In this document: positions 1 to 46,915 of the stretch, in pieces | Numbering within the stretch: position 1 is the stretch's first letter | How the letters are laid out: every line of letters begins with the position of its first letter | Source: Oscillospiraceae bacterium | GTDB lineage: Bacteria > Bacillota > Clostridia > Oscillospirales > Acutalibacteraceae | Reading direction: 5' to 3' | Assembly (NCBI GenBank): GCA_015066095.1 | Contig: SVPC01000013.1 | Location: 1-46,915, forward strand | DNA: 46,915 nt | Notes under the pieces: generated by a model | Told to the model about the DNA's origin: nothing | What the model saw: the letters and a program-made list of their open reading frames with translations, nothing else | Databases searched by the model: none | Translations under genes and position numbers: made by a program

Positions 1-355
<355 letters not shown>

Positions 356-558
356 ATCTATTTCTAACACCGAAGTGTTAAAATCTTCTAGATAAGCTTT
401 AAGCTCATTTAACCAAACAATGCTGACGCATTATTCTGTCCTTCAATACTTTTAAAGTACTTGACTTTTCTCTCGATTTCTCTTAAGAATTGTCGGGTCC
501 TTATTATTGTCGTTGTTTAATTTTCAAGGTCCGTTTTTGCTGCCCCTTTTTAGGGCGC
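356..558 (-). promoter_or_regulatory. 16S rRNA leader
   Basis: About 200 nt of transcribed leader between the rRNA promoter and the 16S 5' end. The minus strand contains the ACCTTGAAAATTAAACA block common in Firmicute 16S leaders and a UUCG-capped hairpin (AACAC-TTCG-GTGTT, near 368-382) just before the mature 5' end. These probably serve antitermination and processing. No protein gene is credible here. Confidence 0.7.
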
Positions 559-564
559 CCGATT

Positions 565-593
565 ATATTACCACATCTAAAGCCCTTTGTCAA
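565..593 (-). promoter_or_regulatory. Sigma-A promoter of the rRNA operon
   Basis: On the minus strand TTGACA (588-593) is followed after 17 bp by TAATAT (565-570). The upstream side (about 600-645) is nearly pure A/T with phased A and T runs, like an UP element. Spacing and position fit a strong rRNA promoter starting near 558. Confidence 0.8.
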
Positions 594-690
594 CACTTTT
601 TTGAAACTTTTTTTAAAAAATTTTTATTATTTTTTTCGACCACAATATATGGGGTTTTGTTATTTGACAAACCACATTTCAACAAGAAAA

Positions 691-716
691 ATAAGGGAGC
701 AATTTTGCTCCCTTAT
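691..716 (-). terminator. Intrinsic terminator of the DMT transporter gene
   Basis: Perfect 12-bp inverted repeat ATAAGGGAGCAA / TTGCTCCCTTAT with a 2-nt loop. On the minus strand it is followed by TTTTTCTTG. It lies 33 nt past the stop codon of the transporter and separates it from the rRNA promoter. Confidence 0.85.
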
Positions 717-749
717 ATATAATATGTATATGTATATGTATATTAAGTT

Positions 750-1727
750 TTATCCTAAAATAACTATACCTGCAATTACCATCGCGATAACCACATAATG
801 CTTCCATGACATCTTTTCTTTTAAGAAGATTCTGCTCCAAAGAACCGATATCGCACAATAAGCCGAAATAATTACCATGCCGGCAGAGAAATCGCTAAAC
901 ATAACCGCCATATAGAACACTTGACCGATGGTTTCGCACAGTCCGCCCCAATACAAAGTTGTGTTGCCTTTAAATATATTTTCCCGTTTAACGAACTTAA
1001 CCCATATAAACGCAAAAATAGCCAAAATAAAGAAGGTTAACTCAAAAGCGGAGTTTGCGGCGTAGTCGCTCAACTCAATTTGGGTTTTACCGATAAACCA
1101 ATCGGAAAACAAGAATTCATCGCCCACCGTTCCGAGCGCATCTATTATAAGGTATGAAATCGGAAGCAAGAACGCTAATATACTTTTTGTATATTTTCGG
1201 TTTGCTTTTTCTTGTCTTGCTTTTTTAACTTCATCATCTTCCCTTTGTTCAACAAAACCAAGCGCCACTATGCCTATGGTTATCATAGAAATACCGATAA
1301 TTGTGCTTATTGTTATATCGTCGGTAGACGCCAAGCCGAAAATCACACACAATATAAATGCCAATGCACCCGAAGAATTACATATCGGCGAAGAAATCGA
1401 AAGTTCAATATAGCGAAGACCTATGTAACCAAGAACCATCGCAAATATGTAAAGCGCTGCAATCGGCAAATAGTAAACAAAGTCCATAAGTTTAAAATCG
1501 GTATAAAAAAGGCTTGAAACTATTTTATGAACGCCGTCAACACCAACCGTGTTATCTATTATCGCGCCACCGATAAGGGTAATGAAAAAATGCAAACCCA
1601 TTATAAAACCAACGGCGAAAACCACTTTCCAATGGCTGTTTTTGTCGCGTTCGCGGGTGCCCATTTTTGAAAATAGGTCGGAACCACTCCAACAAAGTAA
1701 TGCTAAAATAGAAAAAATGTAATACAT
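750..1727 (-). CDS. DMT/EamA-type multispanning membrane transporter
   Basis: About 325 residues, almost entirely hydrophobic with roughly ten predicted membrane segments in two halves. This is the size and layout of drug/metabolite transporter (EamA) proteins, which export or import small metabolites. The C-terminal half ends in an EamA-like stretch (LWSRIFLKEKMSWKHY then a final helix). A basic/acidic loop (EQREDDEVKKARQEKANRK) divides the halves. The frame opens three codons earlier at a GTG, but that GTG lies inside the ribosome binding site AGAGGTG, so I start at the ATG. Substrate unknown. It lies downstream of parB on the same strand but is separated by a 14-bp palindrome, so it is probably its own unit. 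Confidence 0.75.
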   Translation of the reverse strand: MYYIFSILALLCWSGSDLFSKMGTRERDKNSHWKVVFAVGFIMGLHFFITLIGGAIIDNTVGVDGVHKIVSSLFYTDFKLMDFVYYLPIAALYIFAMVLGYIGLRYIELSISSPICNSSGALAFILCVIFGLASTDDITISTIIGISMITIGIVALGFVEQREDDEVKKARQEKANRKYTKSILAFLLPISYLIIDALGTVGDEFLFSDWFIGKTQIELSDYAANSAFELTFFILAIFAFIWVKFVKRENIFKGNTTLYWGGLCETIGQVFYMAVMFSDFSAGMVIISAYCAISVLWSRIFLKEKMSWKHYVVIAMVIAGIVILG

Positions 1728-1804
1728 TCTTTTCACCTCTTGTAAAAAATAAATCTTTCAATATATAAAACTTATTTTTTTCTTGGAGGTGGTCTACGCC
1801 TGAA

Positions 1805-1818
1805 CACCCTGCAGGGTG
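1805..1818. repeat. Perfect 14-bp palindrome between parB and the transporter
   Basis: CACCCTGCAGGGTG is a perfect palindrome, followed on the plus strand by CTAATTTTTT. It is downstream of parB (minus), yet the T-run lies on the plus side, so it is not a clear parB terminator. It could be an operator of the transporter gene or a weak bidirectional terminator. Confidence 0.4.
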
Positions 1819-1846
1819 CTAATTTTTTAAGTCTTTTTGTCATATA

Positions 1847-2692
1847 TTATTCCGCTAACCTTTTTGCGAAGTCGGATAATTCCTCATCGCTAAAAAATTC
1901 TATTGTGATTTTGCCTTTTCCCTCGCCTGTGGGGGTTATAACCACCTTGCGATGCAATTCATTTTTAAGTGAAAGCTCAACTTCGCTGTAAAATGTATTT
2001 TTCTTTGCCGGTGCGGGTGGAGTTGACTTTTCTTTTTTGATTTTAGATGCAAACTTTTCGAGTTGACGGACTGACGCTCCGTTTGTAGCCATCTCAAGCA
2101 TTTGTTTTCTTGCTTTCTCATCTTCAACCGAGAGCAGAGCGCGCGCATGACCTGCCGAAATAACACCCATACGAAGTGCTTGTAATTCGTCATCTGTTAA
2201 ATTGAGCAATCGCAACGCATTTGTAACCGCGGTGCGCGATTTACCCATACGCTTTGCAACTTCTTCTTGTGTGAGTCCAAAAGCATCTATAAGTGAACGA
2301 TAACCGAGCGCTTCTTCAACAGCGTTCAAATCTTCGCGCTGAAGATTCTCGATAAGCGCCAATTCCATAAGTTCCTGCTCATCGGCATCCTTTATGATAA
2401 CGGGGACCTGATAAAGTTCTGCCATGCGGCAAGCACGCCAGCGTCTTTCACCCGCAATTATACTATATCTACCATTTGTTTCAGGCTTAACCACAATAGG
2501 TTGTATAAGACCGTGCTCTGCTATGCTTTCAGCAAGTTCTGAAAGTGCCTGTTCATCAAAATCCTTACGCGGCTGTGCGCGGTTAGGCTCGATATCATTA
2601 AGATTGACGGTTATAACGCCACCCTCATCTGCCGAATTTTCATTAAATAAAGAATCAAGACCTCTGCCGAGTCCGCCTTTTTTAACTGCCAT
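1847..2692 (-). CDS. parB: Chromosome-partitioning protein ParB (Spo0J)
   Basis: 281 residues. ParB binds parS, hydrolyses CTP, spreads as a sliding clamp and loads SMC. The N-terminus (MAVKKGGLGRGLDSLF) is the basic ParA-interacting segment. The CTP-binding region has GERRWRA at residues 81-87 and ENLQREDLN at 115-123. A helix-turn-helix (TQEEVAKRMGKSRTAV) lies at about 141-156, and the C-terminal dimerisation domain follows a linker near 210-225. The start follows the parA stop with one base between them, so the pair is co-transcribed. Two perfect parS sites lie 0.8 and 1.3 kb upstream. Confidence 0.97.
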   Translation of the reverse strand: MAVKKGGLGRGLDSLFNENSADEGGVITVNLNDIEPNRAQPRKDFDEQALSELAESIAEHGLIQPIVVKPETNGRYSIIAGERRWRACRMAELYQVPVIIKDADEQELMELALIENLQREDLNAVEEALGYRSLIDAFGLTQEEVAKRMGKSRTAVTNALRLLNLTDDELQALRMGVISAGHARALLSVEDEKARKQMLEMATNGASVRQLEKFASKIKKEKSTPPAPAKKNTFYSEVELSLKNELHRKVVITPTGEGKGKITIEFFSDEELSDFAKRLAE

Positions 2693-2693
2693 T

Positions 2694-3464
2694 TTAACCT
2701 CTCCTATTTTTCTTCAAAAATTCCTTAGCGAGTGCATTATACGCATCGCTTCCCTTTGAGCGCTTATCGTAATACTGTATAGGCATACCATAACTTGGCG
2801 CTTCTGAAAGACGCACCGCACGCGGTATTACCGATTTATAAAGCTTGTCTGCAAAGAACTTTTTAATTTCTGCAACAACCTGACCGGTAAGATTTAATCT
2901 GCCATCAAACATAGTAAGCACTATACCTTCAATTTCGAGCGTGGGATTATACAATCGCTTAACCTGACGAACAGTCGCCATAAGCTGTGAAAGGCCCTCA
3001 AGCGCAAAATATTCGCACTGTATAGGCACAAGAACGGTGTCGCTCGCATTGAGCGCGTTTATGGTGATAAGCCCCAATGATGGCGGGCAATCAATAAATA
3101 TGTAATCGTATTTATCGCGTACTACCGAAAGCGCCATTTTAAGTTGAGCCTCGCGGTGGTCAATTTCTATTAAATCAACTTCTGCTGCCGCCAAATCGAT
3201 TGAAGCCGGAATTATATCTACATTTTTATATTCGGTTTTTATTATTGCTTGGTCGGTTTTGCCTTTTCCAATTAACAACTCATAAGACGAAACCTGCACA
3301 CTTTTTTTGTTTATGCCGTAACCGCTTGTTGTGTTTCCTTGTGGGTCGGCATCAACGAGCAGTACCTTTTTACCCGCGATACCAATAGCCGCGGCAAGAT
3401 TTACCGATGTGGTAGTCTTACCCACACCGCCTTTTTGATTAACAATGGAAACTATTTTTCCCAT
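2694..3464 (-). CDS. parA: Chromosome-partitioning ATPase ParA (Soj)
   Basis: 256 residues. A deviant Walker ATPase with KGGVGKTT at residues 11-18 and DADPQGN shortly after. It binds DNA non-specifically when ATP-loaded and interacts with ParB at the origin; in Bacillus the homologue Soj also controls DnaA. The frame is open for 20 codons further upstream, but that extension crosses a parS palindrome and lacks a ribosome binding site. The ATG at 3464 is preceded by AAAGGAG, and MGKIVSIVNQ is the normal family N-terminus. It heads parA-parB, with its own promoter upstream. Confidence 0.96.
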   Translation of the reverse strand: MGKIVSIVNQKGGVGKTTTSVNLAAAIGIAGKKVLLVDADPQGNTTSGYGINKKSVQVSSYELLIGKGKTDQAIIKTEYKNVDIIPASIDLAAAEVDLIEIDHREAQLKMALSVVRDKYDYIFIDCPPSLGLITINALNASDTVLVPIQCEYFALEGLSQLMATVRQVKRLYNPTLEIEGIVLTMFDGRLNLTGQVVAEIKKFFADKLYKSVIPRAVRLSEAPSYGMPIQYYDKRSKGSDAYNALAKEFLKKNRRG

Positions 3465-3479
3465 CCTTTTTCTCCTTTT

Positions 3480-3495
3480 TGTTTCACGTGAAACA
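3480..3495. promoter_or_regulatory. parS centromere site 1 (parA leader)
   Basis: Perfect 16-bp palindrome TGTTTCACGTGAAACA, the Firmicute parS consensus. It lies between the inferred parA transcription start (about 3504) and the ribosome binding site, so ParB bound here could repress parAB as well as mark the origin. Confidence 0.95.
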
Positions 3496-3510
3496 TTTAT
3501 TACCATTATT

Positions 3511-3539
3511 ATTATAGCAAACACCGTTATGAATGTAAA
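3511..3539 (-). promoter_or_regulatory. Sigma-A promoter of parA-parB
   Basis: Minus strand TTTACA (3534-3539), 17-bp spacer, TATAAT (3511-3516). The predicted start is about nine bases upstream of parS site 1. Confidence 0.7.
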
Positions 3540-3542
3540 TAA

Positions 3543-3579
3543 AAAATTAGCCGAAAGAAAATCTTTCGGCTAATTTTTA
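3543..3579 (-). terminator. Intrinsic terminator after spoVAE
   Basis: Inverted repeat built on TTAGCCGAAAG / CTTTCGGCTAA with a 4-5 nt loop and TTTTTTA on the minus-strand 3' side. The spoVAE TAG stop lies inside its left arm, so the gene ends directly in the terminator. Confidence 0.85.
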
Positions 3580-3938
3580 TCGTCAGGCCTAACCAACAGA
3601 GACGCTACAAAACCAAATAAAACGGAAGCTGTTATTCCTGCTGCGGTGGCTTCAAGGCCGCCCATAAGTGCCCCTATCAAACCGTGTTCGGTAACTGCAG
3701 CTTTTACGCCCTTTGCTAAACTATAACCAAAGCCTGTGAGTGGTACAGTGGCGCCTGCCCCTGCAAATTCCACCAAAGGCTCGTAAACCCCTATGGCTGT
3801 AAGCGCCACGCCCAGCACCACAAAAGATACTAAAATTCGTGCAGGAGTAAGTTTGGTGCAATCAATCAACAGCTGACCTATCACACAAATTCCACCGCCC
3901 ACCAAAAAAGCCCACAAACAATTTAAAAATAATTCCAT
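3570..3938 (-). CDS. spoVAE: Stage V sporulation protein AE (SpoVAE/SpoVAEB)
   Basis: 122 residues, three or four hydrophobic segments. SpoVA proteins form the inner forespore membrane channel that takes up Ca-dipicolinate during sporulation and releases it at germination. Family sequence is clear: GQLLIDCTKLTPARILVSFV, then YEPLVEFAGAGATVPLTGFG and HGLIGALMG. The frame opens at a GTG three codons earlier, but that GTG is part of the ribosome binding site AGAGGTG, so the ATG at 3938 is preferred. The usual partners spoVAC and spoVAD are not adjacent. A sigma-G-like promoter and a parS site lie directly upstream. Confidence 0.92.
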   Translation of the reverse strand: MELFLNCLWAFLVGGGICVIGQLLIDCTKLTPARILVSFVVLGVALTAIGVYEPLVEFAGAGATVPLTGFGYSLAKGVKAAVTEHGLIGALMGGLEATAAGITASVLFGFVASLLVRPDDKN

Positions 3939-3952
3939 AAGCCACACCTCTA

Positions 3953-3968
3953 TGTTTCACGTGAAACA
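3953..3968. promoter_or_regulatory. parS centromere site 2 (spoVAE leader)
   Basis: A second exact copy of TGTTTCACGTGAAACA, 473 bp from the first. It lies between the predicted sporulation promoter and the spoVAE ribosome binding site, at the expected transcription start (about 3969). Confidence 0.95.
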
Positions 3969-3975
3969 TTTTTAG

Positions 3976-4004
3976 TATTATGTGTAACTTATGGATTTTT
4001 ATTC
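3976..4004 (-). promoter_or_regulatory. Sigma-G/sigma-F-type sporulation promoter of spoVAE
   Basis: Minus strand GAATA (4000-4004), exactly 17 bp, then CATAATA (3976-3982). These fit the forespore consensus (-35 GMATR, -10 CATNHTA) known from Bacillus. spoVA genes are sigma-G dependent there, so sequence and gene agree. Confidence 0.65.
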
Positions 4005-5432
4005 AATATTAAAACATTTATAAATCTCGGCTTTTACGGTTTCGTAATCAATATGGCGCACTCTTATATTGTCTGCCCTTTCACCATGCACCAACACCCT
4101 TACTCTGCAAGTCTTGTACCAACGGTCGGGCGGAAAAAGGGTTATCTTTATTTCTCCCACATTTTCTTTTGGGCAATTAATCTCTAGCGTTCGCAGGCCT
4201 TTGCTGCTACGCGCAAAAAAATTATCACCAAAAGATATTTGTGAATAGTGATATTCAAACAATCCTATATATGCGTACAATATTATTATTGTGCAAAAAA
4301 CAAAGTTAAGAAAAACGACAAATCGGGTTAAATATTCAAAATAAAACACACTCCATATCGAGAGTGCCGTCACACCGATAAAATAAAGCGCCGGAAGAAA
4401 CAAAAAACGACTTTGGGTTAAATAATTTCTTTTTGGGGATATTTGAGTGCCCGACCGAACAAAAAATGGGAGGTGCTTTTTGAGTTTATTCCTTATTTCA
4501 TTTTTCGTCCCAAGCGGTATAATTACCTCTGATTCGCCTTTGGCGTTGCCGTAACCACCCACGCTCACCTTGAGCGCATACCGTTTAAGCGTCTTCATTA
4601 TTATGGTTTGCTCTACCTTTATATTATTAATTGCAGATTTTCTAAAAACCGTTCTCGTTTTAACTATTGCCCCCATCCACACACCCAACTTATCTTTTTC
4701 AAGAAAAAGCCTGAAATTTACATATTTAAAAAACGAATATGTGAACGACACTAAAAAGAAAAATAAAATTATAAGCGAAATTGTATTTAAAATCGGAGGA
4801 AAATAGGATTCAATCTTTGCGGAAATCGAATTTATCCCGTCAAGGAGCATATCACCAACGCCAATACCCAACAAATTCCCTGCGCGGTTAAGTATGGGCA
4901 CCGCCACTAACATCCCCGTAAAAGCAGATGATGCGGTTGCGACCAAAACCGCCACCTTAATTGCAGAATATTTAATCGGCTGCGCTTTTTCCTCTCCGTA
5001 TAATAAAAGCGCAAGCTCACGGCTTTTGTTTGTGCCGAGTTTGAATTTAAAGTCGGCTCGGGTGTGAATTCCGGCTTCGGTATTTATCTTAATTGTAACT
5101 GCGCCGAAAATAAAATCAACAGGATTTTGTACGGTCTGAACCGAAGAAAGTTTTGTGATATTGATTTTTGTTATCCTTTTAAAGAAAAAACCATATTCTA
5201 TAGTTATAACTTGCTCATGTTGATTGCAAATCAGTTTATACGAGCGCCACCGTAAAACAGCTATGCCAAATATAGCACCTATAATTGAGAGCGAAAAGCC
5301 GCGCACACCATTAACGTTATTATGAGTTAAATATTGGAGTATTGCTTGTATTGCCGGCAAAATTAGAGCTATCAATGTGGGCTTTACAAAATAAAAAATC
5401 ATCAAAGGATGTGGTTTAAAGATTTTCATCAT
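3999..5432 (-). CDS. Bacterial PH-domain membrane protein, YdbT-like
   Basis: About 477 residues with repeated units of paired membrane helices followed by a bPH2-type domain. The pattern is VLRWRSYKLICNQHEQVITI then tandem helices then FRLFLEKDKLGVWMG; a third, partial repeat lies near the C-terminus. YdbT-family proteins are encoded beside YdbS; in Bacillus the pair protects against certain bacteriocins, but the molecular job is not settled. The start is the ATG at 5432 (ATGATG after AAAGGGGAAA), overlapping the preceding gene by 17 bp, so the two are translationally coupled. An earlier ATG at 5450 lacks a ribosome binding site. Confidence 0.75.
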   Translation of the reverse strand: MMKIFKPHPLMIFYFVKPTLIALILPAIQAILQYLTHNNVNGVRGFSLSIIGAIFGIAVLRWRSYKLICNQHEQVITIEYGFFFKRITKINITKLSSVQTVQNPVDFIFGAVTIKINTEAGIHTRADFKFKLGTNKSRELALLLYGEEKAQPIKYSAIKVAVLVATASSAFTGMLVAVPILNRAGNLLGIGVGDMLLDGINSISAKIESYFPPILNTISLIILFFFLVSFTYSFFKYVNFRLFLEKDKLGVWMGAIVKTRTVFRKSAINNIKVEQTIIMKTLKRYALKVSVGGYGNAKGESEVIIPLGTKNEIRNKLKKHLPFFVRSGTQISPKRNYLTQSRFLFLPALYFIGVTALSIWSVFYFEYLTRFVVFLNFVFCTIIILYAYIGLFEYHYSQISFGDNFFARSSKGLRTLEINCPKENVGEIKITLFPPDRWYKTCRVRVLVHGERADNIRVRHIDYETVKAEIYKCFNIE

Positions 5433-5862
5433 TTTCCCCTTTATCCGCAAGATGATTGATTATTTTTATTGCATTTTCAAGTTTTATTTCAGGGACAATC
5501 ACTCGGCTTCGCACCGCCTTTAAAGAAATCATTGTTAACCCAAAAAGACGAGCAATCGGAGTAGCAAAGGTCTGAGCATAAATTAGTCGAGCATACGGCA
5601 TAATGTGACTAACCTTAATAAAAACGCCGTAATTTATAATCAGTGCATCGTTTTTGATAAAAATTTCATAAGCGCCAAAAAAAGTGGGGATATAAAACGC
5701 GATAACAACAAGACACAACAACCCAAAAAGCACAGCAACCCAATTTAAAAACGGGAGTGAATTACTAAAATAACAACACACTCCTATCAAGATTGCGGTT
5801 AACATAACAACTCTAAGTTGCCAAAGTAACACCGTGCGCTTGGGCAACGCTTTTTGTTTCAC
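5416..5862 (-). CDS. Bacterial PH-domain membrane protein, YdbS-like
   Basis: 148 residues: two membrane helices (about 15-33 and 38-60) followed by one bPH2 domain (YEIFIKNDALIINYGVFIKVSHIMPYARLIYAQ). It begins at a GTG after AAAGGGGGAATAAA, one base past the rarA stop, and overlaps the YdbT-like gene. Order rarA - ydbS-like - ydbT-like on one transcript. The small single-domain protein with the larger multi-domain partner is the usual YdbS/YdbT pairing; the specific function is unknown. Confidence 0.75.
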   Translation of the reverse strand: MKQKALPKRTVLLWQLRVVMLTAILIGVCCYFSNSLPFLNWVAVLFGLLCLVVIAFYIPTFFGAYEIFIKNDALIINYGVFIKVSHIMPYARLIYAQTFATPIARLFGLTMISLKAVRSRVIVPEIKLENAIKIINHLADKGENDENL

Positions 5863-5863
5863 T

Positions 5864-7126
5864 TTATTCCCCCTTTATTTTTTCCCAATACTCCTTACAA
5901 AGCCTTTCAGTCTTATTATCGCCAAAAGAATAATACTTTTTATTTTTTATACTATCAGGCAAATATTGTTGGTTTACATAATGTTTGGGATATGCGTGAG
6001 GATACAAATAGTTCTGTCCTTTTATCTCGGCATCTTCACCATCAAAATGCTTGTTTTGCAAATGACGGGGTATATCGCCGCCCAAACCTTTTCCTATATC
6101 GGTCATAGCGGCATTTATAGCATCATGCGCAGAGTTCGATTTTGGTGCGGTGGCGACTAAAATTACCGCATTTGCAAGTGGTAAACGCGCTTCGGGAAGA
6201 CCTACCATAAGCGCCGTATCAACCGCTGCTTTAACGATGGGGATGATTTGCGGATAAGCAAGTCCTACATCTTCGTTAGCACAAACCAGCAATCTCCTAC
6301 ACGCACTTGGTAAATCGCCTGCTGCCAAAAGTCTTCCAAGATAATAAATTGCAGCATCCGGGTCGGAACCGCGCATAGATTTTTGATAAGCCGAAATTAT
6401 ATCGTAATGTTGGTCGCCGTCACGGTCATAACGCACCGCATTAGAAGCCAAAATTTGTTCAACAGTAGCATCCTGTATATCTATACTATCCCCAAAATCT
6501 GCCGTCACAATACATAACTCTAACATATTTAATGCTCGGCGCACATCACCATTGGATGCGGTTGCGATTTTTTGCACCGAAAGTGGGGAGATTGAAAGAT
6601 TTTTTCCTTTTTGTTGAGTTATTATTTGTATTCCCCTGTTTATCACCAAAATTATATCTTCTTTTGAAAGAGATTTAAACTCGAAAACAGTGGAACGGCT
6701 TAAAATAGCATTATAAACATAGAAATAAGGATTTTCGGTGGTAGATGCTATAAGAGTAATATCGCCGTTTTCTATGTATGAAAGCAAAATTTGTTGTTGT
6801 TTTTTATTAAAATACTGAATCTCGTCAAGATAAAGCAAAATTCCGTTTGCGGTATCTATTGTACCGATTTGGTTTACAATTTCCTTTATATCGGCAGTAG
6901 AAGCGGTGGTGGCGTTCAAATAACATAACTTTTTGCCGCTACTGTTTGCAATTATATTGGCAACAGTGGTTTTACCCACGCCCGACGGACCGTAAAAAAT
7001 CAGGTTTGGTATATTGCCCGAATCTATAATTTTTCTTAAAATTTTGCCGTCACTTAATAGGTGGCTCTGCCCTGCCACCTGAGATATTGTTTTTGGACGC
7101 AAAGCGTCTGCTAACGGTGAATTCAT
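5864..7126 (-). CDS. rarA: Replication-associated recombination ATPase RarA (MgsA)
   Basis: About 420 residues, AAA+ clamp-loader-like ATPase acting at stalled forks. Walker A GPSGVGKT at about residues 46-53, Walker B LLYLDEIQYF, sensor 1 IASTTENP, and the C-terminal tetramerisation region with GGDIPRHLQNKHFDG. An in-frame GTG three codons upstream (7135) is only one base from the ribosome binding site TTAGGA, whereas the ATG at 7126 has normal spacing. It is the first gene of a three-gene unit with the PH-domain pair. Confidence 0.93.
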   Translation of the reverse strand: MNSPLADALRPKTISQVAGQSHLLSDGKILRKIIDSGNIPNLIFYGPSGVGKTTVANIIANSSGKKLCYLNATTASTADIKEIVNQIGTIDTANGILLYLDEIQYFNKKQQQILLSYIENGDITLIASTTENPYFYVYNAILSRSTVFEFKSLSKEDIILVINRGIQIITQQKGKNLSISPLSVQKIATASNGDVRRALNMLELCIVTADFGDSIDIQDATVEQILASNAVRYDRDGDQHYDIISAYQKSMRGSDPDAAIYYLGRLLAAGDLPSACRRLLVCANEDVGLAYPQIIPIVKAAVDTALMVGLPEARLPLANAVILVATAPKSNSAHDAINAAMTDIGKGLGGDIPRHLQNKHFDGEDAEIKGQNYLYPHAYPKHYVNQQYLPDSIKNKKYYSFGDNKTERLCKEYWEKIKGE

Positions 7127-7151
7127 ATTTTTCACATCCTAACTTACTAAT

Positions 7152-7180
7152 ATTATATCTTGTTTTAAGCCCACTTTCAA
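7152..7180 (-). promoter_or_regulatory. Sigma-A promoter of the rarA unit
   Basis: Minus strand TTGAAA (7175-7180), 17-bp spacer, TATAAT (7152-7157), 26 bp upstream of the rarA ATG. Confidence 0.7.
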
Positions 7181-7183
7181 TAC

Positions 7184-7212
7184 TCATTAAAGCAAATATT
7201 TTTTCATACAAT
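7184..7212 (+). promoter_or_regulatory. Possible sigma-E-type promoter of the spoVB-like gene
   Basis: CATACAAT (7205-7212) is an exact match to the mother-cell -10 pattern CATACANT. TCATTAA (7184-7190) lies 14 bp upstream and is a partial -35 match. Sigma-E control would suit a SpoVB-type protein, but the region is AT-rich and the -35 is imperfect. Confidence 0.4.
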
Positions 7213-7242
7213 TAAATATCTCAAAAAAGGGGCTTTTTACTT

Positions 7243-8757
7243 GTGAAAAAAACGCTTTTTATAAAAAATGCTTTAATTTTAACCGCCACATCATTATTGT
7301 TACGGTTATTCGGTATAATTTTCAAGGTTTGGTTGGCGCAAGAAATCGGAAGCGAAGGCATAGGTCTTTATCAACTGGTGTTTTCGGTGTATGTTTTGGC
7401 TTCGACCTTTGCTATGAGCGGTACATCTACCGCCGTTACCCGACTTGTAAGCGAAGAATTAGCTTTTTCTGATAAAAAAAGCGCACTTAAAATCTTAAAA
7501 AGAGCGATACAAATTTCGCTTGTTTTTGCGATTGCTACTGTTGTTTTGCTGTTTTTCGGCGCAAAATTTATTGGCACAACGATACTCGGCGACCCCCGCA
7601 CAATACCGGCACTTAAAATTCTTCCCCTTTCTATCCCGTTTATCGGCATAACCTCCTGTCTTCGGGGATATTTCATTGCGCGTCGCAAGGCTTCACCTAA
7701 TGCTTTAGGTCAAATTTTTGAACAAATAATCAGAATAGTCGTTATTTTCTGGCTTGTTTCAAATTTCAAACAAGACGGTCTTGCAAAATGTTGTTTTGCG
7801 GTGGTTTTAGGCGACGCTGCAGCAGAAATTCTTTCCTGCTTTCTTTTATTTTTGTTTTTTTGGAAAGATAAAAAGAAATTATCCGCATTATCTCAAAACT
7901 CACTCCGTAAATTGCCCATCATACGACGAATTTTACATATTTCTCTGCCGATTACAAGCAGTAGATATCTAAACTCTTTACTTCGCACCGCCGAAAATAT
8001 ATTAGTTCCTAAAAATTTAGCAAAATACCCCTATTCTTCCCAGTCTGCCCTGTCGCAATTTGGTATGATTAAAGGTATGGTTTTACCAATTTTGTTTTTT
8101 CCGTCTGCGATTTTAAATGCTGTTTCCACTCTCTTAATACCTGAAATTTCGGAATCGGTGGCTTTGGGACAAAAAAATGTGGTAAAAAATTCGTGTGAAC
8201 GCATTTTCAAAATAACCACCCTTATAGGAATTCCGTTTTTTGCAATTTTCTTTATCGCAGGTGGTGAAATTGGTTTACTTATTTATAACGACCCATCGGT
8301 TGGTTTTCTATTAAAAGCCCTTTCACCCATTGTACCGCTTATGTATCTCGACAGTATTTGCGACGGGATATTAAAAGGGATGGACCAACAGGCTTTCTCT
8401 TTTAAAACCTGTATTTCCGATTCAGTAATACGCCTCATTTTAATTCTATTAATTTTGCCAAAAACAGGTCTTATGGGTTTTATTGTAATTATGTATTTTT
8501 CAAATCTTTTTACCTGTCTTTTAAACACACGTAGGCTGCAAAAAATAAGTGGCGCAAAAATGAATATACTCAAAAATATTATTATCCCCATTTTAACCGC
8601 GCTGATTTGTGCGCTTTTAAGCCGCGTTTTGTTTTCACAACTTTGTTCGGTATCTTTATTGGGATATTGCATAACTTTTTGCGTTTTTACCTGCGGAGTG
8701 TATATTTTAATTTTGTGGTTGCTGAAAATTGTAAAAAAAGAGGATTTTTTAAGATAA
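7243..8757 (+). CDS. SpoVB/MurJ-like polysaccharide or lipid-linked precursor flippase (MOP superfamily)
   Basis: 504 residues, about 14 membrane helices. The N-terminus (FIKNALILTATSLLLRLFGI, then GLYQLVFSVYVLASTFAMSG) is typical of the SpoVB/YtgP group, which moves lipid-linked wall or cortex precursors across the membrane. It starts at a GTG after AAGGGG. Several relatives exist in one genome, so the choice between SpoVB (cortex) and a vegetative MurJ-like role is open; the CATACAAT box upstream and the sporulation genes nearby favour SpoVB. It is transcribed divergently from rarA and converges on tadA. Confidence 0.8.
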   Translation: MKKTLFIKNALILTATSLLLRLFGIIFKVWLAQEIGSEGIGLYQLVFSVYVLASTFAMSGTSTAVTRLVSEELAFSDKKSALKILKRAIQISLVFAIATVVLLFFGAKFIGTTILGDPRTIPALKILPLSIPFIGITSCLRGYFIARRKASPNALGQIFEQIIRIVVIFWLVSNFKQDGLAKCCFAVVLGDAAAEILSCFLLFLFFWKDKKKLSALSQNSLRKLPIIRRILHISLPITSSRYLNSLLRTAENILVPKNLAKYPYSSQSALSQFGMIKGMVLPILFFPSAILNAVSTLLIPEISESVALGQKNVVKNSCERIFKITTLIGIPFFAIFFIAGGEIGLLIYNDPSVGFLLKALSPIVPLMYLDSICDGILKGMDQQAFSFKTCISDSVIRLILILLILPKTGLMGFIVIMYFSNLFTCLLNTRRLQKISGAKMNILKNIIIPILTALICALLSRVLFSQLCSVSLLGYCITFCVFTCGVYILILWLLKIVKKEDFLR

Positions 8758-8788
8758 AAACCCCATAAATAGACGGTTTTTTAAACAA

Positions 8789-8868
8789 AAACACTATATT
8801 TTGTGTTTCAGGCGATTGTTTTACCCCTTGCAGTACACCTCTACGCAGTTGACATTTTCTATCGTCTG
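8789..8868 (-). ncRNA. Candidate small structured RNA between the flippase gene and tadA
   Basis: On the minus strand an 8-bp closing stem (CAGACGAT / ATCGCCTG, ends 8861-8868 and 8809-8816, one G-U) encloses a hairpin (TGCGTA...TACTGCA, about 8829-8847) and purine-rich strands. It is followed by AAACAC / GTGTTT (8789-8808) and T-rich sequence. It begins after the tadA terminator. No known family was recognised, and I found no clear promoter. Confidence 0.3.
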
Positions 8869-8883
8869 AGAAAGAGCAAAAAA

Positions 8884-8901
8884 CGACCGAAAAATCGGTC
8901 G
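8884..8901 (-). terminator. Intrinsic terminator of tadA
   Basis: Stem CGACCGA (8884-8890) / TCGGTCG (8895-8901), loop of four A on the plus strand, followed on the minus strand by TTTTTTG. It lies directly after the tadA stop codon. Confidence 0.88.
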
Positions 8902-8903
8902 CT

Positions 8904-9344
8904 TTATCTTAAATTCGTAAAAAAATCTTTTAATATGGCAGAACACCTGTCTTCACAAATACCGGCATAGATTTCGGGCTTGTTGCCGAGCGGATAGTCG
9001 CACAAATTTATAACACTATCCATACAACCCGCCGTCTTGTCAAATGCACCGAAAACAACAGTTTTTATGCGAGAATTTATAATCGCACCTGTACACATGG
9101 GGCAGGGCTCAAGTGTTACATACAGTTCACAATCATCAAGCCGCCAACTACCCAATTTCTCGCAGGCAATATTTATAGCTTCAATTTCGGCGTGGGAGAG
9201 CGCATTTTGTTTTTGCTCACGCATATTATGTGCTTTGGAAATTATTTCGCCGTTTCGTACTATAACAGCACCCACAGGAACTTCGCCTTCTTTTGCCGCA
9301 ACTTCGGCTTCTTTTAATGCTTCATACATAAATTTGCTATTCAT
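8904..9344 (-). CDS. tadA: tRNA-specific adenosine deaminase TadA
   Basis: 146 residues, standard length. Converts the wobble adenosine of tRNA-Arg(ACG) to inosine. Zinc and catalytic residues are in place: H51-A-E53 and P80-C-P-M-C84. The N-terminal VPVGAVIV and the middle LYVTLEPCPMCTGAI are family signatures. A good ribosome binding site (AGGTGA) precedes the ATG. In many Firmicutes the SRP RNA and dnaX follow tadA; neither is present here. Confidence 0.95.
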   Translation of the reverse strand: MNSKFMYEALKEAEVAAKEGEVPVGAVIVRNGEIISKAHNMREQKQNALSHAEIEAINIACEKLGSWRLDDCELYVTLEPCPMCTGAIINSRIKTVVFGAFDKTAGCMDSVINLCDYPLGNKPEIYAGICEDRCSAILKDFFTNLR

Positions 9345-9358
9345 AATTCACCTAATAT

Positions 9359-9384
9359 AATAGGCGGTCAAAAGACCGCCTATT
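9359..9384 (-). terminator. Hairpin terminator after the CPBP protease gene
   Basis: Perfect 11-bp stem AATAGGCGGTC / GACCGCCTATT with a 4-nt loop. The minus-strand tail is TATATTAGG, poor in T, so termination may be partial and tadA could be reached by read-through. Confidence 0.65.
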
Positions 9385-9400
9385 TAGTTTACATAATATT

Positions 9401-10453
9401 TTAAATAAAAAACATCATAGATTCTGCCAGGCAAATAATAATAAAAATTATTATCATAGGCGACAGGAAGAAAAATTTATAAAGCGCTCTTTTATCTGAT
9501 GCAACATTGTCTTTTTTAAAGGTATATGCACGTTTTCTGCCTCTTAAAAGATAAGTTGCAACCAGACCTAATAATAACGAAATTATTAGATAAGCCGTGT
9601 ATATAACATTCTGTGTTTCAACACTAATTCCTACAAACGCATAATCCAAAATAACCGAAACCGCGTTATTTACGGCATGTATAAGCACTGCAAGCCAAAT
9701 AGAATTTGTCTTTACGGTAACAAGACCTAAAACTAATCCCACTAAAAACGCAAAAGGTATTTGCCCAAAATTACCGTGCATCATACCAAAAAGTAAAGCA
9801 GATACGAAAACCGCAAAACCATCGCCAAATTTTCGAAGTGCACCTAAAATAAATCCGCGACACGCAAACTCTTCTACCAAAGGCGGAACAATCGCAGTAG
9901 CAATAAAGGTTAACATAAAACCAAATATTCCTGTTGGGTTTTCGCCCGTATTAACCTCATATTCCACACCAAAGGAAGAAAGAAAATCACCCATTAAGGA
10001 GACTGTTATATTTGAAAAAGCGCAAAACGCAACACCTAATAATGTATAGGGTATTATATCCTTTTTCTTTGGTCTTTTAAAAAGAATCAGCGAAGAAATT
10101 CTATACTTTGACGCCCTGAAAATTAAAATAAAGGGCACAGTAAACATCAGTGAAGATAAAACTATTTGTAATACCTGTAAAAATGCGGAATCTGTAAGTA
10201 ATTGGGTTCCCGCTTTACCAAACAAACCAAGAACTATACCTAAAAAACCACCTATTACTCCTGATATGCCCAACATAATAAGCAACGCACCACCTATTAT
10301 TTTGGCTACCCTTTTAACCTGTTTCTTTTCTTCAAAAGTTTCGGGAGAGAACCCATAAGGTATTCTCTCACCGAAAGGACATTTTTCTTGAATTATGATT
10401 TGCGGTTCATTTATACTAAAATTTTCTACATTAAAATTAAACTGATTATCCAT
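9401..10453 (-). CDS. CPBP-family intramembrane metalloprotease
   Basis: 350 residues, about eight membrane helices. The CPBP (CAAX protease/bacteriocin-processing) motifs are present: motif 1 PPLVEEFACRGFILG with the EExxxR core, motif 2 FGMMHGNFGQIPFAF with the conserved His, and motif 3 LAVLIHAVNNAVS. The first ~90 residues are a soluble tail with KCPFGERIPYGF. Members cleave substrates within the membrane and serve in bacteriocin maturation or immunity, or in protein secretion; the substrate here is unknown. It starts 34 bp after gyrA with CGGAGA upstream, so it is probably transcribed with gyrA. Confidence 0.85.
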   Translation of the reverse strand: MDNQFNFNVENFSINEPQIIIQEKCPFGERIPYGFSPETFEEKKQVKRVAKIIGGALLIMLGISGVIGGFLGIVLGLFGKAGTQLLTDSAFLQVLQIVLSSLMFTVPFILIFRASKYRISSLILFKRPKKKDIIPYTLLGVAFCAFSNITVSLMGDFLSSFGVEYEVNTGENPTGIFGFMLTFIATAIVPPLVEEFACRGFILGALRKFGDGFAVFVSALLFGMMHGNFGQIPFAFLVGLVLGLVTVKTNSIWLAVLIHAVNNAVSVILDYAFVGISVETQNVIYTAYLIISLLLGLVATYLLRGRKRAYTFKKDNVASDKRALYKFFFLSPMIIIFIIICLAESMMFFI

Positions 10454-10487
10454 AAACCAATATTCTCCGTTTTAATTTTAACCGCAA

Positions 10488-13061
10488 TTATTCTTCTGTT
10501 TCTCCGCCTTCATCTGCATCATCTGCTACATCCGCCTCTACAAGGCCTGCATCTGCATCTGCTTCTTCAGGTTTGTCGTTTACTTCGGTTTCATCATGTT
10601 CTGCAATGCCTACCGATAAAATCTTACGCACAGTTTCACCGTCTGAATTGGTGGTACGCATAACCTTTACACCTTTTGCAGGACGAGAAAATTCAGAAAT
10701 ATCATCAGCAAAAATACGAATGATTATACCATCATCAGCAATCATAATAATATCTGTTTCTTCAACAATAGGAAGAACAGCGGCAACATCGCCATATTTA
10801 TCGGTGCGGTAGTTTTTAATACCCTTACCACCACGCGATTGCAAACGATAATCAGAAATATTACTAATTCGGCCATAACCTGTTTCGGTAATGGTAAGAA
10901 CACGGGTGTTTTGGTCGCAGATAGCCATATCTACAACGCTGTCACCCTCTCGCATTGTAATTGCTTTAACACCGCGCGCAGTTCTACCCATTGTACGAAC
11001 ATCGCTTTCACGGAATTGAATAGCAAAACCTTTTTTAGTAGCAAGGAGAAGATTATCGTTGCCTGTTGTCATTCTAACAAACATCAATTCGTCATCTTCA
11101 TCAATAGAAAGCGCAATAATACCGCTCTTACGGGTATTCTTAAATTCGGAAAGTTTGGTTCGCTTTATAATACCCTTTTTGGTTACCATACAAAGGAATC
11201 TTTCGTTATCATCCTTAACAGTGCAGGGGAGAATAGTAGTGATTTTTTCATCACTCATAAGAGGTATAATATTGACTGCATTAAGACCCTTGCTCTGACG
11301 ACTTCCCTCAGGAATTTCGTAAGCCTTTATTCTATAAACACGACCAAGATTTGTAAACATCATTATACTATCGTGTGAAGAACATACAAACATATTTTGA
11401 ACAAGGTCGTCTTCGCGGGTACTCATACCCTTTATACCTTTACCGCCACGATTTTGTACGCTATATTCACTAGCAGGAACACGCTTAATATAACCGTTTT
11501 GTGTTTTGGTGATAACACATTCTTCCTCTGGAATAAGGTCTTCTATATCCACTTCGCCTAAAACGTCTGAAATTTCGGTACGGCGGTCATCCGAAAATTT
11601 ATCACGAAGATTGAGCGCTTCTGTCTTAACTATATCAAGAATTCTCTCTCTGGAAGCCAAAATTGCTTCACATTCCTTAATAAAATCAAGTTTTTCCTGT
11701 AATTCGTCCAAAATCTTCTGTTTTTCTAGACCCGACAACTTACCTAACTGCATCTGAACAATAGCAGTAGCCTGTATATCGTCAAGGTTAAAGCGTTCAA
11801 TAAGTGCTTCTTTGCTTTCGGGGATACCTTTACTTGCGCGGATAATGGCAATAACCTCATCAATAAAGTCGAGCGCGATTTTAAGACCCTCTAAAATATG
11901 GGCGCGTTCTTCTGCTTTACGCTTATCGTAAGCGGTACGGCGCTCAATAATATCACACTGGAAGTCGATGCAGTTTTGAAGCATCTCTTTAAGGGTTAAA
12001 ATTTGAGGTTTGCCATTTACAATAGCAAGTAAAATAGCACCAAAAGTAGTCTGTAAAGCGGTGTTCTTATAAATTTTATTAAGTACAACCTGCGGATTTG
12101 CATCCTTTTTAAGATCAATAATAATTTTGATACCGCCATCACGCTTACTGGAATAGTCAACTACATCATCTATACCCTCAATACGCTTATCAGCTGCTAA
12201 ATCGTAAATATTCTTAACTAAATCTTGTTTTTTAACCTTATAAGGTATTTCTGTAATTACTATACGGAATCTGCCATTACGGGTTTCTTCAATTTCTGCC
12301 TTACCGCGAACAATAATTTTACCGCGTCCTGTAGCATAAGCGGCACGGATACCGCTTCTACCCATTATAATACCGCCGGTAGGGAAGTCAGGTCCCTTAA
12401 TATACTGACAAATATCCTGAAGTTCAGCATCAGGGTTATCAATCAGACAGCACATACCGTCAATTACTTCGCCTAAATTGTGTGGCGGAATTTCAGTAGC
12501 CATACCAACCGCAATACCCGAAGAACCGTTAACTAAAAGTTGCGGAAAACGAACAGGTAAAACCGTAGGCTCTTCCAAACGGTTGTCATAGTTGGGACTA
12601 AAATCAACCGTTTCTTTATCAATATCATCAAGCATACTGTGAGAAAGACGGTTCATTCTCGATTCGGTATAACGGTAAGCGGCGGCAGGGTAGCCGTCTA
12701 TATTACCAAAGTTACCATGTCCATCAATTAAAGGATAACGCAAAGAAAAATCTTGTGCCATACGAACCATCGCATCGTAAACACTCGCGTCACCGTGCGG
12801 ATGGTATCTACCAAGCACCGAACCCACCGTATCAGCACACTTACGGTATGCTTTATCGGGAGTCAGGCTGTTTTCATACATTGTATAAAGTATTCTTCTA
12901 TGAACAGGCTTTAAGCCGTCGCGTACATCCGGGATAGCACGGCCTACGAGAACTGACATAGAATATTGAAGCATACTTTGTCTTACTTCATCAACAATTT
13001 CTACCGGCTGAATGTTAGTTTCCTCATCACTCGGCCAATATACATTTTCTTGTTTTGCCAT
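10488..13061 (-). CDS. gyrA: DNA gyrase subunit A
   Basis: 857 residues. Breakage-reunion subunit of gyrase, which introduces negative supercoils with GyrB. The catalytic tyrosine is Y131 in RYTESR. The QRDR reads HGDASVYD, so the residue equal to E. coli Ser83 is alanine (A92), while the acidic Asp87 equivalent is kept (D96). The C-terminal domain carries two GyrA-box-like motifs (QNRGGKGI and QSRGGKGI) and ends in a long acidic tail rich in D, E and A. It is 13 bp after gyrB with AAGGAGGGA before the ATG. Confidence 0.97.
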   Translation of the reverse strand: MAKQENVYWPSDEETNIQPVEIVDEVRQSMLQYSMSVLVGRAIPDVRDGLKPVHRRILYTMYENSLTPDKAYRKCADTVGSVLGRYHPHGDASVYDAMVRMAQDFSLRYPLIDGHGNFGNIDGYPAAAYRYTESRMNRLSHSMLDDIDKETVDFSPNYDNRLEEPTVLPVRFPQLLVNGSSGIAVGMATEIPPHNLGEVIDGMCCLIDNPDAELQDICQYIKGPDFPTGGIIMGRSGIRAAYATGRGKIIVRGKAEIEETRNGRFRIVITEIPYKVKKQDLVKNIYDLAADKRIEGIDDVVDYSSKRDGGIKIIIDLKKDANPQVVLNKIYKNTALQTTFGAILLAIVNGKPQILTLKEMLQNCIDFQCDIIERRTAYDKRKAEERAHILEGLKIALDFIDEVIAIIRASKGIPESKEALIERFNLDDIQATAIVQMQLGKLSGLEKQKILDELQEKLDFIKECEAILASRERILDIVKTEALNLRDKFSDDRRTEISDVLGEVDIEDLIPEEECVITKTQNGYIKRVPASEYSVQNRGGKGIKGMSTREDDLVQNMFVCSSHDSIMMFTNLGRVYRIKAYEIPEGSRQSKGLNAVNIIPLMSDEKITTILPCTVKDDNERFLCMVTKKGIIKRTKLSEFKNTRKSGIIALSIDEDDELMFVRMTTGNDNLLLATKKGFAIQFRESDVRTMGRTARGVKAITMREGDSVVDMAICDQNTRVLTITETGYGRISNISDYRLQSRGGKGIKNYRTDKYGDVAAVLPIVEETDIIMIADDGIIIRIFADDISEFSRPAKGVKVMRTTNSDGETVRKILSVGIAEHDETEVNDKPEEADADAGLVEADVADDADEGGETEE

Positions 13062-13074
13062 TATCTATCCCTCC

Positions 13075-15018
13075 TTAAATATCCAAATCGGTTGCAAAAA
13101 TTGCATTTTCTTCTATAAACTTGCGTCTTGGCTCTACCTCTTCACCCATAAGCATTGTAAATGTTTCATCTGCAAGTTGGGCGTCTGCCATTGTTACTTT
13201 AAGCATTGTTCTATGTTCGGGGTCAAGTGTGGTTTCCCACAACTGCTCGGGGTTCATTTCACCAAGACCCTTATAACGCTGAACATCAACATTACCGCCA
13301 AGTTCTTCAATAAATCTATCTCTTTCTTCGTCAGTAAAAGCATCATAATACTTTTTACCCTTAGCCACGCGGTAAAGGGGAGGCTGTGCTAAATAAATAT
13401 GTCCTGTTTCTATTAGTTCGGGCATATAGCGGAAGAAGAAAGTAAGTAAAAGTGTTCTTATATGGCTACCGTCAACGTCGGCATCGGCCATAATAACAAT
13501 TTTATCATAACGCAGTTTATTTATATCAAAGTTTTCTGCAATACCTGTACCCAAAGCCACAACAACAGGGGTAAGTTTATCGTTACCGTAAACCTTGTCC
13601 ACTCTTGCTTTTTCTACGTTGAGCATTTTACCCCATAAAGGTAATATTGCCTGATAGGTACTGTTTCTTCCCTCAACTGCAGAACCGCCTGCCGAGTCAC
13701 CCTCAACAATAAAAATTTCGGTCTTTGTTGGGTCATCAGAAATACAGTCTTTAAGTTTTTCTGGCATACGGGTTTTACCGCCAATACCCGATTTATTACG
13801 CTGTAAATCACGCGCTTTTTGTGCGGCTTCACGCGCATTAGAAGAAGCAATAGACTTATCGAGAATAATTTTAGCCTCTTGTGGATGTTCTTCCAAATAC
13901 TGCATAAGTTTATCAGCAACAATATTATTAACAAGTGTACCAATAGCAGTATTACCGAGTTTTGCCTTGGTTTGGCTTTCAAACTGTGCATCGGTAAGTT
14001 TAACCGAAACTACAGCAATAAGACCTTCGGAAATATCTTCACCTTTAAGGTTACTGTCAGCATCCTTTAAGAATTTAAAGTTTCTGCCGTATTTATTAAC
14101 AACACGCGCAAGGCTTGTTTTAAAGGAAGATTCATGAGTACCGCCGTCTATTGTGTGAATAGTATTTGCAAAGGACATTACCTTTGTATCATAAGCCGTA
14201 GACCACAAGAGTGCTATTTCTGCCATAGAGTCACCTTGTGAGCCGCTTAAGTATATTACATCACTGTTAAGACGGTCTTTTTTACTCTTTTCAAGCAAAT
14301 ATTCAACATACGATTTAATACCGCCTTCAAAATGCAAATCTTCCTCTCTATCGGGTATATCTGCATCGCTTCTCTTATCCTGTAATACTACGCGTATACC
14401 TGCATTAAGAAAAGCCTGCTCGCGAAGACGCTGAAGCAAAATATCAAAATCATATCTTGTGGTATCTGTAAAAATGTTTGGGTCGGGTTTAAAGGTAACG
14501 GTTGTACCGGTTTTATCGGTTTTTCCTATAATTTCAAGTTCGGTTGCAATATTACCTTGTTCATATCTTTGTTTGTAGATATTTTCACCGTTGCAAACCT
14601 CAACCTCAAGCCAACTTGAAAGTGCATTAACAACAGAAGCACCAACACCGTGCAAACCGCCTGATACTTTATATCCGCTTCCGCCAAATTTACCGCCTGC
14701 GTGCAAAATTGTAAATACAACTGTTACAGTAGGAATTCCTTTTTGTGGATTTATACCCACAGGTATACCACGGCCGTTATCCGAAACTCTGATAATTCCA
14801 TCATCTAAAAGTTCTACAGTTATTTTATCACAAAAACCTGCAAGGGCTTCGTCGATAGAGTTATCCACAATTTCATACACAAGATGGTGTAAACCGCGTT
14901 CACCTGTAGAACCGATGTACATACCCGGTCTTTTTCTAACCGCTTCCAGACCCTCTAATACCTGTATGGAATTTTCGTCATAATTCTCTGTTACAGGAGT
15001 AGTAATTTCGTTACTCAT
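13075..15018 (-). CDS. gyrB: DNA gyrase subunit B
   Basis: 647 residues. ATPase subunit of gyrase. The GHKL ATPase has VDNSIDEALAGFCD, GRGIPVG and KVSGGLHGVGASVVNAL. The TOPRIM metal site has VEGDSAGGSA and DADVDGSHIR, and the C-terminus has YKGLGEMNPEQLWETT. The position equal to E. coli Lys447 is tryptophan (PLWGK) while Asp426 is conserved. Ribosome binding site AAAGGAAAAG; the gene follows remB by 22 bp in the dnaA-dnaN-recF-gyr order typical of Firmicute origins. Confidence 0.97.
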   Translation of the reverse strand: MSNEITTPVTENYDENSIQVLEGLEAVRKRPGMYIGSTGERGLHHLVYEIVDNSIDEALAGFCDKITVELLDDGIIRVSDNGRGIPVGINPQKGIPTVTVVFTILHAGGKFGGSGYKVSGGLHGVGASVVNALSSWLEVEVCNGENIYKQRYEQGNIATELEIIGKTDKTGTTVTFKPDPNIFTDTTRYDFDILLQRLREQAFLNAGIRVVLQDKRSDADIPDREEDLHFEGGIKSYVEYLLEKSKKDRLNSDVIYLSGSQGDSMAEIALLWSTAYDTKVMSFANTIHTIDGGTHESSFKTSLARVVNKYGRNFKFLKDADSNLKGEDISEGLIAVVSVKLTDAQFESQTKAKLGNTAIGTLVNNIVADKLMQYLEEHPQEAKIILDKSIASSNAREAAQKARDLQRNKSGIGGKTRMPEKLKDCISDDPTKTEIFIVEGDSAGGSAVEGRNSTYQAILPLWGKMLNVEKARVDKVYGNDKLTPVVVALGTGIAENFDINKLRYDKIVIMADADVDGSHIRTLLLTFFFRYMPELIETGHIYLAQPPLYRVAKGKKYYDAFTDEERDRFIEELGGNVDVQRYKGLGEMNPEQLWETTLDPEHRTMLKVTMADAQLADETFTMLMGEEVEPRRKFIEENAIFATDLDI

Positions 15019-15040
15019 ATTCTTTTCCTTTCAGTGTAAC

Positions 15041-15298
15041 TTATTTTACTTTTATTCCCAATCTACGACTTAAAGTAGTAGGAGAAATTTGTGAAATATA
15101 AACTTTGTTTAAATTTTTTTGGTTTGTTAATATAAATGATTTCGGCAATTCATAAGAAACATTTATAACTTCTTTTCTTTTTTCGCAAAAATTTAAAAAG
15201 TCTCGCGTATTTTTTGAAACGGTGGTATTTTCTAAATCAAAAATACCTATAATGTTTTCTTGCCTTACAACATATTCTCCGCCGAGATGTATATACAT
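15041..15298 (-). CDS. remB: RemB/YaaB-like DUF370 protein
   Basis: 85 residues, the DUF370 length. MYIHLGGEYVVRQENIIGIF is the diagnostic start of the RemA/RemB family, whose RemA member is a DNA-binding activator of matrix genes in Bacillus. The recF-remB-gyrB position is the same as yaaB in Bacillus. Its ATG overlaps the recF stop (TAATG), so translation is coupled. Confidence 0.88.
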   Translation of the reverse strand: MYIHLGGEYVVRQENIIGIFDLENTTVSKNTRDFLNFCEKRKEVINVSYELPKSFILTNQKNLNKVYISQISPTTLSRRLGIKVK

Positions 15299-16359
15299 TA
15301 CAATACACCGCCGTTTCTTATTCTAAAAACCTTACCTTTTTTAAGATTTTCTATATTACTTTCATCACAACAAGTTAAAAATGATTGCATACCTTCTATG
15401 TGATTAAGCACAAAGTTCTGACGGGTTTTGTCAAGTTCACTCATAACATCATCAAGAAGAATTACAGGACATTCACCCGTTTTTTTGTGTATAACTTCAG
15501 CTTCTGCAAGTTTTACTGCCAATGCAACACTGCGTTTTTGACCTTGTGAGCCAAAACTTCTAGCACTTAAATCATTTATTTTAAATTCTAAATCATCCCT
15601 GTGAGGACCCACAGATGTAACACCTGTATACATATCTTCTTTTCGGGATTCTTTTAATTTTTCTAATAAATTTTCTTCCCCTAAAGAAATGTAATTTGTT
15701 TTTAAAATTTCTTTACCTTTTGAAATTCCATCATACAAAGACGGTAAAAATTCATTAAGTATTTTTAAATATCTTTTTCTGAATTCTATTATTTTTCTAC
15801 CTGATAAAGCAATTTCATTTTCAAAAACATCAAGCATTACCGAAACAGTAGAATCATATTTATAGTCTTTTATGACCTTATTACGCTGTGTAACCGAGCG
15901 AAGATAATTTTTAAGTATTGAAATATAAGAAGGATAAATCTGACCTATACTTAAATCTAAAAATCTTCTTCTTATATTTGGTCCACCTGATACTAAACTT
16001 AAATCAGTAGGGGAGAAAACAACGGCATTAAATTTTCCTGCTAAAGAAGCGACAGAATTTAATTTATTTTCATTAAAAAATGCGTTTCTTTTTTGGTCTA
16101 TTTCTATTCGTGCGTTGTTTTCTATCCCATTACTTTTAAAATCAAGCGAACAAATTGCTTTTTCTTCACCAAATTTTACAAAAATATCATCTTTCGTGCT
16201 TCTAAAACTTTTAGCACCAGTAAAAAACCATATAGCTTCGATTAAATTTGTCTTTCCTTGGGCATTTTCGCCACAAATGACATTCATTCCGTCATTTGGT
16301 AAAAGTTCGGCACAACTTAAATTTCGAAAGTTTTTACACTCTAGTCTTAAAACTATCAT
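15298..16359 (-). CDS. recF: DNA replication and repair protein RecF
   Basis: 353 residues. SMC-like ATPase that loads RecA at single-strand gaps. Walker A GENAQGKT at residues 30-37, ABC-type signature LSARSFGSQGQKRSVALAVKL, and Walker B VILLDDVMSELD. The start overlaps the end of yaaA by four bases and the stop overlaps the remB start, so it is embedded in a tightly coupled operon. Confidence 0.96.
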   Translation of the reverse strand: MIVLRLECKNFRNLSCAELLPNDGMNVICGENAQGKTNLIEAIWFFTGAKSFRSTKDDIFVKFGEEKAICSLDFKSNGIENNARIEIDQKRNAFFNENKLNSVASLAGKFNAVVFSPTDLSLVSGGPNIRRRFLDLSIGQIYPSYISILKNYLRSVTQRNKVIKDYKYDSTVSVMLDVFENEIALSGRKIIEFRKRYLKILNEFLPSLYDGISKGKEILKTNYISLGEENLLEKLKESRKEDMYTGVTSVGPHRDDLEFKINDLSARSFGSQGQKRSVALAVKLAEAEVIHKKTGECPVILLDDVMSELDKTRQNFVLNHIEGMQSFLTCCDESNIENLKKGKVFRIRNGGVL

Positions 16360-16568
16360 AAAATTTCAAAACCGCTGTCTTCAAATTCTACTTTGTCACC
16401 TTTGTGAAGTTTTTTGCCACGCATAGTACAAACTTCACCGTTTACTTTAACTTCTCCCTCTTGGATAACTATTTTTGCATGACCGCCGGTTACAACCATA
16501 TCAGCCAATTTCATAGCACTATCAAGACGAATAAAATCTTCTTTTATTTTAATTTTAGAAAATTCCAT
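16356..16568 (-). CDS. yaaA: S4-domain RNA-binding protein YaaA (RlbA)
   Basis: 70 residues made of one S4 RNA-binding domain: FIRLDSAMKLADMVVTGGHAK, then VIQEGEVKVNGEV and GDKVEFE. The gene always sits between dnaN and recF in Firmicutes. It may act in ribosome biogenesis; experimental data are thin. It overlaps recF by four bases and dnaN by one (TAATG). Confidence 0.9.
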   Translation of the reverse strand: MEFSKIKIKEDFIRLDSAMKLADMVVTGGHAKIVIQEGEVKVNGEVCTMRGKKLHKGDKVEFEDSGFEIL

Positions 16569-17668
16569 TATTTCAACCTCATAGGCATTATCATATATTT
16601 AAAATTATCATTATCAATAGGAGTTATCAACACACCTGCATTAGAACCGTTGAATAAAATATTTATGTTTTCATCTTCTATTGCTTTTAAAGCATCAAGT
16701 AAGTAGTGATTGTTAAGACCTATTTCAAAATTTTCGCCTTCTAATTTTGTGTTAAAGGTTTCAGTCGCTCTTCCTTGTGATGTAGCACAAGTGAAAACTA
16801 CATTTAATTCATTAAAATAACAACGAACAGGAGTAGTAAATGATTCACTTATAAGTAAAGAAACTCGCTCTATTGTGTTTATCAAATCTCTTGTATTAAC
16901 TGTTACTTTTTGTTTATATTCTCTAGGAAGGGTTTTTTTATAATTTACAAAATCACCTTCTAAGAGACGAGAAATAAAATCATATCCATTTACATTAAAA
17001 CTTATAAGTCTTTCTCCGACATTTATGTTAACATCTTCATTTTCGTCTTCAATAAGTTTTACTGCTTCATTTATAGCTTTGCTAGTTACTGTAAATTCAA
17101 ATTCTTTTTGAATATCTGCTTTTTCTTTCTTAATAGCAAGACGATAACCGTCAATAGCAACAAACTGGATATTTCCATCAAACAAAGAAACATTTATACC
17201 GGTTAAAATAGGTTTACTACCCTCGGTTTGTGAAGCAGCAAAAGATGTACCTTTTTTTAATTGATTTAAAGTTTTTGCATTTATTGAAAAATTGTTTGTT
17301 TCATTAATAGTAGGCATTTCAGGAAAATCTGTTGCAGCCATACCCATAATATCAAAAGTTGCTTCATTACATTTAATATTGCAGTTGAGACGGTCATCAG
17401 CTGAAATTTCAACCTGCAAACCATTCATTTTTCTTAAAATTTCTGCCAAAAGACGGGCATTTATAACAATGTCTCCTTCTTCTTCACATTTAGCATAAAT
17501 TTCTTTTTTCATTCCCATTTCAAGATTATATGCTATAAGTGTAATTTTTCCTTGTTCAGCAGAAATAAGTATACCTTCAAGTACAGGCATAGATGTTTTT
17601 GCACCAACTACGCTTTGTAGTTTTAAAACGGCTTCAAGCAATTTTGTACGTTCAACAGAAAAAATCAT
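16568..17668 (-). CDS. dnaN: DNA polymerase III beta sliding clamp DnaN
   Basis: 366 residues, the normal three-domain clamp length. Begins MIFSVERTKLLEAVLKLQSVV and ends in the conserved YMIMPMRLK. The ring dimer holds DNA polymerase III and repair partners on DNA. The ATG is preceded by AGGAGG. It is separated from dnaA by 192 bp that probably hold the origin. Confidence 0.97.
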   Translation of the reverse strand: MIFSVERTKLLEAVLKLQSVVGAKTSMPVLEGILISAEQGKITLIAYNLEMGMKKEIYAKCEEEGDIVINARLLAEILRKMNGLQVEISADDRLNCNIKCNEATFDIMGMAATDFPEMPTINETNNFSINAKTLNQLKKGTSFAASQTEGSKPILTGINVSLFDGNIQFVAIDGYRLAIKKEKADIQKEFEFTVTSKAINEAVKLIEDENEDVNINVGERLISFNVNGYDFISRLLEGDFVNYKKTLPREYKQKVTVNTRDLINTIERVSLLISESFTTPVRCYFNELNVVFTCATSQGRATETFNTKLEGENFEIGLNNHYLLDALKAIEDENINILFNGSNAGVLITPIDNDNFKYMIMPMRLK

Positions 17669-17860
17669 TTTTTTCCTCCTAAAAAAAATAAAAATAGCAG
17701 TAATAATAAGTAGTGTTAAAAATGTTAAAAACTTGGTTTTTTGCTTTATTAAAACTAAAAAGTGCGGTTTATAAAAAACTTGATAAAAAGTTAATAATTT
17801 GAATAAAAAATTTTTTTAACACCCAAAAGGACAACAAATGAAATAATTAAGGTGGAAATG
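17669..17860. other. dnaN-dnaA intergenic region, candidate replication origin (oriC/DUE)
   Basis: Very AT-rich 192 bp. Plus strand: an A-rich stretch (17681-17694), then a run of trinucleotides TAG-CAG-TAA-TAA-TAA-GTAG (17695-17713) resembling DnaA-trios, then two abutting copies of TGTTAAAAA (17714-17722 and 17723-17731). A third copy lies inverted at 17813-17821, and TGTTAATAA is at 17859-17867. The trio-then-box order and orientation match the Bacillus unwinding element. No exact TTATCCACA box is present in this gap or upstream of dnaA, so the call rests on position and pattern. Confidence 0.5.
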
Positions 17861-19210
17861 TTAATAACTATTTTGGTTAAGGACACGAAGATTTTTAATA
17901 ATATCCTCTACTAATTCCTTTTGATAAGGTTTGTCCTTTAAGAATGTTTCAATCTTATTAACATTGTAAAGAACAGTAGTGTGGTCTTTACCAAAAGATT
18001 CACCAATTTGCTTAAAAGAAAGGTCGGTTGTTTTTCTTGCAATATACATTGCAACCTGACGAGCAAGAGCTAACGACGCGGTTTTTCTGTTGGAAAGAAT
18101 ATCACTTACAGAAACGTTATATGTTTTAGCAACCTCGCTTATTATATTTTCGACCTTAATAGGTTCGGGTTTATCATCGGTAATAACGTCGCGCACAATA
18201 GTTTGTACAACCGAAAGGGAAGGCGAACGGGATTGGATTGTTATGTATGCTTGAAGTTTTTTAATAACGCCTTCAAGTTGTCTGGTATTAGATTTTATAT
18301 GTTCGGCAATGAAGTAAACAATATTTTCTTCCAGAGTAATGCCAAACTGTTGAGATTTCTTATTTATAATACCTACCCTTGTTTCAAAATCGGGATTACT
18401 TATATCTGCAAATAAGCCACCCTCCAAACGGGAACGGATACGGTCGTCAAGGGTTTTGATTTCTCTTGGTGGACGGTCTAGCGTTACCACAATCTGTTTA
18501 TTGTTTTGATAAAGAGCGTTAAAGGTATTAAAAAACTCTTCCTGTGTTTGTTCTTTACCTGCGATAAAATGTATATCGTCAATTAAAAGAACATCTACAT
18601 TACGGAATTTATTGCGAAAGTCGTCAATTGTACCAAGGCCTAACTTACCTTGTTGCAAAGATGTAATAAGTTGGTTTGTAAAATCTTCACTTCTAATGAA
18701 TTCTATATTTTTTCTTGGAAATTTTTTCTTTATGTGGTTTTTGATAGCGAGCATCAGATGGGTTTTACCAACACCCGATGGACCATATATAACAAGCGGG
18801 TTATATGCGGTTTGTGGAATTTCACTCTCGGCAACAGCAAGGGAAGCCGCGTGAGCAAAACGGTTGGTGGAACCCACAATAAAATTATCAAAGGTAAAGA
18901 AATCTTCAAAGGAAAGACCAGCGGAAAATTGCTCGGCTTTTAAAATTTCTTCTTCCTCATCGCGAAGGATAATTTTAAATTCCATATCAACGCCCATTAC
19001 GGTTTTTATGCATTTATTGAAAAGGTCGGTATAGGTTTGTTCCACAACACCTTTTTTATATTCATCGTTAATAGAAACAGTAAATTCACAGTCGTTGAAA
19101 AAAACCGGTTTTAAATCTTTTAAAAAGCAGTTAAAAGCAACCTCTGAAATAAAGTTTTTACATTCGTCGCATATCGCGTTCCAAATTTCGTCCAAAGGAT
19201 TATTTGACAA
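17861..19210 (-). CDS. dnaA: Chromosomal replication initiator DnaA
   Basis: 449 residues. AAA+ initiator that melts oriC. Domain I at the N-terminus is followed by a short acidic linker (RDEEEEI, about 83-89). Walker A GPSGVGKT is at about 143-150, Walker B LLIDDIHF at about 208-215, and the domain IV signature GKDHTTVLYN at about 407-416. The DHTT residues that contact the DnaA box are kept. The start is TTG at 19210, set by GAGGTG six bases upstream. It is first of the dnaA-dnaN-yaaA-recF-remB-gyrB-gyrA series. Confidence 0.97.
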   Translation of the reverse strand: MSNNPLDEIWNAICDECKNFISEVAFNCFLKDLKPVFFNDCEFTVSINDEYKKGVVEQTYTDLFNKCIKTVMGVDMEFKIILRDEEEEILKAEQFSAGLSFEDFFTFDNFIVGSTNRFAHAASLAVAESEIPQTAYNPLVIYGPSGVGKTHLMLAIKNHIKKKFPRKNIEFIRSEDFTNQLITSLQQGKLGLGTIDDFRNKFRNVDVLLIDDIHFIAGKEQTQEEFFNTFNALYQNNKQIVVTLDRPPREIKTLDDRIRSRLEGGLFADISNPDFETRVGIINKKSQQFGITLEENIVYFIAEHIKSNTRQLEGVIKKLQAYITIQSRSPSLSVVQTIVRDVITDDKPEPIKVENIISEVAKTYNVSVSDILSNRKTASLALARQVAMYIARKTTDLSFKQIGESFGKDHTTVLYNVNKIETFLKDKPYQKELVEDIIKNLRVLNQNSY

Positions 19211-19260
19211 TTAAATCACCTCTTGAATTTTGAAAATTCTTTTATTTTTTGCTTATAATA

Positions 19261-19289
19261 TAATATATCTATATTAGTATATCATATTA
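19261..19289 (+). promoter_or_regulatory. Possible forespore promoter of gpr-spoIIP
   Basis: CATATTA (19283-19289) fits the sigma-F/G -10 pattern and TAATA (19261-19265), 17 bp upstream, matches four of five -35 bases. A sigma-A-like alternative on the same strand is TTGAAA (19230-19235), 18 bp, TATAAT (19254-19259). The region is so AT-rich that either could arise by chance. Confidence 0.35.
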
Positions 19290-19304
19290 ATATAAATTTT
19301 GCAA
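19276..19304 (-). promoter_or_regulatory. Sigma-A promoter of dnaA
   Basis: Minus strand TTGCAA (19299-19304), 17-bp spacer, TATACT (19276-19281), giving a 5' leader of about 60 nt. Confidence 0.65.
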
Positions 19305-19331
19305 CTTTTTTAATTATTTTGGGGGATAAAA

Positions 19332-20138
19332 ATGAAAGGCAGAACTGACCTTATAATAGAGCTTGAAAAAGACACCGAAAAAAGCCTGTTTTATGAAGAA
19401 AATTTTGGGCAGATAAAGGTGATGTTTTCAAGCCTTGAAGATAAAAACGATTATGAAAAACCAAAAGGAAAATATGCTACAGTGAGGCTTGGAAATATCG
19501 AAAAATTGACAGATTTTAGAATGGCGGAAAAGGCAATTATTTTTTGCCTTAAAAAACTTTTAAAAAACACGCCCAAAAATGTACTTGTAGTAGGGCTTGG
19601 AAACCGCGAAATCACAAGTGATTGCATAGGGCCACATACGGCAGAAAGGATACTTGCGACCCGTCATATAAAGGGCGAATTTGCCCAAAAAGTGGGTTTG
19701 GAAAAATTAAAAAGCGTATCGGTAATAGAGCCCGGAGTACTGGGGAAAACGGGCATAGAAACAGCCGAAACGGTTTCTGCTTTGGTGCAAAAAATAAAGC
19801 CCGATGCGGTTATTGTAATAGACGCTTTATGTGCTCAAAATGCAGAAAATCTATTTTCTGTAATACAGTTTTGCGATAGCGGAATATCCCCCGGTTCGGG
19901 TGTGAAAAATACCCGTCGTGAACTAAGTGAAAAAACATTGGGAATACCTACAGTTGCCATAGGTGTTCCCACGGTGGTAGAAGCCGATTTTATAAAGGGG
20001 GCTTCTTGCGAAAATTTACTTGTAACACCAAAAGATGCCGACCTCCTTTCTCGTCATATAAGCGAACTTTTGGCACAAGCCATAAATGTTTTTCTGCAAC
20101 CCGACTGCGACCGCGAAATTATTTTAAATCTGGTCTAA
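19332..20138 (+). CDS. gpr: Germination protease Gpr (spore SASP protease)
   Basis: 268 residues. Aspartate-type protease (MEROPS A25) that degrades small acid-soluble proteins at germination. Begins MKGRTDLIIE, close to the RTDL found just after the propeptide in Bacillus. The two catalytic aspartates are visible: D97 in NREITSDCIGP and D164 in VIVIDALCAQ. GIPTVAIGVPTVVEADF is also conserved. It is about 100 residues shorter than the Bacillus enzyme because the segment before LLVTPKDADLLSRH is missing. GGGGG precedes the ATG. spoIIP follows 39 bp later, as in Bacillus. Confidence 0.94.
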   Translation: MKGRTDLIIELEKDTEKSLFYEENFGQIKVMFSSLEDKNDYEKPKGKYATVRLGNIEKLTDFRMAEKAIIFCLKKLLKNTPKNVLVVGLGNREITSDCIGPHTAERILATRHIKGEFAQKVGLEKLKSVSVIEPGVLGKTGIETAETVSALVQKIKPDAVIVIDALCAQNAENLFSVIQFCDSGISPGSGVKNTRRELSEKTLGIPTVAIGVPTVVEADFIKGASCENLLVTPKDADLLSRHISELLAQAINVFLQPDCDREIILNLV

Positions 20139-20177
20139 AAGACGTGATTCGGGCATAAAATAAATCGAGGTGTCGCG

Positions 20178-21245
20178 ATGAATAAACATTACTCTTTTAT
20201 AAGGCTTGTGGTTTGTTATACCGTGTGTGTATTTTTTATGGTATATTGTTTTTACGGTACAATACAATTTAACAATAAAACTACACCGACATTCACCGAC
20301 ATCTTTATTAAAAATACAGAAAAAAGCGATAAAAATACCGAAAAAACTGAAAAAGCCGAAAAAAATTCTTCTAAAGACCAGAAAACCGCCGAAAAAACTG
20401 AATCTGTTTCGTCTAAAACGCAAAAGAGTGAGAGTGTTGCGGTATCAAATTCGGCAATAAAGGGCAAAATAGTAACAAGATATATTTCACCTTATAAAGC
20501 ACCCCAGTCTTACGGTGGGGTTTATATGAAAAATTCTACGGGAACAAGTGTGAATATAAAGCAATTGCTTTATAAAAAACTCGATTTTAAAATAGAAAAA
20601 AACAGTTCACCGCAGGTGCTAATAATTCACACCCACACCACAGAAACTTTTATGCAAAAGGACGCAGAATATTATACCGCGGACGATAAAGCGAGAACTA
20701 CCGATAACAACAAAAATATGGCGAAAATAGGCTCTATAATAGCCAAAAAATTAAATGATAACGGGATAAAAACCATACACGATACCACCAAACATGATTA
20801 TCCCGAATATACCGGCAGTTATACGCGCGCGGCAAAGACAATTACTTCCTATTTAAAGAAATATCCCAGTATAAAAATCGTATTGGATTTGCACCGTGAT
20901 TCGGTTTCGGCAGACGGCGGAAAGGCAAAATTGGTTACACAAATAAATGGCAAAAATGCGGCACAGGTAATGCTTGTTATGGGCTCGCAAACAGGCGGAA
21001 TTACCGGTTTTCCAAACTGGAAAGAAAATCTATCCTTGGCTTTTAAATTACAACAGACAATAGAAGCAAAATATCCAACCCTTGCACGGCCTTTGATGTT
21101 GGCTTCAAAAAAATATAATGAGTCCCTTTCAAAAGGTTCTTTGCTTATAGAATTCGGCACAGAAGCCAATACTTTGAGTGAAGCCACCTATTCGGCAGAA
21201 CTTGTCGGAAATTCATTAGTCAGTTTATTGAATACATTAAAATAG
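20178..21245 (+). CDS. spoIIP: Stage II sporulation protein P (SpoIIP)
   Basis: 355 residues. Cell-wall amidase/endopeptidase of the SpoIIDMP engulfment machine. Membrane anchor at about residues 8-28, then a low-complexity K/E/T/S linker (45-90), then the amidase_3-like domain with IIHTHTTETF (H151, H153, E156), VLDLHRDSV (H239) and a late LIEFGTEANT glutamate. Ribosome binding site GAGGTG. Likely co-transcribed with gpr and followed by a small membrane protein. Confidence 0.93.
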   Translation: MNKHYSFIRLVVCYTVCVFFMVYCFYGTIQFNNKTTPTFTDIFIKNTEKSDKNTEKTEKAEKNSSKDQKTAEKTESVSSKTQKSESVAVSNSAIKGKIVTRYISPYKAPQSYGGVYMKNSTGTSVNIKQLLYKKLDFKIEKNSSPQVLIIHTHTTETFMQKDAEYYTADDKARTTDNNKNMAKIGSIIAKKLNDNGIKTIHDTTKHDYPEYTGSYTRAAKTITSYLKKYPSIKIVLDLHRDSVSADGGKAKLVTQINGKNAAQVMLVMGSQTGGITGFPNWKENLSLAFKLQQTIEAKYPTLARPLMLASKKYNESLSKGSLLIEFGTEANTLSEATYSAELVGNSLVSLLNTLK

Positions 21246-21253
21246 AGGTAAAA

Positions 21254-21430
21254 ATGAAAGATTTTATAAGAAAAATGACTGTTTCCGCAATCGTTTCTTT
21301 ATGTATTATTTTTGGCTTTTGGGCTATGTGTAAAGCGTATAGCGCCATAAGACAAACAGGGTTTGGCGAAATACGAAATGCGGTAGAAATAAAGGAAAAA
21401 GAAATACGTTTTTTCGATTATACAGTATAA
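21254..21430 (+). CDS. Small single-span membrane protein downstream of spoIIP
   Basis: 58 residues, starting at an ATG after GAGGTAAAA and eight bases past the spoIIP stop. One hydrophobic helix (about residues 9-27, TVSAIVSLCIIFGFWAMC) is followed by a charged tail (EIKEKEIRFFDY). I do not recognise a family. Bacillus has the unrelated-looking membrane protein YqxA in the same place after spoIIP, so a sporulation role is possible by position only. The tight spacing and good ribosome binding site argue that it is translated. Confidence 0.6.
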   Translation: MKDFIRKMTVSAIVSLCIIFGFWAMCKAYSAIRQTGFGEIRNAVEIKEKEIRFFDYTV

Positions 21431-21437
21431 AAAAGAA

Positions 21438-21462
21438 AGCCACCGCCAAAATGACGGTGGCT
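21438..21462 (-). terminator. Intrinsic terminator of secA (probably shared with the spoIIP unit)
   Basis: Stem AGCCACCG / CGGTGGCT around a 9-nt loop. The minus strand continues TTTCTTTTTTATAC, a good tail for secA; the plus-side tail is weaker. It lies between convergent genes. Confidence 0.8.
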
Positions 21463-21480
21463 AAATGATTTTATTGAATT

Positions 21481-24210
21481 TTAGTCAAGGTTTTTACCGC
21501 AACAGCGTTTGTATTTTTTACCGCTGCCACATGGGCAGAGAGCGTTTTTACCCACAGCGCCTTTGCCTTTTACGGTTTGTGGCTTGTCGCCTGCATTTGT
21601 TTCGTTAGCAACCTTTTCGCGCTTAACTTCTTCGTCTTTCTTTATACGAACACTCATAACAAGTTTTGCGGTTTGTTCGCGTATGGCATTTGTCATAGCC
21701 TCAAACATATCGTAACTATCATTGCGATATTCAACAACAGGGTCGTGCTGACCGTAAGCACGAAGACCTATACCGTGGCGCAATTGGTCCATAGCATCAA
21801 TATGGTCCATCCAGTTGGTATCAACACTGCGAAGCAACATTACGCGCTCAATTTCGCGCATCATTTCACTGCCAAATTCTTGTTCGCGTTTTTCGTAAAG
21901 GGTGTGCGCCTTTTCTTTCAAGTTTTCGGCAATTTCTTCACGGGAAGTATTGCCCAGTTCTTCTGCATTAAAACGCAAATCTGAAGGCTCGGTTATCCAA
22001 CCCAAGAAATATTCGCGAAGACCGTTTAAATCCCAATTATCGTGAACTGTATCATCAGCCAAGAAAATAGAACAGTAAGAATCAATTGTATCGTCAACCA
22101 TTTTAATAACGGTTTCTTTTATATCTTCTCCGTCCAAAACCTTGTTACGCTGAGAGTATATAAGTTCACGCTGTTTGTTCATAACATCGTCGTATTGAAG
22201 CACATTCTTACGGATGGCAAAGTTTATGCCTTCCTTTTTCTTTTGCGCGTTTTCAATAGTGTGTGAAAGCATACTGTTTTCGAGTGGCATATTTTCATCC
22301 ACGCGCAAGGTATCCATAAGTGTGGATATTCTCTCACCGCCAAAAAGACGCATAAGGTCGTCTTCAAGCGATATAAAAAATTGAGTATTACCGTTATCAC
22401 CTTGACGACCTGCACGGCCACGCAACTGGTTGTCTATTCGGCGTGAATCGTGACGCTCTGTACCGATAATGGCAAGACCGCCAGCATTTCTCACGGCATC
22501 TGCTTCGGGGGCAATTTCTGCCTTAAATTTGTTATAATATCTCGAGTATTTTTCGCGCGCTGAAAGGATTTCTTGGTCTTTTGTTTCGGCAAAACCCGTG
22601 GCTTCGGTTATAAGTTCTTCCGAAAGCCCGTCATGGCGTAAAGCCGCTTTTGCCAAATATTCGGCATTACCGCCAAGCATAATATCGGTACCACGACCTG
22701 CCATATTAGTAGCAATCGTAACGGCGCCCAATTTACCTGCTTGCGCTATAATTTCAGCTTCCTTTTCGTGATGCTTTGCGTTAAGTACATTGTGTGCAAT
22801 GCCGCGTTTTTTGAGAAGTGCCGATAAAAGTTCACTCTTTTCAATAGTGACAGTACCCACAAGCACGGGTTGACCTTTTTGGTGACATTCTGTAATTTTA
22901 TCAATAACCGCAAGAAGTTTCCCTTTTTCGGTTTTGTAAACCACATCGTTTTCGTCAACACGGGCAATGGGTTTGTTGGTGGGAATTTCAATAACATCAA
23001 GGTTGTAAATTTGTTGGAATTCGGCTTCTTCGGTCATAGCAGTACCTGTCATACCCGAAAGTTTGTTGTATAGGCGGAAGAAGTTTTGGAAAGTGATGGT
23101 TGCCAAGGTTTTTGACTCTTTGGCTATTTGTACACCTTCTTTGGCTTCGATTGCTTGGTGCAAACCTTCGTTATAACGTCTGCCGAACATAAGACGGCCT
23201 GTAAATTCATCAACAATTATAACCTCGCCGTCTTTTACCACATAGTCAACATCACGCTTCATTATACCGTGTGCGCGAATAGCCTGATTTATGTGGTGGG
23301 CAATGGCAATGTTTTCGCTATCGTTAAGGTTTTCAATCTGGAAAAAGTCTTCGGCTTTTTTAACGCCTGACGGGGTTAAGGTGCAACTCTTAGCCTTTTC
23401 GTCTACCACATAGTCGCCGTCGTAATTGGTTTCACTATCACTCGCTTTGTCATCCATTTCTTTGATTTTAAACATTTTCAAAGTACGGGCAAAGCGGTTT
23501 GCCGCAGTATAAAGGTCGGTAGATTTTTCGCTCTGACCCGAAATAATAAGCGGAGTTCTGGCTTCGTCTACAAGGATAGAGTCAACTTCGTCGACAATGG
23601 CAAAATTATGCTCTCGTTGAACCTTTTCGTTTTTGTATATTACCATATTGTCGCGCAAGTAATCAAAACCGAGTTCATTGTTGGTGCAATAGGTGATATC
23701 TGCTTCGTAAGCGGCGCGCTTGTCTGCCTTGGTCATTCCGTGAACAATAAGGCCAACCGTAAGACCCATAAACTTATAAAGTTTGCCCATCCATTCCGAG
23801 TCACGCTTTGCAAGATAATCGTTGACGGTTACAATATGAACGCCTTTGCCAGAAAGCGCATTTAAGTAAGCGGGTAAAGTAGCAACCAAGGTTTTACCTT
23901 CACCGGTTTTCATTTCGGCAATACGGCCTTGATGAAGCACAATGCCGCCTATAATCTGAACGGGGAAGTGGCGCATACCAAGTACGCGGTCACCAGCTTC
24001 GCGACAAGCGGCAAATGCTTCGGGTAAAATATCATCAAGCGTTTCGCCGTTTGCCAAGCGGTCGCGAAATTCTTTTGTCTTTGCGCGTAACTGGTCGTCA
24101 GTAAGGGCTTTATATTCTTCTTCAAGTCCTAAAACTTTTGCTTGTAACGGCAAAATTCTTTTAATTTCTTTTTGGCTGTAATCGCCGAAAAGTTTTTTAA
24201 ACAAACCCAT
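21481..24210 (-). CDS. secA: Protein translocase ATPase SecA
   Basis: 909 residues. Motor that drives preproteins through SecYEG. Walker A KTGEGKTL at about 101-108, [25 protein letters not shown] and [11 protein letters not shown] are all conserved. The extreme C-terminus has the zinc motif [13 protein letters not shown] that binds SecB or ribosomes. Ribosome binding site GAGGT. Single gene, with a terminator directly downstream. Confidence 0.97.
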
Positions 24211-24371
24211 TATTTAATACCTCATAGATATAATAATTATTATAATTACATCTATTATACTACAAAGAAACGAAAAAATATAGTATAATTTGTAAATTTT
24301 TAGATTTGGTTCAAAATTCCTTGAATATTGTACTTTTACTACCGAAAAATAATAAAAAAGGAGGGTAAACA

Positions 24372-24551
24372 ATGCAAAAAAGTTCATCAAATTTTATAAA
24401 AGGTTTGGGCGCCGGAATGATTGCAGGTGCAACCGCAGTAATCGTTGGTAAAATGGTTATGAAAGACAATAAAAAAATCGAAAAAGGCGGCGCCAAGGTT
24501 ATCAAAGCCGCAGGCGAATTGGTAGACGGAGTACAGACAATGTTTAGATAA
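24372..24551 (+). CDS. Small glycine-rich membrane protein (59 residues), unknown function
   Basis: Starts at an ATG behind a very strong ribosome binding site (AAAGGAGGG, then seven bases). Sequence begins MQKSSSNFIKGLGAGMIAGA. It has one glycine/alanine-rich hydrophobic helix (about 10-32) and a basic, then amphipathic, tail (KDNKKIEKGGAKVIKAAGEL). The plan recalls YtxH-like proteins, but I cannot assign it. It is a single gene divergent from secA and ends in a strong terminator, both signs of a real, expressed gene. Confidence 0.65.
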   Translation: MQKSSSNFIKGLGAGMIAGATAVIVGKMVMKDNKKIEKGGAKVIKAAGELVDGVQTMFR

Positions 24552-24555
24552 AATT

Positions 24556-24585
24556 AGGAGTTGTATCGTTAGAGATACAACTCCT
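24556..24585 (+). terminator. Strong intrinsic terminator of the 59-residue gene
   Basis: Perfect 12-bp stem AGGAGTTGTATC / GATACAACTCCT, 6-nt loop, then TTTCTTTTATTTTTT on the plus strand. The stop codon of the convergent GH2 gene lies in its loop. Confidence 0.9.
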
Positions 24586-26290
24586 TTTCTTTTATTTTTT
24601 GTGCGATTTTTTGCATACGCTCTTTATCCACTTTTAAGACCTTGCGGTCATAACTTAAAAGACCATTTGTTTCATCTTCCACGTCCGAAACTTGGGTGTA
24701 AACAGTGGCGCAAAGTCCTTTTTCAATAAGCGGAATAATTTCTGTGTTATAAAGGTTTTCGATAGCGTCCATAAATTCGCTTTGTGTTTTAAAAAAGCGG
24801 TACCCGTAGGTGTTATTTGTATTTGCAACGTGCCCCACGGGCTTATAGGAATAACCGCCAAATTCAGATAAAACAAAGGGTTTGTTGCTTTTTTTGAACT
24901 TTACTTTTTTGAAATATACGTGCTCACTTGTGACATCGCTTTTTGGGGAGCGGAACCAACCCGAAGCGGTATCGAAAATGCGGCAAGGGTCAAGAGATTT
25001 AAAATAATCGTACATATTTGCGCTGTCAAACTGTCCCCATCCTTCGTTGAAAATGGTCCAATAAACAATAGACGGGTGGTTGTAAAGGGTTTTTATTGTG
25101 CTTTCAGCGCAAGTTTTAAATGCTTTTCGGGTCGCCTTATTCTTGTGCAGAAATTTGTCAGGCAACTTTTTCATACCTATTGTTGGCAACGCGGTGTCGC
25201 GAATAAATGAATAATCGCCATTATTCACAAAATCTTGGAAAACTGCTATTCCGTAAATATCGCAGTAGTAATAAAAGATTTGCGGCTCTATTTTGATATG
25301 TTTTCTAAGCATATTAAAGCCGAGTTCTTTCATCCGCAAAATATCATTTTTATACTCTTCGGGGGCAGCAGGGGTGAAAATGCCGTCGGGGTAGTAGCCT
25401 TGGTCTAAAAGGCCGTGGAAAAAGTATGGTTTTCCGTTAAGGCAAAGGCGGGGGATGCCGTTTACAACTTTACTTTCAATTTTTCTGAAAGCCAAGTATG
25501 ACGAAATCTCGTCTTCGCCCGATTTTACGGTAAAATTATATATATTAGGTGTTTCGGGTGTCCACAAAAGTGGGCTGTCGATAATAATTTCTACTTGCCC
25601 GTCTTTTATTTCAAAATCTCTATTACCATCGGGTGTTTCTAAGGTTAAAACACCTGTTTTTATACTACCAACTTCAATATGTGCAGATTTGTCATCGCAA
25701 CGAATGGTTATGTCCCTAATATATTCTTTCGGCACACTTTCAAGCCATACCGTTTGCCAAATTCCCGAAACGGGGGTATACCACATACCTCCGCGTTTGT
25801 GCTTTTGTTTTCCGTAGGGCAAAACGTGGTTATCAAGGTCGTCTTTTGCAATAACAACAATTGTGTTGTTGGGTTTTAAGTTTTCGGTTATATCAAAACA
25901 AAATGGGGTGTAACCATCTTCGGCTTCACCGATTTTTACGTCGTTTAGATATACAGTGGCTTTTTGGTCCACCGCACCAAAGTGCAGTAAAACTCTGCCT
26001 TTGTTAAAATCTTTAGGCAGAGAAAATTCTTTTTTATATATTAGGTAGTCGCTGTCGGAGATTAAGCGATTTATACCCGATAAAACTGATTGGGGACAAA
26101 AGGGAACAATAATTTTTTCGGTAAATTCGGTTGGTATTTCTCCTGTTTTATTGGTGCAAAAATTCCATTTGCCGTTAAGCGAGAAAAAAGAATCTCGCTT
26201 CATTTGTGGGCGTGGGTAAATGTTCCAATTATCAATATTAAAATTTTCACCATTTTCGGTATAAAGGGTTATAAGTTTATTGTTTTTCAA
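24569..26290 (-). CDS. Glycoside hydrolase family 2 protein (beta-galactosidase/beta-glucuronidase type)
   Basis: 573 residues. Sugar-binding jelly-roll domain at the N-terminus (NIYPRPQMKRDSFFSLNGKW, then VDQKATVYLNDVKIGEAEDG), an immunoglobulin-like middle, and a TIM barrel with the acid/base glutamate in FNEGWGQFD (about E416) and the probable nucleophile in VLSEFGGYSY (about E476). No signal peptide, so it is cytoplasmic. The frame runs 38 codons further upstream but overlaps the CLC gene without a ribosome binding site; the TTG at 26290 follows AAAGGTG and sits 10 bp after the CLC stop. Substrate cannot be fixed from sequence. Confidence 0.85.
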   Translation of the reverse strand: MKNNKLITLYTENGENFNIDNWNIYPRPQMKRDSFFSLNGKWNFCTNKTGEIPTEFTEKIIVPFCPQSVLSGINRLISDSDYLIYKKEFSLPKDFNKGRVLLHFGAVDQKATVYLNDVKIGEAEDGYTPFCFDITENLKPNNTIVVIAKDDLDNHVLPYGKQKHKRGGMWYTPVSGIWQTVWLESVPKEYIRDITIRCDDKSAHIEVGSIKTGVLTLETPDGNRDFEIKDGQVEIIIDSPLLWTPETPNIYNFTVKSGEDEISSYLAFRKIESKVVNGIPRLCLNGKPYFFHGLLDQGYYPDGIFTPAAPEEYKNDILRMKELGFNMLRKHIKIEPQIFYYYCDIYGIAVFQDFVNNGDYSFIRDTALPTIGMKKLPDKFLHKNKATRKAFKTCAESTIKTLYNHPSIVYWTIFNEGWGQFDSANMYDYFKSLDPCRIFDTASGWFRSPKSDVTSEHVYFKKVKFKKSNKPFVLSEFGGYSYKPVGHVANTNNTYGYRFFKTQSEFMDAIENLYNTEIIPLIEKGLCATVYTQVSDVEDETNGLLSYDRKVLKVDKERMQKIAQKIKEKELYL

Positions 26291-26300
26291 AATATCACCT

Positions 26301-27506
26301 TTATATGTATTTAAATTTGTGCTGTTGTGCAGAATATAGACTGATTTTTCCCGAAATGAGATAACATACTGCGACTGTCGGTATAAAATACCACATACCA
26401 ACACCAGAAAAAAGTTCTATTCCAAGAAAAATGGAAGCGAGAGGACAGTTGGTAACACCGCAGAATAATATTACCATACCAAGTGCCGCGCCAAAGGGGA
26501 TAGAAAGACCTAAAAGTGAAGAAATCAAAGCCCCGAAAGTAGCACCGATAAATAGGGTAGGCACAATCTCGCCGCCTTTATATCCTGCGGCAACGCAGAT
26601 ACAGGTGAAAAGCATTTTTAAAGCAAAGGCTTCGGGGCGGAAAGTGCCGTTTTCAAAGATGTGCTCTATAATATTTACCCCTGCGCCGTTATAGTTCTGA
26701 TTTCCTATAATGAAAGTAAATAAAATAATCATCGCGCCACCGACAATTATTCTGTGGTAGGGGAGTTTAAAGATTTGTTTTGCAAATTTACTGCTGTATT
26801 TTAAAGCGTAACAAAAAGCGATACTTAAAAAAGCGGTTAATAAGGTTAAAATCGCAACTTTTAAGATGATATGTAATGAAATGTCGGGCACATCCGATAG
26901 GGTAAATCGCTCGGGGTGAGCACCTATAAAGGCAGCGGTAAAAAAGCCCGAAAGCGAGGAAATAAGGCAAGGGATGACCGATTTCAAATGAATAGTACCA
27001 ACTTTTACTATTTCCAAAGCAAAGAAAAATGCCGTAACAGGTGTGCCAAACACCGCCGAAAAAACACCAGCCATACCGGCACGAATTAAAATTTCAGATT
27101 GGTCTTGGTTTAAGCGAAAAAGTCTCGAAATCAGCGAGGAAAGACTGCCACCTATCTGTAAAGCCGCGCCCTCACGCCCTACTGAAGCACCAAAAAGATG
27201 GGAGAGAACCGAGGATATAAACACCCCGACAGAAAGCCAAGGTGACAACTTTTCTTTACCGTTACAAGCAAGTAAAACGCTGTCAGTACCCGCTCCAGAA
27301 ATTTTGAGTTTTTGATATAAAAAAACAGTAAGTAGGCCGCAAATAGGCAATAGAAGTATCAGCCAAATATTAGCAAATCTAATGGTTGTTATAAAACCTA
27401 TAGCAAGAGAGAAAACTGCGCCCGTAACACCACCTAAAATGCCTAAAATAAGACTTGACAAAATAAGTTTTAACCAATTTTTCAAATTGAAAGATTGTTC
27501 CAACAC
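26301..27506 (-). CDS. CLC-family anion transporter, resembling the fluoride (CLC-F) branch
   Basis: 401 residues, about 12-14 hydrophobic segments. CLC motifs are altered: where chloride CLCs have GSGIP this protein has SGAGTD (about 70-75); the GREGP motif is GREGAALQ (110-117, glutamate kept); and the third motif is GYKGGEIVPTLFIGA (308-322). The last two resemble the fluoride/proton antiporters (EriC-F). The reading frame extends 50 codons upstream into tRNA-like sequence; the GTG at 27506 with AAAGGAG seven bases upstream is the real start. Promoter immediately upstream; GH2 follows 10 bp later. Confidence 0.8.
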   Translation of the reverse strand: MLEQSFNLKNWLKLILSSLILGILGGVTGAVFSLAIGFITTIRFANIWLILLLPICGLLTVFLYQKLKISGAGTDSVLLACNGKEKLSPWLSVGVFISSVLSHLFGASVGREGAALQIGGSLSSLISRLFRLNQDQSEILIRAGMAGVFSAVFGTPVTAFFFALEIVKVGTIHLKSVIPCLISSLSGFFTAAFIGAHPERFTLSDVPDISLHIILKVAILTLLTAFLSIAFCYALKYSSKFAKQIFKLPYHRIIVGGAMIILFTFIIGNQNYNGAGVNIIEHIFENGTFRPEAFALKMLFTCICVAAGYKGGEIVPTLFIGATFGALISSLLGLSIPFGAALGMVILFCGVTNCPLASIFLGIELFSGVGMWYFIPTVAVCYLISGKISLYSAQQHKFKYI

Positions 27507-27534
27507 AATACGTCTCCTTTGATGGTTTTTGTAT

Positions 27535-27563
27535 ATTATATCATTAAATTCAAAGATAAGCAA
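27535..27563 (-). promoter_or_regulatory. Sigma-A promoter of the CLC-GH2 unit
   Basis: Minus strand TTGCTT (27558-27563), 17 bp, TATAAT (27535-27540). It leaves a leader of only about 20 nt, too short for a fluoride riboswitch. Confidence 0.7.
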
Positions 27564-27564
27564 T

Positions 27565-27592
27565 AAAAAAAGCACATCCTTGCGGATATGCT
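27565..27592 (-). terminator. Second terminator behind tRNA-Gln (outer)
   Basis: Minus-strand AGCATATCC - GCAA - GGATGTGCT followed by TTTTTT. One pair is U-G in this direction but would be a C-A mismatch the other way, so it is oriented minus. It closes the tRNA-trailing element. Confidence 0.8.
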
Positions 27593-27597
27593 TTTTG

Positions 27598-27750
27598 TTG
27601 GCTGGGGCACAAGGATTCGCCGTCTGCTTCGCATACTGTTTCGCTTGTCGACCCAATGCCTTGCATTCGGTACCCGACTGCGCGCTCTTCGCTAAAAACA
27701 GTCCACAGGACTGTTTTTTACGCTTCAGACCTTCTCAGGTTCGAATCCTT
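27598..27750 (-). repeat. tRNA-trailing hairpin element A (behind tRNA-Gln)
   Basis: On the minus strand, after the tRNA-Gln terminator, an inverted T-arm copy (AAGGATTCGAACCT, 27737-27750) opens the element. It contains a perfect 11-bp hairpin (AAAAACAGTCC / GGACTGTTTTT, 27694-27718) and several GCGAA/GAAGC motifs. It closes with a 22-nt exact copy of the tRNA-Gln 3' end including CCA (27598-27619 equals 27801-27822). The two ends can pair (AAGGATTCG / CGAATCCTT). No coding capacity is credible. It resembles element B in plan but not in full sequence. Confidence 0.75.
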
Positions 27751-27760
27751 TTATTGTTGA

Positions 27761-27798
27761 TAAAAATTCAGGAACCAACCTAAAGGTTGATTCCTGAA
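27761..27798 (-). terminator. Terminator of tRNA-Gln (inner)
   Basis: Stem TTCAGGAA-CAACC / GGTTG-TTCCTGAA with one mismatch and a 4-nt loop (27767-27798), followed on the minus strand by TTTTTA. Confidence 0.85.
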
Positions 27799-27801
27799 AA
27801 T

Positions 27802-27876
27802 TGGCTGGGGCACAAGGATTCGAACCTTGAAATGACGGAGTCAGAGTCCGTTGCCTTACCGTTTGGCGATGCCCCA
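27802..27876 (-). tRNA. tRNA-Gln (anticodon CTG)
   Basis: 75 nt with encoded CCA. Acceptor TGGGGCA/TGCCCCA, D arm GCC/GGC, anticodon arm ACGGA-CTCTGAC-TCCGT giving CTG, T arm CAAGG-TTCGAAT-CCTTG, discriminator G. All stems pair. It has its own near-consensus promoter and two downstream terminators bracketing element A. Confidence 0.95.
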
Positions 27877-27895
27877 ATATTTAATTAACAAGAAT

Positions 27896-27923
27896 ATTAT
27901 ACCCCTTTTTAAAAATATGTCAA
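27896..27923 (-). promoter_or_regulatory. Promoter of tRNA-Gln
   Basis: Minus strand TTGACA (27918-27923), 16 bp, TATAAT (27896-27901): both hexamers perfect. Confidence 0.85.
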
Positions 27924-27943
27924 GAAAAATTTTAAAAAACACC

Positions 27944-27972
27944 TTGAAAAACCTATAGATTTATGTTAATAT
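27944..27972 (+). promoter_or_regulatory. Promoter of tRNA-Ala
   Basis: TTGAAA (27944-27949), 17 bp, TAATAT (27967-27972), ending ten bases before the tRNA. Confidence 0.75.
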
Positions 27973-27982
27973 ACATACGTTC

Positions 27983-28058
27983 GGGGGCGTAGCTCAGCTG
28001 GGAGAGCGTTTGACTGGCAGTCAAAAGGTCATGGGTTCGATCCCCACCGTCTCCACCA
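27983..28058 (+). tRNA. tRNA-Ala (anticodon GGC)
   Basis: 76 nt with encoded CCA. Anticodon arm TTTGA-CTGGCAG-TCAAA gives GGC. The alanine identity pair G3-U70 is present. D arm GCTC/GAGC. In the T arm (ATGGG-TTCGATC-CCCAC) the outermost pair is A-C, a small defect, but all other stems are sound. Reading frames on the opposite strand are artefacts. Confidence 0.94.
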
Positions 28059-28104
28059 AGCACACAAGTCCAATCTTTATGGTTGGTGTTGTGTGCTTTT
28101 TTAT
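28058..28104 (+). terminator. Terminator of tRNA-Ala (inner)
   Basis: Stem AAGCACACAA (28058-28067) / TTGTGTGCTT (28089-28098), with a smaller CCAA/TTGG helix in the loop, followed by TTTTTTA. Confidence 0.85.
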
Positions 28105-28108
28105 TTGT

Positions 28109-28239
28109 GGTGGGGATCGAACAAGGAGGGAGCGAAGCGGAAGAAAATAACCTAAATGGTTGTTTTTGCCGACGTGGCAACGAGCGAAGCGAGGCGATAG
28201 GCGCGGGAGCGCCGAGATAAATCCCCACCGTCTCCACCA
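28109..28239 (+). repeat. tRNA-trailing hairpin element B (behind tRNA-Ala)
   Basis: Opens with an inverted copy of the tRNA-Ala T arm (GGTGGGGATCGAAC, 28109-28122, against 28035-28048). It contains GAGCGAAGCG repeats, an AACC/GGTT hairpin running into GTTTTTGCC, and a GGCGCGGGAGCGCC hairpin. It ends with a 19-nt exact copy of the tRNA-Ala 3' end including CCA (28221-28239 equals 28040-28058). The ends can pair (GGTGGGGAT / ATCCCCACC). Same order of parts as element A, including a terminator on each side. Confidence 0.75.
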
Positions 28240-28243
28240 TTTT

Positions 28244-28286
28244 AAAGAATCGCAGAATCTTCCGGTTTTGCGATTCTTTATTTTTT
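28244..28286 (+). terminator. Second terminator behind tRNA-Ala (outer)
   Basis: Stem AAAGAATCGCA (28244-28254) / TGCGATTCTTT (28269-28279) followed by ATTTTTTG. It closes element B. From here to the next promoter (28394) I see nothing further. Confidence 0.85.
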
Positions 28287-28393
28287 GTACAAAAGGGGTC
28301 GAACACGAGAGGTTTTTGGCGTGATTTAATATGTATCGGTTAGAAAGTACATAAAGTATAAAAAACACGAAAAGTTTTTATGTGGTTAAACTA

Positions 28394-28422
28394 TTGCGAA
28401 TTGTTGTCGGGCTTGGTATAAT
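28394..28422 (+). promoter_or_regulatory. Sigma-A promoter of the phosphatase-HAD pair
   Basis: TTGCGA (28394-28399), 17 bp, TATAAT (28417-28422), 16 bp before the start codon. Confidence 0.7.
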
Positions 28423-28438
28423 TTTAAAGGTGATTTAA

Positions 28439-28894
28439 ATGATAAAAATTCTTTTTGTTTGTCACGGCAATATATGTCGCAGTCCGATGGCGGAGTTTTT
28501 GATGAAAGAACTTGTGCACGAGAGTGGATGTGAAGATGAGTTTTATATAGAATCGGCGGCGACCTCGCGCGAAGAAATCGGAAACGGTGTTTATCCGCCC
28601 GTGAAACGCATATTAGATGCACGCGGTATTGACTGTTCACAAAAACGTGCGCGACAAATGATAATCGCAGATTATCAAAAATTTGATTATATTATATGTA
28701 TGGACAGTTATAATTTGCGGAATATGGAGCGTATTGTGGCCGATAGAGACCGCAAATATAAAAAATTGCTTGATTTTACCGATACACCACACGATGTTGC
28801 CGACCCGTGGTATACGGGTGATTTTGATACTACCGAAAAAGAGATAGAGGCAGGGTGTAAAGGGTTATTTGAGTTTATAAAAAAGCAAATGTAA
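28439..28894 (+). CDS. Low-molecular-weight protein tyrosine phosphatase
   Basis: 151 residues, standard family length. The phosphate-binding loop V-C8-HGNICR14-S is at the N-terminus, and the general-acid loop is ADPWYTG (D122). It removes phosphate from tyrosine (or arginine) residues in the cytoplasm; the target is unknown. Ribosome binding site AAAGGTG. A HAD hydrolase gene follows 17 bp later, so the pair is probably one transcript. Confidence 0.93.
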   Translation: MIKILFVCHGNICRSPMAEFLMKELVHESGCEDEFYIESAATSREEIGNGVYPPVKRILDARGIDCSQKRARQMIIADYQKFDYIICMDSYNLRNMERIVADRDRKYKKLLDFTDTPHDVADPWYTGDFDTTEKEIEAGCKGLFEFIKKQM

Positions 28895-28911
28895 AAAGGT
28901 GATTTACGGAT

Positions 28912-29547
28912 ATGTTTAGTGTGATTTTTGATATGGATGGTACACTGCTTGATACACAGCGCATTTGCATTCCCGCGTGGGATTGGGCGGGTAAAAATCA
29001 AGGGTATCAAAATGTGGGGAAATATATTCCGAATGTTTGCGGCACAAATGAAAACGGGTGGACAAGGTTTTTGCTCCAAAAATTTCCGCAAATTGATATG
29101 GCGCGTTTTAAATCTGATGCGAGAGAATATATTGTTAAAAATCTCGTGGTGCGTTTTAAACCGGGCGCTAAAGAATTGCTCCAATATCTTAAAACGAGAA
29201 ATGTCAAAATCGGTTTAGCCACGGGCACTTCTCGTCGGTCGGTTGAGCATCATCTTAAAGCGGTGGGCATCGCGAATATATTTGATGCTACTGTCTGCGG
29301 TACCGAGGTGGCAAACGGCAAGCCTGCACCCGATGTGTTTTTGGAAACTGCAAGGCAATTAGGAGTAGACCCCGAAAAGTGTTTTGTTTTTGAAGATTCT
29401 GAAAACGGCATCCGCGCGGCTGCGGCGGCAGGAATGAAAGCCATCGGTATAGCCGATATAAAACCGTTTTGCGATGAAGTTAAGAATCTGATGTATTGTG
29501 AATTTGAAGATATGCATCAAGCGATAGATATGTTTGAAACAATGTAA
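28912..29547 (+). CDS. HAD-superfamily hydrolase (beta-phosphoglucomutase/phosphatase-like)
   Basis: 211 residues. Motif I DMDGT (D7 and D9), a helical cap domain, motif II TGTSRR, and motif III/IV VFEDSENGIRAAAAAGMKAIGI. The pattern fits phosphatases of sugar phosphates or phosphoglycolate, or beta-phosphoglucomutase, but the substrate cannot be chosen from sequence. Second gene after the low-molecular-weight phosphatase; a hairpin lies just past its stop. Confidence 0.85.
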   Translation: MFSVIFDMDGTLLDTQRICIPAWDWAGKNQGYQNVGKYIPNVCGTNENGWTRFLLQKFPQIDMARFKSDAREYIVKNLVVRFKPGAKELLQYLKTRNVKIGLATGTSRRSVEHHLKAVGIANIFDATVCGTEVANGKPAPDVFLETARQLGVDPEKCFVFEDSENGIRAAAAAGMKAIGIADIKPFCDEVKNLMYCEFEDMHQAIDMFETM

Positions 29548-29551
29548 AAAA

Positions 29552-29583
29552 CACCCCTTGCCACACTGTCGTGGCAAGGGGTG
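29552..29583 (-). terminator. Terminator of trxA (shared convergent hairpin)
   Basis: Perfect 13-bp stem CACCCCTTGCCAC / GTGGCAAGGGGTG, 6-nt loop. Minus-strand tail TTTTTTAC; the plus-strand side is less T-rich but may also end the HAD transcript. Confidence 0.88.
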
Positions 29584-29592
29584 AATTGTAAT

Positions 29593-29901
29593 TTACCCTT
29601 CAAGCATTGCTAAAATTTGGGCTTTAGGACGTGCACCTGCCGATTGATTGACAATTTTTCCGTCTTTCATAACAACCAAGGTTGGTATACTCATTACACC
29701 GAAATCTGCTGCCAATTCGGGCTCTTCATCTACATTTATTTTGGCAACCAGATATTCGGGATGTTCATTTGCGATTTCGTCCACTATGGGCGATACCATA
29801 CGGCAAGGACCGCACCATTCGGCAAAAAAGTCTAAAAGAACGGGTTTTGGGCTGTTTTTTATTTCTTTGAAATTGTTTTTATTTATACTTAATACTGACA
29901 T
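29593..29901 (-). CDS. trxA: Thioredoxin
   Basis: 102 residues, one thioredoxin fold. Active site C30-G-P-C33 in FFAEWCGPCRM and the cis-proline in MSIPTLVVMK. It reduces cytoplasmic disulfides, fed by thioredoxin reductase (not in this window). Ribosome binding site AAAGGATG with normal spacing to the ATG. Single gene with its own promoter and terminator. Confidence 0.96.
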   Translation of the reverse strand: MSVLSINKNNFKEIKNSPKPVLLDFFAEWCGPCRMVSPIVDEIANEHPEYLVAKINVDEEPELAADFGVMSIPTLVVMKDGKIVNQSAGARPKAQILAMLEG

Positions 29902-29932
29902 ATTTCATACATCCTTTCTTTTTTGTATTTTT

Positions 29933-29962
29933 AGTATAACCGATATTTAAAAAATGTGTCAA
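29933..29962 (-). promoter_or_regulatory. Sigma-A promoter of trxA
   Basis: Minus strand TTGACA (29957-29962), 18 bp, TATACT (29933-29938). Confidence 0.75.
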
Positions 29963-30020
29963 GCATTTTCGGCAAAAGAATATAAAATAGAATCAGCCCA
30001 AACAATTAAGCTAAAAAATA

Positions 30021-30050
30021 AACCCGCAAGTCCATTGGAACTTGCGGGTT
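30021..30050 (-). terminator. Intrinsic terminator of pnp
   Basis: Perfect 11-bp stem AACCCGCAAGT / ACTTGCGGGTT, 8-nt loop, minus-strand tail TATTTTTTAG. Confidence 0.85.
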
Positions 30051-30060
30051 TTTAATTTTA

Positions 30061-32244
30061 TTATTTATCACGTTTTTTGAAGTTTTTGCGGGGCTTACGA
30101 GGAGCTTCCTCATCTGCGCCTTCTTCAACAACTGCGCCATTAACTTCAACCAAAGCATCTCTGCGGGAAAGATTGATTCTGCCCTGGTCGTCAATTTCGG
30201 TAACCTTTACGATTACTTGGTCGCCAACTGCAACAACATCTTCAACCTTTTCGACACGCTTAACGTCGAGTTTTGAAATGTGAACAAGACCTTCTTTGCC
30301 GGGTGCGATTTCAACAAATGCGCCAAAGGTCATAAGACGGGTAACCTTACCGCTGTAAATTGCGCCGATTTCGGGGTCGTTTGCGATAAGCTCAACAATG
30401 CCAATAGCCTGTTTAGCCTTTTCAATATCAAGGCCCGATACAAATACTCTACCGTCTTCTTCGATATTTATGGTACATTCGCACTGTTCTTGGATAGACT
30501 GAATAACCTTGCCCTGTTTACCGATAACATCACCAATCTTTTCGGGGTTGATAGCGGTGGTGAGCATCTTGGGAGCATAGGGTGACAATTCTGCACGATA
30601 TTCAGGGATACATTTGAGCATTACTTCGTCAAGGATGTGCATTCTTGCCTTATTGGTCTTCTGGAATGCTTCCTTAATAATGGCAGGGGTAAGACCGTGA
30701 ACTTTGAGGTCCATCTGAATAGCGGTGATACCCTTGTGAGTACCTGCAACCTTAAAGTCCATATCGCCGTAAAAGTCTTCAAGACCCTGGATGTCTACCA
30801 TAGTCATAAAGTCGCCGTAAACACCGTCGTCACCTGTGATAAGACCGCAAGAAATACCTGCAACAGGAGCCTTAATCGGAACACCTGCAGCCATAAGAGC
30901 CAAGGTAGAACCACAGATAGAGCCCTGTGAAGTAGAACCGTTAGAAGAAAGAACTTCACTTACTACGCGGATAGCATAGGGGAATTCGTCAACACTGGGG
31001 ATAACGGGAACCAAAGCCTTTTCAGCCAAAGCACCGTGACCGATTTCGCGTCTGCCAGGGCCGCGCGAGGGTTTGGTTTCGCCAACAGAGTAGGAGGGGA
31101 AATTATAGTGGTGGATATATCTCTTGGAAACTTCTTCGTCAAGACCGTCAAGCTTTTGTGCTTCGCTAACAGGTGCCAAAGTAGCGATTGAGAGAACCTG
31201 TGTCTGACCACGGGTAAACATACCACTACCGTGTACACGGGGGAGAAGGTCAACCTTTGCGTCAAGCGGACGGATTTCGTCAATACCACGGCCGTCAACA
31301 CGCTTCTTTTCGTCTTTAAGCCAAGCGCGAACAACGTGCTTCTGAACCAAGTACATAATTTCGTCGAGTTTTGCTTCGTTGCCTTCAAAACGCTCGTCAA
31401 ATTTTTCGTGAACAGCATTATAAATTGGGAGTAAAGCAGCGTCGCGAACGAGTTTATCGTCTGTATCAAGTGCTTTTTTAACATCTTCGATGCAGAATTC
31501 TTCGATTTCTGCCATGATTTCGGGGTCGGGGTCGTTAGACTGGAACTCAAACTTCTCTTTACCGATTTCAGCAACGATGCCGTTAATGAATTTAACAACT
31601 TCTTTATTAACTTCGTGACCTGCCATAATGCAGTCGAACATTAAGTCGTCAGGAATTTCGTTACCGCCGGCTTCAATCATAGCAACCAAGTCAGCAGTTG
31701 AAGAAACGGTCAAAGTAAGGTCGGTCTTTTCTCTTTGTTCTAATGTGGGGTTAATAACGATTTCGCCGTCAACAAGACCAACATTTACACTCGAAATAGG
31801 GCCTGCCCACGGAATATCAGAAATTGCGATTGCGGTGGAAACACCGATAGCAGCTGCAACTTCGGGTGAGCAGTCAGGGTCAACCGACATAACGGTAGCT
31901 ACAACCGAGCAGTCGTTACGCATATCCTTGGGGAACAAGGGGCGGATAGGACGGTCGATACAGCGAGAAGCCAAAACAGCCTTGTCCGAAGCCTTACCTT
32001 CGCGGCGTGTGAAAGAGCCGGGGATACGACCTACCGAGTACATTTTTTCTTCATAGTCAACCGAAAGGGGGAAGAAATCCACGCCTTCGCGGGGTTTTGC
32101 CGAAGCAGTTACGGTACAAAGAACACAGGTGTCACCGTATTTTGCCATAACAGCGGCATTTGCAAGGCCTGCCATCATACCGGTTTCAAGTTTTAACGGA
32201 CGGCCTGCAAGGGTTGTTTCATAAACTTTGTAGTTTTCGAACAT
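30061..32244 (-). CDS. pnp: Polyribonucleotide nucleotidyltransferase (PNPase)
   Basis: 727 residues. 3'-5' phosphorolytic exoribonuclease. Two RNase PH domains (the second has TRGQTQVL and GSTSQGSICGSTLALM), a KH domain (GKQGKVIQSIQEQ) and an S1 domain (GAIYSGKVTRLMTFGAFVEI), then a short basic tail. The frame extends 25 codons further, but MFENYKVYETTLAGRPL is the family start and AAAAAAGGAG precedes that ATG. It follows rpsO, the usual neighbour, with a long folded leader between. Confidence 0.97.
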   Translation of the reverse strand: MFENYKVYETTLAGRPLKLETGMMAGLANAAVMAKYGDTCVLCTVTASAKPREGVDFFPLSVDYEEKMYSVGRIPGSFTRREGKASDKAVLASRCIDRPIRPLFPKDMRNDCSVVATVMSVDPDCSPEVAAAIGVSTAIAISDIPWAGPISSVNVGLVDGEIVINPTLEQREKTDLTLTVSSTADLVAMIEAGGNEIPDDLMFDCIMAGHEVNKEVVKFINGIVAEIGKEKFEFQSNDPDPEIMAEIEEFCIEDVKKALDTDDKLVRDAALLPIYNAVHEKFDERFEGNEAKLDEIMYLVQKHVVRAWLKDEKKRVDGRGIDEIRPLDAKVDLLPRVHGSGMFTRGQTQVLSIATLAPVSEAQKLDGLDEEVSKRYIHHYNFPSYSVGETKPSRGPGRREIGHGALAEKALVPVIPSVDEFPYAIRVVSEVLSSNGSTSQGSICGSTLALMAAGVPIKAPVAGISCGLITGDDGVYGDFMTMVDIQGLEDFYGDMDFKVAGTHKGITAIQMDLKVHGLTPAIIKEAFQKTNKARMHILDEVMLKCIPEYRAELSPYAPKMLTTAINPEKIGDVIGKQGKVIQSIQEQCECTINIEEDGRVFVSGLDIEKAKQAIGIVELIANDPEIGAIYSGKVTRLMTFGAFVEIAPGKEGLVHISKLDVKRVEKVEDVVAVGDQVIVKVTEIDDQGRINLSRRDALVEVNGAVVEEGADEEAPRKPRKNFKKRDK

Positions 32245-32272
32245 TTGAAAATCTCCTTTTTTATTTTTAATT

Positions 32273-32349
32273 TGAGACCTTCGGTTAGCAATAAATCCAA
32301 TGTCTAAAAAAGTAGGCACTCGATTTACCGCTAAAGCACGAAAATCTCA
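32273..32349 (-). promoter_or_regulatory. Long double-stranded hairpin in the pnp leader
   Basis: On the minus strand TGAGATTTTCG...CGAAGGTCTCA closes a second helix TTAGCGGTAAATC / GATTTATTGCTAA (13 bp with two G-U pairs) around a 24-nt loop. Such an RNase III-like stem upstream of pnp is known in E. coli as the site of PNPase autocontrol; here it is inferred from the fold. Confidence 0.5.
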
Positions 32350-32374
32350 TAATTTTTTGAATTAAATAGTTTTC

Positions 32375-32405
32375 AAGGCAGACTGCTATAAAAACAGCCT
32401 GCCTT
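32375..32405 (-). terminator. rpsO-pnp intercistronic hairpin (weak terminator or processing site)
   Basis: Stem AAGGCAG-CTG / CAG-CTGCCTT with one mismatch and a 9-nt loop just past the rpsO stop. The minus-strand tail (TTGAAAACTATTT) is poor, so read-through into pnp is likely. Confidence 0.5.
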
Positions 32406-32417
32406 TTTGAGCGTAAA

Positions 32418-32681
32418 TTACTTACGAAGACCGAGTCTCTTAACGATAGAACGGTATCTTTCAATGTCGTTCTTCATAAGGTAAGCGAGAAGGTTTCTTC
32501 TGTGACCTACCATTTTGAGAAGACCGCGGTAAGAATGCTTATCCTTAGGATGTGTCTTAAGGTGAGCATTAAGTTCATTGATTCTTGTAGTAAGAAGAGC
32601 AATTTGAACTTCAGGTGAACCGGTGTCGCCTTCGTGGGTGGCATATTCAGCCATAACCTGATTCTTAACGTCTTTAGTCAT
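32418..32681 (-). CDS. rpsO: Ribosomal protein S15
   Basis: 87 residues, standard length. Typical body [20 protein letters not shown], then [20 protein letters not shown]. Primary binder of the 16S central domain. An in-frame GTG three codons upstream lies right after the ribosome binding site AAAGGAG, so the ATG at 32681 is used. It has its own promoter and a folded leader. Confidence 0.97.
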
Positions 32682-32725
32682 CACTTTCACTCCTTTTAAA
32701 AATTTACCCTGCGTAAACCAAGCGA

Positions 32726-32761
32726 TAGGTCAAAGTGAGTCCCTTTAAGGGCGGACACCTA
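32726..32761 (-). promoter_or_regulatory. Candidate S15 autoregulatory leader
   Basis: In the ~100-nt rpsO leader (minus strand), TAGGT (32757-32761) pairs with ACCTA (32726-32730), enclosing GTCC...GGAC and CCC/GGG helices with unpaired CACTTT. Compact multi-helix leaders that mimic the S15 site in 16S rRNA control rpsO in several bacteria; this is a fold-based guess. Confidence 0.35.
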
Positions 32762-32786
32762 AAGCATAGTATACGTAAGCCAAAAC

Positions 32787-32815
32787 ATTATAACACAATA
32801 GTTTTAAAAAGTAAA
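32787..32815 (-). promoter_or_regulatory. Sigma-A promoter of rpsO-pnp
   Basis: Minus strand TTTACT (32810-32815), 17 bp, TATAAT (32787-32792); start near 32780. Confidence 0.65.
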
Positions 32816-32876
32816 GAGTTTTTTTGAAAATATAAAAAACGCGGCTTTCAAAATGAAAACCGCGTTAGAAAATGGG

Positions 32877-33899
32877 TTATCTCTGTACTCGACCGGAACC
32901 GTCACCGCCTGCAAGTTTTTCAACTTCCGAAACGGTAACACGATTGTAGTCGGCTTCAATAGAGTGCTTGAGAGCTGAAGCTGCAACTGCAAATTCAATA
33001 GCGTCTTTACTCGATTTGCCCGAAAGGAGCGCATAGATAAGACCGCCACCGAAACTGTCGCCGCCGCCTACGCGGTCAACAATGTGGAGATGATAAGATT
33101 TTGAGAAGTGATAATCTTCACCATCATAAAGCATACCTGCCCAGTCGTTATCACTGGCAGAGATAGAAGAACGAAGAGTGATAGCAACCTTTTCAAAACC
33201 AAACTTATCAGCCAATTGTTTAGCAACGCTCTTGTAACCGTCATGGTTAAGTTTGCCGCCGTAGATGTCGGTGTCTTCTGCTTCAATACCGAAAACATCC
33301 TTAGCATCTTCTTCGTTAGAAATGCAAACGTCAACATACTTGCAAAGTTCGGTCATAGCAGCTCTTGCTTCTTCACGTGACCAGAGTTTACTACGATAGT
33401 TTAAGTCACAAGAAATTTTAACGCCTTTTTCGTGTGCTTTAATACAAGCTTCTTTACAAATTTCAACAACATTGGGGCCTAAAGCGGGGGTAATACCTGT
33501 AAAGTGGAACCAGTCTGCACCTTCGAAGATAGCATCCCAATCAAAGTCAGCAGCAGTTGCTTCTTGGATAGAAGAATGTTTACGGTCGTAAATACAAACC
33601 GAGCCACGTTGTGAAGCGCCTTTTTCCATATAATATACGCCTATACGATCGCCACCGCGAACAATTTTGGTGGTATCAACGCCGAAACAACGAAGACTGT
33701 TAATTGCAGCCTGACCGATAGCGTGATCGGGCAACTTGGTTACATACGCGCTGTCCATACCGTAGTTTGCAAGGCTTACTGCAACATTGGCTTCACCGCC
33801 GCCAAAGGTTGCCTGAAACTGGTCGTTTTGTAAAAAACGATAATAACCGTTGGGAGAGAGTCTTAACATGATTTCTCCAAAACTAACTATTCTTGCCAT
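32877..33899 (-). CDS. kdgK: PfkB-family sugar kinase, probably 2-keto-3-deoxygluconate kinase
   Basis: 340 residues. Ribokinase fold: substrate loop GGGEANVAVSLANYG near the N-terminus and the ATP/catalytic motif DRVGGGDSFGGG (catalytic Asp about residue 281). Phosphorylates KDG to KDPG, the substrate of the aldolase encoded immediately upstream, which supports the choice among PfkB kinases. The start is the ATG at 33899, after GGAGGAAAAATAAT formed by the end of eda; an earlier in-frame start would overlap eda. Confidence 0.88.
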   Translation of the reverse strand: MARIVSFGEIMLRLSPNGYYRFLQNDQFQATFGGGEANVAVSLANYGMDSAYVTKLPDHAIGQAAINSLRCFGVDTTKIVRGGDRIGVYYMEKGASQRGSVCIYDRKHSSIQEATAADFDWDAIFEGADWFHFTGITPALGPNVVEICKEACIKAHEKGVKISCDLNYRSKLWSREEARAAMTELCKYVDVCISNEEDAKDVFGIEAEDTDIYGGKLNHDGYKSVAKQLADKFGFEKVAITLRSSISASDNDWAGMLYDGEDYHFSKSYHLHIVDRVGGGDSFGGGLIYALLSGKSSKDAIEFAVAASALKHSIEADYNRVTVSEVEKLAGGDGSGRVQR

Positions 33900-33900
33900 A

Positions 33901-34455
33901 TTATTTTTCCTCCATTTTTTCAAGTGCTTCTTTTACAAAGAAACTGCCGCCGATAGCTTCAATTTTATCGAAAGCCAAAAATTCATCAATATTGCTTCTG
34001 TCCACACCGCCGGTGGGGATAAATTTAACCTGCGGGAAGGGAGCGGAAAGTGCCTTAAGCGCTTTAAGACCGCCGTAAACATTTGCAGGGAAGAATTTAA
34101 CGGTAGTGATACCAAGATCTAATGCCTGCATAATTTCGGTCGGGGTCACGCAACCGGGATAGTAAGGGATGTTGTTTTCGATACAAATTTTAGCAACATC
34201 TACTGAAAGACCGGGTGATACGATAAACTGTGCGCCTGCTTCTAATGCGTCACGGCATTGTGCCGCATTGATTACTGTACCTGCACCGATAGACATATCG
34301 GGGTAGTTTTTAGCGGCGTAAGCAATCGCTTCTTTGGCACAAGCGGTGCGGAATGTAATTTCAGCACAGTTTATGCCACTCTGTTTGAGCGCGGTCAAAA
34401 TTTTGTCGGTTTCTGCCAACTCCTTAATGACCACAACAGGAACAAACTTTTCCAT
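33901..34455 (-). CDS. eda: KDPG/KHG aldolase
   Basis: 184 residues. Splits KDPG into pyruvate and glyceraldehyde-3-phosphate. Catalytic pieces: CAEITFRT with E32, PGCVTPTEIMQA, and the Schiff-base lysine K120 in TTVKFFPAN, then FIPTGGV. A TTG two codons upstream is possible, but the ATG at 34455 has better spacing from AAAGGAG. First gene of an eda-kdgK pair, the lower half of hexuronate or Entner-Doudoroff-type sugar-acid use; upstream enzymes and a regulator are not here. Confidence 0.93.
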   Translation of the reverse strand: MEKFVPVVVIKELAETDKILTALKQSGINCAEITFRTACAKEAIAYAAKNYPDMSIGAGTVINAAQCRDALEAGAQFIVSPGLSVDVAKICIENNIPYYPGCVTPTEIMQALDLGITTVKFFPANVYGGLKALKALSAPFPQVKFIPTGGVDRSNIDEFLAFDKIEAIGGSFFVKEALEKMEEK

Positions 34456-34496
34456 TTTCAAAACTCCTTTTATAACAAAATGGTTTATTCAAGAGT

Positions 34497-34525
34497 ATTA
34501 TACTATTAACTAACAAAAAAAGCAA
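34497..34525 (-). promoter_or_regulatory. Sigma-A promoter of eda-kdgK
   Basis: Minus strand TTGCTT (34520-34525), 17 bp, TATAAT (34497-34502). Confidence 0.7.
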
Positions 34526-34596
34526 TTGTATTTTTGCATAAATTTTCATTTTTTGAGAATCAAAACATAAATTTTTAATTAAAATTTAAAAAATAG

Positions 34597-34625
34597 TTGT
34601 TTTAGCAAATGAAAAGTGGTACAAT
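34597..34625 (+). promoter_or_regulatory. Sigma-A promoter of the wall-polymer cluster
   Basis: TTGTTT (34597-34602), 17 bp, TACAAT (34620-34625), about 37 bp before the first start codon. Confidence 0.6.
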
Positions 34626-34661
34626 AAACTGGAATAAGTGTGTGAAAGTGCAGGTGGTAAA

Positions 34662-35771
34662 GTGAAGATAATTGCTTCTTTATTGGTTTTAGGTCTTCGA
34701 ATGGTTTATTTCTTTTTCAAATTATTCTTAAAACCCCATAAAAAAATCACTTTGCTAAGCCGCCAATCAGATACTGTAACGGTTGATTTTGAACTTTTAA
34801 ACAGCGCCTTAAAAACGCAAGGATTTGAGGGCAAGGTTAAAATTCTGTGCAAAAAAATTCCGTCAGGTCTTGTTGGCAAGGGGCTATACGCTTTTCATAT
34901 ATTATCCCAAATGTATCATATTGCCACTTCAAATGTTATTGTGGTGGACGGTTATTCCATAGCGGTGTGCATGTTAAATCACAAACCAGGGCAAAAGGTA
35001 GTTCAACTTTGGCATGCGCTTAATATAGTTAAAAAGTTTGGGCATCAGGCACTTGACAAACCGTGGGGGCATAAAAGTTCCACAGCAAAAGCGCTGTGTA
35101 TGCACCGTAATTATGATTACATAGTCGCTTGTAGTCCGCACTCAGCGCAGGTTTTGGCGAAATGTTTTGGTACGGCGGTAGAAAAAACGGTATTGTTACC
35201 GCTCCCGCGCATAGATTACATTTTAAATTCGCCTGAGAAGCGTGAGCAAATAGCAGAGAGTTATCCCGATATTTTTAAAAAACCTATATTGATATATGCA
35301 CCTACCTTCCGCGGTCAAATGGTTGACCTTAGTTGGATAGCCCAAACGATTGATTTGCAAAAGTACAATGTGGTGGTTAAACTTCATCCGTCGGACAAGT
35401 TTGGTATAGATGAGTCGGTTGATGAACGTGTAATTTGCGACAGCGCTTTTTCATCTTTTGATTGGATGAAAATTTGCAACGGTATTATTACCGACTATTC
35501 GGGTATGGGTTTTGAAGCAATGCTTTTAGAGAAAAAGGTTTACTTTTATTTATATGATTATGACGAGTATAGTAAAAATAACGGGTTAAATCTTGACTTG
35601 TTTTCTGAAAAAGTAAGTGAGGTTACTACCAAAGAGTCTGCAAAGTTAAAACAAATGTTAGAGAATGAATATGATTTTTCTTTAACAAAAGATTATGTAA
35701 ATAAATATTTAAGTGTCGGCACAAAAGATTGTGCAAAGCGATTGGCTGATTTTATAAAGAATTTAGTTTAA
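34662..35771 (+). CDS. CDP-glycerol glycerophosphotransferase-like enzyme (TagB/TagF family)
   Basis: 369 residues. An N-terminal hydrophobic segment (SLLVLGLRMVYFFFKLFL) may associate with the membrane. The catalytic domain has the family marks: QLWHALNIVKKFGHQ, FRGQMVDLSW, VVKLHPSD, and ITDYSGMGFEAMLLEKKVYFY followed by YDYDEY. It transfers glycerol-phosphate or a related group from a CDP-activated donor during teichoic-acid-type polymer synthesis. The frame is open earlier, but the GTG at 34662 follows AGGTGG with good spacing. It is the first gene of a plus-strand cluster with licD, tagG and tagH. Confidence 0.85.
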   Translation: MKIIASLLVLGLRMVYFFFKLFLKPHKKITLLSRQSDTVTVDFELLNSALKTQGFEGKVKILCKKIPSGLVGKGLYAFHILSQMYHIATSNVIVVDGYSIAVCMLNHKPGQKVVQLWHALNIVKKFGHQALDKPWGHKSSTAKALCMHRNYDYIVACSPHSAQVLAKCFGTAVEKTVLLPLPRIDYILNSPEKREQIAESYPDIFKKPILIYAPTFRGQMVDLSWIAQTIDLQKYNVVVKLHPSDKFGIDESVDERVICDSAFSSFDWMKICNGIITDYSGMGFEAMLLEKKVYFYLYDYDEYSKNNGLNLDLFSEKVSEVTTKESAKLKQMLENEYDFSLTKDYVNKYLSVGTKDCAKRLADFIKNLV

Positions 35772-35784
35772 AGGGATGTTTGTA

Positions 35785-36603
35785 ATGGACGAAAATCAAA
35801 TATTGGCCGAAATACATCAATTACAAGCGTTAGAACTTGCCATTTTAAAGGACGTTGCTAATGTTTGTAAAAAACACGATATAAAATTTTTCCTGGGCGA
35901 AGGTACGCTTTTGGGCGCAATTCGCCACAAGGGCTTTATCCCGTGGGATGACGATGTTGATTTAATAATGGAAAGAAGCGAGTATGAACGTTTTTTAAAG
36001 GTGGCGCAACAAGAACTTGGCGAAAACTATCAAGTTCAACACCCCACTACGGTGGAAAACTATTGGTCGCCGTTTATTAAAGTACGTAAACTTACGGGTG
36101 ATTTGTCTTTCCGTCAGCACCATATCGCGCATTTGACCCAAAATAATGGTCCGTATATTGACATTTTCCCGATGGAATATGTGCCCCAAAAAATGAGTTT
36201 TAAAATTAAGAAAACAGGTTTTCTTATAAGATTTTACCGCGGTATGCTTTCTTATAAATTAAATCTTCGCAAACCGCCGCATCTTTATGGCAAACTTTTA
36301 AAATTTGTTTCCAATTTTTACTCTGTAAAGCGCATTCACAAGGGATTGCAGAAAAATTTCACTTGCTTTGGTAAGGGCGAAAAAGAATATATGGCAACAT
36401 TTTCTTCTTATCATCCGCTTAATTGTCAGATTTGTAAGAGCGAAAATTATAAAGAAGCGCTTTGGTGGGATTTTGAAGATACAAAAATGCCGGTGCCTTC
36501 GGGTTATGACGAGATTTTAACCACCATTTATGGTGATTATATGACCCCTCCGCCCGAAGACAAGCGCGTTATTAAGCACCATTTTTATAGTGGAGAACAT
36601 TAA
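35785..36603 (+). CDS. LicD-family phosphotransferase
   Basis: 272 residues. LicD core (nucleotidyltransferase fold) FFLGEGTLLGAIRHKGFIPWDDDVD with the metal-binding DDD. Members attach phosphocholine or other alcohol phosphates to teichoic acids and capsular polymers. The ATG at 35785 is nine bases from AAAGGG; the ATG three codons earlier abuts it and is unlikely. The donor is not evident: no licA/licC choline genes are nearby. Confidence 0.9.
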   Translation: MDENQILAEIHQLQALELAILKDVANVCKKHDIKFFLGEGTLLGAIRHKGFIPWDDDVDLIMERSEYERFLKVAQQELGENYQVQHPTTVENYWSPFIKVRKLTGDLSFRQHHIAHLTQNNGPYIDIFPMEYVPQKMSFKIKKTGFLIRFYRGMLSYKLNLRKPPHLYGKLLKFVSNFYSVKRIHKGLQKNFTCFGKGEKEYMATFSSYHPLNCQICKSENYKEALWWDFEDTKMPVPSGYDEILTTIYGDYMTPPPEDKRVIKHHFYSGEH

Positions 36604-36617
36604 GAAAGGTTTTTCAT

Positions 36618-37406
36618 ATGGTTTTTAAAAGATTTTTTAAAGATTTATCGCGATATAGAAAATACTTGGTGTGTTCTGCAAAGGCTTCGCTTAAAAGTGA
36701 GGTTGCAGGTTCATATCTTGCTTGGCTTTGGTGGATAATCGAGCCGTTTTGCTTCATGCTTATTTACACCTTTATATCAGAGGTTGTATTTTCAAAGCCT
36801 ATGAAGTTTGCTTCTATATTTGTATTTTTAGGTCTTACCTTTTGGGACTTTTTCAATAGAAGTGTAGGTTCAAGCGCAGGACTGCTTAAATCAAACAAAA
36901 CCATTGTCACAAGAATTTATCTGCCCAAGTACCTATTATATATAAAGTTGATGTTGGTAAATGCATTTAAAATGTTAATATCACTCTTCATCTGTTTTGC
37001 TTTAATGGTATTTTACAGAGTACCTGTAAGTTGGCATTTGGTTGAAATTATACCTTGTATTTTAATGTTGTTTATTATTACATTTGGCATAGGTTGTTTC
37101 TTTATGCACTTTGGCGTGTATGTGCGAGACCTTTCAAAAATAATAAGAATAGTGCTAAGATTGGTTTTCTATATGTCGGGTGTATTTTACAACATATCGG
37201 CAAGCATCGGCGGTTTTTACGGCAAACTTCTTTTGAAAGTTAACCCCGTAGCAGTAGCAATGGACGGTTGCAGAAAAGCACTTTTATACTGTGAATCTCC
37301 TGATTGGGTTATGTTGGGGGTTTGGGCTGCTATTGGCATTTTAATTTCAATTTTAGGCATTGCATTAGTTTATAAAAATGAGAATAATTACGGTAAGATA
37401 TTATGA
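36618..37406 (+). CDS. tagG: Teichoic-acid/polysaccharide ABC exporter, permease (TagG type)
   Basis: 262 residues, six predicted membrane helices, ABC-2 type. Conserved N-terminal amphipathic part (KASLKSEVAGSYLAWLWWII EPF region) and the late YMSGVFYNISA and NPVAVAMDGCRKALLY. Pairs with the ATPase whose start overlaps its stop (ATGA). Exports the finished lipid-linked polymer across the membrane. Confidence 0.9.
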   Translation: MVFKRFFKDLSRYRKYLVCSAKASLKSEVAGSYLAWLWWIIEPFCFMLIYTFISEVVFSKPMKFASIFVFLGLTFWDFFNRSVGSSAGLLKSNKTIVTRIYLPKYLLYIKLMLVNAFKMLISLFICFALMVFYRVPVSWHLVEIIPCILMLFIITFGIGCFFMHFGVYVRDLSKIIRIVLRLVFYMSGVFYNISASIGGFYGKLLLKVNPVAVAMDGCRKALLYCESPDWVMLGVWAAIGILISILGIALVYKNENNYGKIL

Positions 37407-38137
37407 TGGAAAAAACTATTGAAGTAAAAGACTTAAAAATTGGATACAGAACGATGGAACCCGTTAGTTTCAAACGCCTTTTCAAAGGTGGCAAAAGGGT
37501 TTCTGTAGAACAAGCGGTAAAGGGCATATCCTTTGATGTCCACAAGGGTGAGATTGTTGGCCTTATCGGTCAAAACGGTAGTGGCAAATCTACCACCTTG
37601 CGTTGTCTTGCAGGCATAATTTCTCCTGACGAAGGTTCAGTTAATCTTTTTGGCAACAGTGTGTCACTTTTGGCTATCGGCGTAGGTTTTCAAAAGGAAC
37701 TTACAGGCCGAGTAAATATTATGCTTTCAGGTCTTCTTATGGGCTTTAGCGAAAAGGAAATTGAAGCCAAGATGGATTCGATTATTGAGTTTTCGGAATT
37801 AGGAAAATATATAGATAAACCTGTTAGCAGTTATTCCAGCGGTATGCATTCGCGTCTTGCTTTTGCTATAACCGCAATGCTTGACACTGAAATTTTGCTT
37901 ATAGACGAAATTTTCAGTGTAGGTGACGCGCGTTTTAAGAAAAAAAGCCGAGCTAAAATGCAAGAACTTATTATGGATAAGAACCGCACGGTTATAATGA
38001 TTTCGCATAGTTTAGATACAATGGCGTCTATGTGTGACAGAATTATATGGCTTCATCAAGGCGAAATTAAAATGATTGGCGAACCTAAAGAAGTGCTTGA
38101 AAAATATAACGAATTTATGACTAAGAGCATAAAATAA
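37403..38137 (+). CDS. tagH: Teichoic-acid/polysaccharide ABC exporter, ATPase (TagH type)
   Basis: 244 residues. Walker A GQNGSGKST at 56-64, signature YSSGM at 144-148, Walker B ILLIDE at 164-169. The PVSFKRLFKGGKRVSVEQAVKG lead-in is typical of the TagH/Wzt subgroup. It lacks the long C-terminal extension of Bacillus TagH and the O-antigen-binding domain of Wzt, so polymer selection must lie elsewhere. Translationally coupled to tagG. Confidence 0.9.
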   Translation: MMEKTIEVKDLKIGYRTMEPVSFKRLFKGGKRVSVEQAVKGISFDVHKGEIVGLIGQNGSGKSTTLRCLAGIISPDEGSVNLFGNSVSLLAIGVGFQKELTGRVNIMLSGLLMGFSEKEIEAKMDSIIEFSELGKYIDKPVSSYSSGMHSRLAFAITAMLDTEILLIDEIFSVGDARFKKKSRAKMQELIMDKNRTVIMISHSLDTMASMCDRIIWLHQGEIKMIGEPKEVLEKYNEFMTKSIK

Positions 38138-38167
38138 TATAGTTACGGCAATTTAGGGGGATTAACT

Positions 38168-39097
38168 TTGGTTTACTCAAATGTACTTGAAGCGGTTGGC
38201 AATACACCGCTCATAAAACTTTCGCGCATTGTTGATAGCGACAGCGCGGATATATTGGTTAAATATGAGGGTGTGAATATAGGCGGCTCAATTAAGACCC
38301 GTACCGCTCTTAATATGATTACCCAAGCCGAAAAAGACGGCATTATAAATAAGGATACTATTATTGTAGAGCCTACAAGCGGTAATCAGGGAATAGGTCT
38401 TTCGCTTATTGGCGCGGTTAAAGGTTATAAGGTTAGAATTATAATGCCCGACTCGGTAAGCGAAGAAAGAAGAAAACTTATAAAAGCGTACGGTGCAGAA
38501 CTTGTACTTGTGCACGACGACGGAGATATTGGTGCTTGTATTGAAGAATGTTTGCAAACCGCTCTTTCAATGCAAGAAAATGAACAAAACGTATGGGTGC
38601 CCCAACAGTTTGAGAACCCTGCAAACCCACAGGTTCATAGAAATACTACCGCGCTTGAAATTATAGAACAGGCAAACTGCAAGATAGACGGTTTTTGCTC
38701 GGGTGTGGGCACAGGCGGTACACTTACAGGTATAGGCGAAGTTTTAAAAGAACATAATCCCGATATTACAATTTGGGCAGTAGAGCCCGAAAATGCGGCA
38801 ATTCTTTCGGGCGGCAGTATCGGTACACATTTGCAAATGGGTATCGGTGACGGAATTATTCCCGAAAATTTGAATTTGGAAATTTACAGCACAACCGCAA
38901 TTGTTACCGACGAAGAAGCGATTAACACCTCCAAACGTTTAATCCGTGAAGAAGGCATTTTGTGCGGTATTTCAAGCGGTACAAATGTTGCGGCAGCACT
39001 TCGTATGGCAAAACAATTAGGCAAAGGAAAGACTGTTGTGACAGTATTGCCCGATACGGGCGAAAGGTATTTCAGCACCGAGTTGTTTGAGTTTTAA
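38168..39097 (+). CDS. cysK: Cysteine synthase (O-acetylserine sulfhydrylase)
   Basis: 309 residues, fold-type II PLP enzyme. PLP lysine K43 in GGSIKTRTALNMI, substrate loop PTSGNQGIGLS (70-78), PLP phosphate loop GVGTGGTLTG and C-terminal LPDTGERY. It makes cysteine from O-acetylserine and sulfide. The loop normally reads TSGNTG; here Thr is replaced by Gln, which could alter substrate choice. The start is TTG after GGGGG. Transcribed in the same direction as the tag genes; ppa follows 13 bp later. Confidence 0.9.
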   Translation: MVYSNVLEAVGNTPLIKLSRIVDSDSADILVKYEGVNIGGSIKTRTALNMITQAEKDGIINKDTIIVEPTSGNQGIGLSLIGAVKGYKVRIIMPDSVSEERRKLIKAYGAELVLVHDDGDIGACIEECLQTALSMQENEQNVWVPQQFENPANPQVHRNTTALEIIEQANCKIDGFCSGVGTGGTLTGIGEVLKEHNPDITIWAVEPENAAILSGGSIGTHLQMGIGDGIIPENLNLEIYSTTAIVTDEEAINTSKRLIREEGILCGISSGTNVAAALRMAKQLGKGKTVVTVLPDTGERYFSTELFEF

Positions 39098-39110
39098 AAA
39101 GGAGTTTTAT

Positions 39111-39644
39111 ATGTCTAATATTTGGCACGATATTTCACCAAAAAGAATAACCCCCGAAGAATTTGTGTGTGTAATAGAAATTTCAAAGGGCAGTAAGAAG
39201 AAGTATGAACTGGATAAGGAAACAGGATATTTAATGCTTGACCGTATACTTTATACATCCACCCATTATCCTGCAAACTACGGTTTTATTCCGCGTACAT
39301 ACGGTGACGACAAAGACCCGCTTGATGTTCTTTTGTTGTGTGCGCAGACCCTTGAACCCATGACCCTTGTAAAAGCAAAGCCTATCGGTGTTATTTCTAT
39401 GATAGATAATGGTCAGGGTGATGAAAAAATCATAGCAGTACCATCAAATGACCCTACTTATAATCATTATACAGATATTTCGCAGTTGCCAACACATATC
39501 TTTGATGAAATGAGCCACTTCTTTACGGTTTATAAGAATTTGGAAAACAAGCAAACTGCCGTTAACGAAGTAATGGGCAGAGAAAAAGCGATAGAAATCA
39601 TACAAAAAGCTATTGCTGATTATATAGAAGAATTTTGCAGATAA
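39111..39644 (+). CDS. ppa: Inorganic pyrophosphatase (family I)
   Basis: 177 residues. Soluble PPase: YELDKETGYLMLDR, NYGFIPRTYGDDKDPLDVL with the metal-binding aspartates, then later metal/substrate residues. Hydrolyses pyrophosphate from biosynthesis. The frame opens eight codons earlier inside cysK, but the ATG at 39111 has AAGGAG upstream. Last gene before a strong terminator. Confidence 0.93.
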   Translation: MSNIWHDISPKRITPEEFVCVIEISKGSKKKYELDKETGYLMLDRILYTSTHYPANYGFIPRTYGDDKDPLDVLLLCAQTLEPMTLVKAKPIGVISMIDNGQGDEKIIAVPSNDPTYNHYTDISQLPTHIFDEMSHFFTVYKNLENKQTAVNEVMGREKAIEIIQKAIADYIEEFCR

Positions 39645-39653
39645 AAAATAAAA

Positions 39654-39679
39654 CCGCCCGTTTTTTCGGGCGGATTTTT
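39654..39679 (+). terminator. Intrinsic terminator after ppa
   Basis: Stem CCGCCCG / CGGGCGG with a six-T loop, tail ATTTTTG. It ends the tag-cysK-ppa run and lies just before the convergent DUF1622 gene. Confidence 0.88.
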
Positions 39680-39688
39680 GTGCTTTTA

Positions 39689-40051
39689 TTAATCTTTGTG
39701 GGAGTTCGGTTTCGATTTTTCTTCCAATCGAATTTCCCAATGAATGATAAATGCCAACAAAGCGCGGATTATAATTACAATGCCGAGGATTGCTAATTCT
39801 TCAAGGTTGTGGATAATAACTGTTTTAATAATTTCGGCGCCCATTTTAAATTCGAGTGCGAGTGAAAGCGCTTTGCCCAGGTCAACCACAACGTGGAAAC
39901 TTTTCTTTTTAAATACGCATTTGATTAGTTTGATAAGCGCACGGCAAGAGCCGACAATGATGATAATAATGCCGATTAGTTCTAACACGCTGGCAGAAAT
40001 TTCTGCAACGGGGTAAAGAAATTCTTTAATGTACGCTGCAATTTGTCCCAT
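39689..40051 (-). CDS. DUF1622 membrane protein
   Basis: 120 residues with three hydrophobic helices (about 18-40, 68-85 and 88-106) and the DUF1622 pattern LGKALSLALEFKMGAEIIKTVI. Function unknown; such proteins are found singly in many bacteria. Ribosome binding site AAGGGCGG. It has its own promoter and sits alone between convergent ppa and the S1-domain gene. Confidence 0.85.
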   Translation of the reverse strand: MGQIAAYIKEFLYPVAEISASVLELIGIIIIIVGSCRALIKLIKCVFKKKSFHVVVDLGKALSLALEFKMGAEIIKTVIIHNLEELAILGIVIIIRALLAFIIHWEIRLEEKSKPNSHKD

Positions 40052-40099
40052 TTTTATACCGCCCTTTATTTTTTTGTAACTGGTTGCTACTACATTTAT

Positions 40100-40128
40100 A
40101 TATTATATTATTGCAAATACATTGTCAA
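40100..40128 (-). promoter_or_regulatory. Sigma-A promoter of the DUF1622 gene
   Basis: Minus strand TTGACA (40123-40128), 17 bp, TAATAT (40100-40105). Confidence 0.75.
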
Positions 40129-40180
40129 TATATTAGTGGTGGCGAGTAGTAGAGTGCCCAACTGGTAAAAAACGCAAAAA

Positions 40181-40216
40181 AGAGACTGTCTCATTTTGTT
40201 TAGTGAGACAGTCTCT
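40181..40216 (-). terminator. Intrinsic terminator of the S1-domain gene
   Basis: Perfect 13-bp stem AGAGACTGTCTCA / TGAGACAGTCTCT, 10-nt loop, minus-strand tail TTTTTTGCG. Confidence 0.88.
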
Positions 40217-40229
40217 TTAATATTATATA

Positions 40230-41156
40230 CTATCCGCAAAATTTGGTGGTTATTTGTTTATAACAATTTTTAGGGGAATATTCCCACTCTTCAATCCGTT
40301 CAGAAGGCATAAAGTATTTAATTTCGGGACTGTAATCAGAATCAAACGAATCTATAATAATCAACTTAATTTTCATTTTGTCGCGCAAAATACTTTTTAT
40401 ATATACACTTGCTTGTTGACCTATTTTTACACCACTTCTGGGTTCGGCAAGTCCTGCGAGATTTGGTGTAATTTCCACAAATATACCATAGTCTTCCACG
40501 CTTCTAACCACGCCTGTTACGGTTTGCCCTGCTGAAAACTTCTCGGCATTTTCCTCCCAAGTGCCCAAAAGTTCTTTGTGGGTTAGTGTTATTTTACCGT
40601 CTGCACCCACCGATTTAATAATGGCTTTTATATTGTCGCCCACTTGGAAACGGTCCTTTGGGTGCGAAATGCGAGAAACCGAAATTGCGTCGATGGGTAA
40701 AAGTGCAATATTTCCGCAACCTACATCACAAAAAGCGCCAAAAGATTCTAAATGTGTAATTTTGGCATCTATTATATCACCGCAATTAAGTGAGGATAGC
40801 ATATAGTCGCGACAAAGCTCCTGCGCCTTGCGGCGCGAGAGTATAGCTTGGGTTTTGCCGTTTGTATCGGTGCGGAAAGCGGTTACTACAAAGCACACCG
40901 TTCTGCCCACTCGTGAAATAAGTGCTATGTCGCGGGTTGAGCCGTTTTCTATGCCTATTGCTCCCTCGTTGCGGGGTATTATTCCTTTTATGCAACCTAA
41001 ATCTACAATAAGGTTGTGCTCGGTATCGCACATTATCACAGGTGCTTCCAATACCATTTCTCTCACCTGTGCATCTGCGAGTGCTGCGAGTGAGCTCATA
41101 CATCTTTTGTTTTCTGATTCTCCGTAAAGTTTTCCTTCAGGATAAAAACCATTCAT
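40230..41156 (-). CDS. S1 RNA-binding domain protein (RpsA/IspH-S1-like)
   Basis: About 308 residues. At least two S1 domains: CGDIIDAKITHLESFGAFCDV (near 125-145) and GQTVTGVVRSVEDYGIFVEI (near 210-230). A more divergent one lies before them (APVIMCDTEHNLIVDLGCIKG). It resembles a short bacterial S1-like protein that binds RNA in translation; Firmicutes lack full-length S1. The frame opens with a GTG inside the ribosome binding site AAAGGTG; the ATG at 41156 is better. It is divergent from the S10 operon; the ~200 bp between them upstream of the S10 promoter show nothing else clear. Confidence 0.8.
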   Translation of the reverse strand: MNGFYPEGKLYGESENKRCMSSLAALADAQVREMVLEAPVIMCDTEHNLIVDLGCIKGIIPRNEGAIGIENGSTRDIALISRVGRTVCFVVTAFRTDTNGKTQAILSRRKAQELCRDYMLSSLNCGDIIDAKITHLESFGAFCDVGCGNIALLPIDAISVSRISHPKDRFQVGDNIKAIIKSVGADGKITLTHKELLGTWEENAEKFSAGQTVTGVVRSVEDYGIFVEITPNLAGLAEPRSGVKIGQQASVYIKSILRDKMKIKLIIIDSFDSDYSPEIKYFMPSERIEEWEYSPKNCYKQITTKFCG

Positions 41157-41358
41157 TTCTTTCTTCACCTTTCATTTTAACATTCAGTAATAAAAGTATA
41201 TTCCATCAAGTGCAAAAAAATGATAGAATTTTGTCTGAAATTTTAAAAAATTTTGAAATATCAGATACCATATTTGTGTTGGAAAGTTTCATATAACACA
41301 ATATGTTGTAAATGCTTTAAATATGCTAAAAAAAGGTGAAAAATTTTTTAAAAAATGC

Positions 41359-41387
41359 TTGATTTTTGTGAACGGATATGTTATTAT
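41359..41387 (+). promoter_or_regulatory. Sigma-A promoter of the S10 operon
   Basis: TTGATT (41359-41364), 17 bp, TATTAT (41382-41387), about 280 bp before rpsJ. Confidence 0.7.
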
Positions 41388-41393
41388 ACCAAG

Positions 41394-41664
41394 GTACGCT
41401 GTGAAAGTATGGCGTAAAAACATGCGTTGATGCAGGAGGTGGCCCGTCGAGAACGGGGAAATTTCTGCGGAGTATGTCCGATTTTAAACCGGGCGAAAGA
41501 ATTAGGAGTACATAAGGAAACTTGCGACCTTGTGTACAACGGCAAGCGATTTGCCGTCCGGAATTGACTGTGACCCCAGCAATCCGGTTTTATATTGCGC
41601 AGTGATGAAAAACACGGCGCGGTGTAAGTTTTGCCCGCCAACTATTAAAGGAGGCGAATTTCAC
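41394..41664 (+). promoter_or_regulatory. Structured 270-nt leader of the S10 operon
   Basis: Contains consecutive stable stems: CCCGT/ACGGG (near 41446-41459), GTACATAAGG (41508-41517) with CCTTGTGTAC (41528-41537), ACGGCAA/TTGCCGT (41539-41557), and CCGGAATTG (41558-41566) with CAATCCGG (41580-41587). Long S10 leaders control the operon through L4 in some bacteria. I do not recognise the exact Rfam class. A reading frame through it lacks a ribosome binding site and is rejected. Confidence 0.6.
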
Positions 41665-41976
41665 ATGGCAGTGAAAGAAAAAATTCGAATTCGAATCAAG
41701 GGTTACGACCACGCGCTTGTAGACCAGTCTGCAGAAAAAATTGTAGAAACCGCTAAACGTACAGGTGCAAGAGTATCAGGTCCCGTACCGCTACCCACCG
41801 AAAAGGAAATCGTAACCATCATCCGTGCTGTACACAAATATAAAGACAGCCGCGAACAGTTCGAAATGAGAACACACAAAAGGCTCATTGACGTTATCAG
41901 ACCTTCCAACAAAACTGTTGAAGCTTTGACCGGTCTTGAGCTCCCCGCCGGTGTAGAAATCGAAATCAAGCTTTAA
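41665..41976 (+). CDS. rpsJ: Ribosomal protein S10
   Basis: 103 residues. [20 protein letters not shown] is a family N-terminus and [18 protein letters not shown] is near the end. It binds the 30S head and also NusB for rRNA antitermination. AAAGGAGG precedes the ATG; the open frame upstream is leader RNA. First gene of the S10 operon. Confidence 0.97.
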
Positions 41977-42053
41977 TATATATTAAGGTAGACGATTTTA
42001 CACTTACGGTCATGTTGGGGAAACCCAACCAATAACCAAAGGAGGAAAACAAA

Positions 42054-42683
42054 ATGAAAAAAGGTCTCGTTGGCAAGAAGCTCGGTATGACCCAGCTTTT
42101 TGATGCAAACGGAAATGTTGTTCCGGTTACTGTTATTGAAGCAGGTCCCTGCGTTATTTCGCAGAAGAAGACAATCGAGAACGACGGTTATGAAGCAGTA
42201 CAAATCGGCTTTGGCGATTTAAAGGCTTCAAAGGTAAACAAACCTATGAAAGGTCACTTTGCAAAGGGCGATGTAGCTCCTAAGAAGGTTCTTCGTGAAT
42301 TCCGCTTTGAAGATACATCTGCTATGAATGTTGGCGACATCGTTAAGGCTGACATCTTTGCTGAAGGCGACTCGGTAGACGTAAGAGGTACTTCTAAGGG
42401 TAAAGGTTACGCAGGCGTTGTAAAGCGCTGGAACTTTGGCCGTCTTAAAGAATCTCACGGTACAGGTCCTGTACATCGTCACGGCGGCTCTTTGGGTGTT
42501 ATTGACCCTGCAAGAGTTTTCAAAGGAAAGAAAATGGCAGGTCACTTGGGTAATGAACGCGTAACCGTTCAAAACCTCAGTGTAGTAAAAGTTGACGCAG
42601 AAAAGAATATCATCGCTGTTAAGGGTGCCGTTCCCGGTCCTAAGGGCGGTATCGTAGTTCTTTTCGATAGCGTTAAAGCTTAA
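42054..42683 (+). CDS. rplC: Ribosomal protein L3
   Basis: 209 residues. Begins [16 protein letters not shown] and contains [13 protein letters not shown], the loop that reaches toward the peptidyl transferase centre. An early 50S assembly protein. Ribosome binding site AAAGGAGG. A 77-nt gap from rpsJ holds a small GTTGGG/CCCAAC hairpin. Confidence 0.97.
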
Positions 42684-42703
42684 GGGAAGGAGAGTTAAAT
42701 ATT

Positions 42704-43327
42704 ATGCCTAATGTTGCAGTATTAAATATGGCAGGCGAAAATGTGGGCGAAATCACTTTAAGCGATGCTATATTCGGAATTAGTCCTAACGCAGTTGTTA
42801 TGCATGCAGCAGTTGTAAACTACCTTGCAAATCAGCGCCAGGGCACACAGTCCACTCTCACCCGCACAGAAGTTTCCGGCGGCGGCAAAAAGCCTTGGAG
42901 ACAAAAGGGAACAGGTCACGCAAGACAAGGTTCCACACGTGCTCCCCAGTGGAGACACGGCGGTGTTGTTCACGCACCGAAGCCGAGAGATTACTCTTAC
43001 TCTCTCAACAAGAAAGTTCGCAGATTGGCTCTTAAATCAGCATTGTCTGACAAGGTTCTTTCTGGCAACCTTATCGTTCTTGATGAATTGAAACTTGAAG
43101 GTTTCAAAACCAAGGTTGTTGCTGATTGCCTCGCTGCTATCGGCGCAGGAAAGAAAGCCCTTATCGTTCTCGAAAATAACGATGCATTCGCTGTTAAGAG
43201 TATCGCAAATATCAAGGGTGCTAAATCTGCTCAAATCAACACTATCAACACTTATGACATTATCAATGCTGATACATTGGTAATCGTTAAGGGTGCAGTA
43301 GCAAAACTTGAGGAGGTATATGCATAA
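42704..43327 (+). CDS. rplD: Ribosomal protein L4
   Basis: 207 residues. The exit-tunnel loop [19 protein letters not shown] is intact, with no indel visible at the KPWRQKGTG macrolide-contact region. In some bacteria L4 also represses this operon. The stop overlaps the rplW start (TAATG). Confidence 0.97.
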
Positions 43328-43620
43328 TGAAAATCGCACAGGATATCGTACTTGCTCCGGTTATTACCGAAAAGAGCATGGCAGGTATTGCCGATAAGAA
43401 ATACACCTTCAAGGTAGCAAAAGATGCTAACAAGATTGAAATTGCACAAGCAGTTGAAACCCTTTTCAAAGTTAAAGTAGATAAGGTTAACACAATCAGT
43501 GTACGCGGTAAAGAAAAGCGTATGGGCCGTTACAGCGGTTATACAGCTTCTTGGAAGAAGGCCATTGTTACACTCAAAAAAGATTCTAAGCCTATCGAAT
43601 TCTTTGACGGTCTTGTATAA
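43327..43620 (+). CDS. rplW: Ribosomal protein L23
   Basis: 97 residues. DIVLAPVITEKSMAGIADKKYTFKV start and RGKEKRMGRYSGYTASWKKA near the end. Sits at the tunnel exit and docks trigger factor and SRP. Translationally coupled to rplD. A 93-nt gap follows. Confidence 0.97.
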   Translation: MKIAQDIVLAPVITEKSMAGIADKKYTFKVAKDANKIEIAQAVETLFKVKVDKVNTISVRGKEKRMGRYSGYTASWKKAIVTLKKDSKPIEFFDGLV

Positions 43621-43713
43621 GTAAAGAGTTTTGCTTGGAAATCTGTTGATTTCCGGTGATGTATGAAGTCGCAAGACGGCTTCGCTAAGCCTAAATAGGA
43701 GAGTGAAATTAAA

Positions 43714-44541
43714 ATGGCTATTAAACATTATAAGCCGACTACTAACGGTCTGCGTAATATGACAACTATGGATTATTCCGAATTGTCAAAGGTAGCACCC
43801 GAAAGAAGTTTGCTTACAGCTTTAAAGAAAAATGCCGGTAGAAATAGCTACGGCAGAATCACCGTTCGCCACAGAGGCGGCGGAAACAAGAGAAAGTACA
43901 GAATTATTGATTTCAAGAGAAACCGTTTTGGTATCCCCGCAACAGTTATGACTCTTGAATATGACCCCAACCGTTCTGCATTTATCGCCCTTATTCAATA
44001 TGAAGACGGCGTAAAGAGTTATATCATCGCTCCGCAGGATTTGAAGGTTGGCGATGTTGTTGTAAGTGGTCCCGATGCCGATATTAAACCCGGCAACGCA
44101 TTACCGCTTGTAAACATCCCTGTTGGTACTTTCATCCACAATATTGAACTTTACCCCGGCAAGGGCGCTCAGCTCGCTCGTTCGGCTGGTAATATGGCGC
44201 AGCTTATGGCTAAGGAAAACGGTATGGCACTTCTTCGTTTGCCTTCCGGCGAACTCCGTAATGTACCTGCAAACTGCATGGCTACTATTGGTGCTGTTTC
44301 GAATCCCGAACACGCTAATATCAACTATGGTAAAGCAGGCCGTAAGCGCCACATGGGTTGGAGACCTACCGTTCGTGGTTCTGTAATGAACCCTTGCGAC
44401 CACCCTCACGGTGGTGGTGAAGGTAAGTCACCTATCGGCCGTCCCGGCCCTGTAACCCCTTGGGGCAAACCCACCTTGGGTTACAAAACCCGTAAGAAGA
44501 ATAAGCAAAGCAATAAGTATATTGTTAAGCGTCGTAAGTAG
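43714..44541 (+). CDS. rplB: Ribosomal protein L2
   Basis: 275 residues. [17 protein letters not shown] start; the conserved [18 protein letters not shown] near the C-terminus holds the histidine important for peptidyl transfer. Ribosome binding site GGAGAG. Preceded by a 93-nt spacer with a GGAAATC/GATTTCC hairpin, longer than other gaps in the operon. Confidence 0.97.
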
Positions 44542-44562
44542 TCCACGAAAGGAGACCTGATT

Positions 44563-44838
44563 ATGGGAAGAAGCGTTAAAAAAGGCCCTTATGTGCAACC
44601 CGTGTTGCTTAAAAGGGTATTAGAAATGAATGAAGCCGGCGAAAAGCGTGTTCTTAAAACCTGGAGCCGTTCATCCACCATATTCCCCGATTTCGTCGGA
44701 CACACCTTTGCAGTACATGACGGACGCAAACACGTTCCGGTTTATGTAACAGAGGATATGGTTGGACACAAGCTCGGTGAATTTGCACCGACCAGAACAT
44801 TCAAAGGCCACGCAGGCTCTAAAACCAGCGGTAAGTAA
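44563..44838 (+). CDS. rpsS: Ribosomal protein S19
   Basis: 91 residues. [39 protein letters not shown] and [14 protein letters not shown] are diagnostic. Located in the 30S head. AAAGGAG precedes the ATG. Confidence 0.97.
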
Positions 44839-44852
44839 AGGAGAGTTAAACA

Positions 44853-45191
44853 ATGGAAGCAAGAGCTATACTTAAATATGCTCGTATTTCACCCCGTAAG
44901 GTGAAAATTGTTATGGATTTAATCCGTAACCAGGATGCTGACAAGGCTATGGCTATCCTCAAGTTTACTCCTAAGTCCGCTTGTGAGTATTTAGAGAAGC
45001 TTTTAGCGTCAGCTATTGCGAATGCAGAAAACAATCACAATATGGATGTTTCTCGTCTTTATGTTGCTGAATGCTTTGTTTGTCCCGGACCTACTCTTAA
45101 GAGAATTCGTCCGAAGGACCACGGCAGAGCACACCGCATCTTAAAGAGAACAAGCCATATGACTATCGTTCTTAAAGAACGCGAAATCTAA
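44853..45191 (+). CDS. rplV: Ribosomal protein L22
   Basis: 112 residues. [15 protein letters not shown] start and [19 protein letters not shown] end; its beta-hairpin lines the exit tunnel. AAAGGAGAG precedes the ATG. Confidence 0.97.
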
Positions 45192-45207
45192 GAAGGAGGT
45201 TTAAGTT

Positions 45208-45873
45208 ATGGGTCAAAAAGTTAATCCGCACGGTTTACGTGTAGGTGTTATTAAAAACTGGGACTCACGTTGGTTTGCCAAGGACAGCGTTTTCGGTGAT
45301 ACTTTGGTTGAGGACTATAACCTCCGTAAATACCTTAAGAAAACTCTTTATTCTGCAGGTATTTCAAAAATCGAAATCGAACGTGATGAAAAGCGTGTAA
45401 GATTACACATTCACTGTGCAAAACCCGGTATGGTTATCGGCCGTAACGGCAGCGAAATTGAAAAACTTCGCGAAACCTGTCAGGCAAAACTCGGCAAAAC
45501 TGTTGTAGTTAATATCGTTGAGATTAAGACTCCTGATGCCGATGCACAGTTGGTTGCTGAAAACATTGCAACTCAGTTAGAAAAACGTATTTCTTTCCGC
45601 CGCGCTATGAAGCTCGCCATCGGCAGAGCAATGCGTCTTGGCGTTAAGGGTATCAAAACTCAGGTTTCAGGTCGTCTCGGCGGTGCTGAAATCGCAAGAA
45701 GCGAACAGTATCACGAAGGTACTATCCCGCTCCAGACACTCCGCGCTGATATCGACTACGGCTTTGCTGAAGCTGATACCACTTACGGTAAAATCGGTGT
45801 TAAGGTTTGGATTTATAAGGGTGAAGTCCTCAGCGATAACCGTCGCCAGAAGAAGGAAGGAGGCGCCCGCTAA
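45208..45873 (+). CDS. rpsC: Ribosomal protein S3
   Basis: 221 residues. [20 protein letters not shown] start, KH domain [14 protein letters not shown], and C-terminal [14 protein letters not shown] and [10 protein letters not shown]. Lines the mRNA entry tunnel. AAGGAGG precedes the ATG; the stop overlaps the rplP start. Confidence 0.97.
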
Positions 45874-46298
45874 TGTTAATGCCTAAGCGTGTAAAATACC
45901 GTAGAGTACACCGTGGTCGTTTGACCGGCAAAGCTCTTAGAGGTAACACTGTAACCCACGGTGATTTTGGTCTTCAGGCAACTGAACCTGCGTGGATTAC
46001 CTCTAACCAAATCGAAGCTGCCCGTATTGCTATGACTCGTTATATCAAGCGTGGCGGTAAAGTATGGATTAAAATTTTCCCCGATAAGCCAATCACCGAA
46101 AAACCTGCTGAAACTCGAATGGGTTCAGGTAAAGGTTCACCGGAATATTGGGTAGCGGTTGTTAAGCCGGGCCGCGTAATGTTTGAAATCGGCGGTGTTA
46201 GCGAGGAATTAGCTCGTGAAGCTATGCGTCTCGCTGCTAACAAACTTCCTATTAAGTGCAAGTTTGTAACCAAACAGGAAATGGGTGGTGAGCAATAA
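45873..46298 (+). CDS. rplP: Ribosomal protein L16
   Basis: 141 residues. [20 protein letters not shown] start and [19 protein letters not shown]. Organises the A-site tRNA elbow on the 50S subunit. The TAATG overlap with rpsC sets the start; a second ATG two codons in is possible. Confidence 0.97.
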
Positions 46299-46504
46299 TG
46301 AAAGCAAAGGAACTTAGAGAAAACAATTTACCCGAACTTCAAGACAAGTTGACAAAGTTAAAGGAAGAATTATTTAACCTTCGTTTCCAACTTGCCATCA
46401 ATCAGCTCGAAAACCCCATGCGTATAACTGCTGTCAAAAAAGATATCGCTCGCATTAAGACAATTATTCGCGAGACCGAAATCAAAGACAGCCAGAACGC
46501 TTAA
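46298..46504 (+). CDS. rpmC: Ribosomal protein L29
   Basis: 68 residues, two long helices: [20 protein letters not shown] and [19 protein letters not shown]. Lies at the tunnel exit beside L23. Overlaps the rplP stop by TAATG. Confidence 0.95.
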
Positions 46505-46524
46505 TTCAAGGGAGGTAAAGCGAG

Positions 46525-46782
46525 ATGAGCGAAAGAAACCTTCGTAAAACTAGAGTTGGTAAGGTTGTAAGCGACAAAATGGAAAAAACCGTTGTTGTTG
46601 CTATTGAAGACAACGTTAAGCACCCACTCTATAAGAAGATTATCAAAAACACAATCAGACTTAAGGCACATGATGAAAACAATGCTTGTGGCATAGGCGA
46701 CAGAGTATTGGTTATGGAAACCAGACCCCTCTCTAAAGATAAGAGATGGCGTGTGGTAGAAATCATCGAAAAGGCGAAGTAG
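46525..46782 (+). CDS. rpsQ: Ribosomal protein S17
   Basis: 85 residues. [20 protein letters not shown] and KLKAHDENN-like body, then [16 protein letters not shown]. Primary 16S binder. GGGAGG precedes the ATG. Confidence 0.96.
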
Positions 46783-46803
46783 TCTTATAAGGAGGAAACC
46801 ACT

Positions 46804-46915
46804 GTGATACAACAACAGAGTTACCTCAAGGTTGCCGACAATACAGGTGCAAAAGAAATTATGTGCATCCGTGTTCTTGGAGGCTCCAGAAGGAGGTATG
46901 CCAACATTGGCGATG
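46804..46915 (+). CDS. rplN: Ribosomal protein L14, N-terminal part (runs off the right edge)
   Basis: 37 codons are visible. It starts with GTG after AAGGAGG and reads [20 protein letters not shown], the L14 N-terminus, followed by [17 protein letters not shown]. Next gene in the standard S10/spc order after rpsQ. The C-terminal part is outside the window. Confidence 0.95.

What the first reader, a model, noticed from the sequence alone, without database searches (positions are those of the whole stretch)
27983..28286. tRNA-Ala carries the same modular trailer, built from its own T-arm and 3' end
Behind tRNA-Ala the order is identical: terminator, inverted T-arm of this tRNA (28109-28122), GC-rich insert with GAGCGAAGCG repeats and two hairpins, 19-nt exact copy of this tRNA's 3' end with CCA (28221-28239), second terminator. 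The inner sequence differs from element A, but the parts and their order match, each customised to the adjacent tRNA. Two divergent neighbours showing the same customised plan is hard to explain by chance and suggests a family whose ends are copied from, or must match, the host tRNA.
Basis: partly seen in the sequence, partly recalled or inferred. Interest (0 to 1): 0.75.

Follow-up and report, generated by a model that had tools for sequence, protein, structure and literature searches.

The report
Gene-free inserts tailored to host tRNAs
Behind some of this bacterium's tRNA genes sit short gene-free DNA inserts whose two ends match whichever tRNA they follow, while their structured middles have moved between different tRNAs; how the ends come to match each new host tRNA is unknown.

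Summary
Behind tRNA-Ala(GGC) lie a terminator, X' (14-nt inverted T-arm), a ~100-nt structured core E, X (19-nt exact copy of tRNA positions 58-76) and a second terminator. The same plan stands behind 9 of 34 tRNAs of this genome, X' alone behind a tenth; core matches occur in 29 of 60 genomes, own included, and units follow tmRNA in Lachnospiraceae. The core covaries and its closing stem is X':X. Cores changed tRNA host 36 times on a 62-row tree (shuffled mean 40.5), yet the ends follow the present tRNA. At tRNA-Arg(TCT) the unit [terminator-X'-E-X], about 180 bp, lies between the tRNA and a trailer found next to the tRNA elsewhere. Best reading: a gene-less, site-specifically integrating unit using the tRNA T-loop/3' end, moved by a recombinase in trans. 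The genome has no RT-family match and two tyrosine recombinases. No Rfam 15 match. How X and X' change together on a new tRNA is unexplained; that is the novelty.

The parts
27983..28058 (+). host gene tRNA-Ala(GGC); positions 58-76 (28040-28058) are the host copy of X
   Evidence: ARAGORN; Rfam RF00005
28059..28108 (+). proximal terminator and spacer of the unit (T)
   Evidence: inverted repeat I5 plus T-run; that the terminator belongs to the unit is inferred from Arg-TCT orthologs
28109..28122 (+). X': inverted T-arm of tRNA-Ala; tailored part is the complement of positions 59 to about 67
   Evidence: 14-nt perfect inverted repeat; tailoring test
28123..28220 (+). core E (family 1), structured; helices e.g. 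28144-28152/28158-28166, 28168-28170/28193-28195, 28201-28204/28209-28212
   Evidence: alignment A1 and pair counts; RNA fold z -4.66
28221..28239 (+). X: exact copy of tRNA-Ala positions 58-76 with CCA; pairs with X' as closing stem
   Evidence: helix 1
28240..28286 (+). second, probably older terminator
   Evidence: inverted repeat I6; order inferred from Arg-TCT orthologs
28294..28323 (+). decayed X' and first bases of a family-2 core: remnant of an older unit
   Evidence: local alignment to the elements of L037 and L034, scores 42 and 44; shuffle control against L037 only, maximum 30
27802..27876 (-). host gene tRNA-Gln(CTG)
27598..27750 (-). family-2 unit behind tRNA-Gln: X' 27750-27737, core 27736-27620, X 27619-27598; terminator before it at about 27801-27759
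   Evidence: weak match to R1 at 27604-27752, E 7.6e-4; RNA fold z -3.77

Best explanation
Each trailer is a gene-less integrative unit of about 180 bp, [T-X'-E-X], which as a circle would read X-T-X'-E. Shown: X is the 3' part of the tRNA from the T-loop on; the core E folds into a conserved multi-helix structure closed by X':X; cores are shared between different tRNAs while the ends match the present one; at Arg-TCT several units lie between the tRNA and a trailer that is next to the tRNA in other genomes; units occur in small arrays with decayed remnants lying distally. Inferred: the crossover lies in the T-loop at positions 56-59, as for known tRNA-integrating elements; the unit supplies a terminator so that the tRNA stays intact and terminated; a recombinase acts in trans, since no gene is carried; the X:X' stem offers it a double-stranded copy of the T-arm half-site when the unit is single-stranded. 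Not explained: how X and X' change together when a core passes to another tRNA.
For: Direct repeat from the T-loop to CCA and the same order at 9 of 34 own tRNAs. Arg-TCT: the terminator behind the unit is like the tRNA-adjacent one of another genome at 0.98 (L276 vs L287) and 0.95 (L301 vs L287), where 167 stretches behind other tRNAs reach at most 0.74 and 0.73; L300 vs L278 aligns with score 62, next best 34-39. Arrays: two units in L017, two complete and one truncated in L147, further cases. Core structure: 93.8% of cells paired vs 36.6-43.0% when slid, 22 of 35 pairs with changes on both sides. 36 host changes on the core tree. tmRNA is used as well, as expected if the T-loop half of a tRNA-like gene is the site. 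The genome has two tyrosine recombinases, 345 and 298 aa.
Against: No integrase, transposase or other gene lies in the unit, no helper was identified and no free circle was seen. The junction and a core pattern were not found in viral contigs, nor the element in plasmid or phage records. Known integrative elements keep one tRNA target, so free change of host tRNA is not predicted. Of 15 Arg-TCT loci with a readable second terminator, 4 have two like terminators; of the other 11, three have a firm source for the distal one (L276, L301, L300), two a weak one (L293 0.83 against 0.79 and L303 0.79 against 0.77 for other tRNAs), and six none. L287, the comparison for L276 and L301, itself carries an X' behind that terminator. 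The opposite order (unit plus distal terminator arriving behind a native terminator) is not excluded for all loci.
Confidence: 0.58

Rival explanations
1. REPIN-like single-stranded DNA transposition: a Y1 (RAYT) transposase of the host moves the hairpin element, which lands at tRNA T-arms.
For: Two Y1_Tnp matches in G000 (ORFs of 251 and 164 aa) and matches in 38 of 60 genomes, own included; structured element with paired ends.
Against: G001 and G039 have 4 core matches each at E 0.001 but no Y1_Tnp match. The two Y1 loci of G000 are flanked by other repeats; the core was not seen there by eye. REPINs are not tied to tRNA 3' ends (recalled).
Confidence: 0.12
2. RNA-based insertion: a reverse transcriptase copies the pre-tRNA 3' end (X plus terminator), jumps to the core RNA, and the cDNA is inserted behind the tRNA; X' is a fold-back copy.
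For: X starts near position 58/59 and CCA is included, as in tRNA 3'-end primer sites (recalled); in several loci the second copy consists of X plus terminator and ends near the T-run by eye (L081, L116, L128, L159, L180). A sub-threshold Rfam match to RT-17 RNA covers 28089-28184 on the minus strand (20.5 bits, gathering 40.4, E 0.31).
Against: No RVT_1 candidate at all in G000, and matches in only 16 of 60 genomes; X' usually pairs over only 7-11 nt from position 58 on (89 of 107 rows, G-U counted), not as a long copy.
Confidence: 0.07
3. Host-useful trailer RNA: the unit is a regulatory RNA of the tRNA transcript. In read-through RNA X' seals off the tRNA's own T-arm and the distal X completes the acceptor stem, so the element tunes tRNA output.
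For: Predicted fold of 27983-28286: X' pairs with the tRNA's own T-arm and the 5' acceptor strand with the distal X (-130.4 kcal/mol, z -6.25); covarying structure.
Against: Patchy presence at orthologous tRNAs (18 of 30 at Arg-TCT), several different core types at one locus, decayed remnants, and frequent change of tRNA host look like mobile DNA.
Confidence: 0.13
4. Local duplication or scars of large tRNA islands: the trailers are left-over attachment ends or tandem duplications of one locus.
For: Like terminators on both sides in 4 of 15 Arg-TCT loci; a gene-bearing segment lies between tRNA-Arg(ACG) and repeats of its 3' end in L106.
Against: One conserved, covarying core at many tRNAs; cores shared between tRNAs of different genomes.
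Confidence: 0.05

Closest known systems
tRNA/tmRNA-targeting integrative islands with T-loop crossover, e.g. Dehalococcoides ssrA islands (PMC3146451, passages read)
   Same: Direct repeat of the tRNA-like 3' end (20 bp), inferred insertion in the T-loop, tandem accretion, some islands without an integration module
   Different: Those are gene-bearing islands, 16 with a serine-recombinase module, at one target gene; here a gene-less unit of about 180 bp occurs at 18 tRNA isoacceptors and at tmRNA, with an additional inverted T-arm and a terminator
REPIN/RAYT elements
   Same: Short, gene-less, palindromic, possibly mobilised in trans
   Different: Not bound to tRNA ends and without host-matched ends (recalled); the Y1 loci here carry other repeats
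Folded single-strand attachment sites (CTX phage attP, integron attC; recalled)
   Same: Inverted halves could fold into a double-stranded recombination site
   Different: Here the halves differ with the host tRNA. Not tested
Gut-1 RNA (RF01706)
   Same: Palindromic element found behind tRNA terminators in the same group
   Different: It matches outside the units: in L034 between terminator and X' and further on, in L099 behind a tRNA-Gly

Membership tests
tRNA-integrating site-specific element (T-loop type) | direct repeat of the tRNA 3' part starting in the T-loop | tested here: met
   X = positions 58-76, family 2 from 56
tRNA-integrating site-specific element (T-loop type) | inserted segment lies between tRNA and its former downstream sequence | tested here: met
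   Arg-TCT orthologs: firm for L276, L301, L300, weak for L293, L303, no source found for six of 15
tRNA-integrating site-specific element (T-loop type) | encodes an integrase | tested here: not met
   core length 65-126 nt in 74 of 79 units; no room for one in the window unit
tRNA-integrating site-specific element (T-loop type) | excises as a circle | not testable with these tools
   no reads at hand
REPIN/RAYT | cognate RAYT gene flanked by the same repeat | tested here: not met
   the two Y1 loci of G000, read by eye, carry other repeats
MITE | constant terminal inverted repeats and short target duplication | tested here: not met
   terminal pairs vary with the tRNA (helix 1); the direct repeat is the tRNA end
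Retroelement | reverse transcriptase in the genome | tested here: not met
   PF00078 gives no candidate in G000 (95.5% complete)
Known Rfam family | match of the unit at the gathering score | tested here: not met
   none on the units in the window or in 37 loci scanned; sub-threshold only
Integron cassette | attC site and IntI | not tested
   only counts of PF00589 were taken

The most novel reading that the evidence does not exclude
A self-retargeting, gene-less mobile element: the core and terminator pass from one tRNA (or tmRNA) gene to another, and in each move both the inverted half (X') and the direct half (X) are rewritten to the new tRNA as one event, because in the folded single strand they are a single duplex stem. 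A host recombinase such as Xer would then be sufficient for movement.
Probability: 0.3. Interest if true: 0.9.

Novelty: new variant of a known kind. Interest (0 to 1): 0.74.

Why it matters
Integrative elements are thought to be locked to one tRNA because their attachment site must rebuild that tRNA. Here a common core is found at many tRNA isoacceptors and at tmRNA, nearly always with matching ends, in very small units without genes. If the ends are rewritten on insertion, this is an unknown way to choose targets; if they are selected, it shows how a minimal element is kept harmless. Comparison of close strains could tell the two apart.

Tried and rejected
Rfam at permissive E-values on 27560-28340 gave, besides the tRNAs, only matches below the gathering score, RT-17 and GA-cis among them. 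Viral contigs were scanned with two patterns without a match; plasmid and phage records gave none at E 1e-5. A retro-element was considered and set back because RVT_1 is absent from G000. RAYT was considered and set back. PF00589 tells only that 59 of 60 genomes have some tyrosine recombinase. Nearest-neighbour counting of cores gave a weak signal (25 elements: 3 same genome, 5 same tRNA, 17 neither). The first end-matching test selected elements by the match itself and is biased; one search replaces it. One search includes rows in tRNA clusters assigned to the wrong tRNA and served only to see how far X' extends. The letter-shuffle control is too mild for terminators, which resemble each other; one search adds 167 stretches behind other tRNAs. 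Papers: searches on tRNA-associated repeats, MITEs, T-loop integration, REPINs and mobilizable elements, one on Gut-1 and one on folded attP; only listings were seen, and no description of this element was noticed in them, which is not proof that none exists. Passages, not whole texts, of PMC3146451 and PMC3733652 were read. Taxonomic spread: an exact 17-nt junction is in 2 of 391 genomes of the class, own included, and the model in 1 of 398 of the phylum, the own one, with 8 candidates scored per genome, so spread is probably underestimated.

Full report
What is there. The window's tRNA-Ala(GGC) and the divergent tRNA-Gln(CTG) are each followed by terminator, inverted T-arm (X'), GC-rich core (E), exact copy of the tRNA 3' end with CCA (X), and a second terminator. 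In the same genome (G000, 1.32 Mb in 28 contigs, 95.5% complete), 34 distinct tRNAs were checked; X' and X are both present behind 9 (Ala-GGC, Gln-CTG, Gln-TTG, Arg-TCT, Arg-ACG, Ser-GGA, Gly-TCC, Pro-GGG with two units, Leu-CAG) and X' alone behind Lys-TTT. For Ser-GGA the table used a short record; its unit is seen. One tRNA, Pro-TGG, had only 28 nt downstream and could not be judged.

A family. Of the 35 without one, eight in five loci titled Lachnospiraceae or Blautia follow tmRNA, confirmed by Rfam RF00023; in one of these, L153, the core is truncated. Nine lie in contigs titled as non-clostridial and are probably chance; some are near contig ends; others lie away from any tRNA, for example L134, whose tRNA-Arg(CCG) lies 3.8 kb upstream with other ORFs between. 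An extraction over all loci, which requires X within 3 mismatches and a partly matching X', gave 101 units at 18 isoacceptors under 63 genome labels, some of which may be one genome under two names; the units at the rarer isoacceptors were printed. The core model R1 matches 29 of 60 genomes (own included) at E 0.001, 19 of them below 1e-10 (my count from the table), in 6 of 24 genera.

Structure. Fifty family-1 cores with their ends met the limits (length 84-112 nt, three loci excluded there); 41 were aligned, nine left out by hand. Six helices hold: 93.8% of cells pair, against 36.6-43.0% when partners are slid by 1-3 columns; 22 of 35 pairs show changes on both sides, against 11.7 in shuffles. 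Helix 1 is X':X and varies with the tRNA. The window core folds with z -4.66 as RNA; as DNA z is -2.46 on the + strand and -1.48 on the - strand. The covariation cannot tell RNA from single-stranded DNA; G-T pairs outnumber A-C mismatches 20 to 9 on the + strand, a weak hint for that strand. Other core types (family 2 behind Gln, and shorter ones) share the plan but were not modelled.

Tailored ends. Elements were anchored on the core start only, within 140 nt of a tRNA end: 61 elements, 11 tRNA types, 31 distinct X. X' matches its own tRNA at 8.38 of 10 positions (59-68) against 6.65 when tRNAs are shuffled (maximum 7.13 of 2000). The X copy reaches 16 of 18 in 45 of 61; the other 16 give 7-15 of 18 and were not each inspected. 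On a tree of 62 cores the host tRNA changes 36 times, where 9 is the least possible and shuffled labels give 40.5 on average; 1 of 200 shuffles of mine and 5 of 200 of the tool's were as low, so there is some clustering by tRNA, and also by genome (18 changes against 23.2, 0 of 200 as low). The tree rests on 109 columns and is poorly resolved (12 of 59 inner branches starred), but several starred branches join cores from different tRNAs.

Order of insertion. In 61 genomes of the genus, 54 have a match to an Arg-TCT query, some of them to other Arg tRNAs. Thirty Arg-TCT loci were analysed, those with a fetched locus plus L249; 18 are occupied, three of these by X' without a readable X copy, and 12 are empty by script, four of them on short contigs and one, L304, with a possible remnant. 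For three loci the stretch behind the unit is clearly the one that stands next to the tRNA elsewhere: L276 and L301 against L287 (0.98, 0.95; at most 0.74 and 0.73 among 167 stretches behind other tRNAs) and L300 against L278 (alignment score 62 over 51 nt, next best 34 and 39). L293 (0.83 vs 0.79) and L303 (0.79 vs 0.77) are weak. This fits a unit [T-X'-E-X] set between the tRNA and its former trailer. In four loci (L281, L283, L288, L305) both terminators are alike, as in tandem copies; for six (L280, L282, L284, L285, L290, L249) no source was found. In the window the second terminator is followed by a remnant of a family-2 unit, so the family-1 unit next to the tRNA is probably the younger.

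Mechanism. The repeat begins in the T-loop, as inferred for known tmRNA integrations (PMC3146451, passages). A unit that brings a terminator would keep the tRNA transcript normal. No gene is carried. G000 has no RVT_1 candidate, two Y1 proteins whose loci carry other repeats and two tyrosine recombinases of the size of Xer proteins (identity as Xer is inferred from size and not tested). I therefore favour a site-specific recombinase in trans. That the X:X' stem is the attachment site in a folded single strand is a proposal. In a read-through RNA, X' is predicted to pair with the tRNA's own T-arm and the distal X with the 5' acceptor strand, which leaves an RNA role open.

Limits. Most genomes are draft assemblies of unnamed species or MAGs; tandem repeats can be misassembled. 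No expression data were available. The spread outside the genus was sampled thinly.

Noticed in passing
L106:277-1164 (-) and 1414-2187 (+): Between tRNA-Arg(ACG) and repeats of its 3' end lie an ORF that looks like a CRESS-type Rep and an XRE-like repressor (both by eye, not searched); the first repeat is longer than X, and a family-1 unit follows behind it.
   Followed up: partly
L034:570-643 and 1010-1083, L099:6469-6538: Gut-1 RNA (RF01706) palindromes sit behind tRNA terminators in this group; similar hairpin strings ('gtatatcatca', 'gaaatattgc') follow many other tRNA terminators.
   Followed up: partly
L128, L159 and L115 (cores behind Arg-ACG and Arg-CCT), L017 (Pro-GGG): Some cores carry large extra hairpins; a module 'GCGGTCGAAAGTT...AACTTTCGGGCACCGC' recurs in L128, L159 and L017.
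   Followed up: no
G000:C28:25154-25489 (L235) and G000:C16:4212-4601 (L236): Two Y1 transposase-like genes, each beside its own short repeats ('ggggacggttct' and 'ggaacgacc...ggtcgttcc').
   Followed up: partly
window 27953-28306 (-) and 28021-28368 (-): Antisense ORFs through tRNA-Ala and the unit encode a 'GDRTHDLL' type peptide (name recalled), likely a spurious gene call.
   Followed up: no
L084, L101: Two units with Ser-like ends but no tRNA in the fetched stretch share the upstream string 'TTAAGCTGTAAACACAAAAAA'.
   Followed up: no
window 1-355 (-), 41419-41496 (+): Start of a 16S rRNA gene at the contig edge and an S10-Clostridia ribosomal leader.
   Followed up: no
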